DNA of 64,000 nt from Henriciella sp. (GTDB lineage Bacteria; Pseudomonadota; Alphaproteobacteria; Caulobacterales; Hyphomonadaceae): assembly GCA_030066975.1 (NCBI GenBank), contig JASJAO010000003.1:62001-126000 (forward strand), read 5' to 3'. Below, one piece after another: positions 1 through 64,000 of the stretch. The number at the start of each line of letters is the position of its first letter. Positions within the stretch are counted from its first letter, which is position 1. The notes under the pieces were generated by a model. That model worked only from the letters and a program-made list of their open reading frames with translations, did no database searches and had not been told where the DNA came from. A program made the position numbers and the translations under genes.

Positions 1-58
1 AATAGAAGGGCTAAGGCATGAACACTGCGCCCAACGCATTTAATCTGGAGACGACAGA

Positions 59-949
59 ATGATCCCTCGCTCAAAAGCGATCCCTAAAAATTGGTCGACC
101 TTTAACTTTGCGAGCTTCTTCTCTGCAGTTCTGTATCCGGTGCTCGGTCTGGCTATGCTGATCACGATGATTGTGCTTGGGTTTGCGCTCTCGGGTCTAA
201 CCTTGCGTTGGTATTATCTGCCGCTTGGCCTCGGCATCGTGGCCTTGTCGATCTTTGTCTGCAATGCGGGCATCGGTCCGCTGCACAGGATCATTCAGCA
301 CCGCGCCGGAGAGTTGAAGGCGCCCGCGCAAGTTCTAACCATGATCAACCTGATGATCGCGATGCAGGGCACTGTCAGAGACTGGGTGAACTATCACAGC
401 CAGCACCATCGCTTCTCGGACAAGCCGGGGGATCCGCATAACCCGTTTGAATCCAAGCGCTGGGCCTGGGTCGGCTGGATCCTGTTTCGCGATGCAAAGG
501 ATATGATGCGGCCCATGCCGCTGTGGCTGAAGCGTCAGCCTATCGTTGTCTGGATGGATGAGTTCTACAACTCCCTGTCGCTGGTCCTGCACCTGCTCAT
601 CCCAGCCGCGATCTATCTGATTGTCTGGGCCGCTGGCGGATCCTTGATTCTGACCGCTATCTGTCATGCCTGTTTTGTGATCGGGCGCGCCATACAATTC
701 CACGCAACCACCTATGGCATCAATGTGCTGGGGCACCTTAAGACACCGGTCTGGGCCGATCACCTGGTTGGACTTCTCACTGGCGGCGAGGCGTTTCACG
801 ACCATCACCATGATGAACCGCAAAGCGCGCTCCATCGTCCGCGCAAAGGGGTCTGGAACCGGATTGTTGACTATAATGGCACCATCCTGCTTGTTTATGA
901 GAAGCTCGGTTGGGTGAAGAACCTGAAAATCGCGCCGCAATTCGCTTAG
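59..949 (+). CDS. Acyl-CoA/stearoyl-type fatty acid desaturase
   Basis: Integral-membrane di-iron desaturase of 296 residues, expected to place a double bond (probably delta-9) in a saturated acyl chain. The three histidine clusters of the family are visible: HRIIQHR near residue 76, HSQHHR near 113 and FHDHHHDEP near 244. They surround hydrophobic segments at about 20-70 and 180-215. The ATG at 59 follows a GGAG site at 49-52. It lies 21 bp before a serine hydrolase on the same strand, so the two may be cotranscribed. Substrate (acyl-CoA, acyl-ACP or phospholipid) cannot be read from sequence. A second, unrelated-type desaturase lies at 58988. Confidence 0.9.
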   Translation: MIPRSKAIPKNWSTFNFASFFSAVLYPVLGLAMLITMIVLGFALSGLTLRWYYLPLGLGIVALSIFVCNAGIGPLHRIIQHRAGELKAPAQVLTMINLMIAMQGTVRDWVNYHSQHHRFSDKPGDPHNPFESKRWAWVGWILFRDAKDMMRPMPLWLKRQPIVVWMDEFYNSLSLVLHLLIPAAIYLIVWAAGGSLILTAICHACFVIGRAIQFHATTYGINVLGHLKTPVWADHLVGLLTGGEAFHDHHHDEPQSALHRPRKGVWNRIVDYNGTILLVYEKLGWVKNLKIAPQFA

Positions 950-970
950 CAGACAGACAGGCTCGTCCTC

Positions 971-2251
971 ATGTTCAAATGGAAACCCCTTGCTGCACTG
1001 GCCCTCGCTTGTGCGGGTCTTAGCGCTTGCGCCGTAGAGACGTCAGCGCCGGTGATCGCCACTCAACCCACAGAGGAGGCGTTTGATCCGGCACCCGTGG
1101 ATCAGTTCCTGTCATCCGCGGTCGAAGCGAACCGCACCGTTGGGATGTCTGCTCTCATCTATTTTGAAGGCGAAGAGATTTATTTTGGCGCGCAAGGGTT
1201 TGCCGATCGAGAGGCCGCCCGTCCGATGGCGAGAGATACGCTGGTCAATATCTACTCCATGACCAAACCGGTGACCGGGGTCACGCTGATGACGCTGTAC
1301 GAGGACGGCCTGTTCGAACTGGATGATCCTCTATCAGACTACCTTCCAGAATTTGCAGACGCACGCGTGTTCAAGGGCGTGAATGCAGACGGCAGTTTTC
1401 CGACTGAGCCGGTCAATCGCCCCATCACCGTCATGGATGTCATGCGCCACACAGCCGGCCTCGGTTATGGCTGGGAAGGCGGCCCGCTCGCTGAAGCAAT
1501 GGTGGAAAAGGATTTGTTCAATCCGGACTCAACGCTGGAACAGTTCAGTCAGGATGTCGCCAGCCTACCCTTGTTCTTTCAGCCTGGCACGCGCTGGCAA
1601 TACAGCATTGGCGTTGATATTCAGGCGCGCCTTGCCGAAGTGCTCAGCGGTCAACCATTCGAGGAGTTGATGCATGAGCGGGTGTTGGACCCGCTCGGCA
1701 TGTCGGAGACCGGCTTTCACGCCCCAAATGACCAGAAGGCGCGGGTCTCAGCGATCTATGTTCGCGATGAGGACGGCAATCTGGAACGCGAGCCTGACGA
1801 ACTGGTCTACGGCTTTGCCGCGGAAGCGCCCTCCCTCACCATGGGTGGATCGGGTCTGGTCTCAACCCTCGATGACTACATGACCTTCGCTTTGATGCTG
1901 CAGAACGAGGGGACGCATAATGGCGCAGAGATCCTGAAACCGGAAACCATTGCCCTGATGGCTACTGATCACTTACCTGCAGAGGTTGAGGACAGAGCCT
2001 GGCTGCCGACCAAGGGACAAGTCGGCTTCGGGATCGACTTTGCTGTCCGCGTGGCACCGCAAGCGAGCCCTGAGGAAAATGCTGGTACAGTTGGCGAGTT
2101 CTTCTGGGATGGCAGAGGCAGCACATTGTTCTGGGTCGATCCCGCCCGTGATATCACCGTGGTATTCTTCACGCAGATTGTCCCCTTTGACAGCCCGCTG
2201 CAGACCGACTTTCGTGCCGCCGTCTATGATGCCTTTCCCGATCCGGAATAG
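971..2251 (+). CDS. Class C beta-lactamase-like serine hydrolase, lipoprotein
   Basis: Predicted lipoprotein of 426 residues: a hydrophobic signal ends in the lipobox LSAC with Cys20. The mature part has the serine beta-lactamase/penicillin-binding fold signature SMTK (Ser96, Lys99) and a second-motif tyrosine in YSIG near 211. Family members include EstB-like esterases, D-aminopeptidases and peptidoglycan-editing enzymes, so antibiotic resistance should not be assumed. It sits 21 bp after the desaturase and ends 9 bp before a convergent lipoprotein gene. Two more members of this superfamily occur at 6599 and 52632. Fold assignment is firm; substrate is unknown. Confidence 0.88.
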   Translation: MFKWKPLAALALACAGLSACAVETSAPVIATQPTEEAFDPAPVDQFLSSAVEANRTVGMSALIYFEGEEIYFGAQGFADREAARPMARDTLVNIYSMTKPVTGVTLMTLYEDGLFELDDPLSDYLPEFADARVFKGVNADGSFPTEPVNRPITVMDVMRHTAGLGYGWEGGPLAEAMVEKDLFNPDSTLEQFSQDVASLPLFFQPGTRWQYSIGVDIQARLAEVLSGQPFEELMHERVLDPLGMSETGFHAPNDQKARVSAIYVRDEDGNLEREPDELVYGFAAEAPSLTMGGSGLVSTLDDYMTFALMLQNEGTHNGAEILKPETIALMATDHLPAEVEDRAWLPTKGQVGFGIDFAVRVAPQASPEENAGTVGEFFWDGRGSTLFWVDPARDITVVFFTQIVPFDSPLQTDFRAAVYDAFPDPE

Positions 2252-2260
2252 GATTCGGAG

Positions 2261-2893
2261 CTAGCCAATCATATTATTGATGGGCGTCTGGGTACACTTT
2301 TCCAGATTATGGATCTCACCGTAGAGCGTGTGGCCCACGAAATAGACCGCGCCGTCCGGCACTTCTGTACCCTGCGGGATGTCCCACTGCATCACGTCTC
2401 CAGCTTCTGAAGCGGGCATCATCACGACATGGCCGGTATCGCGAAAGCCCATACAATCACCGCCGAGATCCCCTGCGCCCTTGTCGTCGTCAACACCCGG
2501 CTCGCCAACTTCCAGCCCCCAATGGATCATGTACATCGTGATCCCGGCCTCCGCCTCGTCCAGTTGCATGCCGTTTTCATCAACAGCCGGCTTCATCGTC
2601 AGCGTCCCGCCAATAGTTGGACCGGGATCGGTGTCAACAAACGTGATCGATCCATATTCCGGACCATAATGCGGCTCTGGCGGCCCCGGGTATCGGTCAG
2701 ACGTGATTGGCGTCTTGTTCATGATTTCGATCTGCTCCGGCGTCAGGGATGCCAGCGTCTCTGCAGCCGAGGGCTCCGCCTCCGCGGTGTCCACGACTGG
2801 CGGCACTTCGGCTTCGAGCTCCTCTGTCACAGTCTCTGGAGCACAGGCTGCAAGGACACAGGCGCTAAGCGTGGTGAGCAGAATCGATTTCAT
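2261..2893 (-). CDS. Uncharacterised lipoprotein
   Basis: A 210-residue predicted lipoprotein with a clear signal and lipobox LAAC (Cys16), followed by an acidic, Glu/Ala/Pro-rich linker to about residue 45. The C-terminal half contains GGDCMGFRDTGHVV and a late cysteine in EKCTQTPINN, which could form a disulfide in the periplasm. I do not recognise the family. The gene is convergent with the serine hydrolase and lies about 55 bp downstream of the cytochrome bd operon on the same strand. It might be read through from there, although its own start has an AGGGAGGT-like site just upstream. Confidence 0.75.
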   Translation of the reverse strand: MKSILLTTLSACVLAACAPETVTEELEAEVPPVVDTAEAEPSAAETLASLTPEQIEIMNKTPITSDRYPGPPEPHYGPEYGSITFVDTDPGPTIGGTLTMKPAVDENGMQLDEAEAGITMYMIHWGLEVGEPGVDDDKGAGDLGGDCMGFRDTGHVVMMPASEAGDVMQWDIPQGTEVPDGAVYFVGHTLYGEIHNLEKCTQTPINNMIG

Positions 2894-2948
2894 GATGACC
2901 TCCCTTTTTGGGAAAGCTTACGGACACATGGGAAAATGCCAACCCTGC

Positions 2949-3110
2949 CTACAGGAAGAGTAGCGCCCGCATCACATAGGCGCTGCCCGCCACAACCCCC
3001 ACTCCAAGTGCCATCAGCCCGAAGAACCAAAGCCACTTCTGGCGCGTCGGAAGCTCGGCCTCATCTGCCTCCGGCGGTGGGGCGGGTTCCAACAGGTCCC
3101 TAAGGCCCAT
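2949..3110 (-). CDS. Small CydX-like / DUF2474-type membrane peptide of cytochrome bd
   Basis: A 53-residue protein read directly from the minus strand. Its ATG (3110-3108) overlaps the end of cydB, with the cydB TAG at 3102-3100, so the two are translationally coupled. Residues 1-24 are polar and proline/glutamate rich, starting MGLRDLLEPAPPP. Residues 26-49 form one membrane helix beginning QKWLWFFGLMALGVG, and the tail is MRALLFL. Short single-helix proteins of the DUF2474 or CydX kind often end cydAB operons and stabilise or complete the oxidase. Family membership here is inferred from operon position, size and topology. Confidence 0.8.
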   Translation of the reverse strand: MGLRDLLEPAPPPEADEAELPTRQKWLWFFGLMALGVGVVAGSAYVMRALLFL

Positions 3111-4146
3111 GATAGCCGTCCCCCGGTTTCACTTTGCCCCAGAACAGCCGGTACACATAAGCGGTGTAGAGGAGAATGATCGGCAACATGATCGCCGCGC
3201 CGATGAGCATCAGGGCCAGCGCATTGTCCCGGGCTGCGCTTTCCCAGATCGTGTACTCAAATGGCACCAGCCAGGGAAACAGGCTGACAGCCAGACCGGC
3301 ATAGCCGGACAGAAAGATCCCCGCTGCCAGCAAATAAGGGCGCCAATCCGGCGCGGCGTCGGGTCCTGGTTTCATCGTCAGGTCACGCGCAAGCCAAGCG
3401 GTCAGAAACAATCCGGCGAGTGGAATGGGCGATAGCGGCAACAGCTTCCAGATATCGACCTCTGTCATGGTGAAGCCCCACCGGTCTGTCACCCGTGCAT
3501 CCACCGACAAAGTGGCCAAGCTGACAGCTGCAAACCCGATCGACACGCCGATCAGCGCCATCAGGGCCCACCGCCGTACCTTCACGAAGAACTGATCTTC
3601 CGTTTTCAGCACCAACCAGCAGGCCCCAAGCAGAAGATAGCCCGCGACCACGGACAGACCGGTCAGCAATGAAAACGGGCTAAGCCAGTCAAACGCCCCG
3701 CCAGCAAAGGCGCGCTCTTCGACCGTCACGCCCTGAATAAAGGCACCCAGGATCATCCCTTGCGACAGCGCCGCAACAAATGACCCGCCATAGAAGGCGC
3801 CGTTCCAGAACTTGCGGGTTGGCCGTCGGACCGCCTTGTGACGAAACTCGAACGCCACGCCGCGAAAGATCAGCGCCGCCAGCATGATCAGGATCGGCAG
3901 GTAGAAAGCCGGCATCAAGATCGAATAGGCCAGTGGAAATGCTGCAAACAGGCCGCCACCACCGAGGATCAGCCAGGTCTCATTACCGTCCCAGACCGGC
4001 TCAATCGTCGCCGTCATCATGTTGCGCTCTTCTTCATCCTTGGCAAAGAAAGTCAGCATGCCAACACCCAGATCCATGCCATCAAGCAGGACATAGAGCA
4101 TGACTGCGGTCGCGATCAGCACAGACCAGATCAGGGGGTAGTCCAT
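3100..4146 (-). CDS. cydB: Cytochrome bd ubiquinol oxidase subunit II
   Basis: Subunit II (348 residues) of the quinol-oxidising cytochrome bd complex in the inner membrane. It has the expected multi-helix profile and the family opening MDYPLIWSVLIATAVMLYVL followed by DGMDLGVG. The WDGNETWLILGGGGLFAAFP stretch near residue 50 is typical. An AGGAGG site lies 8 nt before the ATG at 4146. A GTG three bases earlier (4149) is a possible alternative start. The cydA stop overlaps this ATG as TGATG, so the genes are coupled. The oxidase supports respiration at low oxygen or under cyanide or nitric oxide stress. Confidence 0.96.
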   Translation of the reverse strand: MDYPLIWSVLIATAVMLYVLLDGMDLGVGMLTFFAKDEEERNMMTATIEPVWDGNETWLILGGGGLFAAFPLAYSILMPAFYLPILIMLAALIFRGVAFEFRHKAVRRPTRKFWNGAFYGGSFVAALSQGMILGAFIQGVTVEERAFAGGAFDWLSPFSLLTGLSVVAGYLLLGACWLVLKTEDQFFVKVRRWALMALIGVSIGFAAVSLATLSVDARVTDRWGFTMTEVDIWKLLPLSPIPLAGLFLTAWLARDLTMKPGPDAAPDWRPYLLAAGIFLSGYAGLAVSLFPWLVPFEYTIWESAARDNALALMLIGAAIMLPIILLYTAYVYRLFWGKVKPGDGYHGP

Positions 4147-5573
4147 CACTTCGCCCTCCTGTAAGCGGCGGCAATGTCCGGTGGCAATTTCTCCGCCGGA
4201 TCATCGACGGCGCCAAGCGGTGATCCGGGTGCACGTCGCTCTTCACTCGGCGGACGGGGCGGCTCATCTGTAAAGCCGCGCGTCGCGATCCGTGCCATAT
4301 AGACGACACCTGCCGTGAAGATGATCGCATAGACAATCATAAAGACCAGCAGCGAGGTCGCGACCTGGGCGGCGCTCACCGGCGCCACGCTATCTGCGGT
4401 GCGCATCACGCCATACACCGTGTAGGGCTGACGCCCGACTTCCGCGACCATCCATCCGGTCAGCACGGCGATAAAACCGAGACTCCCGCTCGGCACGGCG
4501 GCCCAGTGGAACAAACCTGGCTGATCGATCCGATTGCGCCACCACAAGATCAGACCCCAGACCCCAAGCACCAGCATGCCAAGCCCCGCCGCCACCATGA
4601 TCCGGAAACTGTAAAACGGTATCCATATGGGCGGTGTCTCGCTTGCGGGAAACGCATCCAGTCCCATCAGCTCACCATGCGCATTCGGAAACAGGGCCGG
4701 GCTGGTGCCGGGAATGGTCAATCCATCAAGGCCGCAGGCATTGTCGGCTGGCCAGGCGAGGATCACAGTGCCCTGCACGTCCTTGGTCTCACACCAGCCT
4801 TCAATGGCTGCGATCTTGGCGGGTTGATGCTCATGCGCCACCTCACCCGACCAGTGGCCCGCAGCGATCTGCAAGGGCATCAGCACCGCAAGCGTCCCCG
4901 CCGCCATACGCATCTGCCAGCGGGTCGGCTCGCTTAACCGATCGCGCAAGACCTGCCAGGCTCCGGCGGCCAAAATCACCGCCGCGGTCGTGATATAGGC
5001 GCTCAGCATCATATGCACGTAACGGCTCGGGAAACTGGGATTGAAGATGACCGCCAGCCAGTCGGTGGCGTAGAAGTTCCCTGTCGCAGGGTCCATGTCG
5101 AACCCAGCCGGGGTTTGCATCCAGCTGTTTGCCGACAAGATCCAGAACGCCGAAATCGACGTGCCAATGGCCACCGCCAGTGTCGCTACAAAGTGGAGCT
5201 TGCGCCCGACCTTGTTCCATCCGAACAGCATAACGCCGAGGAAGGTCGCCTCCAGGAAGAAGGCCGTCAGCACTTCATATCCCAGCAGCGGGCCGAGCAC
5301 ACTGCCGGTGCGGTCCGCGAAGACGCTCCAATTGGTCCCGAACTGGTAGGACATGACGACGCCCGACACGACGCCCATGGCAAAGGCGAGCGCGAAGATT
5401 TTGACCCAGTGCAGGTAGAGCCGCTTGTAGACCTCTTTCCCCGTGCGCAGCCAGAGGCCTTCGCAAACCGCCAGAAACGCCGCGAGGCCGATCGTGAAGG
5501 CTGGGAAGATGATGTGAAACGCGATCACAAATCCGAACTGGATCCGCGATAATAATAGGGCGTCAAAGTCCAT
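4146..5573 (-). CDS. cydA: Cytochrome bd ubiquinol oxidase subunit I
   Basis: Subunit I (475 residues) carries the haems and the quinol site. Visible hallmarks are the N-terminal FVIAFHIIFPAFTIG with the conserved early histidine, the YVHMMLSAY histidine region near 186, and the GRQPYTVYGVMRT loop motif near 395. Length fits the short-Q-loop, cyanide-insensitive-oxidase branch better than the longer E. coli type. It is the first gene of cydA-cydB-small peptide. A GAGG site precedes the ATG. The 159 bp gap to the divergent dioxygenase holds the promoter; I see no convincing FNR box there. cydDC assembly genes are not in this window. Confidence 0.96.
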   Translation of the reverse strand: MDFDALLLSRIQFGFVIAFHIIFPAFTIGLAAFLAVCEGLWLRTGKEVYKRLYLHWVKIFALAFAMGVVSGVVMSYQFGTNWSVFADRTGSVLGPLLGYEVLTAFFLEATFLGVMLFGWNKVGRKLHFVATLAVAIGTSISAFWILSANSWMQTPAGFDMDPATGNFYATDWLAVIFNPSFPSRYVHMMLSAYITTAAVILAAGAWQVLRDRLSEPTRWQMRMAAGTLAVLMPLQIAAGHWSGEVAHEHQPAKIAAIEGWCETKDVQGTVILAWPADNACGLDGLTIPGTSPALFPNAHGELMGLDAFPASETPPIWIPFYSFRIMVAAGLGMLVLGVWGLILWWRNRIDQPGLFHWAAVPSGSLGFIAVLTGWMVAEVGRQPYTVYGVMRTADSVAPVSAAQVATSLLVFMIVYAIIFTAGVVYMARIATRGFTDEPPRPPSEERRAPGSPLGAVDDPAEKLPPDIAAAYRRAK

Positions 5574-5732
5574 GCGCTGACCTCATCTTTTGTTACGGAG
5601 TGTAGCACATTTTCAGTGCGGTGGTTTGGTACGTTCCGACGCGCGGCAGCCTGACGCTGCGGCAAATCTGTTGTGGCTGTTGAGGCGCCTGCGCGTGTGC
5701 TAAAGTCAAAGAAAAGTCTCGGGAGGACTTGA

Positions 5733-6587
5733 ATGGCATATGACGCAGACACCGGCTTCACGCGGTTTGAACCGCGCTTGCTCTCTCCGGCAATCGGAGC
5801 AGAACTGCTTGGCGCGGACCTCACCAAACCGGATGACACACTGATCAGCGAAGTCCGAACCGCTTTGCTCAAGTATCAGGTCGTCTTCTTCCGCGACCAA
5901 CACGATTTGACCCGGGCGCAACATCTCGACTTTGCCCGCGCCTTTGGCGAGCTTGAAATCCACCCGGCCACGCCGAAAGACCAACCTGATCCGGAAGTGC
6001 TCCGCATCGCGCACGGGCCGAACTCCAAGGGCCAGGAGAACAACTGGCATTCGGATGTGACCTGGCGGGCCGAACCTTCGCTCGGATCCATCCTGCGGGC
6101 GATCGAGCTGCCGGAGGTTGGCGGCGATACGCTCTTCTCCAACATGGTCATGGCGTACGAAGACCTGGATGAAGATCTGAAAGCGCGCCTGTGCAAGATG
6201 ACCGCGATCCATGACATCGCCCGGGTCTTTGCCCGGCGCCTCAACAAGGATGCCTCCAGCCTGCATGACAAGTTCCCGCCGCAGGAACATCCGGTGATCC
6301 GCACACATCCCGAAACCGGGCAGCGCGCCCTTTATGTGAACATCGCCTTTACCGACCATATTGTCGGCATGGACCGGGCCGAGAGCGATGAATTGCTCGA
6401 CTATCTTTATAAGCGCGCCTGGCTGCCGGAGTATCAGTGCCGTTTCCGTTGGGCTCCCGGCTCGCTCGCCTTCTGGGACAACCGGGCCTGTCAGCACTAT
6501 GCGGCCAGCGATTACTTCCCCAACGTGCGGATCATGGAGCGGGTCACCATTGCCGGTGATCGGCCCTATTTCGACGCGGCGGCGTAG
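5733..6587 (+). CDS. TauD/TfdA family Fe(II)/2-oxoglutarate dioxygenase
   Basis: A 284-residue member of the taurine/2,4-D dioxygenase family, which oxidatively breaks down substrates such as alkylsulfonates or aryloxyacids using 2-oxoglutarate and Fe(II). The iron triad is visible: His106 and Asp108 in NNWHSDVTW, and His255 in FWDNRACQHYA. Arg266 or Arg270 is available to bind 2-oxoglutarate. A strong GGGAGGAC site precedes the ATG. It is divergent from cydA and 11 bp upstream of a serine hydrolase, likely one transcript. No sulfonate transporter is adjacent, so taurine as substrate is not supported. Confidence 0.9.
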   Translation: MAYDADTGFTRFEPRLLSPAIGAELLGADLTKPDDTLISEVRTALLKYQVVFFRDQHDLTRAQHLDFARAFGELEIHPATPKDQPDPEVLRIAHGPNSKGQENNWHSDVTWRAEPSLGSILRAIELPEVGGDTLFSNMVMAYEDLDEDLKARLCKMTAIHDIARVFARRLNKDASSLHDKFPPQEHPVIRTHPETGQRALYVNIAFTDHIVGMDRAESDELLDYLYKRAWLPEYQCRFRWAPGSLAFWDNRACQHYAASDYFPNVRIMERVTIAGDRPYFDAAA

Positions 6588-6598
6588 AGGACCAATAC

Positions 6599-7795
6599 AT
6601 GTCAAAGTGGATGAAGCGCATAGGCGCTCTTGTGGTGACGCTTGGCCTGCTGGCAAGCCTCGGATGGTGGAGCATTGGCCCCGACTGGCGCGCCTTGCTG
6701 TCCGATGCCCCAAAGAACAACAATGTCCTGTTCTGGAGCCAGTCTCAACGCGACACCGGCTTTCGGATGCTGGATCAAATCACGTTCCTGGTGAAGTCCG
6801 AGACAATCGAAGCCGGTGACGACGTGCTGGATCTGCTTGTCGGCCCTCCGCTTGATCTTGGCGTCGATATGGACGCGTTCGCTGAGGCGCAAAACCTCGC
6901 CGGCCTGGTGATCGTGCATGAGGGTAAGATCCGGCATGAACAATACGGCTTGGGGTTTGAGGCCGACGAGCGCTGGACGAGTTTCTCGGTGGCTAAGTCG
7001 CTGACCTCCAGCCTGGTCGGCGCAGCGATCAAGGACGGCTATATCACCAGTATCGAAGATAAGGTGTCCGACTATATCGGCGGCCTCAAAGGCTCGCCCT
7101 ATGACGATGTCACGATCGCGCAATTGCTGACCATGACCTCCGGCGTCGGCTGGAACGAGGACTATTATGATCCACAGTCGGATGTCGCCCTGTTCAATCA
7201 GCACACCCCAACCGACGGCCAGCCGATCATTGTCAGCTATATGCGCACCCTGTCTCGGGCTCATGAACCGGGCGCAAAGTGGAATTACTCGACCGGCGAA
7301 ACCAACCTGATCGGCATTCTGGTCAGCGAAGCGACCGGCAAGCCCGTCTCACAATATCTCTCCGAGAAGATCTGGCAGCCCTATGGCATGGCGCAGGACG
7401 CGACCTGGCTGATCGGTGAAGATGGTGAGGAGATTAGCGGCTGCTGCATTCAGGCGACCGTGCGCGACTTTGCCCGTTTCGGTCTGTTTGCGCTCGACAA
7501 GGGCATGATTGGAGACGTTGCTGTATTGCCAGAGGGCTGGATCGACGCCGCGACCACCAAACAGGCCGATATCGGCGCGCCGGGCTTTGGCTATGGCTAT
7601 CAATGGTGGACTTATGACGATGGCGCCTACGCGGCGCGCGGTATCTTCGGACAAGGCATTTTCATCGATCCGAACCGTGATCTTGTGATCGCCATGAATA
7701 GCAGCTGGGGCGACGCATTGGGCAGCCAGAAGGGCGAGAATGCCGGCCGCGCCGCCTTCTTCACCGCGGTCCAGGCCGCGATCGATGCGGAGTGA
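6599..7795 (+). CDS. Class C beta-lactamase-related serine hydrolase, membrane-anchored
   Basis: A 398-residue serine hydrolase. Residues 5-27 form an N-terminal hydrophobic segment without a lipobox, suggesting an uncleaved anchor or signal peptide facing the periplasm. The active-site motif SVAK (Ser130, Lys133) and a YSTGE second motif at Tyr230 place it in the beta-lactamase/DD-peptidase fold family. The late GIFGQGIFIDPNRDLVI resembles the third-motif region of 6-aminohexanoate dimer hydrolase-like and esterase members. It follows the TauD-type gene by 11 bp. It is more like the product at 52632 (same SVAKSLT context) than the one at 971. Substrate is unknown. Confidence 0.88.
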   Translation: MSKWMKRIGALVVTLGLLASLGWWSIGPDWRALLSDAPKNNNVLFWSQSQRDTGFRMLDQITFLVKSETIEAGDDVLDLLVGPPLDLGVDMDAFAEAQNLAGLVIVHEGKIRHEQYGLGFEADERWTSFSVAKSLTSSLVGAAIKDGYITSIEDKVSDYIGGLKGSPYDDVTIAQLLTMTSGVGWNEDYYDPQSDVALFNQHTPTDGQPIIVSYMRTLSRAHEPGAKWNYSTGETNLIGILVSEATGKPVSQYLSEKIWQPYGMAQDATWLIGEDGEEISGCCIQATVRDFARFGLFALDKGMIGDVAVLPEGWIDAATTKQADIGAPGFGYGYQWWTYDDGAYAARGIFGQGIFIDPNRDLVIAMNSSWGDALGSQKGENAGRAAFFTAVQAAIDAE

Positions 7796-7821
7796 GGGGG
7801 GCGCTGGAGATAAGATGGCCT

Positions 7822-8129
7822 GCCCCCTCCGAGCGCTGCGCGCCCACCTCCCCCAGGTCTGGGGGAGGAAAGAGATCGGAAGCTCCGAGGATTTTCTTCT
7901 CCATTTAGGCGGGAACATGCAGTACTTGCGACCGCGGATGCGGCTTTTGGTGACCGAATTGTGGTTAGGCTTCCGCTGACACCCGCGCAGGCGGGTGTCC
8001 ATGGAAGTTTTTTCACCGCGCTAAGAGGCTTCGCCTCACGCGGTGGAAGCGGGTCCCCGATCGTCGCTGCGCTCGTCCGAGCCACTGCCGTGGCCTTCTT
8101 CGCTGAAATTGATCCACCGGATCAATTTC
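7822..8129. repeat. Cluster of intergenic palindromic repeats
   Basis: The 479 bp gap 7796-8274 is mostly repeat DNA. Unit A, 7822-7871, runs from GCCCCCTCCGAG to CTGGGGGAGG and recurs near 19.2 and 25.8 kb. Unit B, 7978-8004, is the hairpin ACACCCGCGCAGGCGGGTGT plus CCATGG, and recurs twice near 55.5 kb with about 50 bp of related upstream flank. Unit C, 8014-8045, is the hairpin CACCGCGCTAAGAGGC-TTC-GCCTCACGCGGTG and recurs at 25877-25908. A separate perfect 11 bp inverted repeat GAAATTGATCC-ACC-GGATCAATTTC lies at 8105-8129. No T-run follows these hairpins, so they are not ordinary terminators. I see no gene here. Confidence 0.75.
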
Positions 8130-8274
8130 CGAGCGCTTCGAAGAACCGGGCTCAGGGCTGTGTTTCTTAAGGTTCGGAGAGCCCTCAGCCTGGTTCATGG
8201 GCTGGCGCAGCCAGACCGGAACCTGCTTCGCCCGGCTGGTGCGCAGCACCTCAGCGCCGGGCCAAAACCAACCT

Positions 8275-8649
8275 TTAGCTGCTGTCCTGAATGGCGGGCG
8301 CGGCGCACGCCGCCTCGACCCGCACATTGCCAACGCACCGCTCGCCGCATTCCATGATGCGGCCCATCCAGTAGTGGATGGGACTGAGGTGCATCTCTCC
8401 CGAGGCATCATCCATCGGGGCCCAATGCGCGCGGGTCTTTTTCACTTCTTTGTAGAACCAGGCGAGCAGGTCGGTCTCAAGATCCGACACGAACGGCACA
8501 TAGACCAACCCGCGTTCGTCCACTTCCCACAGCACCTCACAGCCCGCCACCCGGCATTGCTGCCGGAGGCGGTACAGCTGCCACCAGACCCAGGGCCAAT
8601 AATAGATCGGCACATGGGCAACGGCTTGGAGGGTGAAACGAACGTCCAT
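8275..8649 (-). CDS. Hypothetical protein
   Basis: A 124-residue protein that I do not recognise. It begins MDVRFTLQAVAHVPIYYWPW, is rich in tryptophan and tyrosine, and has four cysteines scattered along its length. The composition, with WEVDERGLVYVPFVSD and an amphipathic WFYKEVKKTRAHW, looks like a true folded protein and not an antisense shadow. No signal peptide or membrane helix is convincing. It stands alone between the repeat cluster and an AT-rich lipoprotein gene. Its upstream region has a short inverted repeat (GGATAG, 8 bp, CTATCC at about 8681-8700). Confidence 0.55.
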   Translation of the reverse strand: MDVRFTLQAVAHVPIYYWPWVWWQLYRLRQQCRVAGCEVLWEVDERGLVYVPFVSDLETDLLAWFYKEVKKTRAHWAPMDDASGEMHLSPIHYWMGRIMECGERCVGNVRVEAACAAPAIQDSS

Positions 8650-8801
8650 GGGGCAGAAGCATACGCCAGAATTTCAGGGGGAGGATAGACGGCGGACTAT
8701 CCAACATATTTCGTACGTTTGCGCCGCCTCTATCAACGCTGTTCAAGCTGGTCTTGACACGAAGAGAGTGGGCTGACGTGACTCACCAAGAATTCTGAGT
8801 C

Positions 8802-10166
8802 TCATGGGACAATAGTTGTATTGTTTAAAGTGGTCACGTTGGGGGCTTCACTCGCCTCTTGATTGAGGGCAAACAACTCGTTCAGCAAGGCCACAAACTG
8901 CATTGTTCGTCCTCGCCTTTTGTAGTCGTTTGAGATCCAATAGCGGCGACCATTCAGCTCGAAACTGTATAAGTCGTCCTGATGATAAGCTTCCGACACT
9001 TGGGCAGGAATGTTGATTCCACTCTCAATCCAAAATAATGGCTCTTCTTTGGTAATAGTGTCGGACCCATCTAATTCTGGTCTGCAAGGGTCCTCAAAGA
9101 TCAGGATGTAGGCTCGAACTTCCGTGTCTGTCTTGTGACAAGCCATGGCTATTTGCTTTGTTTCGTGGGTCTGCACCCGCAATAATTCGCCGAGGTAGTA
9201 CACCATATCGTTTGGAGATCGCAACGTAATCTTAATGTCACAATTGTCGTCTGGCACTCTATTCCACGCTCCGACCCCGACATCAGAGACCGTGCAACCT
9301 GAAATCGCCATCCCACCTGATTTAGACCGAAATTCAATAGTTGTTTCACGCTCGGCCGGCATCAGTAGGTGCCCCCGATAAATCACGTGATCCTTAGGAA
9401 TTGTTTTGAGTTCAACTTGACCTTTGCCACGAAGATCGGCGATCATTCTGTATCCCTTTAACCGTTTACAATCGCCTTTAGTGAAGGGCGCAGAAGCCCT
9501 CCAGAATTCCAACCCAAATTTCACTGTAGACACACAATAGGGTTGGAGATGGTTTTTCTTTGGTTTTCTAACGAGATTGATGTGAAAGCTATTTGTGACA
9601 ATATTCGAAAACACAAAAAAATCTTTGAAATCCTGAAATTCTGTAGGGTCGTTATTATATATAATATTTCCTCTAAGTAGTCGGCAGAGTATACTATTAG
9701 ACTTTTCTATTCTGCACTTAACAGAAGACCCAACCTCTATCTCTTCGATGAACAGGAGAAACAAAACTTTGTCGGGCCAGCCTCTATCTCGGTAAAATGA
9801 GATGAGTTCGCCATCTATGCTGTTAAGTATACCGTTATAGAATTTTTGACCTGTTAGGGATGTAAAGTCCGTCACCCCAGAATCTTGAACGGTTGGTCCA
9901 AGTTTGATTTCATCCGTCCCCTCGCTCTGATTCGGACCGACCGCAAAAGTCCAACTCGGGCTATAAGTTATGCTTCCGGTATACTTCGTTGAGCCAAGCC
10001 TTGAATAGGTCATTGGGAGGCGCTCTGAAGCTCTAATTATATTGGAGAGCATGATCACGTTCATGCTGTAATCAAGCGATTGATTATGCTGAACAGACCG
10101 CTCGCCCAGGTTTTTATTTGAAACACAGGCGCCGAGCGCAAGAAGCACTATAATAAAGTATTTCAT
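8802..10166 (-). CDS. AT-rich uncharacterised lipoprotein
   Basis: A 454-residue predicted lipoprotein with a short signal and lipobox LGAC (Cys14). The mature start resembles a group of uncharacterised proteins with a conserved phrase like NVIMLSNIIRASERLPMTYS, in which an N-terminal block with Asn-Ile-Ile-Arg-Ala-Ser precedes a long beta-rich region. I cannot assign a function. Base composition is visibly more AT-rich than its neighbours, including a run of alternating A and T around 9653-9670, and codons ending in A or T are common. This suggests acquisition by transfer. It is divergent from mnmA, with no partner genes. Confidence 0.72.
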   Translation of the reverse strand: MKYFIIVLLALGACVSNKNLGERSVQHNQSLDYSMNVIMLSNIIRASERLPMTYSRLGSTKYTGSITYSPSWTFAVGPNQSEGTDEIKLGPTVQDSGVTDFTSLTGQKFYNGILNSIDGELISFYRDRGWPDKVLFLLFIEEIEVGSSVKCRIEKSNSILCRLLRGNIIYNNDPTEFQDFKDFFVFSNIVTNSFHINLVRKPKKNHLQPYCVSTVKFGLEFWRASAPFTKGDCKRLKGYRMIADLRGKGQVELKTIPKDHVIYRGHLLMPAERETTIEFRSKSGGMAISGCTVSDVGVGAWNRVPDDNCDIKITLRSPNDMVYYLGELLRVQTHETKQIAMACHKTDTEVRAYILIFEDPCRPELDGSDTITKEEPLFWIESGINIPAQVSEAYHQDDLYSFELNGRRYWISNDYKRRGRTMQFVALLNELFALNQEASEAPNVTTLNNTTIVP

Positions 10167-10336
10167 TTTTACCCACCCATTTATATTTACAGGAAACTAC
10201 ACTTGTTTCGTTTTGGCAATGATTGAATGACGAAATTGCGAAGCTTGCACACACAATCGTGACATTTCCGCCATGACCTCCTAAGTGACTTTCCAGACCC
10301 ATCTGCTGCGGGCCTTGAACCCGTTTGGAGAGAGCA

Positions 10337-11548
10337 ATGATTGATATCGAGGCGCTGACGGCGCTGGAACCTGCGCCTGCCCCAGATGGCAAAAATGGCG
10401 CGCTTAACTCGCTTGGCTTTGCCAAAGCCCCCGCTGATACGCGTGTGGTTGCCGCCATGTCGGGCGGTGTCGACAGCTCGGTTGTCGCGGCGCTCTTGAA
10501 AGCGCGCGGCTATGATGTGATCGGCATCACGCTGCAGCTGTATGATCATGGCGCGGCGATTGAGAAAAAAGGCGCCTGCTGCGCCGGGCAGGACATTCAT
10601 GATGCCCGGAATGTGTCGGATCAGATCGGCATTCCGCACTATGTGCTCGACTATGAAAGCCGGTTCAAGGAACAGGTGATGGAAGATTTCGCCGACACGT
10701 ACCTCTCCGGCGCGACGCCGATCCCCTGCGTGCGCTGTAACCAGACGGTGAAGTTTTCCGATCTGCTCAAGACCGCGAAGGATCTTGGCGCAGATTGTCT
10801 GGCCACCGGTCATTATATCCGCCGCGTCGACGCAGAGGGTGCGCCCGAGTTGCACCGGGCCGCGGATGCGAGCCGGGATCAGTCCTACTTCCTGTTTGCA
10901 ACCACGAAAGACCAGCTTGATTATGTGCGCTTCCCGCTGGGCGACTTGCCGAAAACGGAGGTGCGTGCGCTGGCCGAGCATTTCGACCTGCCGGTGGCGG
11001 CCAAGCCGGACAGTCAGGACATCTGCTTCGTGCCGGAAGGGTCTTACGCCAAAGTCGTGGAGAAACTGCGCCCGGGCTCGGGACGTGGCGGCGACATTGT
11101 GCATCTCGATGGCCGCGTGCTGGGCCAGCATGAGGGCGTGATCCATTACACGATCGGCCAGCGCCGCGGCCTGCGCATTGCAACCGGTGATCCGCTTTAT
11201 GTGGTCAAGATTGACGCGCCCAATCGACAGGTTGTCGTCGGGCCGCGCGAGGCGCTGCTCACCGCGGCGCTGACCATGGAAGACATTAACTGGCTGGGCG
11301 ATGGCGATCTCGAGGCGGCATGCCGCGCTGAAACGCCGGTGCTGGCCCGGGTGCGCTCCACCCGCGAACCCCTGCCCGCGCGGCTAGGCTATTTTGGCGA
11401 CGCGCCCGCGGTCTGGTTTGACGGCGCTGAGGAAGGGGTCGCGCGCGGTCAGGCTTGCGTGCTGTATGATCCAAACGGATCGACGCGCATTCTTGGTGGC
11501 GGCTTCATTGCCAGCACGATAGCCGCAGATGAGCGCCTGCGCGCCTAG
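10337..11548 (+). CDS. mnmA: tRNA-specific 2-thiouridylase MnmA
   Basis: A 403-residue cytoplasmic enzyme that adds sulfur to U34 of Lys, Glu and Gln tRNAs. The ATP-pyrophosphatase P-loop SGGVDSS is at 42-48. The first catalytic cysteine lies in [12 protein letters not shown] near 131-134 and the second is Cys230 in [11 protein letters not shown]. The ATG at 10337 has a GGAG site 6 nt upstream; a TTG at 10325 lies inside that site region and is unlikely. A roughly 30-residue N-terminal extension compared with E. coli MnmA is present. Its stop overlaps the convergent sulfotransferase stop in the palindrome CTAG. Confidence 0.97.
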
Positions 11549-13359
11549 TCAGAAATGTAGGGCTCGAACCGTTTGAGTGTGGCCTCGCCGAGGCTCTGCC
11601 TGAGCGGTTCGAGCTCTGCTGAGACCTGTCTCCACGCCCCGATCCCGCGGCGATTGAGGGGCTGGCGGACTTGCTCGCTGCTGGCGGTGCGGATGGCGCG
11701 GTCGGTCTCATGGAAATTGAGACAGGCGGGCTCGAAGGACACGCCGACATGCTCAAGGATCCGCCGGATCTGGGCCTCCGGGTCCTGAACCAAGTCTTCG
11801 TACTGAACGTGCAGCACTTTACCGGGCAGCACCGCATCCCAATGGTCCATGAGCTTCAGATAGCCATTATAGAACGCCCCGATGTGCTCGAGCGCGTAGC
11901 TGAAATCGGAGCCCTTGGCGAAGTATTGTTTGAACAGGCTGAACCCGCAGTCGAGTGGGTTTCGCCGCGCATCAATGATCAAAGCCCTCGGCAAAATCTT
12001 ATGGATCAGGGCAACATGTTCGAAATTATAGGGCAGCTTATCGGTAAAGAACTTTGTCTGACCCTCCCGAAACAGTGCGCCTTGATCTAGGTAGGCATTG
12101 CCGAGCTCAGTCAGGTCAGAGGCACCTATCCGGGCAAGCTGACTGAGATAGCTGCCGCCGAGATGTTGGGCGCAAATGCGATGCGCTTTACGCTTGATCC
12201 CCGGCAGAACCGGCTGCTCCATGGTGCCCTCAATCTGAGAATGGCTCGCCAGAATTTGCTCGATCAAAGTCGACCCGGACCGCGGCATGCCAAGAATGAA
12301 GATTGGGATCGGGTCTGAGGGATCTGAGACCGCTTGGCGCTCAACCGCGGCAGGGGTCACCGCCTCAACCAGTCGATCAGCGGCCTTTAAGAACCCGTCA
12401 GAATTGAACTGAATGTCGCACCGAAGCGCGTTGGCTTGCTTGTAAAGCGCCATGGTCGCTTTCCAGTCCCCCTGGGTTTCGCTCGCTTTGGCAAGCGCAA
12501 ACGCCGCCATACTGCGTTGTTCGGGATCAAGATCGGCGCGGCGCAGCAACGCCCGAATGGCCATCTTGTCATCGTCGGAAAACGCATACGTCTTGAGATC
12601 GGCAAGCCCCCACCAAGCGGCCGCATTGTCGCTATTATTCGCCAAACTCGCCCGGAAGGCCGACAGGCTGTCGTCCTTGCGGCCAAGGATACGATAGACT
12701 TGCGCGCGGATCAGATTGATGTCGCTCAGCTTGGCGGGATCGCTTTGGCAAAGTTTTTCACTGCGATCACAGCCCAACAAGGCCGCTTCGTTCTGACCAT
12801 AGCGAAACTGGATGCTGGTCAGCGTCCAAACGGTTTCAAACGTCTCCTCAATTTCAGCAATGTGTTCAGCCGTCTCTATCGCTTGGGCAAAGTCTCCTGC
12901 CTCTTCCAACGCACTAAAAAGCATCATCCGCAGCACCAGATTGGCCGGGGAATGGCTCAAACCGTCACGAAGGATCGCCGCGCGTCCCTCATGATCCCCT
13001 TGCAGCTGCGCGATGTGCGCCAGCGTGAAGACCGCGCGCGGATGACCGTGCTGTTTGACCTGCATGTCCTGCGCGAGCAAACGGGCGCGATGAAAATCAC
13101 GGGCCTGCAAGCACCTCTGCACGGACTGGAACTCGGCCCGCAACGGATCGAACTGCTCGGCCGCCCGAACGACTTTTACCGCCTCCGCATAATGCTTCTG
13201 CTCGTAAAGAAGCCTGCTGAGCTGTATCCAACCTCGAAAGTAAGTCGGCTTCAGCTTCAATGCCTCTTTGAGGCAGACAATCGCGCGAACAGGGTCGCCG
13301 GAAGCGATCAGCGCATCTGCCTGGTCGGCAAGAGCTTTATAAGGTTCTGGAGCTTGCAT
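11545..13359 (-). CDS. TPR-repeat sulfotransferase
   Basis: A 604-residue protein. Residues 1-330 are alpha-helical tetratricopeptide-like repeats, and residues 345-604 form a sulfotransferase domain. The PAPS 5'-phosphosulfate loop is [13 protein letters not shown] near 355 and the 3'-phosphate region is near [21 protein letters not shown], about residue 460. It should move sulfuryl groups from PAPS to a hydroxyl or amine on a glycan, lipid or peptide. It lies downstream of, and on the same strand as, a TonB-dependent receptor with a strong terminator in between. The acceptor is unknown. The stop overlaps the convergent mnmA stop. Confidence 0.9.
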
Positions 13360-13370
13360 ATCAGACCTCT

Positions 13371-13406
13371 AACAAAAAATGCGGAGGCTTTCGCCTCCGC
13401 ATTTCA
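13371..13406 (-). terminator. Rho-independent terminator after the TonB receptor
   Basis: On the minus strand an 11 bp perfect stem, AATGCGGAGGC-GAAA-GCCTCCGCATT, with a GAAA tetraloop is followed by a T-rich tract (TTTTTTGTT). It sits 23 bp after the receptor stop and just before the sulfotransferase start, so it should end most receptor transcripts while allowing some read-through. Confidence 0.9.
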
Positions 13407-13428
13407 GTTCTCGCCAATGTGGCGCGTC

Positions 13429-16400
13429 CTAGTTTCTGAACGTCACACCAAAGAAGAAGAAGCGTCCGCGTGGACCGACAGGCCACGCGGTCTCTGTCGC
13501 AAACGGCTCTTCGTCTGTCAGGTTGTTGATGCCGCCATAGAACCGAACCGCATCGCTGACTTCATAGCTCGCGTTCACGTCGAAGATGTAGGTCTCATCG
13601 AAGAAACCATCATCGCCATAGAGTTCGAAATCTTCGATCTCGTCTGCGAACTGCTCACTCTGATAGCTGGTTTGCAGCGCCGCGCTGAACGGACCACGAT
13701 CCCAGGTCAGTGTCAGATTTCCAGACCATTCAGGGATCTGAATTTCTTCAAGTTCCGGATCTGACTCGTCAAGGTTGAGTGGGTTGAAGAACTGATCCAG
13801 AGCTTCCTGTTTGGAACCGACCAGAGACGCCCCGAAAGTGTTCGCACCAACATCAAACTTATAGTTGACCGCAATATCGAAACCGGAAGCCTCAAGTGCA
13901 GCGAAGTTGGTTTCCTGGTTGGTCAGGTCCGTCAAACCACCGTCTGCACGGCGAACGTAGAGGTCACAGAATTCAAGCGATGGATAGCTCGCTGAATCCA
14001 GACAGCCGTCGAGAATGTCGCCCGGCTCGACCGCTTCAATCGCGTCGTCAATTGTTACGTCCCAATAATCGAGTGTAAACGACAGACCGTCGACAAAGCT
14101 CGGTGTGAAGATTGCACCGATTGTGAAAGTCTCGGCCGTCTCGACATCGAGATCCGGGTTGCCACCTTCTGTACCACCGAAGCGGCCGGTCAGCGGGTTT
14201 ACCCAGATATAATTGCCGTCACCATCGACGATTTGGTCAAGCGGCACGCCTGCGGCTTGCAAGTCAGCAATACAGTTCTGTTGGCGAACCGCGCTGCCTG
14301 CTGTCACGTTGCCTGGATCACATGGATCAGCGGTTGCCGAAACGGTGATGGGCAGTTGTGGGTCAAACAGCTCAGAAATGTTCGGCGCCCGCACCGCCTC
14401 AGAGAAGGTGCCGCGGAAGCTGATATCACTGGTCGGGGCCCATGTCCCGCCAACTTTCCACGTCGTGGTCGAGCCGCTCGTCGAGTAATCGGCAAGCCGC
14501 AGCGCCGCATCAAAAGAGAGTTCTTTTGCAAATTCACGGTCGATGAAGATCGGCAGACGAACCTCGCCGAAAATGTCATAGACATCATAGCTGCCAGACG
14601 TGTTGAACTGCTGCTGGTTGTCGATATCCGTGAACGAGAAGACGTACGAATCGATCTCGCTAACTTGAACACCAGGTGTGAAGGAGGTGCCTTCTGGCAG
14701 GATACCCAGTTTCAGCGGATCGAGCTGGTTGTCACTGGTTTCTTCGCGATACTCGACACCAGCAGCATAACCGAGCGGGCCGTCCAGGAAGTTCTGAGCC
14801 ACTTCGAACTCACCATAAGCGATGGCCGAAATCACCGTCTGCTCAACTTCAAGAACGTCTCTGAAGTTGGCCGTGACGAAGTCCTGTGCTTCCGCGCTCG
14901 CGGAATAGGTCCCAAACGGGTTCAGAGGCTGACACTGGCCATCTCCGGGGGTGAAAGAATAGTAGCGATTGGAGAAGTAGTCACCGTTGGCGTATCCGTT
15001 CCCACCGGTAAAATAGTCAATTTCATAGAACGCGTTTGGATCGAGATCAGACCGGCAAACAACTTCACCTGTGACCGGGTCTTCAACGGCATCGATCGAT
15101 GCGAAGACGCGATCGAGATAAAGCCCGCTTTCCTCAGTCGTGTTTTCGAACCGGCCATAATTCGCTGACACTTCAACAAAGTGTCCATCGACCGGCTCCC
15201 ACTCAAAGCCACCGACGAAACGGATGGTTTCTCGCGTGAACGTTGACGGGTTGTCCACGCTGAAATCCAGAGGATCCTGCGTCAACAAAAGGCCACCTGT
15301 GACATCAGTGACCGGTGTCAGCTCTTCGGGGATGTATGGGTTGTCCGGTTGAATAAACAGGGTGTCATAGAATGTGTCTTGCTCTGCGAACGTCCTCGAT
15401 TTCGCATTCACATACTTGCCCTCGAAGAACACAGACATGCGATCAGAGACCTGGTAGTTTGAATTCAGGTTGATCACGAACTTGTCGGTTTCCGGAAACA
15501 GTGTGTCCTCGTTGAAGTTCAGGCGGCCGCCATCACCCCCTGTGCCCCACAGGCCGTTCAGCACGACACCATCCTGATTGACGCGAACTGACCCATCTGG
15601 ATTGGTCAGCCAGCAACCAGCCAGAAAATCGTCTCGCCCGCCTTCGGATTCCTGACAGTCGGCAATGCCGTTATTGTTGATATCCACATAGGTGGTTTCG
15701 CGGCCCCCAAAGGTTGGCGCGATTGAGCCTTCCTGTGAGGTCAGCCAGAATCTTGGATCGTCAACAATCGCCCGAGGTGGCCCGTTCGGATCCGGGTTGG
15801 CACGCGCCTCGACGGTCGCAATGCCATTGTCCCGTGACCAGTCCCGGTCTCCATAAGTCAGACCGGAATCCTCTTCAATGGTCACCGCCAGGACAACGTT
15901 ACCGCGACCATTGTGGAAATTCTGACCGGCCAGAATATCCAGCGCAAACGTGCCCGCATCACCTTCGCCGGAGATGCCGCCTGTGGCATCGACCTGGAAG
16001 CCTTCAAAATCGTCTTTCAGGATGAAGTTCACAACCCCGGTGACAGCGTCAGCTCCATAAACAGCCGATGCCCCCCCTGTGGTCACTTCAACGCTTTCGA
16101 CCAGCGCGCGCGGAATGGTTCCGACATCGACAGCCTGCGTGCCGCGGAAACCGGCAACGTGACGACGGCCGTTGACCAGGGTCAGTGTTCTTTCTTCACC
16201 AAGCCCGCGCAGGTTCAGCGCGTTCGCCCCGGTGATCGAGTTTTCCGCCGTCAGTGAAGACACCAGCGCCGGAATGTCATTGACGACATCGGCAATGTTC
16301 AACTCACCTGACAACCGAATGTCATCTTCGCTGATCGACTGGACCGGGACAGACGACGTCAGGTTCGGGTTGGTCGGAATGCGCGAGCCGGTGACCGTAA

Positions 16401-16524
16401 TCGTCTGCTGGACGCTAACCTCGTCCTCGGCTGGTGCCTCTTGTGCGACGGCGGTCGCGGCCGTGGCAATAGACATAGATAGGATGGAAGCTCCCATCAG
16501 GAGCTTGTTGGAAGTCCGTTTCAT
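13429..16524 (-). CDS. TonB-dependent outer membrane receptor
   Basis: A 1031-residue receptor. A signal peptide ends near AVAQEAP (about 28), then comes a TonB-box-like QTITVTGSRI. The plug domain (about 45-165) includes ISEDDIRLSGELNIADVV and LNLRGLGEERTLTLVNGRR. A long beta-barrel ends in RGRFFFFGVTFRN. Such receptors import siderophores, cobalamin or carbohydrate fragments using proton motive force via TonB-ExbB-ExbD. The size and the missing TonB accessory or siderophore genes leave the ligand open. The ATG at 16524 follows GAGAGGG; an upstream TTG at 16545 is rejected. The leader holds two palindromes. The gene precedes a sulfotransferase. Confidence 0.95.
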   Translation of the reverse strand: MKRTSNKLLMGASILSMSIATAATAVAQEAPAEDEVSVQQTITVTGSRIPTNPNLTSSVPVQSISEDDIRLSGELNIADVVNDIPALVSSLTAENSITGANALNLRGLGEERTLTLVNGRRHVAGFRGTQAVDVGTIPRALVESVEVTTGGASAVYGADAVTGVVNFILKDDFEGFQVDATGGISGEGDAGTFALDILAGQNFHNGRGNVVLAVTIEEDSGLTYGDRDWSRDNGIATVEARANPDPNGPPRAIVDDPRFWLTSQEGSIAPTFGGRETTYVDINNNGIADCQESEGGRDDFLAGCWLTNPDGSVRVNQDGVVLNGLWGTGGDGGRLNFNEDTLFPETDKFVINLNSNYQVSDRMSVFFEGKYVNAKSRTFAEQDTFYDTLFIQPDNPYIPEELTPVTDVTGGLLLTQDPLDFSVDNPSTFTRETIRFVGGFEWEPVDGHFVEVSANYGRFENTTEESGLYLDRVFASIDAVEDPVTGEVVCRSDLDPNAFYEIDYFTGGNGYANGDYFSNRYYSFTPGDGQCQPLNPFGTYSASAEAQDFVTANFRDVLEVEQTVISAIAYGEFEVAQNFLDGPLGYAAGVEYREETSDNQLDPLKLGILPEGTSFTPGVQVSEIDSYVFSFTDIDNQQQFNTSGSYDVYDIFGEVRLPIFIDREFAKELSFDAALRLADYSTSGSTTTWKVGGTWAPTSDISFRGTFSEAVRAPNISELFDPQLPITVSATADPCDPGNVTAGSAVRQQNCIADLQAAGVPLDQIVDGDGNYIWVNPLTGRFGGTEGGNPDLDVETAETFTIGAIFTPSFVDGLSFTLDYWDVTIDDAIEAVEPGDILDGCLDSASYPSLEFCDLYVRRADGGLTDLTNQETNFAALEASGFDIAVNYKFDVGANTFGASLVGSKQEALDQFFNPLNLDESDPELEEIQIPEWSGNLTLTWDRGPFSAALQTSYQSEQFADEIEDFELYGDDGFFDETYIFDVNASYEVSDAVRFYGGINNLTDEEPFATETAWPVGPRGRFFFFGVTFRN

Positions 16525-16894
16525 GTTGAGCCCTCTCACTTTCAACTTGAATTGTCAGCAGCCCAAACCTCTCCAAATCTGAGCAACCGCTTCACGTGTA
16601 AGCGGATTAACGCGAGTTAATCGAACAGGTTTTACACATTTCTGCCATCTTTTGTCAGTGTGCGAGTATTTTGAGCAACACCCTTTAAGGTCGCTACAGT
16701 TGAAACAAGCACTCTTTTTGGTTGTGCTTTCGCACGTCTCGGCGACCTGCTTCATCGACTTGTAATGCACAGATCGCGTTCGATTTTGTTGCTGCGTGCG
16801 AAGACACGCTCAGTCTGAAGGGACGCCGGCTGTGGCTGCACAAGATCTGAGCAGCTGCTGGTTCACTCAGACCGGCTTTGCCTTCAAATCGGGC
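16525..16894. promoter_or_regulatory. Leader of the TonB receptor with two adjacent palindromes
   Basis: This 370 bp gap has no supported gene. Two inverted repeats lie side by side upstream of the receptor: CCGCTT-N7-AAGCGG at 16587-16605 and TTAAC-N4-GTTAA at 16607-16620. They are about 65-100 bp before the start codon, where an operator or a folded leader would fit. The half-sites do not match a Fur or cobalamin element that I can recognise. The remainder (16621-16894) shows nothing clear. Confidence 0.35.
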
Positions 16895-17821
16895 TTACTT
16901 GCCGCAACACCAGCGCAAGATGGCCTTTTGCACGTGCAGGCGGTTTTCGGCCTCGTCGAACACGACCGACTGCGGCCCATCGATGACCTCAGCGTCGACC
17001 TCCTCGCCGCGATGGGCGGGCAGGCAATGTAGAAATTTCGCGCTCGGCTTGGCGAGGCTCATCAGCTCCGTCGTGACCGCGTAAGGGTCGAGCTCTGCCA
17101 GACGCGCGCTCGCATCTGCATCGCCCATCGAGACGAATGTGTCGGCAATCACCACGTCCGCGCCGAGCACGGCTTCCTCGGCGGTGTCATAGAGATCGAT
17201 CCGACCCTGCAGCTCACGCGCGAGCTCAACATCTTCGTCGTCAGGCGCATAGCGCGCTGGCGTCCCAACAGCGAGCGAGAAGCCGAATTTCGGCGCGGCG
17301 TGCATGAAGCTCGAGCAGACATTGTTGCCATCGCCGACCCAGGCGAGACGCGCGCCATTCAGATCAAGACCATGCTCTTCCAGCGTCATCAGGTCGGCCA
17401 TGATCTGGCAGGGATGCGAGCGATCGGTGAGGCCATTGATCACAGGAACACTCGCATGTTCTGCGAACGTCTCGACATCCTCATGGCTGTTGGCGCGGAT
17501 CATCACCGCATCGACATAGCGGCTGAGCACGCGCGCGGTGTCTTCCACCGTTTCACCCCGGCCAAGCTGCATATCGGCGGCTGTGGCATTGATCGAAGAC
17601 CCGCCGAGCTGGCGGATCGCCATATCGAAGCTGAACCGGGTACGGGTCGAAGACTTTTCGAAAATCATCGCGAGCGTATGCCCGGCCAGCGGTGCATCGG
17701 CATCGACCTTGCCCTTCGGCCAGCCGGTTCGGGCGCGTTTCATCGCATGGGCCTGATCGAGGATTGCGCGCAGGTCGCTGGCCTCCAACTGCCAAATATC
17801 GATGAAATGCCGAAAGGCCAT
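16895..17821 (-). CDS. argF: Ornithine carbamoyltransferase
   Basis: A 308-residue enzyme converting ornithine and carbamoyl phosphate to citrulline in arginine biosynthesis. The carbamoyl phosphate motif SSTRTRFSF is near residue 57, the [12 protein letters not shown] motif near 133, and the ornithine/catalytic motif [12 protein letters not shown] near 265. Length is normal for the family. The gene stands alone; argD, often its partner in alphaproteobacteria, lies 10 kb away at 27251. No ARG box is evident upstream. It is divergent from the saccharopine dehydrogenase-like gene. Confidence 0.97.
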
Positions 17822-17973
17822 TTTGTCTCTCCGATGAAAGGGAAAGCGGCGCTCTTAGCTGATTTTTATCCTGAACGCTACAAGCGATTGACGCGGCGGA
17901 TGAATACTGGATGCCGCGCACAAGTTTCGCTAGGACTTGCTGCAGGATTCGGCTCATTCAGAAGAGGTAAAGC

Positions 17974-19191
17974 ATGGACCGTGTTTTGATTATCGGCGCA
18001 GGCGCGGCCGGGTCTGTGGTGGCGCAGAAATGTGCGATGGATCGGGAGACGTTCAAGCACATTACGCTCGCCTCGCGTCGCCTCATCTCATGCGAGAAAG
18101 TCGCTGCGCTGTGCCAGACCCCGATCGAGGTCGCGCAGGTCGATGCTGATGTCGTAGAGCAGGTCGTCGCGCTGATTGAAAAGGTCAAACCGGATCTCGT
18201 CATCAATATGGCCCTGCCCTATCAGGACTTGCCGATCATGGATGCCTGCGTGATCACCGGTTGCAACTATATGGATACGGCCAATTATGAGCCGCGCGAT
18301 GTCGCCAAGTTCGAATATAGCTGGCAGTGGGCCTATCAGGACAAGTTCGTCGACAAAGGCATCACCGCCATCTTGGGCTGCGGGTTCGACCCGGGTGTGA
18401 CCAATATCATGTGCGCCTATGCTCAGCAGGAAGGCCTGCTGGATGAGATCGAATATATCGACATTGTCGACTGTAATGCAGGGGATCACGGCAAGACGTT
18501 TGCGACCAATTTCAATCCGGAGATCAATCTGCGCGAAGTGACCCAGGACGGACGCTATTGGAAAAATGGCGAGTGGATCGAGATCCCAGCTCTCTCCATC
18601 AAAACGATGATCGACTATCCCGAAGTCGGACCGCGCATGTCCTACCTCATCTATCACGAGGAGGAAGAAAGCCTCGTCAAACATATCAAAGGCCTGAAAC
18701 AGATCCGCTTCTGGATGACCTTTGGTGAGGAATACATTAAGCATCTGGATGTGTTCAAATCCATCGGACTGATTGGCCTCGAACCGATCAAGCATAAAGG
18801 CATGGACATCATTCCGATGGAATTCCTGAAAGACCTCCTGCCCGTGCCGAGCTCGCTTGCAACCGATTATACCGGTAAAACCTCTATCGGCGTCATCCTG
18901 CGCGGCACCAAAGACGGCCAGCCCGTCACCAAGATGATCTATCAAGTCTCTGACCACGCCAAGACGAATGAAGAAGTCAGTGCGCAGGCCGTGAGCTACA
19001 CCACAGGCGTGCCGCCCGTCTCAGGCGCGAAAATGTTCTTTGATGGCATCTGGTCCGGCAAAGGCGTGTTCAATGTCGAACAGTTCCCGGCCAAACCATT
19101 CCTGGAAGATGTCGCCCTGCGCGGCTTGCCGTGGCACGTGATTGATGTGCCCACGGGTGCACAAGACGCCCTGTTCGCGGTGGAGACGTAA
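17974..19191 (+). CDS. Carboxy(nor)spermidine dehydrogenase, saccharopine dehydrogenase family
   Basis: A 405-residue NAD(P)-dependent enzyme. The Rossmann motif GAGAAGSVVAQKCA is at 8-21, and the family blocks NYMDTANYEPRDV and GCGFDPGVTNIMCAYA follow. It most resembles carboxynorspermidine/carboxyspermidine dehydrogenase, which condenses aspartate semialdehyde with putrescine or diaminopropane. The matching decarboxylase lies at 22535 on the same strand, so the pair gives the S-adenosylmethionine-independent route to spermidine. An AGAGG site precedes the ATG. The two genes are usually adjacent but here are split by 3.3 kb of accessory DNA. Lysine-pathway saccharopine dehydrogenase is a less likely reading. 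Confidence 0.88.
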   Translation: MDRVLIIGAGAAGSVVAQKCAMDRETFKHITLASRRLISCEKVAALCQTPIEVAQVDADVVEQVVALIEKVKPDLVINMALPYQDLPIMDACVITGCNYMDTANYEPRDVAKFEYSWQWAYQDKFVDKGITAILGCGFDPGVTNIMCAYAQQEGLLDEIEYIDIVDCNAGDHGKTFATNFNPEINLREVTQDGRYWKNGEWIEIPALSIKTMIDYPEVGPRMSYLIYHEEEESLVKHIKGLKQIRFWMTFGEEYIKHLDVFKSIGLIGLEPIKHKGMDIIPMEFLKDLLPVPSSLATDYTGKTSIGVILRGTKDGQPVTKMIYQVSDHAKTNEEVSAQAVSYTTGVPPVSGAKMFFDGIWSGKGVFNVEQFPAKPFLEDVALRGLPWHVIDVPTGAQDALFAVET

Positions 19192-19195
19192 GCTC

Positions 19196-19324
19196 TTTCC
19201 TCCACCCGTTCACGGGGGGAGGTGCCCGAAGGGCGGAGGGGGGCAGAAGCGGCCAACGAATCTTAGAAACCAGCCCCCTCCGAGCCGCTGAGCGGCCCAC
19301 CTCCCCCGCAAGCGGGGGAGGAAA
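19196..19324. repeat. Inverted pair of type-A intergenic repeats
   Basis: Two copies of the CCTCCCCC/GGGGGAGG repeat face each other directly after the dehydrogenase stop. Copy one is 19196-19245, from TTTCCTCCACCCG to GCGGAGGGGGG. Copy two is 19271-19324, from GCCCCCTCCGAGC to AAGCGGGGGAGGAAA. Together they can form a large stem-loop that may protect or end the upstream message. Related units are at 7822 and 25713. Confidence 0.75.
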
Positions 19325-19396
19325 ACGAACCCTAAAGGCCATCGCCTTGATAGACCTAAGCCTCAATAAAGTCGGAGGACAAGGGCGGAAAAACCT

Positions 19397-19520
19397 TCAC
19401 CCCAAACCGCAACACTCCGACTTGGCGGGTGGCGTGCTCTGCTCCGGGATGGGGTTCCGCAGGTTTTGGCCGTGGGTCGGAAGGTCTCCATGGAGTGGAG
19501 CAGCTCCCAGACAGCCGCCA
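19397..19520 (-). pseudogene. Decayed 3' fragment of an arsI-like gene
   Basis: On the minus strand this stretch matches the 3' end of the intact arsI at 20411. The nucleotide core GTCTCCATGGAGTGGA is shared, flanked by further near-matches such as CTCCCAGAC. In translation, VWELLHSMET corresponds to VWEMFHSMET. A frame change then gives PTHGQNLR for PTYGHDLR, and the end retains ECCG before a shifted stop at 19397. Only about the last 40 codons are recognisable, and no start or metal-binding N-terminal half is found upstream. It is a relic of a duplicated or rearranged arsI. The rest of 19325-19697 shows no gene. Confidence 0.8.
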
Positions 19521-19697
19521 AACATCCCAGACCAAGTTGGGGGAACCGGACGGTTCTGTTTCTCACCCAAAACCTGAAACGGTCCAAAGCACAGATATCG
19601 GGCGACACAAGCCGCGATCAAACACAATCGCGTGTGTATGCTTGAACCGGGCGCTGGTTCTCTTAGGGAGACAGGTTCTTCAACCTCGGAGTTCTTT

Positions 19698-20372
19698 ATG
19701 ACATCGCGTTTCCTCCCCGGCCTTGCCGCCGCCACGGCCCTCACCCTGGCGGCTTGCTCAGGCGCCAATACCGACACGGACCAGCCGCTCTTCGTCCAGG
19801 CGGTGAATTTTGATGACTTCACCCCGGCTGAAGGGTGCACGCTGGATGAACCCGATGCCCGTTATCGCGCCTGCCTTGACCCGGATGAGCTCTATGCCGC
19901 CGCCGTTGCCTCGGCCCAGGCGGCGGACAACCCGCTGATGATTGTCTGGGGCTTTGAGGAATGCCCCTTTTGCATGAAGTTTGAGGCCGAGGAGATGAAC
20001 CCTGATAATCCACGCATGACGTCTCAATTCGTCAGCGAGGTGCTGAGCGAGAGCCAGCGCGCGGACTTACCAAACAATGGCGCGGACTTTCAGATCAGCG
20101 TCGTCAACATCCATGTCCGCGCTGAAGCAGGGGCTGCGCTCGCTGAACGGCTCGGCGTCACCGATATTGCTCGCGAGCGCGGCTGGCACCGGGTCTGGTC
20201 GCCATTCGTCACTTTCACCCAACCTGGCTCTGACACATTCGTTGCCCAGACCCAGTTTGAGCAAGGCGAAAAACCTTGCGTCTACGAAGACGACTTCGCG
20301 ATCAGCCTTGAGCAGCTCGGCTATGTCCCGGCTGATCCGACCCGCGAGCGGGCCATGTGTGCGGCGAGCTGA
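19698..20372 (+). CDS. Thioredoxin-like lipoprotein with CPFC motif
   Basis: A 224-residue predicted lipoprotein. The signal MTSRFLPGLAAATALTLAAC ends at lipobox Cys20. A thioredoxin-fold segment contains WGFEECPFCMKFEAEE near residue 95, with the CPFC redox pair. A conserved-looking RGWHRVWSPFVTF near 167 may supply the cis-proline strand. It probably reduces, oxidises or shuttles disulfides, or binds metal, in the periplasm. The ATG at 19698 is preferred over a 22-codon upstream extension because it starts the signal peptide. It converges on arsI. A partner is not evident. Confidence 0.78.
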   Translation: MTSRFLPGLAAATALTLAACSGANTDTDQPLFVQAVNFDDFTPAEGCTLDEPDARYRACLDPDELYAAAVASAQAADNPLMIVWGFEECPFCMKFEAEEMNPDNPRMTSQFVSEVLSESQRADLPNNGADFQISVVNIHVRAEAGAALAERLGVTDIARERGWHRVWSPFVTFTQPGSDTFVAQTQFEQGEKPCVYEDDFAISLEQLGYVPADPTRERAMCAAS

Positions 20373-20410
20373 TCCAGCCGGGAGCTGATTTTTCGTATGC
20401 CCTTGCAGGG

Positions 20411-20863
20411 TCAGCCGCAGCACTCCCGCGCCTTCACATTCTCTTCCGGTGTCCATTCCTTGAATGCCGCGCTGTCGCGTAAGTCGTGGCCATAGGTCGG
20501 GATCGTCTCCATGGAGTGGAACATCTCCCAGACGACACCCTGCGGGTCTTTCGCCCAATGTTTGTTGGAATGGGCATAGCAGCAGTTTGCGTCCGGTTCG
20601 GCCAGCGTCGATTGTTCGGCTGCCTGGAGCGCCGCGTTCAGGTCCTCAAGCTCGGCATCGCTATCGACCTGAATGCCGACATGATCAACGCCGCGTACGG
20701 CGCCGTCCCGCTGACTGACGGCCAGATTGATCCGTGGATCGTCCAGCATCCATTTCATATAGTCAGGCTTTTCAACGCTCGGCGCTTGCCCGAACAGCGC
20801 ACTGTAAAAAGCTTTAGTCTGCGCCATGTCGGCGGCACTAATGTGGATATGTAGCCTTTTCAT
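20411..20863 (-). CDS. arsI: ArsI-type organoarsenical C-As lyase (VOC fold)
   Basis: A 150-residue vicinal-oxygen-chelate dioxygenase. Predicted metal ligands are His5, His61 (in VDHVGIQ) and Glu113 (in VWEMFHSMET). The vicinal cysteines Cys94-Cys95 in DANCCYAHSN match the arsenical-binding pair of ArsI, which cleaves the C-As bond of methylarsenite or aromatic trivalent arsenicals. The close relative CadI is the alternative. The end RECCG adds another vicinal cysteine pair. The ATG is 2 bp from the end of an inverted-repeat element, and the AAAGGG ribosome site lies inside that repeat. arsR lies upstream on the same strand. Confidence 0.87.
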   Translation of the reverse strand: MKRLHIHISAADMAQTKAFYSALFGQAPSVEKPDYMKWMLDDPRINLAVSQRDGAVRGVDHVGIQVDSDAELEDLNAALQAAEQSTLAEPDANCCYAHSNKHWAKDPQGVVWEMFHSMETIPTYGHDLRDSAAFKEWTPEENVKARECCG

Positions 20864-20865
20864 TG

Positions 20866-21175
20866 GAGCCCTTTCTTTCCAAAAAGAATCATTTGGCCGC
20901 TGGGATTTTTCGCTCTGGCAAGGCGTGATGGGCGACGCGGTGCGAGCACCGTTAGCCGATCACAACGCTGTCCAGAGTGGAAAAGAACAAGGTCAGATGA
21001 TTTGAGAGAATAATGTGGATAACTCAGGACTTTGGGACAACCAAAGCTTGATGCGTCTTTGCTCAAGATCTGCGTCGAAACGCTCGACCGATGCCCGCAT
21101 CGCTCTTGCGCTTTCTCCTTGCCCTTAAACAAATCCATCATCACCAAACTGGTCCTTTTTGAAAAGAAAGGGCTC
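20866..21175. mobile_element. MITE-like 310 bp element with terminal inverted repeats
   Basis: The segment between arsR and arsI is bounded by inverted repeats: 20866-20886 (starting GAGCCCTTTCTTT) and 21155-21175 (ending AAGAAAGGGCTC). They match at 20 of 21 positions, with weaker similarity extending about 10 bp inward. The left end lies 2 bp from the arsI ATG and the right end touches the arsR stop. An inner imperfect inverted repeat is at about 20909-20979. There is no transposase and no obvious target duplication. It may be a miniature inverted-repeat transposon, or a structured intercistronic RNA. One weak 95-codon reading frame inside is not believed. Confidence 0.65.
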
Positions 21176-21501
21176 TAAATCTCCTGCTGGTTCATGAGGG
21201 ATGTTTCAAGATCGGGGATACCGGCGCAGCAATCCTTCATCAGATACCCGGCCAGATCTCTGACGGCGTCAAAATCGACCGAAGAATAAATCTCCCGGCC
21301 GCGCCGGTTTTGTTCAATCAATCCAGCCTCTACCAACGCTTTGAGATGGTGTGCAAAGGTTGAGGCCGGGACGCCGAGCGTTTGCCGAAGCTGGCCGACT
21401 GAGAGGCCATCGCTTCCCGCCTGTACCAGTTTCCGCAGCACCCGAACCCGATTGGGGTGGCCAAGCGCGGCGAACATCATTGCTGAGCGGGCTTCATCCA
21501 T
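21175..21501 (-). CDS. arsR: ArsR-family metalloregulator
   Basis: A 108-residue winged-helix repressor. The family core MFAALGHPNRVRVLRKLV and the DNA-recognition helix VPASTFAHHLKALVEAGLI are clear. The only cysteines are the pair Cys91-Cys92 in MKDCCAG near the C-terminus. This is the region used by Acidithiobacillus-type ArsR, but the third cysteine is missing; regulators with only two cysteines can favour trivalent organoarsenicals. It lies upstream of arsI and would derepress it when the arsenical binds. No Shine-Dalgarno sequence precedes the ATG, so the transcript may be leaderless. Confidence 0.9.
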   Translation of the reverse strand: MDEARSAMMFAALGHPNRVRVLRKLVQAGSDGLSVGQLRQTLGVPASTFAHHLKALVEAGLIEQNRRGREIYSSVDFDAVRDLAGYLMKDCCAGIPDLETSLMNQQEI

Positions 21502-21504
21502 GAA

Positions 21505-21535
21505 TTCGATATAACTAGTTTTTTCGTTATGTAAA
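21505..21535 (-). promoter_or_regulatory. arsR: Candidate arsR promoter and operator
   Basis: An inverted repeat ATAAC-N10-GTTAT spans 21511-21530, directly upstream of arsR. On the minus strand it overlaps plausible promoter elements, a TTTACA and a TATATC-like box 17 bp apart, with the ATG only about 7-8 nt further on. This arrangement fits autoregulation by ArsR and a leaderless or nearly leaderless message. It is inferred from position and symmetry only. Confidence 0.45.
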
Positions 21536-21617
21536 GCTCGAACTGAAATCGCGCTCGGGTTCGGACTTTGAAGCCGATCGGTTTGCAGTCCGCCTTAGAG
21601 CGACTTAAGCTGCGCCG

Positions 21618-22526
21618 ATGTTCGACACGATCCTCTATGACATCGACAAAGGCCGCGCGCGGATCACCCTCAACCGGCCTGACAAACTGAACGCGATAAG
21701 CCTGAAAATGCAGGCAGAACTCGCCGAGGCGCTGTGGGACGCCGATGCGCGGACAGACGTGCATTGTGCCATCATCAAAGGGGCCGGGCGCGCTTTCTCT
21801 GCGGGCTATGACCTTTCCGGCGGCGACAGTGTACCGATCTCTCGCCTGCAGGCGGCAAACCCGGATGCGCCTTATCGCGGCGCGCGCAGCGTTGACGATG
21901 ACATCTGGCAACTGGAGCGGGCGCAGCGCTATCGCATGGCGATCTTTGACATGCACAAGCCCGTCATCGCGCAGGTCCACGGCCACTGCAAAGCCGGTGG
22001 CACTGATCTGGCCCTGCTCTGCGATATGGTGATCATTGCCGAGGACGCAGAGATCGGCTTTCCCGCAGGCCGCGATCTCGGTTCTCTGCCCAATCAGCTC
22101 TGGCTGCACACGGTCGGGCCGCAATGGGCCAAACGTCTCCTGCTGACCGGTGACAGTCTTACCGGCGCAGAAGCGGCGCAAATCGGCTTTGCTCTGAAGG
22201 CGGTGCCCGCCGACCTGCTGGAAACCGAAGTCGAAGGGCTCGCGGACCGGCTCGCCCTCATCGATCCAGACATTCTCGCCGCCAATAAGCGTGTGGTGAA
22301 TATGGGGCTGGAGCTGATGGGCGCGCGCACCCTGCAACGCTATGCGGTTGAGAATGACGCTCGCGGTCATCAGGCGGCCAGCGCCCGCGCTTTCATGAAG
22401 CGGGCCTCAGAGGTGGGGCTAAAGCAAGCACTCAAAGATCGCGACGCCCCCTTCGGCGACGGCCGGGCGCGGGTCGATGGCCCGGAGCGCCGCGATGAAA
22501 ACGGACGCTTGATCGACGACGCATAA
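21618..22526 (+). CDS. Crotonase-superfamily protein (enoyl-CoA hydratase/isomerase-like)
   Basis: A 302-residue crotonase-fold protein. The CoA-binding opening ITLNRPDKLNAISLKMQAEL and the oxyanion-hole region GAGRAFSAGYDLSGGD are clear. The second half has VIAQVHGHCKAGGTDLALLCD. The usual paired catalytic glutamates of enoyl-CoA hydratase are not both evident, so it could be a hydratase, isomerase or hydrolase. The C-terminal extension with a degenerate charged tail is longer than the classic 260 residues. The stop is 8 bp before the polyamine decarboxylase start, suggesting cotranscription without an obvious pathway link. Confidence 0.86.
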   Translation: MFDTILYDIDKGRARITLNRPDKLNAISLKMQAELAEALWDADARTDVHCAIIKGAGRAFSAGYDLSGGDSVPISRLQAANPDAPYRGARSVDDDIWQLERAQRYRMAIFDMHKPVIAQVHGHCKAGGTDLALLCDMVIIAEDAEIGFPAGRDLGSLPNQLWLHTVGPQWAKRLLLTGDSLTGAEAAQIGFALKAVPADLLETEVEGLADRLALIDPDILAANKRVVNMGLELMGARTLQRYAVENDARGHQAASARAFMKRASEVGLKQALKDRDAPFGDGRARVDGPERRDENGRLIDDA

Positions 22527-22534
22527 AAGCGCAC

Positions 22535-23677
22535 ATGCGCGCAATGACGGAAGACGCCCTGCCCACCCCGACCTTTGTCCTCGACGCGGCCCGCCTGCGC
22601 GCCAATCTCGAGACTGCAAACCGCATTCGTGAGGAAGCTGGCTGCAAGGTCCTGCTCGCGACCAAGGCCTTCGCCTTGCCCGCTGCTTTCCCGATGATGC
22701 GAGGCGCTCTCGACGGGACCACCGCCAGCGGCGAGCATGAGGCGCGGCTCGGCGCCGAAACGTTCGGCAAAGAGGTGCATGTCTACTCCCCCGCCTATAC
22801 GCGCGGCGAGATTGAGCGGCTGACCACACTGGCTCAGCACATCTATTTCAATTCGGCTGAGCAGCTCGACACGTTCGGTGACCTCGCGATCGCGGCCGGT
22901 TGCCAGATCGGCCTGCGCGTCAATCCGGGCTATTCAAACGCCACCCTGGGCGGGGCCTTGTATGACCCGTGCGCGCCCGGCAGCCGGTTTGGACAGACCG
23001 CAGACACGCTGGATCAGGTCGACTGGTCAAAGGTCGATATTTTCCACGTCCACGCGCTGTGCGAGAGTTTACACGAAGGCTCGGTTGGCCTGATCAACCA
23101 TGTGGCGAAAAATTTCGCGCGTCAGGTGAGTATGGTTAACGCGGTGAATTTTGGCGGCGGCCATTTCCTCAACAAGCCTGGCTATGACGTGGATGCGCTG
23201 ATCACCGCGATCCGCGACTTCAAGGCTGAATTCGGCGTCGAGGTCATTCTGGAACCGGGCGCCGGCCTGGTCGTGAACACAGGCGAGCTGCAGGCGCGCG
23301 TCCTCGCGCTCCACCACAATGACGGGGCGGTTGCGATCCTTGACGCCAGCGCCTCCACCCATATGCCCGACGTTCTGGAAGTGCCTTATCGGCCGGAGAT
23401 TATCGGCGCCGGTGAGCCGGATCAGAAACCGCATACCTACACGCTTGCCGGGAAGACCTGCATGACCGGCGATGTCATCGGGAAATACAGTTTCGACGCG
23501 CCGCTCAAGCCCGGCGACAGCCTGATCTTCACCGACCAGATGCACTATAGTTTCGTGAAGACCAACACGTTCAACGGCACCCCCCTCGCCAACCTCGCCC
23601 TCCGCCACGAGGATGGCCGGATCGAGATGCTGAGCAACTTCGGCTACGAAACCTTCCGCGCGCGCCTGGGGCAATAG
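22535..23677 (+). CDS. nspC: Carboxy(nor)spermidine decarboxylase
   Basis: A 380-residue PLP enzyme of the alanine-racemase/ornithine-decarboxylase fold. The Schiff-base lysine lies in LLATKAFALP near residue 43. The PLP phosphate region includes NFGGGHFLNKPGY, and ILEPGAGLV follows. The catalytic cysteine is in KTCMTGDVIGKYS near 307. It removes the carboxyl group from carboxyspermidine or carboxynorspermidine made by the dehydrogenase encoded at 17974. In alphaproteobacteria the product is usually spermidine. A second in-frame ATG lies 9 bp downstream at 22544. Confidence 0.92.
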   Translation: MRAMTEDALPTPTFVLDAARLRANLETANRIREEAGCKVLLATKAFALPAAFPMMRGALDGTTASGEHEARLGAETFGKEVHVYSPAYTRGEIERLTTLAQHIYFNSAEQLDTFGDLAIAAGCQIGLRVNPGYSNATLGGALYDPCAPGSRFGQTADTLDQVDWSKVDIFHVHALCESLHEGSVGLINHVAKNFARQVSMVNAVNFGGGHFLNKPGYDVDALITAIRDFKAEFGVEVILEPGAGLVVNTGELQARVLALHHNDGAVAILDASASTHMPDVLEVPYRPEIIGAGEPDQKPHTYTLAGKTCMTGDVIGKYSFDAPLKPGDSLIFTDQMHYSFVKTNTFNGTPLANLALRHEDGRIEMLSNFGYETFRARLGQ

Positions 23678-23819
23678 CCAGCGTCCCAGCGCGGCTCAAA
23701 CAGAGGTACAAACCCGGAGACCGGTTTGGCGCGAGTTAAGGACTCTGAGCTAAAGTCTGCTCCCGGCGTCAAAGCAGACATTACGGGCGCGCAACACTCA
23801 ATCTTACATTCATTATCGC

Positions 23820-24692
23820 TCAGCGGGTACTCTGAATCCGCCGTCTAATATCGATCAGGCGCCCGACCTGCTGCACGAATGAAGGCACACCATCCAAGTT
23901 ATGTTCGACGCGCAGCGCATAGGACAGCACGGCGAATACGTCGCCAGCCATCACGCCGTCGCCTGTTGCGGCGCGGTAGATCACGATGATCACAGCCACC
24001 AGTGTAAAAAGCTGCGCCAACGACCAACTCGTCGCATCGAGATCGGACAAACGAATGCGCCACCTCGCCAGGCGACCAAAATGCACGTGCCAGCGTCGTG
24101 GTCTATGATCACTGATGACTTCGACCTGTTTTTCCCATTGTGAGTTCAAAGCAACGTTGTTCCGGTAGGCTCGCATTCCTGTCACAGCGTTTATGATCAG
24201 GATCGGAACCATCAAGGCCAGCATCACTAACCCTGAGCCGAGGTCGTATAGGGCGAGGAACACGAGACTTCCGACCAAGCCGACAATCATAGCAAGCAGA
24301 AAAGGCATTTCGTGTTCTAGAAATTCTATCAGCTCATCGATCATTTCTACGCGCGTAGTGATCTCGCTGACAGAGACCCCATCCTTTCTTTGATCTCTCA
24401 CCGTCTTAGTCCCCATAAGGGCGTTTAGGCGGGAAAACAGACGCGTGTCATAAAGCTGTCGGAAGGCTCCCACAGCTATGTGCGCAAGCCAAATCGCAAC
24501 GAGCGGCCAAACAAGGTTGGTTTGCCCAATGATCAGTCCGTTGATCGCAAGGCCAATCGCCCAGGGATATGCAAGTTCAAACAGGTTCTCGAAAAAAGAG
24601 AGCGTATAGGTGAACGCGATTGGCAGCGTTCGCTGTTTCAGAGCCCCGAGCGCGGTGTCGTTGTCTTGCGCTAGAACGTCGCGGTTTTGCAT
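23820..24692 (-). CDS. ABC exporter six-transmembrane domain without ATPase
   Basis: A 290-residue membrane protein resembling only the transmembrane half of an ABC exporter. Hydrophobic helices lie at about 28-58, 65-85, 128-150, 155-178 and 225-250, with cytoplasmic loop sequence such as LNALMGTKTVRDQRKDG between. No Walker A, signature or Walker B motif follows, and only 142 bp separate it from the next gene, so the ATPase is absent locally. Stand-alone proteins of this kind are known but uncharacterised. It could work with an unlinked ATPase or be a truncated remnant. It is more AT-rich than its neighbours. Confidence 0.75.
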   Translation of the reverse strand: MQNRDVLAQDNDTALGALKQRTLPIAFTYTLSFFENLFELAYPWAIGLAINGLIIGQTNLVWPLVAIWLAHIAVGAFRQLYDTRLFSRLNALMGTKTVRDQRKDGVSVSEITTRVEMIDELIEFLEHEMPFLLAMIVGLVGSLVFLALYDLGSGLVMLALMVPILIINAVTGMRAYRNNVALNSQWEKQVEVISDHRPRRWHVHFGRLARWRIRLSDLDATSWSLAQLFTLVAVIIVIYRAATGDGVMAGDVFAVLSYALRVEHNLDGVPSFVQQVGRLIDIRRRIQSTR

Positions 24693-25056
24693 CTTACACC
24701 TGTGAGTTGAGCCTCAGATGACAATCTCGAATATCACAGTGAAATCAAATCAAACCTGCGCTCAATCTCAATGTCCGCTTTTGACTGCAGACATCACAAG
24801 TGTCCTTTTTAGAACGTCGTGAGCCTCTGCGCTGGGTCAGACCGATCTGTCGCTGCCGCCCGGTTTGATTGTGGTCGCTCTACACCGTTTAATTGGGCCG
24901 TCCATCAGCCGGTCTTGCGGCGGGATTGCGAGGGGACTTATCCGCCGGTTTTTGTGGCCCCGGTTCACGCTGGATGGCGCGGCCCAGCTGTGCAAGGCAT
25001 CGTAGAGGGGCAATTCCCAATCCGACCGAATTGCGCCCCATGCCATCCTACTGCGC
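24693..25056. other. Intergenic region without a supported gene
   Basis: This 364 bp gap separates the ABC membrane protein from the divergent hypothetical gene. Three overlapping frames are open across parts of it, but none has a ribosome site, a recognisable motif or convincing codon use. The half near 24720-24800 is AT-rich and probably carries the promoter of the ABC-type gene. I see no repeat or RNA here. Confidence 0.4.
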
Positions 25057-25698
25057 ATGTCATCCACCGCTGATCCTCTCGCGCATTTTCAGGCTCAGGG
25101 CGAATTGCTCATCGCCCGGATTGTGTCGCGGGATCATTTGCAGCTCGCGCCGGTGCAGATCAGCAAGGCCGCTGCCGCGCGCCTGCGCCAGGGTCTTCGC
25201 GCGCTGGAGGCTTATGTGCGGCGGGTCCTGTTCTGCTTGGCCCTTGCCATGGAGCCCGGCCTCAAGCCCGACAATTGCCCCCGAAATCCCCGCGAGCGGG
25301 TGCCAGATCCCGATCGCAAACCCGGGTTCAAACTCTTCACAGGCGAGCAGGACTGCCCCGATTTCACAGACTTCCACGACCCCTGGGCCGACCCGAAACC
25401 GAGACCGCCGCACGGCCTGCCGGTCTTCACTGCGCCGCTGCTGGGCCGGCTCAACGCATTGAAAACGCTGCTGGAAAACCCGTTTGAGCGCGCCAAACGC
25501 CTCGCCTTCCACCTTGCCCGCTATCGCCCCGGCTGGCTGTTTGCGCCGGGCCGAACCGGCGATGTGCCCCACCGTTGGGGCACCGAGCTTTCCGCCACCT
25601 TCACCGCCATGGGCCACCAGATTGTGGCCGCCAGCAAAGCGCGCCCACCCCCGATCGGCCCCCGTCCGGTCAAGCCACCGCGGATAAGATGGCTTTAA
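25057..25698 (+). CDS. Hypothetical protein, proline- and arginine-rich
   Basis: A 213-residue protein that I do not recognise. The N-terminal third (residues 40-70) contains RLRQGLRALEAYVRRVLFCL, an amphipathic to hydrophobic helix. The middle is rich in proline, aspartate and arginine, and the end is PVKPPRIRWL. Similar basic, proline-rich proteins occur in alphaproteobacteria without assigned function. Codon use favours G or C in third positions as in its neighbours, which supports it as coding. It stands alone, followed by a repeat cluster. Confidence 0.6.
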   Translation: MSSTADPLAHFQAQGELLIARIVSRDHLQLAPVQISKAAAARLRQGLRALEAYVRRVLFCLALAMEPGLKPDNCPRNPRERVPDPDRKPGFKLFTGEQDCPDFTDFHDPWADPKPRPPHGLPVFTAPLLGRLNALKTLLENPFERAKRLAFHLARYRPGWLFAPGRTGDVPHRWGTELSATFTAMGHQIVAASKARPPPIGPRPVKPPRIRWL

Positions 25699-25712
25699 CT
25701 CTCAAACCCCTT

Positions 25713-25908
25713 TGCCCCCTCCGCCCTTCGGGCACCTTCTCAGCGCAATCGTATACGATTGCTTATGCTTCGAAGCCCGCGAGCGGGGGAGGATGCTGGC
25801 GCAGCTTCCGGTCTTTTTCCTCCCCCGGTTCACCGGGGGAGGTGGGCGCGCAGCGCTCGGAGGGGGCATGTTCTTGTCACCGCGCTAAGAGGCTTTGCCT
25901 CACGCTTT
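25713..25908. repeat. Composite palindromic repeat cluster with a nested palindrome
   Basis: Type-A copies face each other at 25713-25793 and 25813-25868. The first copy is interrupted: the usual join of GGGCACCT to CCCGCGAGCGGGGGAGG is split by about 35 bp that contain the perfect 18 bp palindrome GCAATCGTATACGATTGC (25745-25762). A type-C hairpin, CACCGCGCTAAGAGGC followed by TTTGCCTCACGC, lies at 25877-25908, as it does at 8014. The nesting suggests one small repeat inserted into another. Confidence 0.75.
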
Positions 25909-25944
25909 GCAAAAAAACCGGTGAAAAAACCCAACCCATACCCA

Positions 25945-26322
25945 CTACCCAGCCGGCTCCCACAACTCGATCGGGTTGCCTTCCGGATCGTAGACGCGGG
26001 CAAAGCGGCCATTCGGATAGGTCTCCGGATCAACGGTGACCTCATTTCCATTGGCTTCCAGTTGCGCCACCATCTTGTCGAGGTTGCGCACCCGGAAGTT
26101 CAGCATGAACGTCTTGGACTTGTCGTCACCAAAATAGTCCGTGTCAGCCGCAAAGGGCGCGAATACGGTCGGGCCCTCATTCTGATGCCAGGGCTGGGTC
26201 TCATAATCACTGGGCACCGGATCAATCCCGAAATTCTCGTCATACCAGGCAACCAGCGCCTTGGTGTCCTTGGCGCGAAAAAAGAACCCGCCAAACCCGG
26301 TAATTGTTTCCTTCTCGGCCAT
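25945..26322 (-). CDS. VOC-family (glyoxalase/bleomycin-resistance-like) protein
   Basis: A 125-residue vicinal-oxygen-chelate protein. It opens MAEKETITGFGGFFFRAKDT, then KALVAWYDENFGI, and ends with the typical FARVYDPEGNPIELWEP containing the metal-ligand glutamate. The family includes lyases, dioxygenases and drug-binding proteins, so the reaction is not predictable. The start at 26322 has a GGGAGG site; a 27-codon upstream extension is rejected. It is not closely related to the ArsI protein at 20411, since it lacks the vicinal cysteines. It is divergent from an SDR gene. Confidence 0.83.
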   Translation of the reverse strand: MAEKETITGFGGFFFRAKDTKALVAWYDENFGIDPVPSDYETQPWHQNEGPTVFAPFAADTDYFGDDKSKTFMLNFRVRNLDKMVAQLEANGNEVTVDPETYPNGRFARVYDPEGNPIELWEPAG

Positions 26323-26452
26323 GCCCGCCTCCCTATTCGTGATGTACTGCAAACTATGACCCGAAAACGCTATTGACGCAAAACCGGGTGCGCCTACTCT
26401 CAACGCTCAGCCCGCGACGTGAACAAACCCTACCGATTTCGGGACTTTTCTT

Positions 26453-27235
26453 ATGCACCGACTTGAACACAAAACCGCGCTGATCACAGGCGCTGCCCGC
26501 GGTATTGGCGCCGCGATTGCCGAAGCGTTTCGAGAGGAAGGCGCGCGGGTGATCCTCACCGATGTGGATGATGAGGATGGCCGCGCCACGGCCGAGGCCA
26601 TCGGGGCAGACTATCATCATCTGGACGTCTCATCAGAAACCGCCTGGGACCGACTGGTCGAGGTCGCACCGCAGCTCGACGTGCTGGTCAACAATGCCGG
26701 GATTACAGGGTTCGAGAATGGCACGACCACACATGATCCGGAACATGTCTCTCTCAACGATTGGCACCGGGTTCACGACGTCAATCTGGGTGGCACCATG
26801 CTCGGCTGCAGGTTTGCGATTCGCGCGATGAAGGCCCAAGGCACAGGCAGCATTATCAATATCTCGTCCCGCTCCGGTCTGGTCGGCATTCCCGGCGCTG
26901 CGGCCTATGCCAGTTCCAAGGCGGCCATACTGAACCATACCCGCAGCGTCGCGCTGTACTGCGCGCAGCAAGGCTGGCAGATCCGCTGCAACGCCATCGC
27001 GCCTGCAGCCATTCTCACCGATATCTGGGAGCCGATGCTCGGCGACGGTCCGGACCGGCAGGACAGAATGGCAGATCTGGTGGCCGATACGCCGCTGAAA
27101 CGGTTTGGCCAGCCAGCGGAGGTCGCCGCCATAGCCTTGATGCTGGCAAGTGATGAGGCCGCTTACATGACCGGCGAGATCCTGACTCTGGATGGCGGCT
27201 TGCTTGTGGGCAGCGCCGCCTCCCCCGGAAGCTAG
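26453..27235 (+). CDS. Short-chain dehydrogenase/reductase
   Basis: A 260-residue classical SDR oxidoreductase. The cofactor glycine motif TGAARGIGAA is at 12-21, NNAG near 84, and the catalytic serine and YxxxK in SSRSGLVGIPGAAAYASSK near 140-158. The acidic residue after the second strand (TDVDD) favours NAD over NADP. The C-terminal MTGEILTLDGG is the usual family ending. The substrate, probably a hydroxy- or keto-compound, is unknown. The gene is convergent with argD, 15 bp apart. Confidence 0.88.
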   Translation: MHRLEHKTALITGAARGIGAAIAEAFREEGARVILTDVDDEDGRATAEAIGADYHHLDVSSETAWDRLVEVAPQLDVLVNNAGITGFENGTTTHDPEHVSLNDWHRVHDVNLGGTMLGCRFAIRAMKAQGTGSIINISSRSGLVGIPGAAAYASSKAAILNHTRSVALYCAQQGWQIRCNAIAPAAILTDIWEPMLGDGPDRQDRMADLVADTPLKRFGQPAEVAAIALMLASDEAAYMTGEILTLDGGLLVGSAASPGS

Positions 27236-27250
27236 ATCGCCTGTTTCCGT

Positions 27251-28441
27251 CTAGGTGGCGATTTCCCAGTCCGAGAGCGCCGCATCCATGATGTTCACCG
27301 CCTCGCGCACGTCACTGTCCTCAATGATCAGCGGGGGCGCGAGCCGCAAGACATTGTTGCCCGCAACACCGACCAGCAGGCCCTTGTCACGACAAGCATT
27401 CTGAACCGGCTTGGGCAGCGCCTTCAGGCGAAGCCCGGTGAGGAGCCCCTTGCCGGTGACCCCATCGACTTTGTCCGGATGCGTGTCGGCGAGCGATTTC
27501 AGCCCCTGAGCCACTGTGCCCCCAACACGACGCACATTTTCCAGAAACGCGTCGTCTGCGATGATGTCCCAAACCACATTGCCAACCGCCATGGCGAGCG
27601 GGTTGCCGCCATAGGTTGAACCGTGACTGCCGGGTTGCATAACCGAACCAGTCTCTTCTGTCGTCAGGCAGGCTCCGAATGGAAAGCCACCGCCAACACC
27701 CTTGGCGACACACATAATGTCCGGCTGGGCGTTCTCCGCCCACTCATAAGCGAACAGCTGGCCGGTACGTCCCATACCGCACTGGATCTCGTCAAAGATC
27801 AGCAGAGCCCCACGTTCGTCACACAGTTTGCGCAGGCCGGTCAGGCACTGTTCCGGGATGGCTCTGACCCCGCCTTCGCCCTGAACCGGCTCAACAAACA
27901 CCGCCGCTGTTTTGTCGGTAACGGCGGCCTCAAGCGCCTCGTGGTCGCCATATTCGACTTGGGCAAACCCGGGCAGCGCCGGCCCGAAGCCCTCAAGATA
28001 TCTTGGGTTTCCGCCCGCATTGATGGCACCAAGGGAACGCCCGTGAAATGCGCCGCTAAAAGTCACAATCTCATAGCGGTCTGTATCCCCCTTGGCCCAG
28101 TGGTACTTCCGGGCCGTTTTCAGCGCGCACTCGACCGCCTCGGTTCCCGAATTGGTGAAGAAGACACGGTCGGCAAACGTGCGCGCGCACATCTTGCGGG
28201 CCAACTCCTCCCCGGCAGGCACGCGGAACATATTGGACGTATGCCACAGCTTGCCGGCCTGCTCCTGCAGCGCGGCCACCATGGCAGGATGGGAATGTCC
28301 CAGCGCGCTCACGGCGATCCCGGCGATGAAGTCCAGATAGGTTTTGCCGTCCGTCGTGGTCAGTCGCACTCCGTCACCACGCTCGAACGCCTCTTCAGGT
28401 GGACGATAGACCGGCATGATGTGCTGGCGTGGATCTGACAT
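27251..28441 (-). CDS. argD: Acetylornithine aminotransferase
   Basis: A 396-residue class III PLP aminotransferase of arginine (and possibly lysine) biosynthesis. It transfers the amino group of glutamate to N-acetylglutamate semialdehyde. Diagnostic stretches are FTNSGTEAVECALK, the cofactor aspartate in LLIFDEIQCGMGRTG, and the Schiff-base lysine in CVAKGVGGGFPFGA. Length fits ArgD rather than the longer omega-transaminases. argF lies 10 kb away rather than adjacent. Upstream, a palindrome GTTAC-ATAA-GTAAC at 28577-28590 could be an operator, but it does not resemble an ArgR box. Confidence 0.93.
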   Translation of the reverse strand: MSDPRQHIMPVYRPPEEAFERGDGVRLTTTDGKTYLDFIAGIAVSALGHSHPAMVAALQEQAGKLWHTSNMFRVPAGEELARKMCARTFADRVFFTNSGTEAVECALKTARKYHWAKGDTDRYEIVTFSGAFHGRSLGAINAGGNPRYLEGFGPALPGFAQVEYGDHEALEAAVTDKTAAVFVEPVQGEGGVRAIPEQCLTGLRKLCDERGALLIFDEIQCGMGRTGQLFAYEWAENAQPDIMCVAKGVGGGFPFGACLTTEETGSVMQPGSHGSTYGGNPLAMAVGNVVWDIIADDAFLENVRRVGGTVAQGLKSLADTHPDKVDGVTGKGLLTGLRLKALPKPVQNACRDKGLLVGVAGNNVLRLAPPLIIEDSDVREAVNIMDAALSDWEIAT

Positions 28442-28683
28442 GAGTGGCTCCTGAACTGAATTGAGCCTGCAAGGCAGGACAGTCGCGCAGCCATTGCCAC
28501 CTGCGCCTCCAAAGTCAACTCATGTCAAAACATTACGTGGAGTTCACACGACAGCTTCCCGCAAACCTGCTCATATGTTACATAAGTAACGCGTTGCCCT
28601 TTCCGCGCGCTATGTCGACAAAAGTTTCGAAAATTCGGAGAAAACCCTCTTGACGAAAAACGATAAACTGTTATTGTTTTTCA

Positions 28684-28788
28684 ATAATAAAACGCGCTGG
28701 ACACTCTCAATCCTCTCCCCGAACGCCAGCCGTTAGATAAACACTCCGATTTGACTTTCCGGCCCCCTTTTGGGGGTCGTTTCTTTTT
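28684..28788 (+). ncRNA. Candidate small RNA
   Basis: In the 464 bp gap between argD and hisG, a plus-strand promoter-like pair TTGACG (28650-28655) and TATTGT (28672-28677) with 16 bp spacing precedes about 105 bp that end in a strong terminator. That hairpin is GGCCCCC-TTTT-GGGGGTC at 28761-28778, followed by GTTTCTTTTT. No plus-strand gene lies upstream to use this terminator. The body contains a pyrimidine-rich TCCTCTCCCCG (28709-28719) that could pair with ribosome binding sites. There is no credible reading frame. This is inferred from signals only. Confidence 0.42.
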
Positions 28789-28802
28789 GACCAAATGTTT
28801 CA

Positions 28803-28838
28803 GGAAAAAGAAAAGGCGCAGCCGGGTGGCCACGCCTT
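28803..28838 (-). terminator. Terminator of the his operon
   Basis: On the minus strand AAGGCG and CGCCTT (28833-28838 and 28813-28818) form a stem enclosing a smaller GGCC/GGC hairpin. The stem is followed by CTTTTCTTTTTCC as a T-rich tail. It lies about 70 bp after the hisG stop and is the likely end of the hisS-hisZ-hisG transcript. Confidence 0.7.
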
Positions 28839-28905
28839 GAAAGTGATTGCAGCGTTTCCTCCCAGAAACTTGCACGCACTTTATCGCCACCGTTCTGCCA
28901 CAGTG

Positions 28906-29850
28906 TCAAGCGGTTTGTGACAGACTTGCAATTATTTTTGATGCGACATCGCTGTCATATCCGAAGACATGGTTAACTGTTGTAACTGCAACAGGTCCAA
29001 GCCCGTGTGTGACAAGTTCACGACACACGTTTGACGTGTTTTTCGTAAGACAAAGCGCCCCTCCAGCCGCCAGAATCGTGAGGCCGAGTCGGCTGGCGAT
29101 ATCCTCCGGAATCGGCCCACTCGGTTCAATCCGGCTGAGCGTCCTGGCGCTTGAGGCCGCCTCGACGCCCTCCAGCAGATGTCTCAGAACCGCTTGCGCG
29201 CTGGCGTCCCAATTCGCGCGTCGCGATCCAATCAGCGCCGCCTGACTTTTCAGAATCACCCCGTCAGAGAGGATTTTCAGCCCATTGGCCTTCAAAGTGG
29301 CCCCGGTTGAGGTGATATCGACGATCACTTCCGCTGTGCCTGCCGCGGGCGCCGCCTCGGTGGCGCCTGCACTTTCGATCAGGCGGTACTCCCCGACCGA
29401 CTTGTTTGCAAAGAACCGCCGGGTCAGTCGCAGGTACTTAGTCGCAACCCGCATGCGTCGCCCGTGGCGTTCACGAAACAGGGCCCCTGCCGCTTCGAGA
29501 TCCGCCATCGTATCGACATCCAGCCAGGCGGCGGGAACCGCGACGACGACATCTGCCCCACCAAAGCCAAGACGCTTGATCACGAGAACGTCCCGTTCAA
29601 CATCCGCCGACAGATCATGCACCAGATCCTGCCCGGTCACGCCGATATGCAGATTGCCGCGAATCAGCTCTTCAGCGATTTCGCGGGCAGACAGCAGCAT
29701 GACATTGGCATCAGGCAGACCGCTCAGTTCGGCCGCATAGCCTCGCCCGCCGCCCTTCTGGGTGAGCTTGAAGCCGCTCGCGCGCAGCCAGTCTTCGCTC
29801 TTCTCTTTCAGTCGGCCCTTGGAGGGGATGGCAATGTTGAGTTTGCTCAT
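28906..29850 (-). CDS. hisG: ATP phosphoribosyltransferase catalytic subunit
   Basis: A 314-residue enzyme for the first step of histidine biosynthesis, condensing ATP with PRPP. The opening LNIAIPSKGRLKEKSEDWL, the HIGVTGQDLV region and the PRPP-binding VIVDITSTGATLKANGLKIL (near 185) are clear. It is about 90 residues longer than the short HisG that normally needs HisZ; the extra C-terminus ends with VAVTTVNHVFGYDSDVASKI and may be a divergent ACT-like domain. It still lies behind hisZ with a 4 bp overlap, so both regulatory arrangements may coexist. The terminator is at 28803. Confidence 0.93.
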   Translation of the reverse strand: MSKLNIAIPSKGRLKEKSEDWLRASGFKLTQKGGGRGYAAELSGLPDANVMLLSAREIAEELIRGNLHIGVTGQDLVHDLSADVERDVLVIKRLGFGGADVVVAVPAAWLDVDTMADLEAAGALFRERHGRRMRVATKYLRLTRRFFANKSVGEYRLIESAGATEAAPAAGTAEVIVDITSTGATLKANGLKILSDGVILKSQAALIGSRRANWDASAQAVLRHLLEGVEAASSARTLSRIEPSGPIPEDIASRLGLTILAAGGALCLTKNTSNVCRELVTHGLGPVAVTTVNHVFGYDSDVASKIIASLSQTA

Positions 29851-30962
29851 GACGCGGCTCCTGCAACCCGTTTCAGCCTGTGCGGCACGACAATCCCGCC
29901 AACAGCGGTGGCAGAGACTGTACCGTTCGACAGATCTGACAGCAGACTGTCATACCGCCCCCCGGCCGCGAAAGGCCGGGCCACACTTTCCGGATTGCCG
30001 GGTTCGGAGATTTCGAAAACAAGCCCGTCATAATAGGTAAACCGGCGTCCAAACGTCGTGGCGAACTGTGCCTCGGCCATGAACCCGGGCTGGCTTTCCT
30101 GCATTTGCGCGATGGTCGCCTTCAGGCGCAGTACCGTATTCTGCGCGCTCAGCAGATCGGCATCAAGCGCAATCGTATAGAGCTGATCAGCGGCGTCTTC
30201 AGCCGGTCCGCGAACCGCCAGCACGGTCTCGAGAATGGCCCGTGTTTCCGGTTTCAGTCCGACACCATGCCCGTTCGTTGCGCGCTGATACAGCCGTTCA
30301 ACCACTTCATCGCCGCTGCGTTCGCCAACCGGGCGGATGCCCGTCAGCGCGAAGATATCCTCCACAAAGGCGGCGACCTCATCGCGGTCCATCCCCCTCA
30401 TCCGTTTGGCGAGCCCTGATGCGGCGCCGTCTGACTGGCCGCTCAGAAAGGCATCAATGCCGCCAGCCTGACGGAACGCCCGTTTCAGGCCTTTGCGGCC
30501 CTCTTCGGGAATGTCCAGTGCATCGACAAAGGCCGGAAACACGGCGAGATCGCCGATCCAGGTCTGCCCTGCTGAGACGCCCTCGCTTTGGCAGGCCGCA
30601 CACACGGTGCTGAACGTCTCTGCATCGATGTCCGGCGTGCTATCCGCGCCGAACCGCTCGAACCCGACTTGAGCATATTCAATCGGCTCGCTTGCGAGAG
30701 ACGGCAAACGAAACACCGGGCCGCTATAGGCGTGCGTCGAAACTCCAGCAGACTGGGTCTTGCGGCGCTCAACCTCAGCCAGTGCAATCGGCAAGGTGAG
30801 ATCCGGGCGCAGCGCCCATTCACGGCCCGTCTCGTCGGTAAATGTACAGATTCGTCCTCGCACCGCTTCGCCTGACAGCTCAAGCGGGATTGAAGCATCG
30901 AGAATCATGGCCGGAGTGGATATCTCCCCCCCGGCAGCTGTGAAAACCTCCAGCGCGCTCAT
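29847..30962 (-). CDS. hisZ: ATP phosphoribosyltransferase regulatory subunit
   Basis: A 371-residue histidyl-tRNA synthetase paralogue that lacks aminoacylation activity and serves as the regulatory subunit for HisG. The class II-like core shows ICTFTDETGREWALRPDLTL (motif 2 region) and, near the end, FAAGGRYDSLLSDLS in place of the synthetase motif 3. It overlaps hisS upstream and hisG downstream by 4 bp each (ATGA), so translation of the three is coupled. Sequence similarity to the HisS encoded next to it is visible in the GGRYD region. No C-terminal anticodon-binding domain is present, as expected. Confidence 0.92.
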   Translation of the reverse strand: MSALEVFTAAGGEISTPAMILDASIPLELSGEAVRGRICTFTDETGREWALRPDLTLPIALAEVERRKTQSAGVSTHAYSGPVFRLPSLASEPIEYAQVGFERFGADSTPDIDAETFSTVCAACQSEGVSAGQTWIGDLAVFPAFVDALDIPEEGRKGLKRAFRQAGGIDAFLSGQSDGAASGLAKRMRGMDRDEVAAFVEDIFALTGIRPVGERSGDEVVERLYQRATNGHGVGLKPETRAILETVLAVRGPAEDAADQLYTIALDADLLSAQNTVLRLKATIAQMQESQPGFMAEAQFATTFGRRFTYYDGLVFEISEPGNPESVARPFAAGGRYDSLLSDLSNGTVSATAVGGIVVPHRLKRVAGAAS

Positions 30963-32467
30963 TGATCCGCCTCCACAATCGCGCGCACGCGCGCGACCAG
31001 TTCGGCACGCGGAGCTTCGAACTGGCCGGGCCGGGCTTCGCGATATTCCTGATTGGACTCAATCGCAGCGGCCTGACGCGCGCCCTCTTTCAGGTCCTTG
31101 ATGGTGACAACGCCTTTGGCGAGTTCGTCCTCACCGACCATGACCACAGCCGGTGCGCCGCGGCGGTCAGCATATTTCATCTGCGGGCGCATGCCGGAAC
31201 TGCCCATATAGGCCTCTGCGCGCAGGCCCGCACGGCGCAGCTCACTTGCCAGTCTCAGCGCTTCTGAAGGGTCTTCCCGATCAAGGTTGAGCACGACCAC
31301 CGGCCCGTTCAGGGCGCGGATCTCACCAGAGATCGCAAAGGCCGCCGCCAGGCGACTGATACCGACTGAGAAGCCGGTGGCCGGCACCTTCTGCCCGGTG
31401 AAACGCGCCACCAGATCATCATAGCGTCCGCCGCCGCCAACGGAGCCAATGCGAACGGTTCTGCCGTCTTCGTCGACCGTCTCTTTCAGCAGCTCGGCCT
31501 CAAAAACCGGCCCGGTATAGTATTCCAGGCCGCGCACCACAGACGGATCGAACACGACGTCGGCTTCAGGCGCGGCAAACGCTTCCAAAGCGCGGCTGAT
31601 CGCTTTCAGCTCCGCGAGTCCGGTCTGCGCGCTTTCGCTGGTTCCCACCGCCTGCCCCAGCGCCTCGAGCGTGTCGGACCGGGTTTCGCGACCCGCCTCG
31701 GCAAAGGCCAGCACGCGTTTGACCCCGTCCACATCAAGACCCGCCCCTTTGGTGAAGTCGCCGCTTTCATCCATCCGCCCGGCGCCGAGCAGATCAGCGA
31801 CGCCGCTGGTGCCAAACTTGTCCAGCTTGTCGAGCGCCCGCAGAATGGTGAGGCGAACCTCTGCGCTAGCCGCGCCAACCCCGTCCAGCACCGCATTCAG
31901 CAACTGGCGCGTATTGACCCGAATGGCAAACTCACCATCGGCCGCACCCGCCGCCCGCATCGCTTCGGCGGCCATGGCGATCATTTCAGCGTCCGCGTGC
32001 GACCCGGCGGCCCCAACCGAATCTGCATCACACTGCAGAAACTCCCGAAACCGCCCTGGCCCCGGCTTCTCGTTCCGCCAGACCGGACCGGCCGCATAGC
32101 GGCGAAACGGCTTGGCAAGCGTCTGCCAGTTCTCAGCCGCAAATCGCGCCAGAGGCGCCGTCAGATCATAGCGCAGGCTCATCCACTGGTCGTCATCATC
32201 CTGCAGGGCGAACACACCCGCATTTGGGCGGTCTTCATCAGGAAGAAACTTGCCCAGCGCATCAGTGTATTCAAACGCGCCGGTGTCCAAACCCTCAAAG
32301 CCCCAGCGCCGATAAACGCCGGTGATGCGCTCAATCATTGCCTGTTCGGCATGGATCAAGGCTTCTCGCTTATCCGGGAACCCGCGCGGTTTGCGCGCCA
32401 GGTCGATAGGTTTCGGAGCCTTTTTGCCCATGGTCTCAGCCTTTAGTGTCTTGTCGGTGCCCCGCAT
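30959..32467 (-). CDS. hisS: Histidyl-tRNA synthetase
   Basis: A 502-residue class II synthetase that charges tRNA-His. Motif 2 lies around FRRYAAGPVWRNEKPGPGRF, the histidine-binding motif is RGLEYYTGPVFEAEL, and motif 3 is GSVGGGGRYDDLV. An anticodon-binding domain fills the last 90 residues. The alternative ATG at 32431 would give 490 residues and starts closer to the usual N-terminus; neither has a strong ribosome site. It is the first gene of hisS-hisZ-hisG, with tRNA-Gln 28 bp upstream on the same strand. Confidence 0.95.
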   Translation of the reverse strand: MRGTDKTLKAETMGKKAPKPIDLARKPRGFPDKREALIHAEQAMIERITGVYRRWGFEGLDTGAFEYTDALGKFLPDEDRPNAGVFALQDDDDQWMSLRYDLTAPLARFAAENWQTLAKPFRRYAAGPVWRNEKPGPGRFREFLQCDADSVGAAGSHADAEMIAMAAEAMRAAGAADGEFAIRVNTRQLLNAVLDGVGAASAEVRLTILRALDKLDKFGTSGVADLLGAGRMDESGDFTKGAGLDVDGVKRVLAFAEAGRETRSDTLEALGQAVGTSESAQTGLAELKAISRALEAFAAPEADVVFDPSVVRGLEYYTGPVFEAELLKETVDEDGRTVRIGSVGGGGRYDDLVARFTGQKVPATGFSVGISRLAAAFAISGEIRALNGPVVVLNLDREDPSEALRLASELRRAGLRAEAYMGSSGMRPQMKYADRRGAPAVVMVGEDELAKGVVTIKDLKEGARQAAAIESNQEYREARPGQFEAPRAELVARVRAIVEADQ

Positions 32468-32495
32468 AAACGAAGCCCCGCAACGTGTGAAGGTG

Positions 32496-32569
32496 TGGAT
32501 GCCGGGGCTGGACTCGAACCAGCATTGACACGATCAAAGCGTGTTGTCCTACCTTTAGACGACCCGGCA
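32496..32569 (-). tRNA. tRNA-Gln (UUG)
   Basis: A full cloverleaf can be drawn. The acceptor arm is TGCCGGG with CCCGGCA, the D stem GTCT/GGAC, and the anticodon stem ACACG/CGTGT with loop CTTTGAT (anticodon TTG). The T arm is GCTGG-TTCGAGT-CCAGC, and CCA is encoded. The first pair is U1-A72, a bacterial tRNA-Gln feature recognised by the amidotransferase GatCAB. The discriminator base reads U. It lies upstream of hisS. Confidence 0.95.
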
Positions 32570-32807
32570 AAGGTCTCATCACGGTGGGCTTCAGGCATCA
32601 AAGTTGAGAAGTTTTTTGAAAACTATTTGAGGCACACCGGTCCGGTTCGCGCCTCTTCGGCGCGTCACATATGTTGATGGTGGTGATGCGTAATGGTTTT
32701 CATGACGGGCGCTCATACGGATGGCGCGCCCTTTCGTCAAGCGTTGACGCTTGCCTGACCTCCCAAGCGCCATAAGGTGGCGCCACGCAAGATAAAGGGC
32801 GGAAACG

Positions 32808-33545
32808 ATGACTGAGCTGGTAACTCGAAACGATGATAACGGCCTGTGTTGGCTGACGCTGAACCGACCTGACAAGCTGAACGCCCTCACCGTCGGCGTG
32901 TTCAAACAGCTTCGCCAACACATTATCGACCTTAACAAAGACAACTCCATTGGTGTGGTCATCCTGCGCGGCGCGGGCAAGTGTTTCTCCGCCGGGCATG
33001 ATCTCGGCGATATTGCTGAAGGCGAGAAGGTCCCCTCGCCCGGCTGGCATTCGGAAACCCTGCGCATGATGGAGAAACTGCCGAAGCCCGTCATCGCGGC
33101 GGTGCATGGACATTGCTATACGGGCGCGCTGGAGGTTGCACTTGCCGCAGACTTCATCATTGCCGCGCCATCGGCCAAGTTTGCCGACACGCATGCCAAA
33201 TGGGCGCTCACGCCGATCTGGGGCATGAGCCAGCGCTTGCCGCGCCGCGTGGGCACTGCCACCGCAAAGCGCCTGATGTTTACAGCCGAAACCGTGCGCG
33301 CAGACGACGCGCTTCGCATGGGCCTGTGTGAACTGGTCCTCGGCGAAGACACGTTCGAAGCTGATCTCGACGCGTTTGCGCGTCAGATCCTCGCCAATTC
33401 CAGCTTCTCGCATGCCGCCAATAAGCGCCTGCTTGAGGCCACTGACATGGATGCGCTCGATGCCGGTCTGCAATGGGAGATTATGGAGAATGAAGGCGTC
33501 GGGCCCGACATGCATAACCGGATTAAGGCCTTCATGACCAAGTAG
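32808..33545 (+). CDS. Enoyl-CoA hydratase/isomerase family protein
   Basis: A 245-residue crotonase. It opens with WLTLNRPDKLNALTVGVFKQ and has the oxyanion-hole region GAGKCFSAGHDLGDIAEG and the second hole segment VIAAVHGHCYTGALEVALAAD. Catalytic acids cannot be placed with certainty: where enoyl-CoA hydratase has the second glutamate, this protein has FADTHAKWALTPIWGMSQRL. It may hydrate or isomerise a short acyl-CoA. It could supply the methylglutaconyl-CoA hydratase step missing from the leucine operon at 39268, but that is speculation. It stands alone, with a divergent tRNA. Confidence 0.87.
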   Translation: MTELVTRNDDNGLCWLTLNRPDKLNALTVGVFKQLRQHIIDLNKDNSIGVVILRGAGKCFSAGHDLGDIAEGEKVPSPGWHSETLRMMEKLPKPVIAAVHGHCYTGALEVALAADFIIAAPSAKFADTHAKWALTPIWGMSQRLPRRVGTATAKRLMFTAETVRADDALRMGLCELVLGEDTFEADLDAFARQILANSSFSHAANKRLLEATDMDALDAGLQWEIMENEGVGPDMHNRIKAFMTK

Positions 33546-33595
33546 GCACGGGCCTTGCTCGCCTGACAGGGGAAACCTTGAAAGGTCGTGCCAGC

Positions 33596-34084
33596 ATGAA
33601 ACGGATTGTCGCTGCTCTCACCCTGTTGCTGTTACCCCTGAGTGCAGCGGCCTCACCGGAGCTCGCTTTGCAATGGGGCCATAAAGCGGGCGATCTTCGG
33701 ATCGAAACGAGTGAGCTGATCCACCAAGTCGATACAGGCGAACAGCCCGCTTTTAGCGCCGACTATCTCTACGAAATTGAGCGCTTCGCGATGACCGCGT
33801 CGCGCCTCAGTCACTGGGTCGATCAAACCGGCAAAGCCCCCGATCTCGGCTGCATTTTTCGCGGCATGGCGAGCGAAGGGGAACTCCAGCTGGACGCGCT
33901 CGACACGGCTTTGGATCGCGCCCAGACCCGCGCTGCGCTTGCCCGTCTGGTCAGCATGTTTTCAGATGCCGAAATGATCGCTGTCGCGAGCAGCCGCCGC
34001 ACCTATCTCACCACGGCCAGAACCGTCGGCCAGCCGGAAAGCTGCGCCGCCAGTGCGGACGCGGCTCTGCACGCGCTGCGCTGA
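33596..34084 (+). CDS. Secreted hypothetical protein
   Basis: A 162-residue protein with a clear signal peptide (MKRIVAALTLLLLPLSAAAS) and presumed periplasmic location. The mature part is helical, with two cysteines (GCIFRG near 90 and ESCAAS near 148) that could form a disulfide. I do not recognise the family. The ATG at 33596 has AAAGG about 10 nt upstream; the TTG at 33578 would add six residues and is unlikely. It is convergent with and directly abuts the DUF1489 gene. Confidence 0.68.
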   Translation: MKRIVAALTLLLLPLSAAASPELALQWGHKAGDLRIETSELIHQVDTGEQPAFSADYLYEIERFAMTASRLSHWVDQTGKAPDLGCIFRGMASEGELQLDALDTALDRAQTRAALARLVSMFSDAEMIAVASSRRTYLTTARTVGQPESCAASADAALHALR

Positions 34085-34498
34085 TTACCACACCATCGCA
34101 TCTTTCAAATCTGCGCGCAGCGTGGCCGGGACATCGCTGTTCCTGTCGCCCGGCAGATCAGCCGGGGCATCCTCGGGCTTCAAATATCTCCAGCCCTGAA
34201 ACGGGCGCTTTGGCGTCGGCTCGACAAGGTGCAGCTCCGGATCAAACACCAGTTCGCAGGCCTTACGGCCACTGCGATCGGTGATCTCTTTCACCTCGAC
34301 GATTTCCTGGCGCACCTGAATGACATTGCGGATCACCCAATAGATCGAGCCGCCACTGGCAAGGTCTGTCCCGCGTTTCGGGACCATACGCGTATGGTGA
34401 TAGGGCTGCGGGCGCTCGCGCATCAGGCGCTGCTGCCAGGCGAGCAGATCGCCGACATCATCTGCGCCGACACAGAGTTTCAGCATGTGAATCGTCAT
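34085..34498 (-). CDS. DUF1489 family protein
   Basis: A 137-residue protein matching the DUF1489 family, which is common in alphaproteobacteria and has no assigned function. It begins MTIHMLKLCVGADDVGDL and contains LASGGSIYWVIRNVIQVRQ, CELVFDPELHLVEPTPKRPF and QGWRYLKPEDAPADL, the characteristic blocks. It is predicted cytoplasmic. The start at 34498 is chosen because an 81-codon upstream extension has no family similarity and overlaps the divergent DUF2147 gene. It is convergent with the secreted hypothetical at 33596. Confidence 0.86.
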   Translation of the reverse strand: MTIHMLKLCVGADDVGDLLAWQQRLMRERPQPYHHTRMVPKRGTDLASGGSIYWVIRNVIQVRQEIVEVKEITDRSGRKACELVFDPELHLVEPTPKRPFQGWRYLKPEDAPADLPGDRNSDVPATLRADLKDAMVW

Positions 34499-34630
34499 GG
34501 CGTTAACCCTAGTTCTCTCACACCGAAAGGAAACCCGGTCGCGCAGCTCACGAAAAATTGCGATTTGGTAGGGAGACAAACCAGTTCTTGATATTCTAGC
34601 ACGGAAACAGAAAAAACTTGGGAGCCCGAC

Positions 34631-35050
34631 ATGAAAAAGACCGTTCTTGCCTGCTTTGCCGCTTTGACCTTGTCCGGCCTCGCACAGGCCGAAACCCATG
34701 ATGTGTTTGGTACGTTCATGACGCAGGCCGGGACCTCGCATGTGACGATCGAAGACTGCGGAGATGGCACGCCCTGCGGAAAAGTGTCGTGGATCGATCC
34801 GGACGCCATGGAACCGGGCATGACGCCGGAAGAGGCCCTCACCGAAGCGGGCGATCCCGTACTGGGCCTGCTGATGCTCAGCGGGTTTGAGAAGAAACGC
34901 CGTGATTGGCGTGGCGGCACCATCTATGATCCGGAAAATGACAAGTCGTACGCCTCACGCCTAAAGCGGCTAGAGGATGGCCGCCTGCAGGTCAAAGGCT
35001 GTGTCGGCCCGATCTGCCAGACGCAGGTGTGGACCGAGATTACCGGCTGA
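34631..35050 (+). CDS. DUF2147 family secreted protein
   Basis: A 139-residue exported protein with signal MKKTVLACFAALTLSGLAQA. The mature domain is of the DUF2147 type, a small beta-barrel-like fold with DVFGTFMTQAG at the start, then DWRGGTIYDPENDKSYASRL and the cysteine-containing LQVKGCVGPICQTQVWTEI at the end. The function is unknown; relatives are often periplasmic and stress-associated. Cysteines near 38, 45, 124 and 129 could make two disulfides. A GGGAG site precedes the ATG. It is convergent with the next gene, 4 bp apart. Confidence 0.85.
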   Translation: MKKTVLACFAALTLSGLAQAETHDVFGTFMTQAGTSHVTIEDCGDGTPCGKVSWIDPDAMEPGMTPEEALTEAGDPVLGLLMLSGFEKKRRDWRGGTIYDPENDKSYASRLKRLEDGRLQVKGCVGPICQTQVWTEITG

Positions 35051-35054
35051 TCCC

Positions 35055-35780
35055 CTACCGGCCTCGGCTCGGGTCGCCGATCTGCATCTGATCGGCCTCA
35101 GCATAAAACCGCTCCGCGCCCGGACTTGAGAAAAAGAAGGTCGCATCCGTGATCGTCGCAGAATAATTCTGCCGGATCGTCCGGAAGGCGGTCTTGGCTT
35201 CGAACTCGAGCTGGAATTGCGAGATGTAGGAAAAGCCCCATTGCGGCTCGACGTCGAGCAGGTAGGACTGTTTGAACTTGGTCAGCCGCCCCCCGTCGGG
35301 GCCGCGCACGGGTTTCGGCAGATTATAGTCGATCCGCAGGAAGCGGCCTTCTGACGGCTCCAGCCAGGCCTCGGCATCAAGGCGTTGGGTCGCCCAGACG
35401 TCTAGCGCGGTATCATTGGCCGAGGGCGCGTGGCGAAAGCCCAGCCGCCAGCCCGCGCCAAGATCATCGACCTCGACCGAAGTCCCCAGACTGGCGCGGA
35501 GATCATCCGGGAACAGGCGCCCATCCGGCGCAACCTCTGCGCCCCAGGCGGCGGCTGCATCATCCAGCGCGCTGTCTTCCCCCCAGGCCGAGACAAGCTG
35601 CCAGCGTTTATCCGGCTCCAGCCTTGGGTCAAACCTCAGAACCCGCTCGGCCTTGCTGCTGATCATGGTCACTGAAAAGGCCGCGCGCAATGTGTCAGGC
35701 GCTTCGGTTGCTTTCAGCGCCTGGTCCATGGGGCCAGCCCCCGTCGCGAGCGGGAAAAGAACACTTAACAGAATGGTCAT
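35055..35780 (-). CDS. Secreted hypothetical protein, possible lipoprotein-sorting-like fold
   Basis: A 241-residue exported protein. The N-terminal hydrophobic segment MTILLSVLFPLATGAG suggests a short signal. The body has alternating hydrophobic strands and the phrase WGFSYISQFQLEFEAKTAFRTIRQ, somewhat like LolA/LolB-type barrel proteins, but I cannot assign it. The ATG at 35780 is chosen; a TTG at 35822 would give a longer signal sequence but has no ribosome site. The gene lies about 100 bp downstream of the ferredoxin reductase gene on the same strand and is convergent with the DUF2147 gene. Confidence 0.62.
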   Translation of the reverse strand: MTILLSVLFPLATGAGPMDQALKATEAPDTLRAAFSVTMISSKAERVLRFDPRLEPDKRWQLVSAWGEDSALDDAAAAWGAEVAPDGRLFPDDLRASLGTSVEVDDLGAGWRLGFRHAPSANDTALDVWATQRLDAEAWLEPSEGRFLRIDYNLPKPVRGPDGGRLTKFKQSYLLDVEPQWGFSYISQFQLEFEAKTAFRTIRQNYSATITDATFFFSSPGAERFYAEADQMQIGDPSRGR

Positions 35781-35927
35781 CAAGGCAACGCTTCTCTCGA
35801 AATTGAGGCCGGACTGGGGCAAGTTGGATTAACTTTAACCCGAGTGTGGCGAAGAGAGATTTACGAGGCCTGAATGGCGTCTTGTTGAGCGAAATTTGTT
35901 TGGCGTCTGCGCTTTGGCAGGCCCGCC

Positions 35928-36761
35928 CTATCCGACGAAAGCGCGCTCAATCACAAAGTCGGCGGGCTCGGAATTGGCGCCTTCTTTCAGGCCGTGCTCT
36001 TCCATCAGATCCTTGAGCTCTTTGGTCATCTCGATCGAGCCACAGATCATCGCCCGGTCGGTATCAGGATTGAGCCGTGGCACGCCGAGATCCTCAAACA
36101 GCTTGCCGGATCGGATGAGATCGGTGACCCGGCCCTGGCGCTCAAAATCCTGACGCGTACAAGTCTGATAAAGGCGCAACTTGCCCTGACCGATCTCGCC
36201 AATATCGGGATCATTCAGGAAGCCCTCCACGATCTCTTTCGAGTATTGAAGCTCTGCCACGTCCCGGCAGGTATGCGTGATGATCACCTCATCGAACTTC
36301 TCATAGGTTTCCGGATCGCGCAGGACGCTGGCAAAAGGCGCAAAACCGGTCCCGGTCGAGAAGCAATAGAGCCGCTTGCCAGGCACCAGCGCATCATGCA
36401 CGAGTGTTCCGACCGGCTTCTTGCCGAGCAGAACCGTGTCGCCCACCTGGATCTTCTGCAGCCGCGAGGTCAGCGGACCATCCGGCACCTTGATCGAATA
36501 GAATTCAAGCGTGTCGTCCCAGTTCGGGCTTGCCACGGAATAGGCCCGCAGGATCGGTTTGCGCTCGCCTTCTGCAGGCGGCAGACCGATCATGATGAAC
36601 TCGCCGGAACGAAACCGAAAACTCGCCGGGCGCGTGATGCGAAACTTGAACAACCGATCTGTATAATGATGCACAGAGAGAACAGTCTCTTCCGTCGGCG
36701 CGTTCGGGTTCACCTTCTTGGCAACAGGCGCAGCAGCAGTGGTCGTCAATTCAGCCTCCAT
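35928..36761 (-). CDS. fpr: Ferredoxin/flavodoxin-NADP+ reductase
   Basis: A 277-residue FAD enzyme passing electrons between NADPH and ferredoxin or flavodoxin. The FAD-binding RAYSVASPN (RxYS motif) is near 90, the NADP-binding GTGFAPFASVLRD near 137 and CGSIEMTKELKDL near 238. The end ADFVIERAFVG matches the bacterial subclass where the C-terminal Val-Gly tail shapes the active site. A roughly 25-residue N-terminal extension precedes the domain. Relatives act in oxidative stress and iron-sulfur or haem metabolism. It is probably monocistronic. Confidence 0.92.
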   Translation of the reverse strand: MEAELTTTAAAPVAKKVNPNAPTEETVLSVHHYTDRLFKFRITRPASFRFRSGEFIMIGLPPAEGERKPILRAYSVASPNWDDTLEFYSIKVPDGPLTSRLQKIQVGDTVLLGKKPVGTLVHDALVPGKRLYCFSTGTGFAPFASVLRDPETYEKFDEVIITHTCRDVAELQYSKEIVEGFLNDPDIGEIGQGKLRLYQTCTRQDFERQGRVTDLIRSGKLFEDLGVPRLNPDTDRAMICGSIEMTKELKDLMEEHGLKEGANSEPADFVIERAFVG

Positions 36762-36874
36762 CGGCGGTCGTCATCAGCCGCGCAAATGACCCTTTCAGGC
36801 AATTCCGGCAAGGGCTGAAATGAACCTGTTAGCAGAACTAATAGAGGATTCTCTACGCAAAAGTCCGGATGCGA

Positions 36875-37426
36875 TCAGTTGTCGTAGAGCACAGAACCGG
36901 CAACCCAAGCGACCTCTGGGTTCGAGGTCTCAGTCAGAACGCCGAGCTCATAGATGTTCTCATAGCCGTAGCCATAGAGATTGATGAAAGTCGGAATGTT
37001 CAGCGCGAGCGACACCCGCTTCACCGGCACAGGGTCCACATCATCGCTGAAATTGTTGTTGCAATAGATCAGGATGCGCGTGTCCTCGGAGGGAATGATG
37101 GCAGCGAGCTTCTCATCTGTGAAGTCTGAAAAAGGCAGGTTGATTGCCCCTTTAATATGACCGGCGTCAAACGCAAACCGGCTGCGCGTATCCAGAATGA
37201 GCGTGCCCGGATCAGCCTTCATCGCATTAAACTCCGCGAGCGACACCAGCCGGTCTTCCCGCACCGCGAACACGTCCTCGGTCAGGTCCATAAACCCGGC
37301 ATAATCGATATCCGGTGACCCGTTCGCACTTTGCGCATTCGCTGCCAGACCAATCCCAATGAAGGTTGCGATGGTCAGCAGCCCACAAATCAGACTGTTT
37401 CGAACGGCCCTGGCACGGCGAGACAT
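36875..37426 (-). CDS. Periplasmic rhodanese-domain protein
   Basis: A 183-residue exported protein with an N-terminal hydrophobic segment (residues 11-32, ending AANAQSA) and one rhodanese domain. The active-site cysteine is in ILIYCNNNFSDD near 133. The LILDTRSRFAFDAGHIKGAI motif near 85 is typical. The loop after the cysteine is acidic and not the CRxGxR form of thiosulfate sulfurtransferases, so the substrate may differ. The ATG at 37426 follows GTGGAG; a GTG four codons earlier is rejected. It is followed by an intergenic gap to fpr. Confidence 0.82.
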   Translation of the reverse strand: MSRRARAVRNSLICGLLTIATFIGIGLAANAQSANGSPDIDYAGFMDLTEDVFAVREDRLVSLAEFNAMKADPGTLILDTRSRFAFDAGHIKGAINLPFSDFTDEKLAAIIPSEDTRILIYCNNNFSDDVDPVPVKRVSLALNIPTFINLYGYGYENIYELGVLTETSNPEVAWVAGSVLYDN

Positions 37427-37492
37427 GTTCAACTCCACTCAGTTGTGATCCTAAGTGAGTATACGCTCATTGTGGCAGGATTGGGGTCATCC

Positions 37493-38095
37493 TCACAGCA
37501 AGGTTGCGCTGCCTTTATCGACAGCCTCTTTCCAGTGTTTCCGGCACAGGGAGACATAGACCTCTTTAGCAATACCCACCTGAGCCCCTGCGGTGACCAC
37601 ATTTCCGTCTTGATCAAGCCGCGCCGTCATCGTGGCCTTGCGCCCGCAATGGCAGAGCGTTTTGGCTTCCTTGAGATTGTCCGCAATCGCAAGCAGCGCG
37701 GCAGAGCCCTCAAACAACTGGCCCTGAAAGTCCGTACGCAAGCCATAACAGAGAACCGGGATCTGTAGTCCATCCCCAATTTCCGCGAGCTGCCAGACCT
37801 GATCCTGGGTCAGGAACTGGGCCTCGTCAACAAAGACCGCATCAATCGCCTCATCGGCGTGATGCGCCGCAATGGCGCGATAGATATCCGTGGTCGCACG
37901 ATACAGATGCGCCTGCGCGGTAAGGCCAATACGCGACGAAATCTCACCGGAGTCTGCGTCCGGCTCTGCGCCATAATGGCTGGCGGTCCACAGCATAACC
38001 TGCATGCCGCGTTCGCGATAATTGTAGGCCGCCTGCAGGAGCAGGGTCGACTTCCCGGCATTCATCGCGCTGTAAGTGAAATAGAGCTTCGACAT
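37493..38095 (-). CDS. tdk: Thymidine kinase
   Basis: A 200-residue type II thymidine kinase of nucleotide salvage. The P-loop SAMNAGKST is at 9-17, the Walker B-like VFVDEAQFL near 87, and the lid/zinc region CHCGRKATMTARLD near 149 with the later CRKHW cysteine. Length fits the tetrameric bacterial enzyme. It forms TMP from thymidine and ATP and responds to feedback by TTP in relatives. It is on the same strand as the TIM-barrel lipoprotein 60 bp upstream, so the two may be cotranscribed, though they share no obvious pathway. Confidence 0.95.
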   Translation of the reverse strand: MSKLYFTYSAMNAGKSTLLLQAAYNYRERGMQVMLWTASHYGAEPDADSGEISSRIGLTAQAHLYRATTDIYRAIAAHHADEAIDAVFVDEAQFLTQDQVWQLAEIGDGLQIPVLCYGLRTDFQGQLFEGSAALLAIADNLKEAKTLCHCGRKATMTARLDQDGNVVTAGAQVGIAKEVYVSLCRKHWKEAVDKGSATLL

Positions 38096-38155
38096 GGCGG
38101 TCTATTGGCGCGACTCCGCGGCTTCTTCAACTGGCATCACGGTCGACACCGATCC

Positions 38156-39037
38156 CTAGAAGCGCAGGTCTGACAGATACTGATAGGCACGATTGATCGA
38201 GGCCTCATAAGCTTCCCTCTTGAGGCTGTCATGCTCGACAAAGAAATGCTCAAGACCCGCGGTATCGGCTTTCGCGAACAGTTCTGCGAAATCAATGACG
38301 CCGTCGCCCGGAATAGCGAAATCACTGCCCGCCGCGTTGATATCTTTGACATGGCAGAGCCAGATCCGGCCAGCATGCTGGTCCATGACGGTCGCGATGT
38401 CTTTACCCGCACGCGCCACCCAGTGAAAGTCGAGCTCCAGACCGACAAGCTCCGGATCGGTCTGCGCGGTCAGAATTTCAAACCCGTTCGTCTCGCCAAG
38501 TGGGAAAAATTCAAAATCGTGATTGTGATAAGCGAACTTCAGCCCCTCTTTGGCAAGCTCGGCTGCGGCTGTGTCACATGTCTTGGCAACAGCGGCATAC
38601 CCTTCAGCGGTGCGGTACGCTTCGGACACATAAGGCAGAACGACATATGTCGACCCGACAGATTGGGCATAGGCGACAATCGCGGGTAGCTCATTCTCCA
38701 GTTGATCAATCCCGGCATGCATCGCGGGTGCGGTCAGGCCCAGATCGTTCAGCGGCGCGGCGATATCCACCATGCCAAGCAGCTCAACCTCATCATATCC
38801 AGCCGCCTTGACCATGGACAGCGTTCCCACCGGATCTTCAAAATAGGTTTCGCGCAGCGTGTAGAGCTGAATGCCGATTTTTGAGAGCTGGTTCTGTGCC
38901 TGAGATGGTTGCGCCGCCGTGAGGGCAGAATCAGCGGTGGAACAGCCCGCAAGCCCCGCGGTCCCAAGCGCGGCGAGTGAGAGCTGACCAAAGCGCCGAC
39001 GCGACAGATTGAAGTTTGAAGAAGACATGGATGGCAT
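38156..39037 (-). CDS. Tat-exported lipoprotein of the sugar phosphate isomerase/epimerase family
   Basis: A 293-residue protein with a twin-arginine signal (NLSRRRFGQLSLAALGTAG) that ends in lipobox LAGC, so it is exported folded and lipid-anchored. The body is a xylose isomerase-like TIM barrel with metal-ligand-type residues in FAYHNHDFEFFP, LELDFHWVARAG and FVEHDS. Relatives act on sugars or inositol-type polyols. An in-frame ATG at 39028 is an alternative start. It ends 60 bp before tdk on the same strand and is divergent from the leucine operon. Confidence 0.85.
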   Translation of the reverse strand: MPSMSSSNFNLSRRRFGQLSLAALGTAGLAGCSTADSALTAAQPSQAQNQLSKIGIQLYTLRETYFEDPVGTLSMVKAAGYDEVELLGMVDIAAPLNDLGLTAPAMHAGIDQLENELPAIVAYAQSVGSTYVVLPYVSEAYRTAEGYAAVAKTCDTAAAELAKEGLKFAYHNHDFEFFPLGETNGFEILTAQTDPELVGLELDFHWVARAGKDIATVMDQHAGRIWLCHVKDINAAGSDFAIPGDGVIDFAELFAKADTAGLEHFFVEHDSLKREAYEASINRAYQYLSDLRF

Positions 39038-39138
39038 CCTTTACCTCTGCTTGGCGGCGGTACAGACCGCGCTTTCCTCCGTCCGGGCTATCCTGCCCGC
39101 CCGATCTGATGTCTCACGAGACCAATACGGGTGTCAAA

Positions 39139-39160
39139 GTGATTTCCAGAGTGAAATCAC
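39139..39160. promoter_or_regulatory. Candidate operator of the leucine-degradation operon
   Basis: A perfect 8 bp inverted repeat, GTGATTTC-N6-GAAATCAC, lies about 110 bp upstream of the isovaleryl-CoA dehydrogenase start in the divergent intergenic region. A weaker TGAGCT-N4-AGCTCA follows near 39226-39241. Its symmetry and place suggest a regulator site for the operon or for the divergent lipoprotein gene. I cannot match it to a known regulator motif. Confidence 0.4.
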
Positions 39161-39267
39161 CGGTTTCTGGCGGGTCGATATTCAAACCCAAAGAAATACT
39201 TTCAATTGCAACTGTTCCGCCAAGTGAGCTATTGAGCTCACATGCATGACTCGTCAGGATAGGGGCT

Positions 39268-40419
39268 ATGACTGATTTTGATTTTTTGCTCGGCGAAACT
39301 GCCGACATGATCCGCGAAACCTGTATGCGATTCGCGGCTGATAAAATCGCCCCGATCGCCTCCGAGATTGATAGCTCCAACGCTTTCCCGAGAGAGCTCT
39401 GGCCCCAGATGGGCGAGCTTGGCCTGCACGGAATCACCGTGGAAGAGGAGTATGGCGGCCTTGGGCTTGGCTATCTCGAGCATGTCATCGCCATGGAAGA
39501 AATCTCGCGTGCTTCGGCTTCGATCGGCCTCTCCTACGGCGCCCATTCCAACCTCTGCATCAACCAGATCCGGCGCTGGGGCAGTCACGAGCAGAAACTG
39601 AAATACTTGCCGAAACTCATCTCAGGTGAGCATCTCGGTGCCCTTGCTATGTCAGATGTCGGTGCGGGTTCCGACGTGATGAGCATGACGCTGAAAGCCG
39701 TGAAGACCGATGGCGGCTACACGCTGAACGGGACGAAGTTCTGGATCACCAATGGCCCGCTTGCAGACACGCTGGTGGTTTATGCTAAGACCGATCCGGC
39801 GGCCGGCTCAAAAAGCGTTTCAGCCTTCCTGATTGAACGGGATATGCCAGGCTATACCTGCACCCGAAAGCTCGACAAGCTCGGCATGCGCGGCTCCGAC
39901 ACGGGCGAGCTCGTATTTACCGACTGCTTCGTTCCCGACGAGAACTTGATGGGCCAAGAGGGCCAGGGCGCCGCCATCCTGATGAGCGGTCTCGACTATG
40001 AGCGTGCGGTGCTCGCCGGTGGTCCACTCGGGATCATGCAGGCCTGTCTGGACACGGTGTTACCCTATCTTCGAGAGCGCAAACAGTTCGATCAGCCGAT
40101 TGGCAATTTTCAGCTGATGCAAGGCAAACTCGCCGACATGTATGTCGCCCTGAACTCAGCCCGAGCTTACGTCTACGCTGTAGCGAAATCCTGCGACGCA
40201 GGCCGCACCACTCGGTTTGACGCAGCAGGCGCGATCCTGCTCGCCAGCGAGAACGCGGTCAAAACCGGCATGGAGGCGATCCAGGCGCTGGGCGGGGCGG
40301 GCTATACCAAGGAATGGCCGGTGGAGCGTTTCATGCGCGATGCTAAACTTTATGACATCGGCGCGGGTACGAATGAGATCCGCCGCTTCCTGATCGGGCG
40401 GGAGTTGATGAAGGGATGA
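39268..40419 (+). CDS. liuA: Isovaleryl-CoA dehydrogenase
   Basis: A 383-residue acyl-CoA dehydrogenase and first gene of the leucine-degradation operon. It oxidises isovaleryl-CoA to 3-methylcrotonyl-CoA, passing electrons to electron-transfer flavoprotein. The [14 protein letters not shown] region and the FAD-binding [20 protein letters not shown] are clear. The [15 protein letters not shown] stretch near 245 holds the glutamate used as catalytic base in this subgroup. The ATG at 39268 is downstream of GGATAGGGG. The next gene, for the carboxylase beta subunit, overlaps by 4 bp, which supports the substrate assignment. Confidence 0.93.
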
Positions 40420-42020
40420 CCAGTCCAGTCCTGACCAGTACGGCCATGCCAGAGGCAGAAGACTTCCGGCGCAATCAGGCCCACAATCTCAGCCTGCGCG
40501 ACCGGCTGACGGCGGATGTGACGCAAGCCAGCCTCGGCGGCTCGGAGCGCTCTCGCGAACGTCATGTCTCGCGCGGTAAACTGCTCCCGCGGGATCGCGT
40601 GCGTCACCTGCTCGACCCCGGCGCGCCGTTTCTTGAACTGAGCCAACTTGCCGCCAATGGCCTCTATGGCAAGGACGATGTTCCCGGCGCCAGCATCATT
40701 ACCGGTATCGGACAGGTCTCTGGCCGCCGTGTGGTCATCGTCGCCAATGACGCCACTGTCAAAGGCGGGACTTACTATCCGATGACGGTGAAGAAGCATT
40801 TGCGGGCGCAGGAAGTCGCTGAGCAGAACCACCTGCCCTGCATCTATCTTGTGGATTCAGGCGGCGCGAACCTGCCGCACCAGGATCAGGTCTTCCCCGA
40901 CCGCGACCATTTCGGACGGATCTTCTTCAATCAGGCCAATATGTCAGCCAAGGGAATTCCACAGATCGCCTGTGTGATGGGCAGCTGCACCGCCGGCGGC
41001 GCCTACGTCCCGGCCATGTCGGATGAGACCGTGATTGTTCGCGGTCAGGGCACGATTTTCCTGGCCGGACCGCCGCTGGTCAAAGCGGCCACCGGCGAGG
41101 AAATCAGCGCCGAGGAACTCGGCGGGGCCGAAACCCATGGCCGCAAGTCCGGCGTGGTCGACCATGTCGCCGAGAACGACCAACATGCCCTGTCCATCGT
41201 GCGCAGCATCGTTGCGACCCTGCCGGACAATCCGGTCCCAGACATCAATTGCGCGCCGGTCGAAGCGCCTTTGTTTGATCAGAGCGAACTCTACGGCCTG
41301 ATCCCCGACGATCTGCGCGTGCCGTATGACGTGCGGGAGATCATTGCCCGCCTCGTTGATGGCAGCCGGTTTCAGGAGTTCAAGGCGCTGTTCGGCACGA
41401 CCCTTGTCTGCGGCTTTGCCCATATCTGGGGCATGCCGGTTGCCATCCTTGCCAATAATGGCGTGCTCTATTCTGAAAGCGCTCAGAAAGGCGCGCATTT
41501 CATTGAGCTTGCCAGTCAGCGGCGCATCCCACTGCTCTTCCTGCAGAACATTTCCGGCTTCATGGTCGGCGGAAAGTATGAAGCCGAAGGCATCGCCAAG
41601 CACGGCGCCAAACTCGTCACCGCTGTCGCTACCACACAAGTGCCCAAGATAACCGTTGTCATCGGCGGTAGCTTCGGGGCCGGAAATTACGGCATGTGTG
41701 GACGAGCCTACTCACCGCGCTTCCTCTTCACCTGGCCGAATAGCCGCATCTCTGTGATGGGCGGCGAACAAGCCGCAAGCGTGCTTGCCACGGTCAACCG
41801 CGACGCCAGTAAGTGGAGCCCGGAAGAGTCAGAAGCCTTCAAGCAGAATGTCCGCGATCAGTACGATGCCGAGGGCAATCCCTGGTACGCCACCGCTCGC
41901 CTCTGGGATGATGGCGTGATCGACCCGGCCCAAACCCGCGACGTGCTCGGCCTCGCTTTTGCGGCAACGCTGAATGCACCAATCCCAGAGCGCGCGACGT
42001 TCGGCGTGTTCAGGATGTGA
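40416..42020 (+). CDS. liuB: Methylcrotonyl-CoA carboxylase, carboxyltransferase (beta) subunit
   Basis: A 534-residue carboxyltransferase subunit. It transfers CO2 from biotin to 3-methylcrotonyl-CoA, giving 3-methylglutaconyl-CoA. The family blocks [32 protein letters not shown] and [18 protein letters not shown] are present, and the C-terminal [19 protein letters not shown] is specific for the methylcrotonyl/geranyl type. It overlaps liuA by 4 bp. The DUF4262 gene begins 3 bp after its stop, and the biotin-carrying alpha subunit follows. Confidence 0.95.
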
Positions 42021-42023
42021 CCG

Positions 42024-42497
42024 ATGAATAAGATAGAAGAAAACATTCTTCGTCATGTCGAAGAGATCGGCTGGAGCATTATGAGCGTCGCACCGCGCGC
42101 AGACTCCGATGAGGAAAAAGAGTGGTGGTCCTATACGATTGGGCTGCCAAAATCGTTTGGATGGCCGGAAGTCGTTATCTTTGGTTTGGGCAGCGACACG
42201 TCTAAAGCGCTGTTGAACGATCTCGTCATCGCCTGTCGCGACAGAGGAACGCCGCCGGCGCCTGGCCTGTACCTGGACAAGATCATCAAAAACCACCCGA
42301 TCAAACTGGTCGACGGCAGCGACATTCCGGATCATTATATCAACTCCGCCAACTGGTTCGCGAACCAGACGCAGAACCCATCTCCCGTCAGCAAGCTTCA
42401 ATTCCTCTGGCCAGACAAGTCAGGACGGTTTCCCGATGACACTTCGTGCGACGAAGGTGTGCGGCGGCTTCAAACGCCCATGGAGCGTGCCGGATGA
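42024..42497 (+). CDS. DUF4262 domain protein embedded in the leucine operon
   Basis: A 157-residue protein of the DUF4262 family, recognisable from WWSYTIGLPKSFGWPEVVIF and the end LQFLWPDKSGRFPDD. The family is scattered in bacteria and has no assigned activity. Its start is 3 bp after the liuB stop, and its stop overlaps the start of the alpha subunit gene (ATGA), so it is translationally coupled between two subunits of one enzyme. That placement is unusual: carboxylase operons normally have liuC or nothing here. A tRNA or toxin-related role for the family is unproven. Confidence 0.85.
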   Translation: MNKIEENILRHVEEIGWSIMSVAPRADSDEEKEWWSYTIGLPKSFGWPEVVIFGLGSDTSKALLNDLVIACRDRGTPPAPGLYLDKIIKNHPIKLVDGSDIPDHYINSANWFANQTQNPSPVSKLQFLWPDKSGRFPDDTSCDEGVRRLQTPMERAG

Positions 42498-44389
42498 TCA
42501 AATCCCTGCTCATCGCCAATCGCGGCGAAATCGCCTGCCGGGTCATTCGAACCGCGCGCCGGATGGGTATTCGCACCATTGCCGTCTATTCCGATGCCGA
42601 CCGCCATGCCCTGCACGTCAAATCCGCCGATGAGGCGGTTCATATCGGCCCTGCCCCGGCCGCAGAAAGCTATCTCATCGGTGAGAAAGTCATCGCCGCC
42701 GCCAAAGAGACCGGCGCCGAGGCGATCCATCCGGGCTATGGGTTCCTGTCCGAGAATGCCGCCTTTGCCGAGGCCGTGGTCAAGGCGGGCCTGATCTGGG
42801 TCGGCCCAAACGCCAGCAGTATCGAAGCCATGGGCCTGAAAGACGCCGCCAAAAGCCTGATGCAAGAGGCTGGTGTGCCAACAACGCCGGGCTATCTCGG
42901 CGACGACCAGAGCCTGAAACGTCTCAAAGCTGAGGCCGACGCGATCGGCTATCCGGTCCTGATCAAGGCGGTGGCGGGCGGCGGCGGCAAAGGCATGCGT
43001 AAGGTCGACAGTGCCGCCGACTTCAAAGACGCCCTCGCCTCCTGCCAGCGCGAAGCCAAAGCCTCTTTTGGCAATGATCTCGTCCTGCTGGAAAAGTGGA
43101 TCACCAATCCACGCCATATCGAGGTCCAGGTCTTTGGCGACACGCACGGCAACATTGTTCACCTGTTTGAGCGCGACTGCACCTTGCAGCGCCGCCACCA
43201 GAAGGTCATCGAAGAAGCCCCCGCCCCCGGAATGGATGAGGCGACCCGCGCGGCCATCTGCGCCGCAGCGGTGAATGCGGCCAAAGCGGTCGACTATGTC
43301 GGCGCGGGCACAGTTGAGTTTATCGCCGATGGGTCCGGCGCGCTCAGCGCCGACACGATCTGGTTCATGGAAATGAACACGCGCCTGCAAGTCGAACACC
43401 CGGTCACCGAAGCCATTACCGGCGTCGATCTGGTCGAATGGCAGCTGCGCGTGGCCAGTGGTGAGCCGCTGCCGCGCACGCAGGATGAGCTCTCAATCTG
43501 CGGCTGGGCCATGGAGGCGCGGCTCTATGCTGAAAACCCGGAAACCGGCTTCCTGCCCTCGATCGGAACGCTGGAAACCCTGTCCCTTCCTGCTGCCACG
43601 GTTCGTCTCGACACCGGCATCGAAACTGGCGGCAAGGTCTCCAGCTATTATGATCCAATGATCGCCAAACTGATCAGTGCCGGGCCTGATCGCGAAACCG
43701 CGCGGGTCAAACTGGCCGACGCCTGCGACCGCGTCACGACCTGGCCGGTCCACAATAATGCAGGCTTCCTGTCACGCCTGTTGCGGGAAGAGACCTTCAT
43801 CAAGGGCACCGCAACCACCGGATTTATCGGCGACCATCTCGACCGATTGACGGCAAAACCGGCGGCCTCAGACCAAGGTCTCGCCAAGGCCGCCAGCGCC
43901 CTAAGAGACGCTGAGCGCGCTATGCGCACGCCATCGCCCTCTGATACACCCTGGGCGGCCCTCACAGGTTTTCGCGCCAATGCGGCAGACGATCTTGAGT
44001 GCTGGGTCGATGTCGATGGCACGCCGACCAGTGTGACGCTAACTGCGGATCAGGCGGGCGAAACACATCGCCTGAGAGACGGCGTGCTTCTGATCGAGGC
44101 GGGCTGGCCGTTTAAAGTCACCCTCCCTCAGTTTGGGACCGGCAGCAGCCCCGGCGCCGTCTCCGATGGCACAATCGCGTCTCCCATGCCGGGTCGCGTG
44201 CTGGCGGTTGATGTGGCCGATGGTGACAGGGTCAGCGAAGGTCAGACTCTGGTCACACTCGAAGCGATGAAAATGGAGCACGCGCTGAAAGCGCCTTTCG
44301 CCGGCACAGTGACGTCCCTTGCCGCCACGGTCGATGCACAGGTCACCGAAGGCTACGTCCTGATGAAGATCGAACCGGACGAGGCCTGA
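42494..44389 (+). CDS. liuD: Methylcrotonyl-CoA carboxylase, biotin carboxylase/carrier (alpha) subunit
   Basis: A 631-residue biotin-dependent carboxylase subunit. The N-terminal biotin carboxylase domain starts MIKSLLIANRGEIACRVIRT. The ATP-grasp loop is KAVAGGGGKGMRKV near 167, with FMEMNTRLQVEHPVTE near 292. The C-terminal biotinyl domain has the target lysine in LEAMKMEHALKAPF near 597. The start at 42494 overlaps the DUF4262 stop; a 16-codon upstream extension is rejected. The gene ends exactly where the convergent SDR gene ends. HMG-CoA lyase and the hydratase of the pathway are not in this operon. Confidence 0.95.
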   Translation: MIKSLLIANRGEIACRVIRTARRMGIRTIAVYSDADRHALHVKSADEAVHIGPAPAAESYLIGEKVIAAAKETGAEAIHPGYGFLSENAAFAEAVVKAGLIWVGPNASSIEAMGLKDAAKSLMQEAGVPTTPGYLGDDQSLKRLKAEADAIGYPVLIKAVAGGGGKGMRKVDSAADFKDALASCQREAKASFGNDLVLLEKWITNPRHIEVQVFGDTHGNIVHLFERDCTLQRRHQKVIEEAPAPGMDEATRAAICAAAVNAAKAVDYVGAGTVEFIADGSGALSADTIWFMEMNTRLQVEHPVTEAITGVDLVEWQLRVASGEPLPRTQDELSICGWAMEARLYAENPETGFLPSIGTLETLSLPAATVRLDTGIETGGKVSSYYDPMIAKLISAGPDRETARVKLADACDRVTTWPVHNNAGFLSRLLREETFIKGTATTGFIGDHLDRLTAKPAASDQGLAKAASALRDAERAMRTPSPSDTPWAALTGFRANAADDLECWVDVDGTPTSVTLTADQAGETHRLRDGVLLIEAGWPFKVTLPQFGTGSSPGAVSDGTIASPMPGRVLAVDVADGDRVSEGQTLVTLEAMKMEHALKAPFAGTVTSLAATVDAQVTEGYVLMKIEPDEA

Positions 44390-45217
44390 TCAGTCATCGT
44401 CGCCAGCCTCGTAGCGTTCTGCCTGCGCCGCGCCGAATTGCGCCGTCAGCTCGAACAAGGCCTCTGGGTCTTTCTGGCGCATTTGGGTCAGATCATATTC
44501 CATACCCTTGGCGAAGATCAGCTCCGGCACATTATCCTTCACCGCTTCAAGGATCGCGGCGGCGCACGCCATCGGGTCATCGCCGCCATCAATCGCAGCG
44601 TCCGATTTGCCGCGTGTGGAGCCATCCGCCGTGATCGCATTGCGTGAGACATTGGTCGACACAGAGCCGGGCAGCACGTTCGTCACGTGGATATTGTGGC
44701 GCAGTGACGTTTCTGACCGCAGCGCATCCATATAACCGATGAGGCCATGTTTCGCGGCGCAATAGGCGGTGCGTAGCGGCACCCCAGCCCGGCCCGCCAC
44801 CGAACTGATCGCAATAATGTGTGCGCCCCCTGCCTCGACCATGCGCGGCAGCTGTAACTGCGTCAGCCAAATCGGCGCGATCAGGTCCACATTGAGCAGA
44901 TCAGTGTAGACTTGCGGATCGGTGTGAACGGCAAGACTGCGCTGACTGATCCCGGCATTATTGGCGAGAATATCGACCCGGCCTTTCCAGTCCCAGGCCG
45001 CCTCCACTTTCCCCGCCAGCGCGGGGTAATCAGTGACCTCGAAGGGCAGGACCAGCGCATCTGTCGGCAACTGCTCAGCGACAGCTTCCAGCGCCTCAGT
45101 GCGCCGGCCCGACAGGATAATGTGCGCCCCTTCAGCGGCGAACGATTTCGCCAAAGCCTCACCAATGCCCGACGACGCCCCGGTTATCCAAACCACTTTA
45201 TCTGCGAAATCCGCCAT
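44390..45217 (-). CDS. Short-chain dehydrogenase/reductase (SDR)
   Basis: A 275-residue SDR related to the DHRS7-like, possibly membrane-associated group. The TGASSGIGEALA cofactor motif is near 12, NNAGISQRS near 91, and the catalytic site is in SSVAGRAGVPLRTAYCAAKHG near 143-162. The proline-rich VLPGSVSTN follows. The second ATG at 45217 is preferred because it leaves the GGGAGGAAG site 6 nt upstream; 45220 is also possible. It is convergent with the carboxylase alpha gene, their stops adjoining in TGATCA. Confidence 0.88.
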   Translation of the reverse strand: MADFADKVVWITGASSGIGEALAKSFAAEGAHIILSGRRTEALEAVAEQLPTDALVLPFEVTDYPALAGKVEAAWDWKGRVDILANNAGISQRSLAVHTDPQVYTDLLNVDLIAPIWLTQLQLPRMVEAGGAHIIAISSVAGRAGVPLRTAYCAAKHGLIGYMDALRSETSLRHNIHVTNVLPGSVSTNVSRNAITADGSTRGKSDAAIDGGDDPMACAAAILEAVKDNVPELIFAKGMEYDLTQMRQKDPEALFELTAQFGAAQAERYEAGDDD

Positions 45218-45692
45218 CATCTTCCTCCCGGCCAATGTGCTTGTGTCTTGTCACCGCATTTCGTAGCAGCGCGACCTCTGCAGCAAACAGTGCACAATGC
45301 AGGCGACCGCGACAATGGGGTGAGGTTCAAAAAAGCAAAGTGCCGCTTTTCCGCCTTATTTCATCAATAGTTAACGCCCCCGGCCCGGACGGGCATGACT
45401 TCATTGATCCCCTGCAGGACCAAGGTCCCGCGTTGCAGAGACGAGTTCCCGACCATGTATCCTCTCAAATTGTCCGAACGGGGCAGTGCGCCGTTTCGCC
45501 CGCTATCTTCCCCAAAAACGCGTATCTCACGAAAGAAGCGCTCCCTGCTGGAGATGATTACAGCGCCATTTGAATTTGCCAGAACCACCAGTCTTTTCGC
45601 CGTCGATGTGATCGCCATAACGGCTTTCTGGCGCTCGAAGCGGGTTCGATAATTCCACTTAGAACAAGTTGGTCCCGCAGGCAGAAAGCCTG
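45218..45692. other. Intergenic region without a supported gene
   Basis: This 475 bp gap lies between the SDR and the HNH nuclease gene. Open frames on both strands (45395-45652 plus; 45364-45618 minus) overlap each other, and neither has a ribosome binding site, a known motif or decisive codon preference. A short hairpin GCAGGC-AGAAA-GCCTGC at 45677-45693 lies at the nuclease stop and may act as its terminator, although no T-run follows. Confidence 0.4.
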
Positions 45693-46256
45693 CTATCGAT
45701 CCAGTTCGACATCCCAGTAGAGATAGTCCATCCACGTCTCATGCAGGTGATGCGGCGGGAATTTCCGGCCGATATCCTGCAACTGATAATTGCTTGGACG
45801 CACCGGTTTCTTGACCGGGTGCATCCCGGCATCCTTCGGCATGCGTCCACCCTTCTTCAGGTTGCACGGCGAACAAGCTGCAACGATATTTTCCCAGCTC
45901 GTGCGCCCGCCTTTTGAGCGCGGAATGACATGATCAAAGGTCAGGTCATGCGGTGACCCGCAATAGACGCACTGGAACCCGTCACGCAGGAACACGTTGA
46001 ACCGTGTAAACGCAGGCGCACGATCCTGTTTCACGAACTCACGCAGCGCTATCACACTCGGCAAGCGCATCTCAAAGCTTGGACTGCGCACAAACGAGTC
46101 GTACTCGGCGATGATATCAACCCGGTCGAGGAAGACGGCCTTGACCACATCCTGCCAGCACCAGAGCGACAGCGGATAATAAGAAAGAGGCCTGAAATCA
46201 GCATTCAAAACAAGTGCCGGGCGCCCATTGGGCGGGGCCGTTAGAACTTCAGTCAT
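45693..46256 (-). CDS. HNH endonuclease
   Basis: A 187-residue HNH nuclease of the type widespread on alphaproteobacterial chromosomes. The zinc ribbon and nuclease core are CVYCGSPHDLTFDHVIPRSK followed by CSPCNLKK, with the H-N-H residues in FDHV, WEN and the C-terminal region. The N-terminal half ALVLNADFRPLSYYPLSLWC is typical of this chromosomal group. Its role is probably housekeeping DNA processing; nothing links it to a mobile element here. It is monocistronic, with about 145 bp to the glycosylase gene upstream. Confidence 0.92.
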   Translation of the reverse strand: MTEVLTAPPNGRPALVLNADFRPLSYYPLSLWCWQDVVKAVFLDRVDIIAEYDSFVRSPSFEMRLPSVIALREFVKQDRAPAFTRFNVFLRDGFQCVYCGSPHDLTFDHVIPRSKGGRTSWENIVAACSPCNLKKGGRMPKDAGMHPVKKPVRPSNYQLQDIGRKFPPHHLHETWMDYLYWDVELDR

Positions 46257-46401
46257 TATGCCATACCTCCTTCAAAAAGGGGCTGGATTGATCGACATAC
46301 TGTCTTGAACACACATCTCCTTCTGTTCGCGGGCACAGCCTTACTGATTCCCCATAACAAGACTATGACAGCGCGCGCGCCTGTCCAGTCCCCGGCAGTG
46401 A

Positions 46402-47028
46402 TTAGCCCGCCCGGTCGAGATGCAGCCAGGCCCAGAGCAGGTGCGCCGCGACGCCCTGGACCGGTGTCCAGTTTCGAACAATCGGTGCAAAACTTCTGGA
46501 ATTATGGCGTTTTTCATCGCCTGATATCCGGCGGTGCGCCTCCATGATCCCGACATCGCCGGTCGGGAAGACATCGAACCGCCCCATCGCGGTGAGCACA
46601 AAAAGATTGGCGGTCCACGGCCCAATCCCCTTCACCGCACGCAGCTCCGCGCTCGCAGAGGCCGAATCAAGCCGGGCGAGGCGCTCAAAATCGAGCTGCT
46701 CCGACACGCACGCGTCTGCGATCGATTTAAGGTGGGCTACCTTGGGCCCGGACTGGCCGCAGGCGCGCAGGTCGGCATCGGAGGCCGCCAGCACATCCTC
46801 GGGGGTGATCTCGTGTCCAAAACGCGCAATCATACGCTGCCAGATCGCCTCGGCGGCAGCAATTGAGATCAGTTGAAACGTCACTGCCCGCGCCAGCGTC
46901 GCATAGGTCGCAGGCACCGATCGCCAGGCCGGGACACCGGTGCGCTGATAAGCTGTGTTGAGCACGGGGTCCAAACCGGCGAGGCGCTGACATGCGTCTC
47001 TGACGTCGGTTTGCGACGGGGCCGTCAC
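46402..47028 (-). CDS. DNA-3-methyladenine glycosylase (HhH-GPD)
   Basis: A 208-residue DNA repair glycosylase of the AlkA/HhH-GPD superfamily, removing alkylated bases. The helix-hairpin-helix AVKGIGPWTANLFVL is near 137, and the catalytic aspartate follows in FDVFPTGDVGIMEAH near 158. There is no iron-sulfur cysteine cluster. The GTG start overlaps the plsC stop by 4 bp (GTGA), so it is coupled to the ftsE-ftsX-plsC transcript. Compared with E. coli AlkA it lacks the N-terminal mixed domain, which is normal for the shorter relatives. Confidence 0.9.
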   Translation of the reverse strand: MTAPSQTDVRDACQRLAGLDPVLNTAYQRTGVPAWRSVPATYATLARAVTFQLISIAAAEAIWQRMIARFGHEITPEDVLAASDADLRACGQSGPKVAHLKSIADACVSEQLDFERLARLDSASASAELRAVKGIGPWTANLFVLTAMGRFDVFPTGDVGIMEAHRRISGDEKRHNSRSFAPIVRNWTPVQGVAAHLLWAWLHLDRAG

Positions 47029-47780
47029 TGCAAGGCGTCGCGGGTGCGGCCCTGAACCGCCAGCCCTTCGTCCAGCAACCGCTCCGACGCCGCCTCCAGC
47101 TCCGCCTCAAGCCGGGCCAGCATCTCTTTGTGCGGCAAGCCCGGCTCAATCGGCGGCAGGATCTCGTACACGACGTGCCCCGGTCGGCGCGTCATCCCAT
47201 GCGCGGGCCAGCAGAGGCCAGAATTCGTCGCAAGCGGCACCAGCGGCAAATTCAGCGCTTTGTAGAACGCCCGCGTTCCGGCTGGCTTATAGTCTGGCTC
47301 AGCCCCCGGCAGGCGGCGCGTGCCTTCGGGATAAATCAGCATCTGGCGGCCCTTCCCCTTTGGCACCAGCGCCTTGGCCACTGCCAGCATCTTCTTCACC
47401 GTCTGGGCCCCGCCATCGCGATCAATCGGCAACATCTTCGATTTCAGCGCATACCAGCCCAGAAACGGATACCAGAGCAGTTCCCGCTTCATCACCACGA
47501 TCGGGTCACGGAACAGTAGAAACGGTACAAATACATCCAGCGTCGCCTGATGCTTTCCCGCGACCAGAAGCGGTCCCTCCGGCAAATGCTGCAGCCCGCG
47601 GAACTCCACCGCAATGCCGGTGATCCATTTCAGGCCGAGCAGCAAAAGACGGATATAGAACCGCATCGCCCACAGCGTCGCCGCTCTGGGCAGCAACAGC
47701 GTCGGCAGAAACACAACTCCAAGCACCACTAACAGTCCAGCAGCCCAGAAAATCAGGATCGTGGATCTAATCTGGTTCAC
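47025..47780 (-). CDS. plsC: 1-acyl-sn-glycerol-3-phosphate acyltransferase
   Basis: A 251-residue membrane acyltransferase that makes phosphatidic acid. A hydrophobic N-terminus (residues 6-30) precedes the acyltransferase motif KHQATLD (the HX4D motif) near 75 and the phosphate-binding YPEGTRR near 150. The GTG start at 47780 overlaps the ftsX stop (GTGA) and follows AAAGG; a 33-codon upstream extension inside ftsX is rejected. It lies third in ftsE-ftsX-plsC-glycosylase, an order seen in other alphaproteobacteria and linking division with lipid synthesis. Confidence 0.93.
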   Translation of the reverse strand: MNQIRSTILIFWAAGLLVVLGVVFLPTLLLPRAATLWAMRFYIRLLLLGLKWITGIAVEFRGLQHLPEGPLLVAGKHQATLDVFVPFLLFRDPIVVMKRELLWYPFLGWYALKSKMLPIDRDGGAQTVKKMLAVAKALVPKGKGRQMLIYPEGTRRLPGAEPDYKPAGTRAFYKALNLPLVPLATNSGLCWPAHGMTRRPGHVVYEILPPIEPGLPHKEMLARLEAELEAASERLLDEGLAVQGRTRDALQ

Positions 47781-48649
47781 GTATTGACCTTTAGAGACTG
47801 CATCACCGTCAACCGGGCGGCCAAACGCGCGGCCAGTCCGGCAATAATCGGCGTCAGGATCAATATGAAAAGGTCCCAAAAATCAAGACTGAGCTGCGGC
47901 AGCAGCTGCGCATCCACGCCGCTGGCATTCGAGGCGGAAAATACAATCATCGCCGTTACCATCAGCGCAGCGATCGCCCCCGCCGCGCCTCCCTTCAAGG
48001 CCAGCACCCAGAAGCGGCGCTCAAACAGCCCGGCAATATAGCGGTCCTCCGCGCCTGAAAGATGCAGCACATCGACAATGTCCCGCCGCGCCAGCAAAGC
48101 TGCATGCGTTGCAAACGCGATGACAGCCACCGCTGTCGCCGCCAGCAAAGCCACAGCGCCCAAGGCGACCAGCCGCAGCACACCCAGGGCGTTGCGGACA
48201 TCGCTCGCATAGCGCGAATGGGCGCTAACCTCAGCCTCAATCCCGTTGCGATCCAATATCTCCTCAATCGCCGAGATCGGATCCCCAGTGGCGAGATCCG
48301 CCTGCACTGCGATCAGCAGCGGCAGCGGCAGCCCCTCTGGCATTCCGCCCGGCCCGAAGCTGGGCTCCAGCAGCGCCTCGATCTCCTCCACACTCAGCAA
48401 TCGCGCCTCGAGTACGGTTGCGAGCGTCTCAATCTCTTCAGCCGCGGCTTCGGCAGCGCGGCGATCAGTGTCGCGCATCAGGATCGAGATTTCCCCTTCG
48501 ATCTGCGCGCTCCAGGCTTGCGCGGCCGTGTATGTTCCCCGCGTGGTCAGCGCCGCCAGCGCGGCGAGGAAACACAAAGCGCCCACGACAAAAAACAGCG
48601 CCGCCTCACGCGCATCGCTCACCGGCAGCAGCGGGCTTTCTCGGTTCAT
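47777..48649 (-). CDS. ftsX: Cell division protein FtsX (permease-like)
   Basis: A 290-residue inner-membrane partner of FtsE that controls peptidoglycan hydrolases at the septum. One helix near 18-38 is followed by a periplasmic domain of about 130 residues, then three helices near 165-190, 210-235 and 250-280. The C-terminal FILILTPIIAGLAARLAARL fits the FtsX permease domain. It overlaps ftsE by 4 bp upstream (ATGA) and plsC downstream. Sequence conservation is low, so the assignment depends partly on position behind ftsE. Confidence 0.88.
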   Translation of the reverse strand: MNRESPLLPVSDAREAALFFVVGALCFLAALAALTTRGTYTAAQAWSAQIEGEISILMRDTDRRAAEAAAEEIETLATVLEARLLSVEEIEALLEPSFGPGGMPEGLPLPLLIAVQADLATGDPISAIEEILDRNGIEAEVSAHSRYASDVRNALGVLRLVALGAVALLAATAVAVIAFATHAALLARRDIVDVLHLSGAEDRYIAGLFERRFWVLALKGGAAGAIAALMVTAMIVFSASNASGVDAQLLPQLSLDFWDLFILILTPIIAGLAARLAARLTVMQSLKVNT

Positions 48650-49362
48650 CGCCGCGCTCCATATTCGACATCGCGGACCAGCATCCCATTGCTCAACCGC
48701 AAAACGGGCGAGTCAAATTCGTGAATGAGATCAAGGTCATGCGTCGCGATCAGGATGGTGGTTCCCACCCTTTTGTTGAGCTCCGAGAACAGCCGCAGGA
48801 TCTTGCGACCCATTTCCGGATCGACATTGCCCGTCGGCTCATCGGCGATCAGAAAGTCCGGTTTGTTGATCAGGGCTCGCGCGATCGCGACCCGCTGCTG
48901 TTCACCCCCCGACAGGGACGGGATCAGCGCATCGACCCGTTCGCCCAGCCCGACCCAGCGCAAAAGGTCAATCACTTCAGACGTGTACTCGCTTTGCTTC
49001 CGACCCGACACGCGCAAAGGCAGCGCCACATTCTCAAACGCGGTGAGGTGGGACAGCAGCCGAAACTCCTGAAACACCACACCAATGCGCCGACGAAGCG
49101 CGGCCAATTGCTTGCGGTTGAGCTCATGCACCTGACGCCCGAACAGGCGGATAAATCCGCGCGTTGGACTGTGCGCGAGATACATCAGCTTCAACAGAGA
49201 CGACTTGCCCGCGCCCGAGGGCCCGGTCAGAAAAGTGAAAGAGCCCTGGCGCAAGACGAGATCGATTTCACTCAAGACCTCGCCGGCGCGATCATACTCC
49301 AGGCTGATCCCGTCCAGCCGCACGGCGGGTTCGTCGCTGAGATCAGGTCTGAAACGTGACAT
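48646..49362 (-). CDS. ftsE: Cell division ATP-binding protein FtsE
   Basis: A 238-residue ABC ATPase that powers FtsX. Walker A is GPSGAGKSSL near 42, the signature LSGGEQQRVAIARAL near 145, and Walker B LIADEPTGNVD follows. The N-terminal RLDGISLEYDRAGEVLSEI is typical of the group. It leads the ftsE-ftsX-plsC-glycosylase operon, divergent from a zinc-ribbon protein with only 68 bp between the starts; the promoters of both must lie there. Confidence 0.94.
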   Translation of the reverse strand: MSRFRPDLSDEPAVRLDGISLEYDRAGEVLSEIDLVLRQGSFTFLTGPSGAGKSSLLKLMYLAHSPTRGFIRLFGRQVHELNRKQLAALRRRIGVVFQEFRLLSHLTAFENVALPLRVSGRKQSEYTSEVIDLLRWVGLGERVDALIPSLSGGEQQRVAIARALINKPDFLIADEPTGNVDPEMGRKILRLFSELNKRVGTTILIATHDLDLIHEFDSPVLRLSNGMLVRDVEYGARR

Positions 49363-49430
49363 GAAAAAGCCTTTGGATTAGCGGAGAGTTGTTATCGACT
49401 ATTCCAACGAATTACGCGAATGTCCAAAAC

Positions 49431-50099
49431 ATGATTCTGACCTGCCCTGAGTGCGAAACGCAGTATTTCGCAGAAGCCTCAACAATTGGTGACAGCGGTC
49501 GCACCGTCAAATGTGCCGCCTGTGGTCATTCATGGTTTGTTGGGCCGGAGGGCGCGCGCGAGCCCCCGGCGAGCCTGGCCGGGGCCCATGAAGCCTATCG
49601 CCTGAAAGTGCGCGAACGTCGCCGTGCCAAGAGCCGGTCTGCCGCTCTGTTTGCCTGGACAGCGACCGCCACCGCGTTCGTGGCCATTCTTGGCAGTCTG
49701 TTCCTCTTTCGTGATCAAGTGGTACGGGCCTGGCCCGAATCTGCGACCACCTATTCCGCACTCGGCCTTTCGGTCAGCCGATTTGATCTCGATTTCGTCG
49801 AGACAAGAGCGCAGCGGTTTTTCGATGGCACGACCCCGATCCTCGAAGTCCGCGGCGTGGTTCAGAACACATCCGCAGAAACCTTGAATGCGCCGCGTGT
49901 ACGCGTAAAGCTGCTGGATGATACCGGCGCTGAAGTCGCGCGAAGCTTCGCCCCGATCACACCCTCGCGTATCCCGCCTGAGGCGCTCGCCAATTTCACC
50001 GCCCGCATTGAAAACCCACCCTTTGAGTCATTTGAGCTTGAGCTTTCGCTTGTCCCGGGGGATACGGCGCTCGCAGATACCGGGGCAGAGATTCGATGA
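49431..50099 (+). CDS. Zinc-ribbon membrane protein (MJ0042/DUF3426 type)
   Basis: A 222-residue protein. An N-terminal zinc ribbon MILTCPECETQY...KCAACGHSW has cysteines at 5, 8, 28 and 31. A basic linker follows, then a single membrane helix (71-93), then a C-terminal DUF3426-type beta domain on the other side of the membrane. The topology suggests a membrane sensor or scaffold with a cytoplasmic zinc ribbon. It is common beside ftsE in alphaproteobacteria. Its stop overlaps the phosphoribosyltransferase start (ATGA). The start at 49431 is chosen because the ribbon begins there. Confidence 0.88.
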   Translation: MILTCPECETQYFAEASTIGDSGRTVKCAACGHSWFVGPEGAREPPASLAGAHEAYRLKVRERRRAKSRSAALFAWTATATAFVAILGSLFLFRDQVVRAWPESATTYSALGLSVSRFDLDFVETRAQRFFDGTTPILEVRGVVQNTSAETLNAPRVRVKLLDDTGAEVARSFAPITPSRIPPEALANFTARIENPPFESFELELSLVPGDTALADTGAEIR

Positions 50100-50623
50100 G
50101 CGAACCAAAAATTGACGTCGTATTGGGCGAAGACGACCTGATGGCGCGGGTGGATGATCTGGCAGATCGTCTCGTGCCACATCTGACAGGCGACTGGACG
50201 GCGATCAATATTCTGATCGGGGCAACGCCCTTTACCAGCGATCTGATGAAGGCCCTGGCGCGGCGCAACGTCCACCCGATGCTCGATGCGCTGTGGCTGG
50301 AAAGCTATCGCGATGCGCGCGAATCCTCGGGCCGTGTCGTGGTTCGCGCCGATATTGGCCGCGAAATTGCCGGGCGCGGGGTCCTGATCATCGATGATGT
50401 CTTCGATACAGGCCGCACCCTGGCTTTTGCCCGCAACCACCTCCTCGCCAAGGGCGCACGCGAAGTGATTACCTGCGCGCTCGCCCGTAAGCCCTGGGCC
50501 CCGGAAGGCGACGACAATGTCGATTTTCACGCCTTTGATGCCCCGCCGCGCTTTCTGGTCGGGTATGGCATGGATGATGCCGGAAAGTATCGCGGCCTGC
50601 CTTATATCGGCGCGCTGGACTAG
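50096..50623 (+). CDS. Purine phosphoribosyltransferase (hypoxanthine-guanine type)
   Basis: A 175-residue type I phosphoribosyltransferase. The PRPP-binding loop VLIIDDVFDTGRTLAFA is near 103 and a hypoxanthine-guanine enzyme-like end VGYGMDDAGKYRGLPYIG is clear. It should salvage hypoxanthine or guanine to nucleotides. Overlap with the zinc-ribbon gene makes the two an operon. It is convergent with rppH (3 bp between stops). The exact base preference cannot be told from sequence. Confidence 0.88.
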   Translation: MSEPKIDVVLGEDDLMARVDDLADRLVPHLTGDWTAINILIGATPFTSDLMKALARRNVHPMLDALWLESYRDARESSGRVVVRADIGREIAGRGVLIIDDVFDTGRTLAFARNHLLAKGAREVITCALARKPWAPEGDDNVDFHAFDAPPRFLVGYGMDDAGKYRGLPYIGALD

Positions 50624-50625
50624 GC

Positions 50626-51120
50626 TTAGCTGTCGACCTCTGTCCAAGGTTTGAAGCGTTTGGCGACTTCCTGGTAGACAGGCCGCTTAAACGGCACGAT
50701 CAGGCCCGGCAGATCGTCAATCTTCGCCCAGCGCCAGGCATCAAACTCCGGCGTATGCTTGTCGAGGCGCACATCGCTATCTGAGCCCTTGAAGCGCAAG
50801 GCAAACCATTTCTGACGCTGGCCGAGGTACGGCCCGCCCATACGGCGGCGCAGCTCGGCTGGAAAATCATAGTAGAGCCAGTCCTCGGTCTCCTCGAGTA
50901 CATCAACCAGCTTTGCGGCGACCCCAATCTCTTCATCCATTTCCCGCAGCGCGGCATCCAGGGGCGCCTCACCTTTATCGACGCCGCCTTGCGGCATCTG
51001 CCACTGGAAAGGCCCCCGCCCATTGATCCGGCGACCGACAAAAACATGGCCCGCAGCCGAAAACAGCGCGAGGCCGACATTGGCGCGGTAAAGGGATGGA
51101 TCTCGGGTTTTTGCACTCAC
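50626..51120 (-). CDS. rppH: RNA pyrophosphohydrolase (Nudix)
   Basis: A 164-residue Nudix hydrolase that removes pyrophosphate from 5'-triphosphate RNA, starting decay. The Nudix box GGVDKGEAPLDAALREMDEE is near 47-66, followed by IGV. The N-terminal YRANVGLALFSAAGHVFVGRR and WQMPQGG match RppH/IalA. The GTG start overlaps the stop of the deacetylase-like gene (GTGA), so the two are coupled. Relatives in pathogens are called IalA; that role is not implied here. Confidence 0.93.
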   Translation of the reverse strand: MSAKTRDPSLYRANVGLALFSAAGHVFVGRRINGRGPFQWQMPQGGVDKGEAPLDAALREMDEEIGVAAKLVDVLEETEDWLYYDFPAELRRRMGGPYLGQRQKWFALRFKGSDSDVRLDKHTPEFDAWRWAKIDDLPGLIVPFKRPVYQEVAKRFKPWTEVDS

Positions 51121-52382
51121 CCTTGCGGGTCTAGCGCGCCGGAATTTGTTTGACCAGAAGACGAATTCTGTTTGGCATAATATGACGCCGGGGCAAGCGC
51201 GATGCCCTTGCTGTCGAGCCGGTCAAACCACGCATTCAGCAGGTCGAGTGTCACCGGGAAGGACATGCCGGTGCCCAGCGCATGGCCGTTCTCCAGCGCT
51301 TCGGCCTCCAGAATCATCAACTGCTTTTCGATCTCATCGGCCTCAGGGCGTGCATCGATCCAGGCATTGGCGCGGCCAAAGGTCAGGTCCTGTTGGCTGG
51401 CGGTCAGCTCAAACACAGACCGGCCCAGACTGCCATCTTCAAAGAAAGCGAGGCCGCGATCTGACAATGTATCAAAGACGGGGGTCACCGCCGTCACATT
51501 GGTCGCAAATTTGCCGCCCTGAAAGTTCATCACACCGGCATAACCCGACGTGCGTGACAGCATCGCATTCAGACGTCTGGCATTGGCCGCGGCATCAAGA
51601 TCGGTGCGCAGCACATTGGCGTGCGGCCGGGCGCGGCCATAGTCATAGGCCTCCATCGGCAGTTCGATCAGAACCTCATGTCCTGCGGCCCGCGCCTGCC
51701 TGACCAAAGAAGACAGATTACTGGCCGTCGGCGCAAAGGACAGCGTCACTTCCGGCGGCAGTTCCTCAATCGCAACTTTGGTGCGGGTGTAATTGATCCC
51801 GAGCCCGCCAACGATGATCGACACGGTCGGCTTGCCATCCGGATTGTCAAAGGCGCGGGCATATTTGGCGAGCGCGCCGTCGGTTTTGGTAGCAGGCTCA
51901 GAGATCGCCTTCACAACCGGCTGCGGCGCCTCAACCGGAGGCGCTGCAAGCTGGCGTTCCAACACATCACTGAACGCCTGGCCCGGCATCACCGTCTGTC
52001 CATTGATCCGGATCCCGGCATTGGTCGGCGCAGGCGGTGCCGCCGCAGACGCGCGCTGCAGAACCGCGGCGCTGTCACGATACTCGACCCCAAGATCGGG
52101 CTGTGCGGCCTCTGCGCCCGGCTCGCCGGCATCCACGCTCGCAAACACGCCCGCTTGCGCCGTCAGATCGCTCGGCAAGCGCCGGTTCAGATCAGGTGCT
52201 GTGTCTGGCCCGGTTTCAAACAGAGCCACACGGAAAGAGGGACTCGCCGCATCTGCATCTCCAACCAGGTGGACAATCCCACCCGCCAGGCCAAGCACAG
52301 ACGCCAAAGTCAAAACGCCAAGGGATCCATGCACCAGCCCGCTTCGAACAGGGGATGGATCGCGTGCAACTCTTGCTGTCAT
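51117..52382 (-). CDS. Divergent polysaccharide deacetylase family protein
   Basis: A 421-residue protein with one membrane helix near 20-40, a low-complexity linker to about 180 and a C-terminal divergent polysaccharide deacetylase domain. Features include VSIIVGGLGINYTRTKVAIE, LSFAPTASNLSSLVRQARAA and the GHEVLIELPMEAYDYG region. The classic metal-binding triad of polysaccharide deacetylases is only partly preserved. The domain is usually periplasmic and encoded next to rppH in alphaproteobacteria, as here (4 bp overlap). The ATG at 52382 follows GAGGG; a longer TTG/ATG extension upstream is rejected. Confidence 0.87.
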   Translation of the reverse strand: MTARVARDPSPVRSGLVHGSLGVLTLASVLGLAGGIVHLVGDADAASPSFRVALFETGPDTAPDLNRRLPSDLTAQAGVFASVDAGEPGAEAAQPDLGVEYRDSAAVLQRASAAAPPAPTNAGIRINGQTVMPGQAFSDVLERQLAAPPVEAPQPVVKAISEPATKTDGALAKYARAFDNPDGKPTVSIIVGGLGINYTRTKVAIEELPPEVTLSFAPTASNLSSLVRQARAAGHEVLIELPMEAYDYGRARPHANVLRTDLDAAANARRLNAMLSRTSGYAGVMNFQGGKFATNVTAVTPVFDTLSDRGLAFFEDGSLGRSVFELTASQQDLTFGRANAWIDARPEADEIEKQLMILEAEALENGHALGTGMSFPVTLDLLNAWFDRLDSKGIALAPASYYAKQNSSSGQTNSGALDPQG

Positions 52383-52631
52383 GTAGCCCTCATCAAACCA
52401 AACCTGACCATCGAATCCATGAACATCGACGGTAATGGTTAAAAATAGACAAATAGAAATTAACCTTTGCGGTGATTTGCCGGGGCCGGGCCAGCACAAA
52501 TTACGTCCATACTGAATATTAATGTGCATTGCCGAGACTCAGGAAAACGCAGCGCTCTGCCGCAATTTGGCCCTGACGGTCGGATTAGGTCAGCGAAGCG
52601 TCAGGTCTATCGCCAGATTTCGGAGTTCCTT

Positions 52632-54092
52632 ATGAAATTGACCGCTCTTCTCACCGCCGGTTTGGCCCTGTTCACACTGCCCGGGGCGATGGCGCAGAAT
52701 GAAACCGCGAGCGATATGGCCAAAGCCGCCTATGCCGCCGGATACAAGGCGCTGTTTACCTGTTCAGCGACCTTCATCGCCGATCAGTCCCAGGCGGTGA
52801 TCAATGCCAACGAGTTGGACGGCATCTATGTCGATTATCGCCCCTTCATGAGCAATCTGTCGGATCCGATCATCAATGAACGCAAGAAGGCCGTATCCGT
52901 GCGGTTTGATCGCAGCCTGCCGCCCCGTATGGCGGTCTGGCGCTCGGGCATGGGCTGCGCCTTGCTGCCAATTGGGGCGAAGCCGGACGGCGCTGACTGG
53001 CTGCAGACCTATGCTGGCTTGTCCGCCAATACCGCCCGCGATATCTCCACCGCGCTTGGCGACAATGTCCTGCTTACCGACAATACAATCGCGCTGGAGC
53101 GGCTGGAAGCGCCGGTCAGTTTCGCCTTTGACGGCACAACTTATGGCGAAGGCACCCGGACCAGCGCTGTGGTCATCACCCACAAGGGCGAGGTGATTGC
53201 CGAACAATATGGCCGCGGGGTCGGCGCCGACACCCCGCAGCGCACCTGGTCAGTGGCCAAATCCCTGACCGCCACAGTCATCGGCGCGGCCCTTCAGGAC
53301 GGCTTGGTCGGGCTCGACAACACCGCCATTATCGATGAGTTCAACCATGGCGCTGACCCCCGCCGCGACATTACCTTGCGCAATGTCCTTCATATGGCAA
53401 GCGGCCTTGACTCAGGTCATCGCGGCTCGCGCACCGACGAGATCTATTTTGGCGGCGTACGCGTGATGGACATGATCGCCCCACGGCTCGTCGAAGCCAG
53501 GCCGGGGGTGCGGTTCAAATACTCCAATTACGATACGCTGATCGCCATGCGTTATCTGCGCGAGGCCATCGGCGATGATCCGCAATACCACCGCTATCCC
53601 TATAATGCCGTCCTCAACAAAATCGGCGCGCTCAGCACCATACTGGAAACGGACTGGGACGGCGACTTTCTCTCCTCCTCACAAGTCTGGATGACGGCGC
53701 GCGATATGGCCCGGCTCGGACAGCTCTATCTGCAGGGCGGCAAGTGGGGCGACGAGCAAATTCTCCACCCCGACTGGGTCGACTTTGTTACCACCCCGGC
53801 ACCCGCCCAGCCGGAGAGCGGCGACTTCGCCTATGGCGGCTCGTTCTGGCTGCTCAGCGACAGCGCCGGCGTGCCCGAAGACGCCTATGCCGCGCTCGGC
53901 AATCGCGGTCAGGCCATTGTCATTGTGCCGAGCCACGACTTGGTCATCGTCCGCCGCGGCTATGACGTCGCCGGTGAAGCGCGTTTCGACATCGCCGCCT
54001 TCACCCGCAACATTGTCGCCGTCATGGACCGGATCGAAGCCGAAAAAATCGCTGCCGCCCTCGCCGAGACGATGGCCGAAGCAGAAGACTAG
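52632..54092 (+). CDS. Secreted serine hydrolase, class C beta-lactamase-like
   Basis: A 486-residue exported protein. Signal peptide MKLTALLTAGLALFTLPGAMA is followed by an extra N-terminal domain of about 150 residues, then the serine hydrolase core with SVAK (Ser207, Lys210) and KYSNYDTL carrying the second motif. The end includes SGDFAYGGSFWLLSDS and GQAIVIVPSHDLVIVRRGYD, like 6-aminohexanoate-dimer hydrolase or esterase members. It is the third serine hydrolase in the window and resembles the 6599 product in its active-site context. The start at 52632 is chosen from the signal peptide. Confidence 0.88.
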   Translation: MKLTALLTAGLALFTLPGAMAQNETASDMAKAAYAAGYKALFTCSATFIADQSQAVINANELDGIYVDYRPFMSNLSDPIINERKKAVSVRFDRSLPPRMAVWRSGMGCALLPIGAKPDGADWLQTYAGLSANTARDISTALGDNVLLTDNTIALERLEAPVSFAFDGTTYGEGTRTSAVVITHKGEVIAEQYGRGVGADTPQRTWSVAKSLTATVIGAALQDGLVGLDNTAIIDEFNHGADPRRDITLRNVLHMASGLDSGHRGSRTDEIYFGGVRVMDMIAPRLVEARPGVRFKYSNYDTLIAMRYLREAIGDDPQYHRYPYNAVLNKIGALSTILETDWDGDFLSSSQVWMTARDMARLGQLYLQGGKWGDEQILHPDWVDFVTTPAPAQPESGDFAYGGSFWLLSDSAGVPEDAYAALGNRGQAIVIVPSHDLVIVRRGYDVAGEARFDIAAFTRNIVAVMDRIEAEKIAAALAETMAEAED

Positions 54093-54342
54093 GATCGCCC
54101 CACACGCGCCCCGCGTCGTGCCAAGCTCAAAGGGGAGAGAACCAGAGTTTCAGTGACTTAGGTGGGGCGGGCCTTCGTCGCCCGTAGATCTTACCGATTG
54201 TCGATTTTTGGCCCAAAACGGCCGCTCAGCCTTGGCCGTTTAAGTGTCGGGGAGATTAAACTTTTGATGCTCTCTTCAGTCACATGTGGACTTCGAGAAC
54301 GGATCGTTTCAACCAGAACAGAAACCCTAACTGGAGATTTCT

Positions 54343-55230
54343 GTGCACTTTCGCATTTTTGGTTTCGTTGTTCTGTCGTGCTTTCTGCTTGTTCTTACAG
54401 GCACTAAATCTGCTATGGCAGAACCAGCTAAACTTGCGAACTCGGAGACGTTTTACGTTGCTTCAGATGTCGTAGGAGATGAGTTCTTCATTAAGGTCGC
54501 ATATCCGCGTGACTACGCATCCAGCGGCAAAAGCTATCCCGTACTCTATGTGACCGATGCCGAAACCAATTTTGGTGCGCTTCAATATGTGGTTCAGAGG
54601 TTGGCAAAGGACAAACTCATTCCTGAGTTGATTGTTGTCGGCGTCGCTTACGATACGAATTACGAGGACTTCTACCGATTGCGCGCCAGAGACTTGCGTC
54701 CATCCATTCCAGACGATCCAGATTTCGATTTAGGCGGGCGTCCCGACGAAGGTCGAGCAGAGAAGTTCGCCGAATTTTTGCGCCGAGAACTTTTTCCAAG
54801 AATTGATGCAGAGTATCGTACGATCGAAGGCGATCGTGCCTATTATGGGCATTCGTATGGCGGCTTATTCGGGGTTTGGAGCCTGATGTACGAAACTGAC
54901 TTATTCAGTCGTTACGTGATCCTAAGCCCCTCTCTATGGTGGGGTGAGCTTTGGTGGGGACGCCCAAGGGTCAGTCATGGCTACCACATCCTACCCGCAC
55001 GAGCTTCCACCGACGGAACGCCAGAACAGAATGCTCGTGTGTTCGTCGCATCAGGTGAGCTTGAGCCACGGATCAATGAGTTGCAGACCGATTGGGTCAG
55101 AGCAATTCGGCCGTTGCTCGACCCGTCCGTTGAGATGAAAGACATTATCTATGAAAACGAGACCCACCGCACCATCTTCGGGCGAGGGGTGATGGATGGT
55201 CTTCGTCATGTCTATTCAGCCCCCGAATAA
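54343..55230 (+). CDS. Secreted alpha/beta-hydrolase of the esterase/siderophore-esterase type
   Basis: A 295-residue secreted protein with signal MHFRIFGFVVLSCFLLVLTG and an alpha/beta-hydrolase of the PF00756 kind. The nucleophile elbow is AYYGHSYGGLFGVWSL with Ser in GHSYG near 168. A late histidine in YENETHRTIFGRG and acid SGELEP complete a plausible triad. Relatives hydrolyse esters, including enterobactin-type siderophores and S-formylglutathione. The GTG start has GGAG 6 nt upstream. Base composition is more AT-rich than its neighbours, suggesting later acquisition. Substrate is unknown. Confidence 0.83.
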   Translation: MHFRIFGFVVLSCFLLVLTGTKSAMAEPAKLANSETFYVASDVVGDEFFIKVAYPRDYASSGKSYPVLYVTDAETNFGALQYVVQRLAKDKLIPELIVVGVAYDTNYEDFYRLRARDLRPSIPDDPDFDLGGRPDEGRAEKFAEFLRRELFPRIDAEYRTIEGDRAYYGHSYGGLFGVWSLMYETDLFSRYVILSPSLWWGELWWGRPRVSHGYHILPARASTDGTPEQNARVFVASGELEPRINELQTDWVRAIRPLLDPSVEMKDIIYENETHRTIFGRGVMDGLRHVYSAPE

Positions 55231-55472
55231 CACACAAAGCTCAGCGGCTTAAAATCGCCCCAGAACGGACTCTGACGCCAGTCATTTCAATGGCCGCCTT
55301 TGGCGATTAGTCGCCACTCCGTCAGCGTCCGCTAGTCCCCCCTAAGACGCCCGCTTCTACTTCACATCCCGTCGGATGCCCCATCGCGGACATGCGGCAT
55401 AGGTGGCGCTTGGGCTCGGTAGGTCTCCCAGCCTAAGGCCGGGATGACAAGGAGAGCCCCGAACTCCGCCGG

Positions 55473-55563
55473 TGCCCGCGCAGGCGGGCATCCATGGACC
55501 CATCTCGGCCCCAAGTGTTTGAGGAACATATGGTCCATGGACACCCGCCTGCGCGGGTGTCAT
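55473..55563. repeat. Inverted pair of type-B palindromic repeats
   Basis: In the 386 bp gap 55231-55616, two copies of a CCCGC-GCAG-GCGGG hairpin repeat with the trailing CCATGG face each other at 55473-55503 and 55530-55563. They can form one long stem-loop with about 26 bp of loop. The second copy plus the following 50 bp (to about 55615) resembles, in reverse, the sequence at 7926-8004. The remainder (55231-55472) shows no gene. This is a REP- or BIME-like arrangement. Confidence 0.75.
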
Positions 55564-55616
55564 CGGAAGCCTACTAAAACCATTTTACCCGAACGCCGCT
55601 CCCGCGGCCGCAAGCG

Positions 55617-56285
55617 CTACCCCACTTCGCCTATCAGTTTTGTGATCCGGCGCGATATATTCTCCTCAAAGCTCTGCATCATGGCGGAGCCAGAGACCTG
55701 CATGGAAAAATCTTCGATATAGGTTCGCCCGTCGGGCGCGCGGGCGCAGCTGGCGGTCATTTCAAATGCATTGATCTTCGCCACCATGGCCGGCTTGTAG
55801 GGTTTTGGCAGGCGCATCTGAAAGCCGAGTACCGCGCCGTCCTCGGCGTCCACCGTGATCTCGCCTTTGATCTGTTTCATCATCTTCTTCCGCATCCCGT
55901 CCGCGTCGGCGTCCGGAATCGGGACGAACGCATAGGTTGCCTGCGCCGCATCTGCGTTGATCAGCTCCGCCGTGTCGGGCACGCGTTCGGCAAAGCTCGC
56001 ACACCAGATATCGCCATCCGTGTCGGCATCCATATCCTTCAGCTCGTCCTCAAAATCATCCGGCCAGGCGTCTGGATCCGGTGAGGTGATCTGGATGCGC
56101 TGACCTTCCGGCTGGCTCGGATCGACTTGTCCGGTCGCGCTGATCGAGGTGTCCTGATAGGTCATTTCATAGGCATAAACCGGCCCGTCACTCGACACAG
56201 CCCGCATCTTGGCCAGCAACGGATCGGCACCTGCTGGCAGGCTGAGCGCTAGAAGACAGGCAGATGGAACGACAAAACGCGGCAT
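55617..56285 (-). CDS. Secreted hypothetical protein
   Basis: A 222-residue exported protein with signal MPRFVVPSACLLALSLPAGA. The mature part has an aspartate-rich segment (PDPDAWPDDFEDELKDMDAD) that may bind calcium, and two cysteines (DIWCASF and ASCARAP) for a possible disulfide. The remainder is beta-rich, like lipoprotein-carrier or LolA-type folds, but I cannot name it. An AGGAGGA-like site precedes the ATG. It is divergent from the helicase gene. Codon use matches its neighbours. Confidence 0.68.
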   Translation of the reverse strand: MPRFVVPSACLLALSLPAGADPLLAKMRAVSSDGPVYAYEMTYQDTSISATGQVDPSQPEGQRIQITSPDPDAWPDDFEDELKDMDADTDGDIWCASFAERVPDTAELINADAAQATYAFVPIPDADADGMRKKMMKQIKGEITVDAEDGAVLGFQMRLPKPYKPAMVAKINAFEMTASCARAPDGRTYIEDFSMQVSGSAMMQSFEENISRRITKLIGEVG

Positions 56286-56382
56286 GAAATCCTCCTAATA
56301 ATCTCATCTTCTTTGCGGGAATGGAGCTGAATGTCAGATGAAATTTGTGCAACCAGCTGCAGACTGGTTTAGATTGTCATCA

Positions 56383-58899
56383 ATGGCCGACACATCCGTT
56401 CCTGTTTTTGCGCTGCCCGAGCCGTTTTCGGCCTGGTTTGAACAGCGTGGTTGGCAGGCCCGAGACCATCAGCTGGAGCTTGCCGAAGCCTCGCTTGCTG
56501 CCAACAGTGCGCTCTTGATCGCGCCGACCGGGGGCGGCAAGACCCTCGCCGGATTTCTCGGCAGTCTGATTGAACTCAATGCGCGCGGCCAATCCAATAG
56601 CGGCCGCCCGGCCCTGCACACGCTGTACATCTCCCCGCTCAAGGCGCTCGCGGTAGATGTTGCCCGCAACCTGATGACGCCGGTCGAGGAGATGGGGCTC
56701 AATATCCGGATCGAGACCCGCACCGGCGACACGCCTGCCTCAAAGCGTCAGCGCCAGAGACGCAACCCGCCCGATATTCTGCTCACCACACCGGAACAGC
56801 TTGCCCTCTTCATCGCCTCCGATCAGGCCGCTTCATTCTTTGAGGATCTGAAATGCGTGATCATTGATGAGATCCACGCCATCGCGCCATCAAAGCGTGG
56901 GGACCTGCTCAATCTTGGTCTTGCCACGCTGGCCAAATGGGCCCCGAACTGCCGCTTCATCGGCCTGTCGGCGACCGTACGCGATCCGGCGGTCCTGCAG
57001 GACTGGCTCAGTGTGCGCGGTGACGCGCCGCGCCTGATCAAGGCCAAAGGCGGCGTCTCGGCCGATATTGACCTGCTAGTCTCGCGTGAGCGGATTCCCT
57101 GGTCCGGCCATTCCGGGCGGTTTGCCGTGCCGGAAGTGTATGAGCGGATCAAACAGGCCAAGATGGCGCTTGTCTTCGTCAACACACGTGCCCAGGCGGA
57201 ATTGCTGTTTCAGGAGCTGTGGCGGATCAATGAAGACACGCTGGCCATCGCGCTACACCACGGCTCCCTCGCCAAGGAGCAAAGACGCAAGGTCGAGGCG
57301 GCGATGGCGGCAGGAACGATCAAAGCGGTGGTCTGTACTTCGACCCTCGATCTTGGCATCGATTGGGGCGAGGTCGATCTGGTCATTCAGATGGGCGCGC
57401 CAAAAGGGGCTGCGCGCCTGATCCAGCGGATCGGCCGCGCCAATCACCGGATGGATGAGGCGAGCCAGGCCATTCTGGTGCCGACGAATCGCTTCGAAGT
57501 TCTGGAATGCCGCGCTGCGGAGGCCGCCGTTGAAGCCGGTGAAATTGACGGCGACGATTTGCGCGCGGGCAGTCTCGATGTGCTCGCCCAGCATGTCATG
57601 GGCCGCGCCTGCGGCGAGGGGTTTCAGCTTGAAGCGCTGTTCGATGAGGTCCGCGCGGCCGCGCCCTATCGCGATCTCGACTGGGAGACGTTCGAACGCG
57701 TGGTCGATCTCGTTGCGACGGGCGGGTATGCTTTGAAAACGTATGACCGGTTCAAGCGGCTCATCCGCGGGCGCGACGGTATCTGGCGGGCGCGAACTGC
57801 TCGCGATGCCCAGCAGCACCGCATGAATGTCGGCGCCATTGTTGAGGCCCGCCTCCTCACGGTGCGTCTGGCGAGCCGTGTTGGCGGTCAGAAAGCCGGA
57901 CAGGCCACCGGTCAGACGGCCTTTCGGGCGGGCCGGAAACTCGGCGAGATCGAAGAGTATTTCATCTCAACGCTCACGGTCGGAGACACGTTTCTCTTTG
58001 CAGGCGAAATTCTTCGCTTCATGGGGGTACAGGATATGGACGCGCTCGCCATGCGCGCGGTAGGCGAACAGACACCAGCCATCCCGAGCTATAATGGCGG
58101 CAAGTTCCCGCTGACCACCTTCCTTGCCGAACGCGTGCGCCAGATGATCCACGACCCCGATCAGTGGGACAGTCTGCCCCCGCCGGTTCAGGAATGGTTC
58201 GCGGTGCAACGTGACCGTTCAACCATCCCTGCCGCTGACGAATTGCTGGTCGAAACCTTCGCGCGCGGCAATCGCCACTATCTCGTTTGCTATCCTTTCG
58301 AAGGGCGCCTCGCGCATCAGACTTTGGGCATGTTGATGACGCGCCGCCTGGAACGGATGGGGGCAAAGCCGCTTGGCTTTGTCGGGTCTGAATACGCTCT
58401 TGCCGTCTGGGCGATAGAGGATCTCGGCGAAGTGCCTCTGGAACAACTGTTCAACCCGGACCTACTCGGGGATGATCTTGAAGAATGGCTCGATGAAAGC
58501 GTGATGATGAAACGCCACTTCTCCTATTGCGCCGTGATTTCCGGCCTGATTGCGCGGCGCATGCCGGGCGAAGAAAAGACTGGCAAACAAGTCACCTTCT
58601 CGACCGACTTGATCTACGATGTCCTGCGCAGCCACGAGCCCGATCACATCCTTCTGCAAGCCGCCCGACACGATGCCGCGACCGGCTTTCTCGACATTCG
58701 CCGCCTGTCGGACATGCTGAACCGGGTCCGCGGCAAGATCGTTCACAAACACCTGCCGCGCATCAGCCCCTTCGCGGTGCCGGTCATGCTGGAGGTCGGA
58801 AAGGAGCCGGTTTCTGGCGCAGGCCTCGAAGATGCGCTGCTGAAAGACGTCGAAGACGACCTCATCCGCGAGGCGATGGGCACCGTCAAAATCAGCTGA
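56383..58899 (+). CDS. Lhr-type DEAD/DEAH helicase (ligase-associated DNA damage response)
   Basis: An 838-residue superfamily 2 helicase matching the short Lhr, ligase-associated form. Walker A is APTGGGKTLAGF near 45, the DEIH box IIDEIHAIAPSKRGDLL near 158, then SATVRDP. In the second core domain come TSTLDLGIDWGEVDLVIQMG and QRIGRANHR, followed by the Lhr core domain to the end. It probably unwinds RNA-DNA hybrids during repair. The ATG at 56383 starts the conserved N-terminus; 56338 is an in-frame alternative. The usual partners (ligase, exonuclease, PdeM phosphatase) are not adjacent. Confidence 0.92.
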   Translation: MADTSVPVFALPEPFSAWFEQRGWQARDHQLELAEASLAANSALLIAPTGGGKTLAGFLGSLIELNARGQSNSGRPALHTLYISPLKALAVDVARNLMTPVEEMGLNIRIETRTGDTPASKRQRQRRNPPDILLTTPEQLALFIASDQAASFFEDLKCVIIDEIHAIAPSKRGDLLNLGLATLAKWAPNCRFIGLSATVRDPAVLQDWLSVRGDAPRLIKAKGGVSADIDLLVSRERIPWSGHSGRFAVPEVYERIKQAKMALVFVNTRAQAELLFQELWRINEDTLAIALHHGSLAKEQRRKVEAAMAAGTIKAVVCTSTLDLGIDWGEVDLVIQMGAPKGAARLIQRIGRANHRMDEASQAILVPTNRFEVLECRAAEAAVEAGEIDGDDLRAGSLDVLAQHVMGRACGEGFQLEALFDEVRAAAPYRDLDWETFERVVDLVATGGYALKTYDRFKRLIRGRDGIWRARTARDAQQHRMNVGAIVEARLLTVRLASRVGGQKAGQATGQTAFRAGRKLGEIEEYFISTLTVGDTFLFAGEILRFMGVQDMDALAMRAVGEQTPAIPSYNGGKFPLTTFLAERVRQMIHDPDQWDSLPPPVQEWFAVQRDRSTIPAADELLVETFARGNRHYLVCYPFEGRLAHQTLGMLMTRRLERMGAKPLGFVGSEYALAVWAIEDLGEVPLEQLFNPDLLGDDLEEWLDESVMMKRHFSYCAVISGLIARRMPGEEKTGKQVTFSTDLIYDVLRSHEPDHILLQAARHDAATGFLDIRRLSDMLNRVRGKIVHKHLPRISPFAVPVMLEVGKEPVSGAGLEDALLKDVEDDLIREAMGTVKIS

Positions 58900-58987
58900 G
58901 ATTCATTGCAACATTGGCCTTGATTATGGCAGCGGGTCACTTTCTGGTCGGTGTGGAGAGTATTGGGAAACAGACAAGGCAGAGTTT

Positions 58988-60019
58988 ATGCATGAGATCC
59001 AGCCGGCCGCAGCGCCGACAGATAAGAAAACGGCTGCGATCAATTGGATCAAAACCCTGAGAACCTACCGCGCCCCGACGATCAGCCGTAGTGGGTTTGA
59101 ATTGGCGGTGACCATCCTGCCGCTGCTGGCCTTGTGGAGTGCGGCGGTCTGGGCGGCGTCGATCAGTTTTATCCTGACCTTGCCACTTTGCGTGATTGCC
59201 GGTGGATTTATGGTTCGCCTTTTCCTGATACAGCATGATTGTTCGCATGGAGCGTTCTTCAAGACCCGCAAGTTGAATGACTGGATCGGGCGGGTGATCG
59301 GTGTGTTCACGGTCACGCCTTATGATACCTGGCAGCGCTCGCATCTGATCCACCATCGCAATCATGGCAACCTGCAGGAGCGTGGCATTGGCGATGTGCA
59401 CACGCTTACCACCGAAGAGTTTCGGGCAAAGCCGTTCTGGGGCCGTGTCGGCTATCGATGGTACCGCCATCCCGCCGTCATGTTCGGGCTTGGACCGATG
59501 TTCCTATTCCTGTTTCATCACCGTTTGCCGATCGGACTGATGACCGCCGGACCGCGGTTCTGGATTTCCACCATGGCCACAAATATCGGCATCTTCGCAG
59601 TTGTGACAGCAGGCATCTGGGCGATCGGACTGTTGCCCTTTCTGGTCACTTATCTGTTGATCATCTGCTCAGCGGCGACAATGGGGGTCTGGCTGTTTTA
59701 TGTGCAGCATCAGTTTGAAGACGCGATGTGGGACGAGCCTGAAAACTGGCAGGTCCACGAAGCCGCGCTTTACGGCAGTTCACACTATGATCTGCCGGTC
59801 GTGCTGCGCTGGATCACGGCGAATATCGGCATTCATCACGTCCACCATCTGTACAGCAAAATCCCCTTCTATCGATTGGGCAAAGCGCTGCGTGATCATC
59901 CCGAACTCCACGCCGTGCGACGGATCACTCTGTTCGAAAGCTTTCGAACGGTACGCCTGAAACTGTGGTGTCCAACAACCCGGCGCATGGTGTCCTTCAA
60001 GGACGCAGCCCTCGCCTGA
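58988..60019 (+). CDS. Membrane fatty acid desaturase (delta-12/DesA-like)
   Basis: A 343-residue di-iron membrane desaturase. Histidine boxes are HDCSH (83-87), HLIHHRNH (119-126) and HHVHH near 278, with membrane segments at about 40-80 and 170-225. Box form and length fit bacterial acyl-lipid desaturases of the DesA or delta-12 group, unlike the stearoyl-type protein at 59. It may place a second double bond in phospholipid acyl chains at low temperature. The gene is convergent with rpoN, with 2 bp between stops. The ATG at 58988 has no strong ribosome site. Confidence 0.9.
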   Translation: MHEIQPAAAPTDKKTAAINWIKTLRTYRAPTISRSGFELAVTILPLLALWSAAVWAASISFILTLPLCVIAGGFMVRLFLIQHDCSHGAFFKTRKLNDWIGRVIGVFTVTPYDTWQRSHLIHHRNHGNLQERGIGDVHTLTTEEFRAKPFWGRVGYRWYRHPAVMFGLGPMFLFLFHHRLPIGLMTAGPRFWISTMATNIGIFAVVTAGIWAIGLLPFLVTYLLIICSAATMGVWLFYVQHQFEDAMWDEPENWQVHEAALYGSSHYDLPVVLRWITANIGIHHVHHLYSKIPFYRLGKALRDHPELHAVRRITLFESFRTVRLKLWCPTTRRMVSFKDAALA

Positions 60020-60021
60020 TC

Positions 60022-61527
60022 TTAAGCGCTGGCTTTCAGCATGCGGCGGCGCTGGACGCTGCTTGGGATGTTCAGGCTTTCCCGGTACTTCGCAACCGTG
60101 CGACGCGCGATTTCGATACCGAACTCAGTCAGGATTTCCACGATCTTGTCGTCTGACAGGATCTTATCGCCTTCTTCAGCCACCAGCTGTTTGATGCGAT
60201 GACGAACAGCTTCGGCCGAATGCGCCTCTCCGCCACCCGTCGAAGGGATGGCCGCAGAGAAGAAATATTTCAGCTCCAGCAGACCACGCGGAGTGGCCAT
60301 ATACTTGTTCGAGGTAACCCGGCTGACAGTGCTCTCATGCATCTCGATCGCGTCAGCCACCTGTTTCAGGTTGAGCGGGCGCAAATGGGCCACACCATGG
60401 GCAAAGAACGCATCCTGCTGGCGTACAATCTCGCTTGAAACTTTCAGGATCGTGCGTGCACGCTGATCGAGGGATTTGATCAGCCAGGTCGCATTCGACG
60501 CACATTCGGAGATGAATTCCTTCTCCTGCTCGCGCATCGGCAAGGCGCTCACTTCGGCATAATAGGCCTTGTCCATCAGAACGCGCGGCAACGTATCTGA
60601 GTTCAGCTCGACCGCGAACATGCCGTTCGGCAATTCCTTGACAAAGACGTCCGGTGCCACCGCAATCGTCGCTTCGCTCGCAAACCCGGAGGCAGGACGC
60701 GGGCTCAGCTCGCGCAGCTCTGCCAGCATGTCGATCACGTCTTCCTTGTCGACGTCGCAGATTTCAGACAGGCCTTTAATGTCTTGCTTGGCGGCGAGAT
60801 GAAGATTGTCGAGAAACACGGCCATGACCGGATCATAGCGGTTACGATCCTTCAACTGCAGCGCCAGACACTCAGTCAGATCGCGGGCCATCACGCCGGT
60901 GGGGTCAAACCCCTGACAGACTTCAAGCACGGCCTCAACATTGGCCACATCCGCGCCGAGCGCTTCGGCGACTTCGCCGAGATCGACCTTGCAATAGCCT
61001 GCCTCATCCGTCTCATCGATCAAACGGGCCGCGATCAGACTGTCGGCCTGCGACAGGCCCGACATGCTCAGCTGTTCATGCAGATGCTGATGCAGGCTTT
61101 TGTCGCTGGACAGGGAGCCCTCGAAATCGAAATCCTCACCCATTCCGCGACCGGAACCCGCCTGCGACCAATCTGTAGTCGCTGAAGGTCCGCTCGCCGC
61201 GTTGGCTGGCGTCGCTGCGTCTGATCCCGTCCCGGGCTCATACACTGCATGCTCTGGGACATCGAGCGCCTCACGGGCCTCATTCAGACCGCTCGTATCG
61301 TCGAGCGCCAATTCGCTCCGGTTCTGTGGTTCACCGGGCTCCGTATCCAGATCAACCGTTTCCCCAGTCTCGCCGCGTTCCAGCAGCGGATTGCGCTCAA
61401 TCTCCTCGGCAACGAATTCAGCGAGTTCGATATTGGACAGCTGCAGCAGCTTGATCGCCTGCTGCAATTGCGGGGTCATGACCAGGGACTGACCCTGGCG
61501 CAGATCCAGTTTCTGATACGCTGCCAT
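60022..61527 (-). CDS. rpoN: RNA polymerase sigma-54 factor
   Basis: A 501-residue alternative sigma factor needing AAA+ activators. The glutamine- and leucine-rich region I is LDLRQGQSLVMTPQLQQAIK followed by LLQLSNIELAEF. An acidic region II (60-140) follows, then the core-binding domain. The DNA-binding end includes the RpoN box ARRTVAKYRE and SSVQRRR. It lies behind lptB as in most proteobacteria, with 11 bp between them. The usual downstream hpf and ptsN genes are absent here; the desaturase converges on its stop. Confidence 0.96.
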   Translation of the reverse strand: MAAYQKLDLRQGQSLVMTPQLQQAIKLLQLSNIELAEFVAEEIERNPLLERGETGETVDLDTEPGEPQNRSELALDDTSGLNEAREALDVPEHAVYEPGTGSDAATPANAASGPSATTDWSQAGSGRGMGEDFDFEGSLSSDKSLHQHLHEQLSMSGLSQADSLIAARLIDETDEAGYCKVDLGEVAEALGADVANVEAVLEVCQGFDPTGVMARDLTECLALQLKDRNRYDPVMAVFLDNLHLAAKQDIKGLSEICDVDKEDVIDMLAELRELSPRPASGFASEATIAVAPDVFVKELPNGMFAVELNSDTLPRVLMDKAYYAEVSALPMREQEKEFISECASNATWLIKSLDQRARTILKVSSEIVRQQDAFFAHGVAHLRPLNLKQVADAIEMHESTVSRVTSNKYMATPRGLLELKYFFSAAIPSTGGGEAHSAEAVRHRIKQLVAEEGDKILSDDKIVEILTEFGIEIARRTVAKYRESLNIPSSVQRRRMLKASA

Positions 61528-61538
61528 CGCCAGGTCCC

Positions 61539-62273
61539 CTAAGCCGCGAAGCGTTCGCCGAGATAGACACGACGCACATCTTCATTGACGAGGACATCTT
61601 CCGGCACGCCTTCAAACAGAACACCGCCTTCATAGATGATTGAGGCGCGATCGACGATCTCAAGCGTTTCACGAACCTGGTGATCGGTAATCAGCACGCC
61701 AAGACCGCGCTGTTTCAGATAGCCGACAAGATCTGAAATATCAGAGATCGCGAGGGGGTCGATCCCGGTAAAGGGTTCGTCCAGCAACATGAAGCTCGGC
61801 TTTGAGGCGAGCGCCCGGGCGATCTCAACGCGCCGGCGTTCACCGCCGGACAGGGAGGTCGCAGGCTGTTTGCGCAGGTGCTGAATGTGCAGTTCTTCGA
61901 GCAGAGCTTCGACCTGATTGGCCCGTTCGTCGCGATCCCGCTCTACGAGTTCAACGACGGCCATAATGTTCTGCTCAACCGTCATGCCGCGAAAGATTGA
62001 GGCTTCCTGCGGCAGATAGCCGAGCCCCAGACGGGCGCGCTGATACATCGGCAAGGCGGTGACATCAGCGCCATCAATCGAGATCGAACCGCCATCAGCA
62101 GCGATCAGTCCCATAATCATATAGAAACAGGTCGTTTTCCCCGCGCCATTTGGGCCGAGCAGGCCAACAACTTCGCCGCGCTGCAGCGAGATGGAAACGT
62201 CATGGACGACCTGACGCTTGCCAAATGTCTTGGCAAGTCCTGTGGCAATCAATCCCTGGCCGGTCTGGTCCAT
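61539..62273 (-). CDS. lptB: LPS export ABC transporter ATPase
   Basis: A 244-residue ABC ATPase that powers lipopolysaccharide extraction from the inner membrane with LptF and LptG. Walker A is GPNGAGKTT near 36, the signature LSGGERRRVEIARAL near 144, Walker B is LLDEPFTGIDP, and the ITDHQVRETL switch is typical. The end VYLGERFAA fits the family. It lies between lptA and rpoN on the same strand. A gap of 78 bp separates it from lptA. Confidence 0.96.
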   Translation of the reverse strand: MDQTGQGLIATGLAKTFGKRQVVHDVSISLQRGEVVGLLGPNGAGKTTCFYMIMGLIAADGGSISIDGADVTALPMYQRARLGLGYLPQEASIFRGMTVEQNIMAVVELVERDRDERANQVEALLEELHIQHLRKQPATSLSGGERRRVEIARALASKPSFMLLDEPFTGIDPLAISDISDLVGYLKQRGLGVLITDHQVRETLEIVDRASIIYEGGVLFEGVPEDVLVNEDVRRVYLGERFAA

Positions 62274-62351
62274 CTAACGTGTGCTCCCTAAGCCTTGTCC
62301 CAGATCAAATGCCTAATTTGTCAGGTTTAAAATCCGTTTAGGCAGATAGGA

Positions 62352-62858
62352 CTAATTTGATGCTTCTGCCTCATCGCTGGGTGTGATCACCATGTTCACG
62401 CCGCCATCCAGAGTCGTACGTCCGGCCGCCAGCTCAATCGTCAGCACTTCCCCTTTGGCAACGTCTTCACCGCGCAGCAGAATGACATTCCCGGTCAGCG
62501 TGATCGTATCTGTGTCGGCATCATACACCCCGACATCGCCATTGGCCTTCAGCTCAGGCGTTACGTAGAACACGCGTCCTCGCGCCGTCATACTGTCAAT
62601 ATCCCCAAATCCGGCTTCAAGTCCGGTCGTCGTCGACCCGCCCTGTCCCCGATAGGCGAGTGTCACCACATCGGCCCTCAAACGGGCATTGCCCTGGGTA
62701 ATATCAACATTGTCGATCAGCAGGACCTTGCGTTCCTTGTCCAACACTTCAGAGCGATCAGCTTTCACCCGGATCGGTCCGCCCTCGCTGGATACCTGAG
62801 CGAGAGCAGAACCGGCGAACCCGAGACTGATCAGCGCCGCCATCAGATATTTCGTCAT
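62352..62858 (-). CDS. lptA: LPS transport periplasmic protein LptA
   Basis: A 168-residue periplasmic OstA-fold protein bridging LPS across the periplasm. A signal peptide ends at GSALAQ. The beta-jellyroll has EVLDKERKVLLIDNVDITQG and ITLTGNVILLRGEDVAKGEV, the repeated LptA pattern. The ATG at 62858 is preferred because AGGG lies 8 nt upstream; ATG 62864 or GTG 62867 are possible. It is 24 bp after lptC and followed by lptB. Confidence 0.91.
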   Translation of the reverse strand: MTKYLMAALISLGFAGSALAQVSSEGGPIRVKADRSEVLDKERKVLLIDNVDITQGNARLRADVVTLAYRGQGGSTTTGLEAGFGDIDSMTARGRVFYVTPELKANGDVGVYDADTDTITLTGNVILLRGEDVAKGEVLTIELAAGRTTLDGGVNMVITPSDEAEASN

Positions 62859-62882
62859 TGTCATCACCCTATTCGCTTCACG

Positions 62883-63548
62883 CTACTCACCATTTGGTGC
62901 TTCTGTTTCCTCATTGCTACGCGGATTGATCACCATATCAACATTTCCGCGCAGAATGACCCGATCACCATCATCTGTAATCTCGTAGGAATCTGCGCGC
63001 ACATCGCCCAGAGGCCCGCCGCCATCAAGCGGTTCCAGCCCGATCACACGGCCGTCTTCGATATAGACGCGGGCGGCCGTGCTGTTGAATGTATAGCCCT
63101 GCCCGTCGATCACTTGGACATCGCCAGACAGATCCAGCACCGCTTCCCCTTGCCTGTAGACGCCCTCGGGTGCGGTGATTTCGGTGCCGCGCTCGTCTAT
63201 CAGTTTCGGATTGGTCAGGTCGACCACACGCGAATCAGCGCGTTGGCGGCGCGCTGTCTCAGCCGTAATGACATAGGCCTCGCCGGCAATGTTGCGGCCG
63301 GTAAACCGCGCATTGACCATCGTCACCACCTGATCGCCCGGGATGCGATCAACCTGAACCGTTGCACCGCTCAGCGCGCTCGCCGCAATCGGGCCAATCA
63401 TGATCCCGGCCGAGATCGCAGCACCGGCGACGAACAGCATCCGCAACAAGCCAACCATCTCAGATCGCCGACGCGCCTGAGCCAGCGTCATCTGGCGTTG
63501 GGGCGCCCAGGTTGAGATCGCTTCGGGGTGCACATTGGCTGCATTCAT
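62883..63548 (-). CDS. lptC: LPS export protein LptC
   Basis: A 221-residue inner-membrane protein with a helix near 32-57 (LLRMLFVAGAAISAGIMIGP) and a periplasmic OstA-like domain with ARFTGRNIAGEAYVITAETA and GQAVLDLSGDVQVIDGQGYTF-like strands. It receives LPS from LptBFG and hands it to LptA. The ATG at 63548 is the first gene of lptC-lptA-lptB-rpoN and lies 75 bp after the exonuclease gene on the same strand. The conserved order supports the assignment beyond the weak sequence signal. Confidence 0.88.
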   Translation of the reverse strand: MNAANVHPEAISTWAPQRQMTLAQARRRSEMVGLLRMLFVAGAAISAGIMIGPIAASALSGATVQVDRIPGDQVVTMVNARFTGRNIAGEAYVITAETARRQRADSRVVDLTNPKLIDERGTEITAPEGVYRQGEAVLDLSGDVQVIDGQGYTFNSTAARVYIEDGRVIGLEPLDGGGPLGDVRADSYEITDDGDRVILRGNVDMVINPRSNEETEAPNGE

Positions 63549-63623
63549 AGGCTTACCTTTACGTCACAACGCCCTGAACGAACAGCACTTTCATCGTGAC
63601 GTTTCCGTTACTTCCCACCGGTC

Positions 63624-64000
63624 TCAGCTGTGCGCAAAAATATCGGTGTCGCCCCACCCTTCAAGGTCGAGCTGCGCGCGCACCGGGAGGAAGTCAAAGC
63701 AGGCTTGCGCCAACTCTACCCGCCCTTCGCGCTCAAGCATGGCGAGCAAACCGTCACGAAGCTTGTGAAGGTGCAGCACATCGCTGGCGGCATATTGCAG
63801 CTGGGCATCGCTGAGCGTTTCAGTCCCCCAGTCGCTCGATTGCTGCGTCTTGTTCATATCTGCGCCAATCAGCTCGCGCGTGACATCTTTCAGCCCATGG
63901 CGATCCGTGTAAGTCCGTGCAAGCTTCGACGCGATCTTGGTGCACCAGACCGGGGCGCAGGTGATGCCGAGCCATTTCTGCATCATGGTCACGTCAAAGC
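63624..64000 (-). CDS. Ribonuclease D-like 3'-5' exonuclease, partial at the window edge
   Basis: The last 125 codons or so of a DEDD-type 3'-5' exonuclease; the gene runs past the end of the window, so the N-terminal catalytic DxE motif is not seen. Visible parts are MQKWLGITCAPVWCTKIASK, the GLKDVTRELIG helix and the Exo III motif LQYAASDVLHLHKLRD with tyrosine and aspartate. This small stand-alone form without an HRDC domain sits upstream of lptC in many alphaproteobacteria. The frame stays open to the edge, as expected for a truncated gene. Confidence 0.88.
   Translation of the reverse strand, partial: FDVTMMQKWLGITCAPVWCTKIASKLARTYTDRHGLKDVTRELIGADMNKTQQSSDWGTETLSDAQLQYAASDVLHLHKLRDGLLAMLEREGRVELAQACFDFLPVRAQLDLEGWGDTDIFAHS

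Follow-up and report, generated by a model that had tools for sequence, protein, structure and literature searches.

A window of 64,000 nucleotides (64 kb) was analysed, in which an arsR-like and an arsI-like gene are transcribed in the same direction and separated by a 310-bp stretch bounded by inverted repeats (Table 1). The arsR product matches the ArsR/SmtB metalloregulator profile (NF033788) at 68.8 bits (cut-off 55). The product of the second gene reaches 111.2 bits with the ArsI/CadI VOC profile (NF041414), slightly below the cut-off of 116, as do the ArsI-like proteins of two relatives (105.4 and 106.2 bits); it displays up to 83% identity with the versions of relatives over 133 residues, and is likely of the ArsI/CadI type. 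By these profile scores, the gene names proposed in an earlier note on this DNA hold in outline.

Table 1. Features at the arsR-arsI joint (window positions; the ars strand is the minus strand).
Feature	Position	Strand	Basis
arsI-like VOC metalloenzyme (ArsI/CadI type)	20411..20863	-	ORF, intact frame; NF041414, PF00903
Presumed TA target copy, arsI side, now TG on + (CA on ars strand)	20864..20865		compare TA flanks of the copy on contig C1
Putative non-autonomous mobile element, 310 bp, two inverted arms	20866..21175	.	empty sites, other copies, family models
Left terminal inverted repeat, arsI side, carries AAAGAAAGGG on ars strand	20866..20886		
Arm A, conserved hairpin module	20894..20998	+	copy used in building R1 as well as R2; fold on both strands
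Arm B, homologous module, inverted, more diverged	21044..21146	-	model R2, E 6.6e-7
Right terminal inverted repeat, arsR side	21155..21175		
arsR-like ArsR/SmtB regulator	21175..21501	-	ORF; NF033788, HTH_20; TAG stop uses first base of the element
TA target copy, arsR side	21176..21177		sequence
AGGAG in arsR 3' end	21181..21185	-	sequence; probable original arsI ribosome site

The two terminal repeats are identical at 20 of 21 positions and enclose 310 bp, the right one touching the arsR stop and the left one ending 2 bp before the arsI ATG, all of which the earlier note had described correctly. An inverted-repeat search extends the arms to 32 nt (84% complementary) and ranks this repeat first among the 11 of the window (at least 16 nt, spacing up to 450 bp). 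The arsR stop TAG is made up of the TA at 21177-21176 and the first base of the element (21175), and the ars strand reads AAAGAAAGGGCTC-CA-ATG into arsI. That the repeat arose by chance in a long spacer between genes is a negligible explanation: when the element was shuffled 20,000 times at the mononucleotide level, a single shuffle gave ends matching at 14 or more of 21 positions, the presence of the same ends at two other loci and the family models (see below) contradict it as well, and nothing was found in its support.

The claim that the element lacks a transposase stands, as the one open frame tested against Pfam and NCBIfam (95 amino acids, 20860-21147, minus strand) has no match at E 0.001 and is of a length within chance. 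Equally long frames occur in at least 20 of 300 dinucleotide shuffles for every element, and in 58 of 300 for that of the window; by our reading, the strand of the frame varies among elements. An element-encoded protein is rejected, as the long stop-free frames of all 12 elements tested fall within dinucleotide shuffles. The TGA of the 95-amino-acid frame overlaps the arsI ATG and AAGGA lies upstream, an arrangement that could couple arsI translation to it. A GANTC (CcrM) site is found at 20886-20890, in the arsI-side end region; given a GANTC density of 1.08 per kb in the window, this single site was assigned no evidential weight. Rfam yields a tRNA elsewhere as the sole match in the whole window, and for the element stretch a best score of 15.1 bits, with no match beyond chance and none at the gathering threshold.

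With the ArsI protein as query, a match was obtained in 22 of 60 relatives. In 20 of these 22, arsR is located directly upstream of arsI on the same strand, at a gap of -4 (15 relatives), -1 (two) or 11 to 22 nt (three), compared to 311 in the window; in the other two (L020, L027), no arsR closely precedes arsI on the same strand. Removal of the element and one TA copy from the window produces the joint AGGAG-ATTTA-ATG (joined flanks AGGAGATTTAATG), at which arsR would stop at a TAA overlapping the arsI ATG by one base. This reconstructed joint holds a good ribosome site within the last arsR codons: AGGAG would stand 5 nt before the arsI ATG, from which it is now separated by more than 310 bp, and it is probably the older arsI ribosome site, still present. 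With the element in place, arsR ends at the unchanged residue via TAG, and the arsI ATG is intact. The empty state of the ars joint is hence seen in relatives, but CA stands in place of the TA copy next to arsI. Judged from these sequences, the insertion of a mobile element between arsR and arsI appears highly probable.

The host genome contains three copies with window-type ends, namely the one of the window (contig C17), a 159-bp single-arm copy with related ends on C23 (L002), and a 45-bp end-to-end palindromic copy on C1 (L003), as well as a diverged related copy with other ends on C5. At up to three mismatches, the window end sequence is found in the host only at these three copies, and nowhere around a longer element. 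The C23 copy provides the TAG stop for the preceding gene, and the C1 copy provides TAG stops for both of its convergent neighbours, a transporter and a LysR gene. This joint was compared across 28 congeners that share the LysR gene. The convergent stops overlap by 4 bp in 19 of them (as CTAG in 13 of the 19), while the other nine display gaps of 0 to 12 bp (seven congeners), -91 (L166) and 1190 (L162), the transporter of L162 being poorly matched and probably not part of the same pair. The host site reads C-TA-GAGCCC...GGGCTC-TA-G; the TA is cleanly duplicated here, independently of the ars locus. This CTAG joint provides both a filled and an empty state with a duplicated target, as expected of a miniature inverted-repeat transposable element (MITE). 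The joint looks as if it had been repeatedly hit or left. Among the stretches concerned (L003 1501-1550, L155-L183), L157, L158 and L171 have 8-10 bp enclosed by two TAs, and the sequence of L170 resembles a single end of another sub-family.

The search of the genome and of relatives that the earlier note had proposed produced further host copies on the one hand, and ars joints of relatives without the 310 bp on the other. The element has the attributes of a MITE in the broad sense, that is, terminal inverted repeats without a transposase gene, more than one genomic copy, and filled and empty sites. The earlier proposal that a MITE-like element landed between two operon genes is supported by the host copies, the empty sites, the TA duplication on C1, and an order-wide family of related elements.

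Among 105 genomes of the host's family, the window end is found only in the host and at one single site in G036 (L035), which we judge to be chance; none was found in a genome-contig collection that may omit records near the host genome, and a plasmid collection gave no result. DNA search with the whole element in the 60 relatives displays weak matches only, in two genomes. The match in G029, a member of another genus, is part of an element about 304 bp long, the interior of which is similar but the ends of which differ. A pattern scan of the genome-contig collection with the G029-type end returned 11 contigs, all of the metagenome-assembled genome Hyphomonas sp. MAG_Ve_Sed_47. A further locus (L010) was judged unrelated.

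Covariance models of the interior reach further. Model R1, built from 4 sequences, matches 11 of the 105 genomes of the host's family, and model R2, built from 20 sequences, has matches in 48 of the 398 genomes covered across the order, which belong to 19 of 59 genera (E up to 0.001 per genome, at a rough calibration with stricter filters). Many R2 matches are paired in opposite orientation about 20-60 bp apart, which indicates that full elements consist of two homologous inverted arms. Full elements measure about 265-335 bp and are closed by a terminal repeat of 20-42 bp. A clear terminal repeat is present in 15 of the first 20 stretches (score at least 20, arms 22-42 bp; the exceptions are L084, L088, L089, L090 and L096), and in 15 of 19 further loci (score at least 17, arms 20-35 bp). 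TA is found at both ends in 15 of 21 delimited elements, with hand-drawn boundaries and one further element left out.

Within single elements, 82-96% of positions match between the two ends (20 elements). Of 22 delimited elements, 13 were oriented and aligned (one or two per genome, by our choice); across their 28 terminal pairs, pairing is 90.9% standard, and 27 of the 28 carry two-sided changes. The covariation score of 0.855 is reached by none of 500 shuffles, a test that related rows can inflate, and sliding the partner by 1 to 3 columns lowers pairing to 29-48%. One-sided changes occupy 7 cells compared to 120 for two-sided changes, which favours a cause at the DNA level at least as much as pairing of RNA; candidates are a transposase site present twice, conversion between the arms, or replaced ends.

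Between genomes, mean identity is 0.59 for interiors and 0.47 for ends (100 pairs, 15 of 20 elements, after dropping G029_C102, G029_C341, G113_C1, G113_C92 and G002_a); element orientation was picked by best interior identity, which introduces a slight bias toward the interior. Within one genus (G035, G113, G114), interiors are identical at 0.80-0.83 and ends at 0.36-0.57. The sequence of the terminal repeats varies by lineage, and their pairing is kept. The TAGG-type sub-family within the host's genus (G002, G009, host C5) speaks against a general rule: its listed pairs display 0.71-0.79 for ends and 0.70-0.82 for interiors, and rapid end turnover is therefore not general.

The arms differ in stability between strands. 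The arm A consensus folds at -41.6 kcal/mol on one strand and -11.6 kcal/mol on the other, and arm B mirrors this (-14.2 and -24.5 kcal/mol). All 13 elements have the better fold of arm A on its strand, and 12 of the 13 have that of arm B on the opposite one, in one case by just 0.1 kcal/mol. Such strand-specific folds indicate that each arm forms a hairpin with conserved G.U pairs when followed from its own end toward the interior; the arms may act as structured RNA or as hairpins of single-stranded DNA. In six other element loci, the best Rfam score is 21.6 bits to RF01867 (threshold 75), a full-length sub-threshold match (E 0.26) on one element half (L094 439-606, minus strand). RF01867 is the Caulobacter sRNA CC2171, which may by this sequence match be related to the arms of the family; a literature search for CC2171 found no papers.

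As for the source of transposase, the end of the C5 copy, TAGGGTCAGGACTCATTAATTTTG, resembles by eye an end, CTAGGTCATAAACTCATAAATT, that lies beside genes with DUF4096 and DDE_Tnp_1 domains (G013, G113), which we take to be IS5-type insertion sequences. Likewise by eye, the ends of host C5, G002 and G009 resemble those of L117, L121 and L127, while the window's own end is unmatched. The three domains sought in the host assembly (G000, 24 contigs), DDE_3 (PF13358), DUF4096 (PF13340) and DDE_Tnp_1 (PF01609), were not found there. Neither was an autonomous element with the same ends in the host genome that would point to derivation from a named insertion sequence, and we therefore call the element MITE-like by structure and file it under no named IS.

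Based on this dataset, we hypothesize that a TA-targeting element without transposase inserted at the TA of the TAATG stop-start joint of arsR and arsI, moved in trans by an IS5-like transposase that would have acted on its ends and duplicated the TA. The two genes would still be co-transcribed, and in the transcript the terminal repeats would pair over 21 positions, one of them a G.U wobble, to form a stem in which AAAGAAAGGG is buried and at the foot of which the arsI AUG lies. We assign this reading, as regards the mobile insertion, a probability of roughly 0.88; trans-mobilisation, co-transcription and the stem at the arsI start are proposed along with it. Against it stand the relatives L020 and L027 without same-strand arsR upstream of arsI, the absence of the three sought transposase domains from the host, and the CA in place of TA on the arsI side; moreover, two-sided end pairing is expected of plain transposase sites too, and the fold is a prediction on naked RNA.

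Consensus promoters were not found in 20300-21700, and the two terminator-like sites in this range both lie inside arsR. In the predicted arsR-arsI transcript, AAAGAAAGGGCTC is unpaired with a probability of 0.002 and the AUG stretch with 0.87, in agreement with the earlier suggestion of a stem that hides the AAAGGG ribosome site. If the 9-15 nt that follow the arsR stop are kept unpaired, the predicted value rises to 0.35-0.52 for the buried site and drops to 0.52-0.57 for the AUG stretch. The idea that the element supplies the arsI ribosome site is accordingly half right: AAAGGG is indeed part of the left repeat, but AGGAG in arsR is still there.

The earlier note had also considered that the insert is an RNA whose stem serves a new way of controlling an organoarsenical gene. 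The fold z-score of -5.55 against 100 dinucleotide shuffles could be taken in favour of a dedicated switch evolved to control arsI, though any long inverted repeat would give a strong score. We consider such a switch very improbable: the joint carries no such insert in any of the 20 relatives whose arsR and arsI are adjacent (gap up to 22 nt), copies are located at unrelated genes, and no Rfam match above chance is found in the window stretch. An ars-specific RNA is rejected on account of these insert-free joints. The covariation by which the stem was to be judged is strong, but is seen across copies at unrelated loci, not at ars; the stem is hence informative about the element family rather than about ars control, and a new mode of organoarsenical regulation is not borne out.

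Within the preferred reading of a mobile insertion, arsI could be translated after a ribosome stopping at the arsR UAG, or a cut by RNase III, has opened the stem; we advance this step tentatively, at somewhat below even odds. On the other hand, the insertion may uncouple or silence arsI, with the stem blocking initiation or RNase III cutting it, and arsI persisting for lack of time. The predicted 21-position stem with its buried ribosome site would fit, and RNase III cleaves a Correia element in the mtrCDE mRNA of Neisseria, according to the part of the source consulted (PMC10969869); the intact arsI frame and its above-mentioned similarity to relatives make silencing rather unlikely.

A split ribosome site is a further possibility, in which the stem returns AGGAG of arsR to a place beside the arsI AUG, and the 30S subunit spans the stem at its foot when binding. 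The insertion would then be nearly neutral for arsI, as the paired ends of the element repair the start site. AGGAG-AUUUA-stem-CA-AUG leaves 7 single-stranded nt, compared to 5 nt once the flanks are joined. The predicted fold leaves the AUG open, and the accessibility of AGGAG is much the same with and without the element (mean unpaired 0.25 and 0.26, respectively), which also means that it is mostly paired in either case. Precedents are described in excerpts of two papers, for T4 genes 38 and 25, where structure shortens 22 to 5 and 27 to 11 nt (PMC3014915), and for the split ribosome site of E. coli thrS (PMC3936740). In these, structure between the Shine-Dalgarno sequence and AUG shortens the distance as predicted here; unlike in T4 and thrS, the intervening structure would be a 310-bp mobile element, and the stem with its branched top is far bigger than the T4 structures. 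We regard this alternative as unlikely. Three routes to arsI hence remain on the basis of the predicted folds: a stem opened by the ribosome, a stem opened by RNase III, or use of the arsR AGGAG across the stem.

Conserved ends are the usual hallmark by which short mobile elements are identified, and variable ends would hide the present family from end-based searches. The combination of changing yet paired ends with better-conserved arms in many lineages hints at a structural job for the arms. It is conceivable, though we would call it speculative and improbable as a whole, that an order-wide family keeps its ends for pairing over sequence and its arms as structures, and enters coupled operons while sparing the downstream gene, with arsR-arsI as a caught case; since the ends always pair in such a scenario, a copy between ribosome site and start codon would rebuild the start across its stem. 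The ars insertion is an ordinary, MITE-like type of event by an unusual family in an instructive place. It represents a natural experiment, in which a tight gene joint survives a 310-bp insert, and is no evidence for new arsenic-responsive control.

In a limited literature search, no description of the family itself or of a MITE in an ars operon was found. RIME and ABC are palindromic intergenic repeats of alphaproteobacteria, which we liken to the present family by description alone, and Bru-RS is a repeat class named beside them. RIME and ABC repeats of rhizobia are mentioned in the accessible part of PMC2573895. IS5-type insertion sequences share TA ends and, for one sub-family of elements, an end sequence that is similar by eye; unlike these, the present element has no transposase, and the window's own end is unmatched. 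The original description of the Caulobacter CIR repeats is attributed to Chen and Shapiro (2003). As summarized in portions of a review (PMC2229807), CIR are alphaproteobacterial intergenic repeats with two inverted arms, a linker and TA ends, as here, but measure about 110 bp, carry a footnoted '-' for terminal repeats in the review table, and contain a conserved GANTC. GANTC is present in 7 of our 22 elements, and CIR are set apart by description. The TA-type MITEs RUP, Correia/NEMIS and ERIC, as far as covered by the excerpts available (PMC2229807, PMC10969869), share the lack of a transposase, terminal inverted repeats, TA ends, small size, intergenic location and folded transcripts. Unlike these, full elements of the family described here measure about 265-335 bp and contain a pair of homologous hairpin arms in inverted orientation, and between many lineages their interior is better conserved than their ends. 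One element of G029 (L044 1363-1596) has arm A beside foreign sequence in inverted order, and is thus a mosaic.
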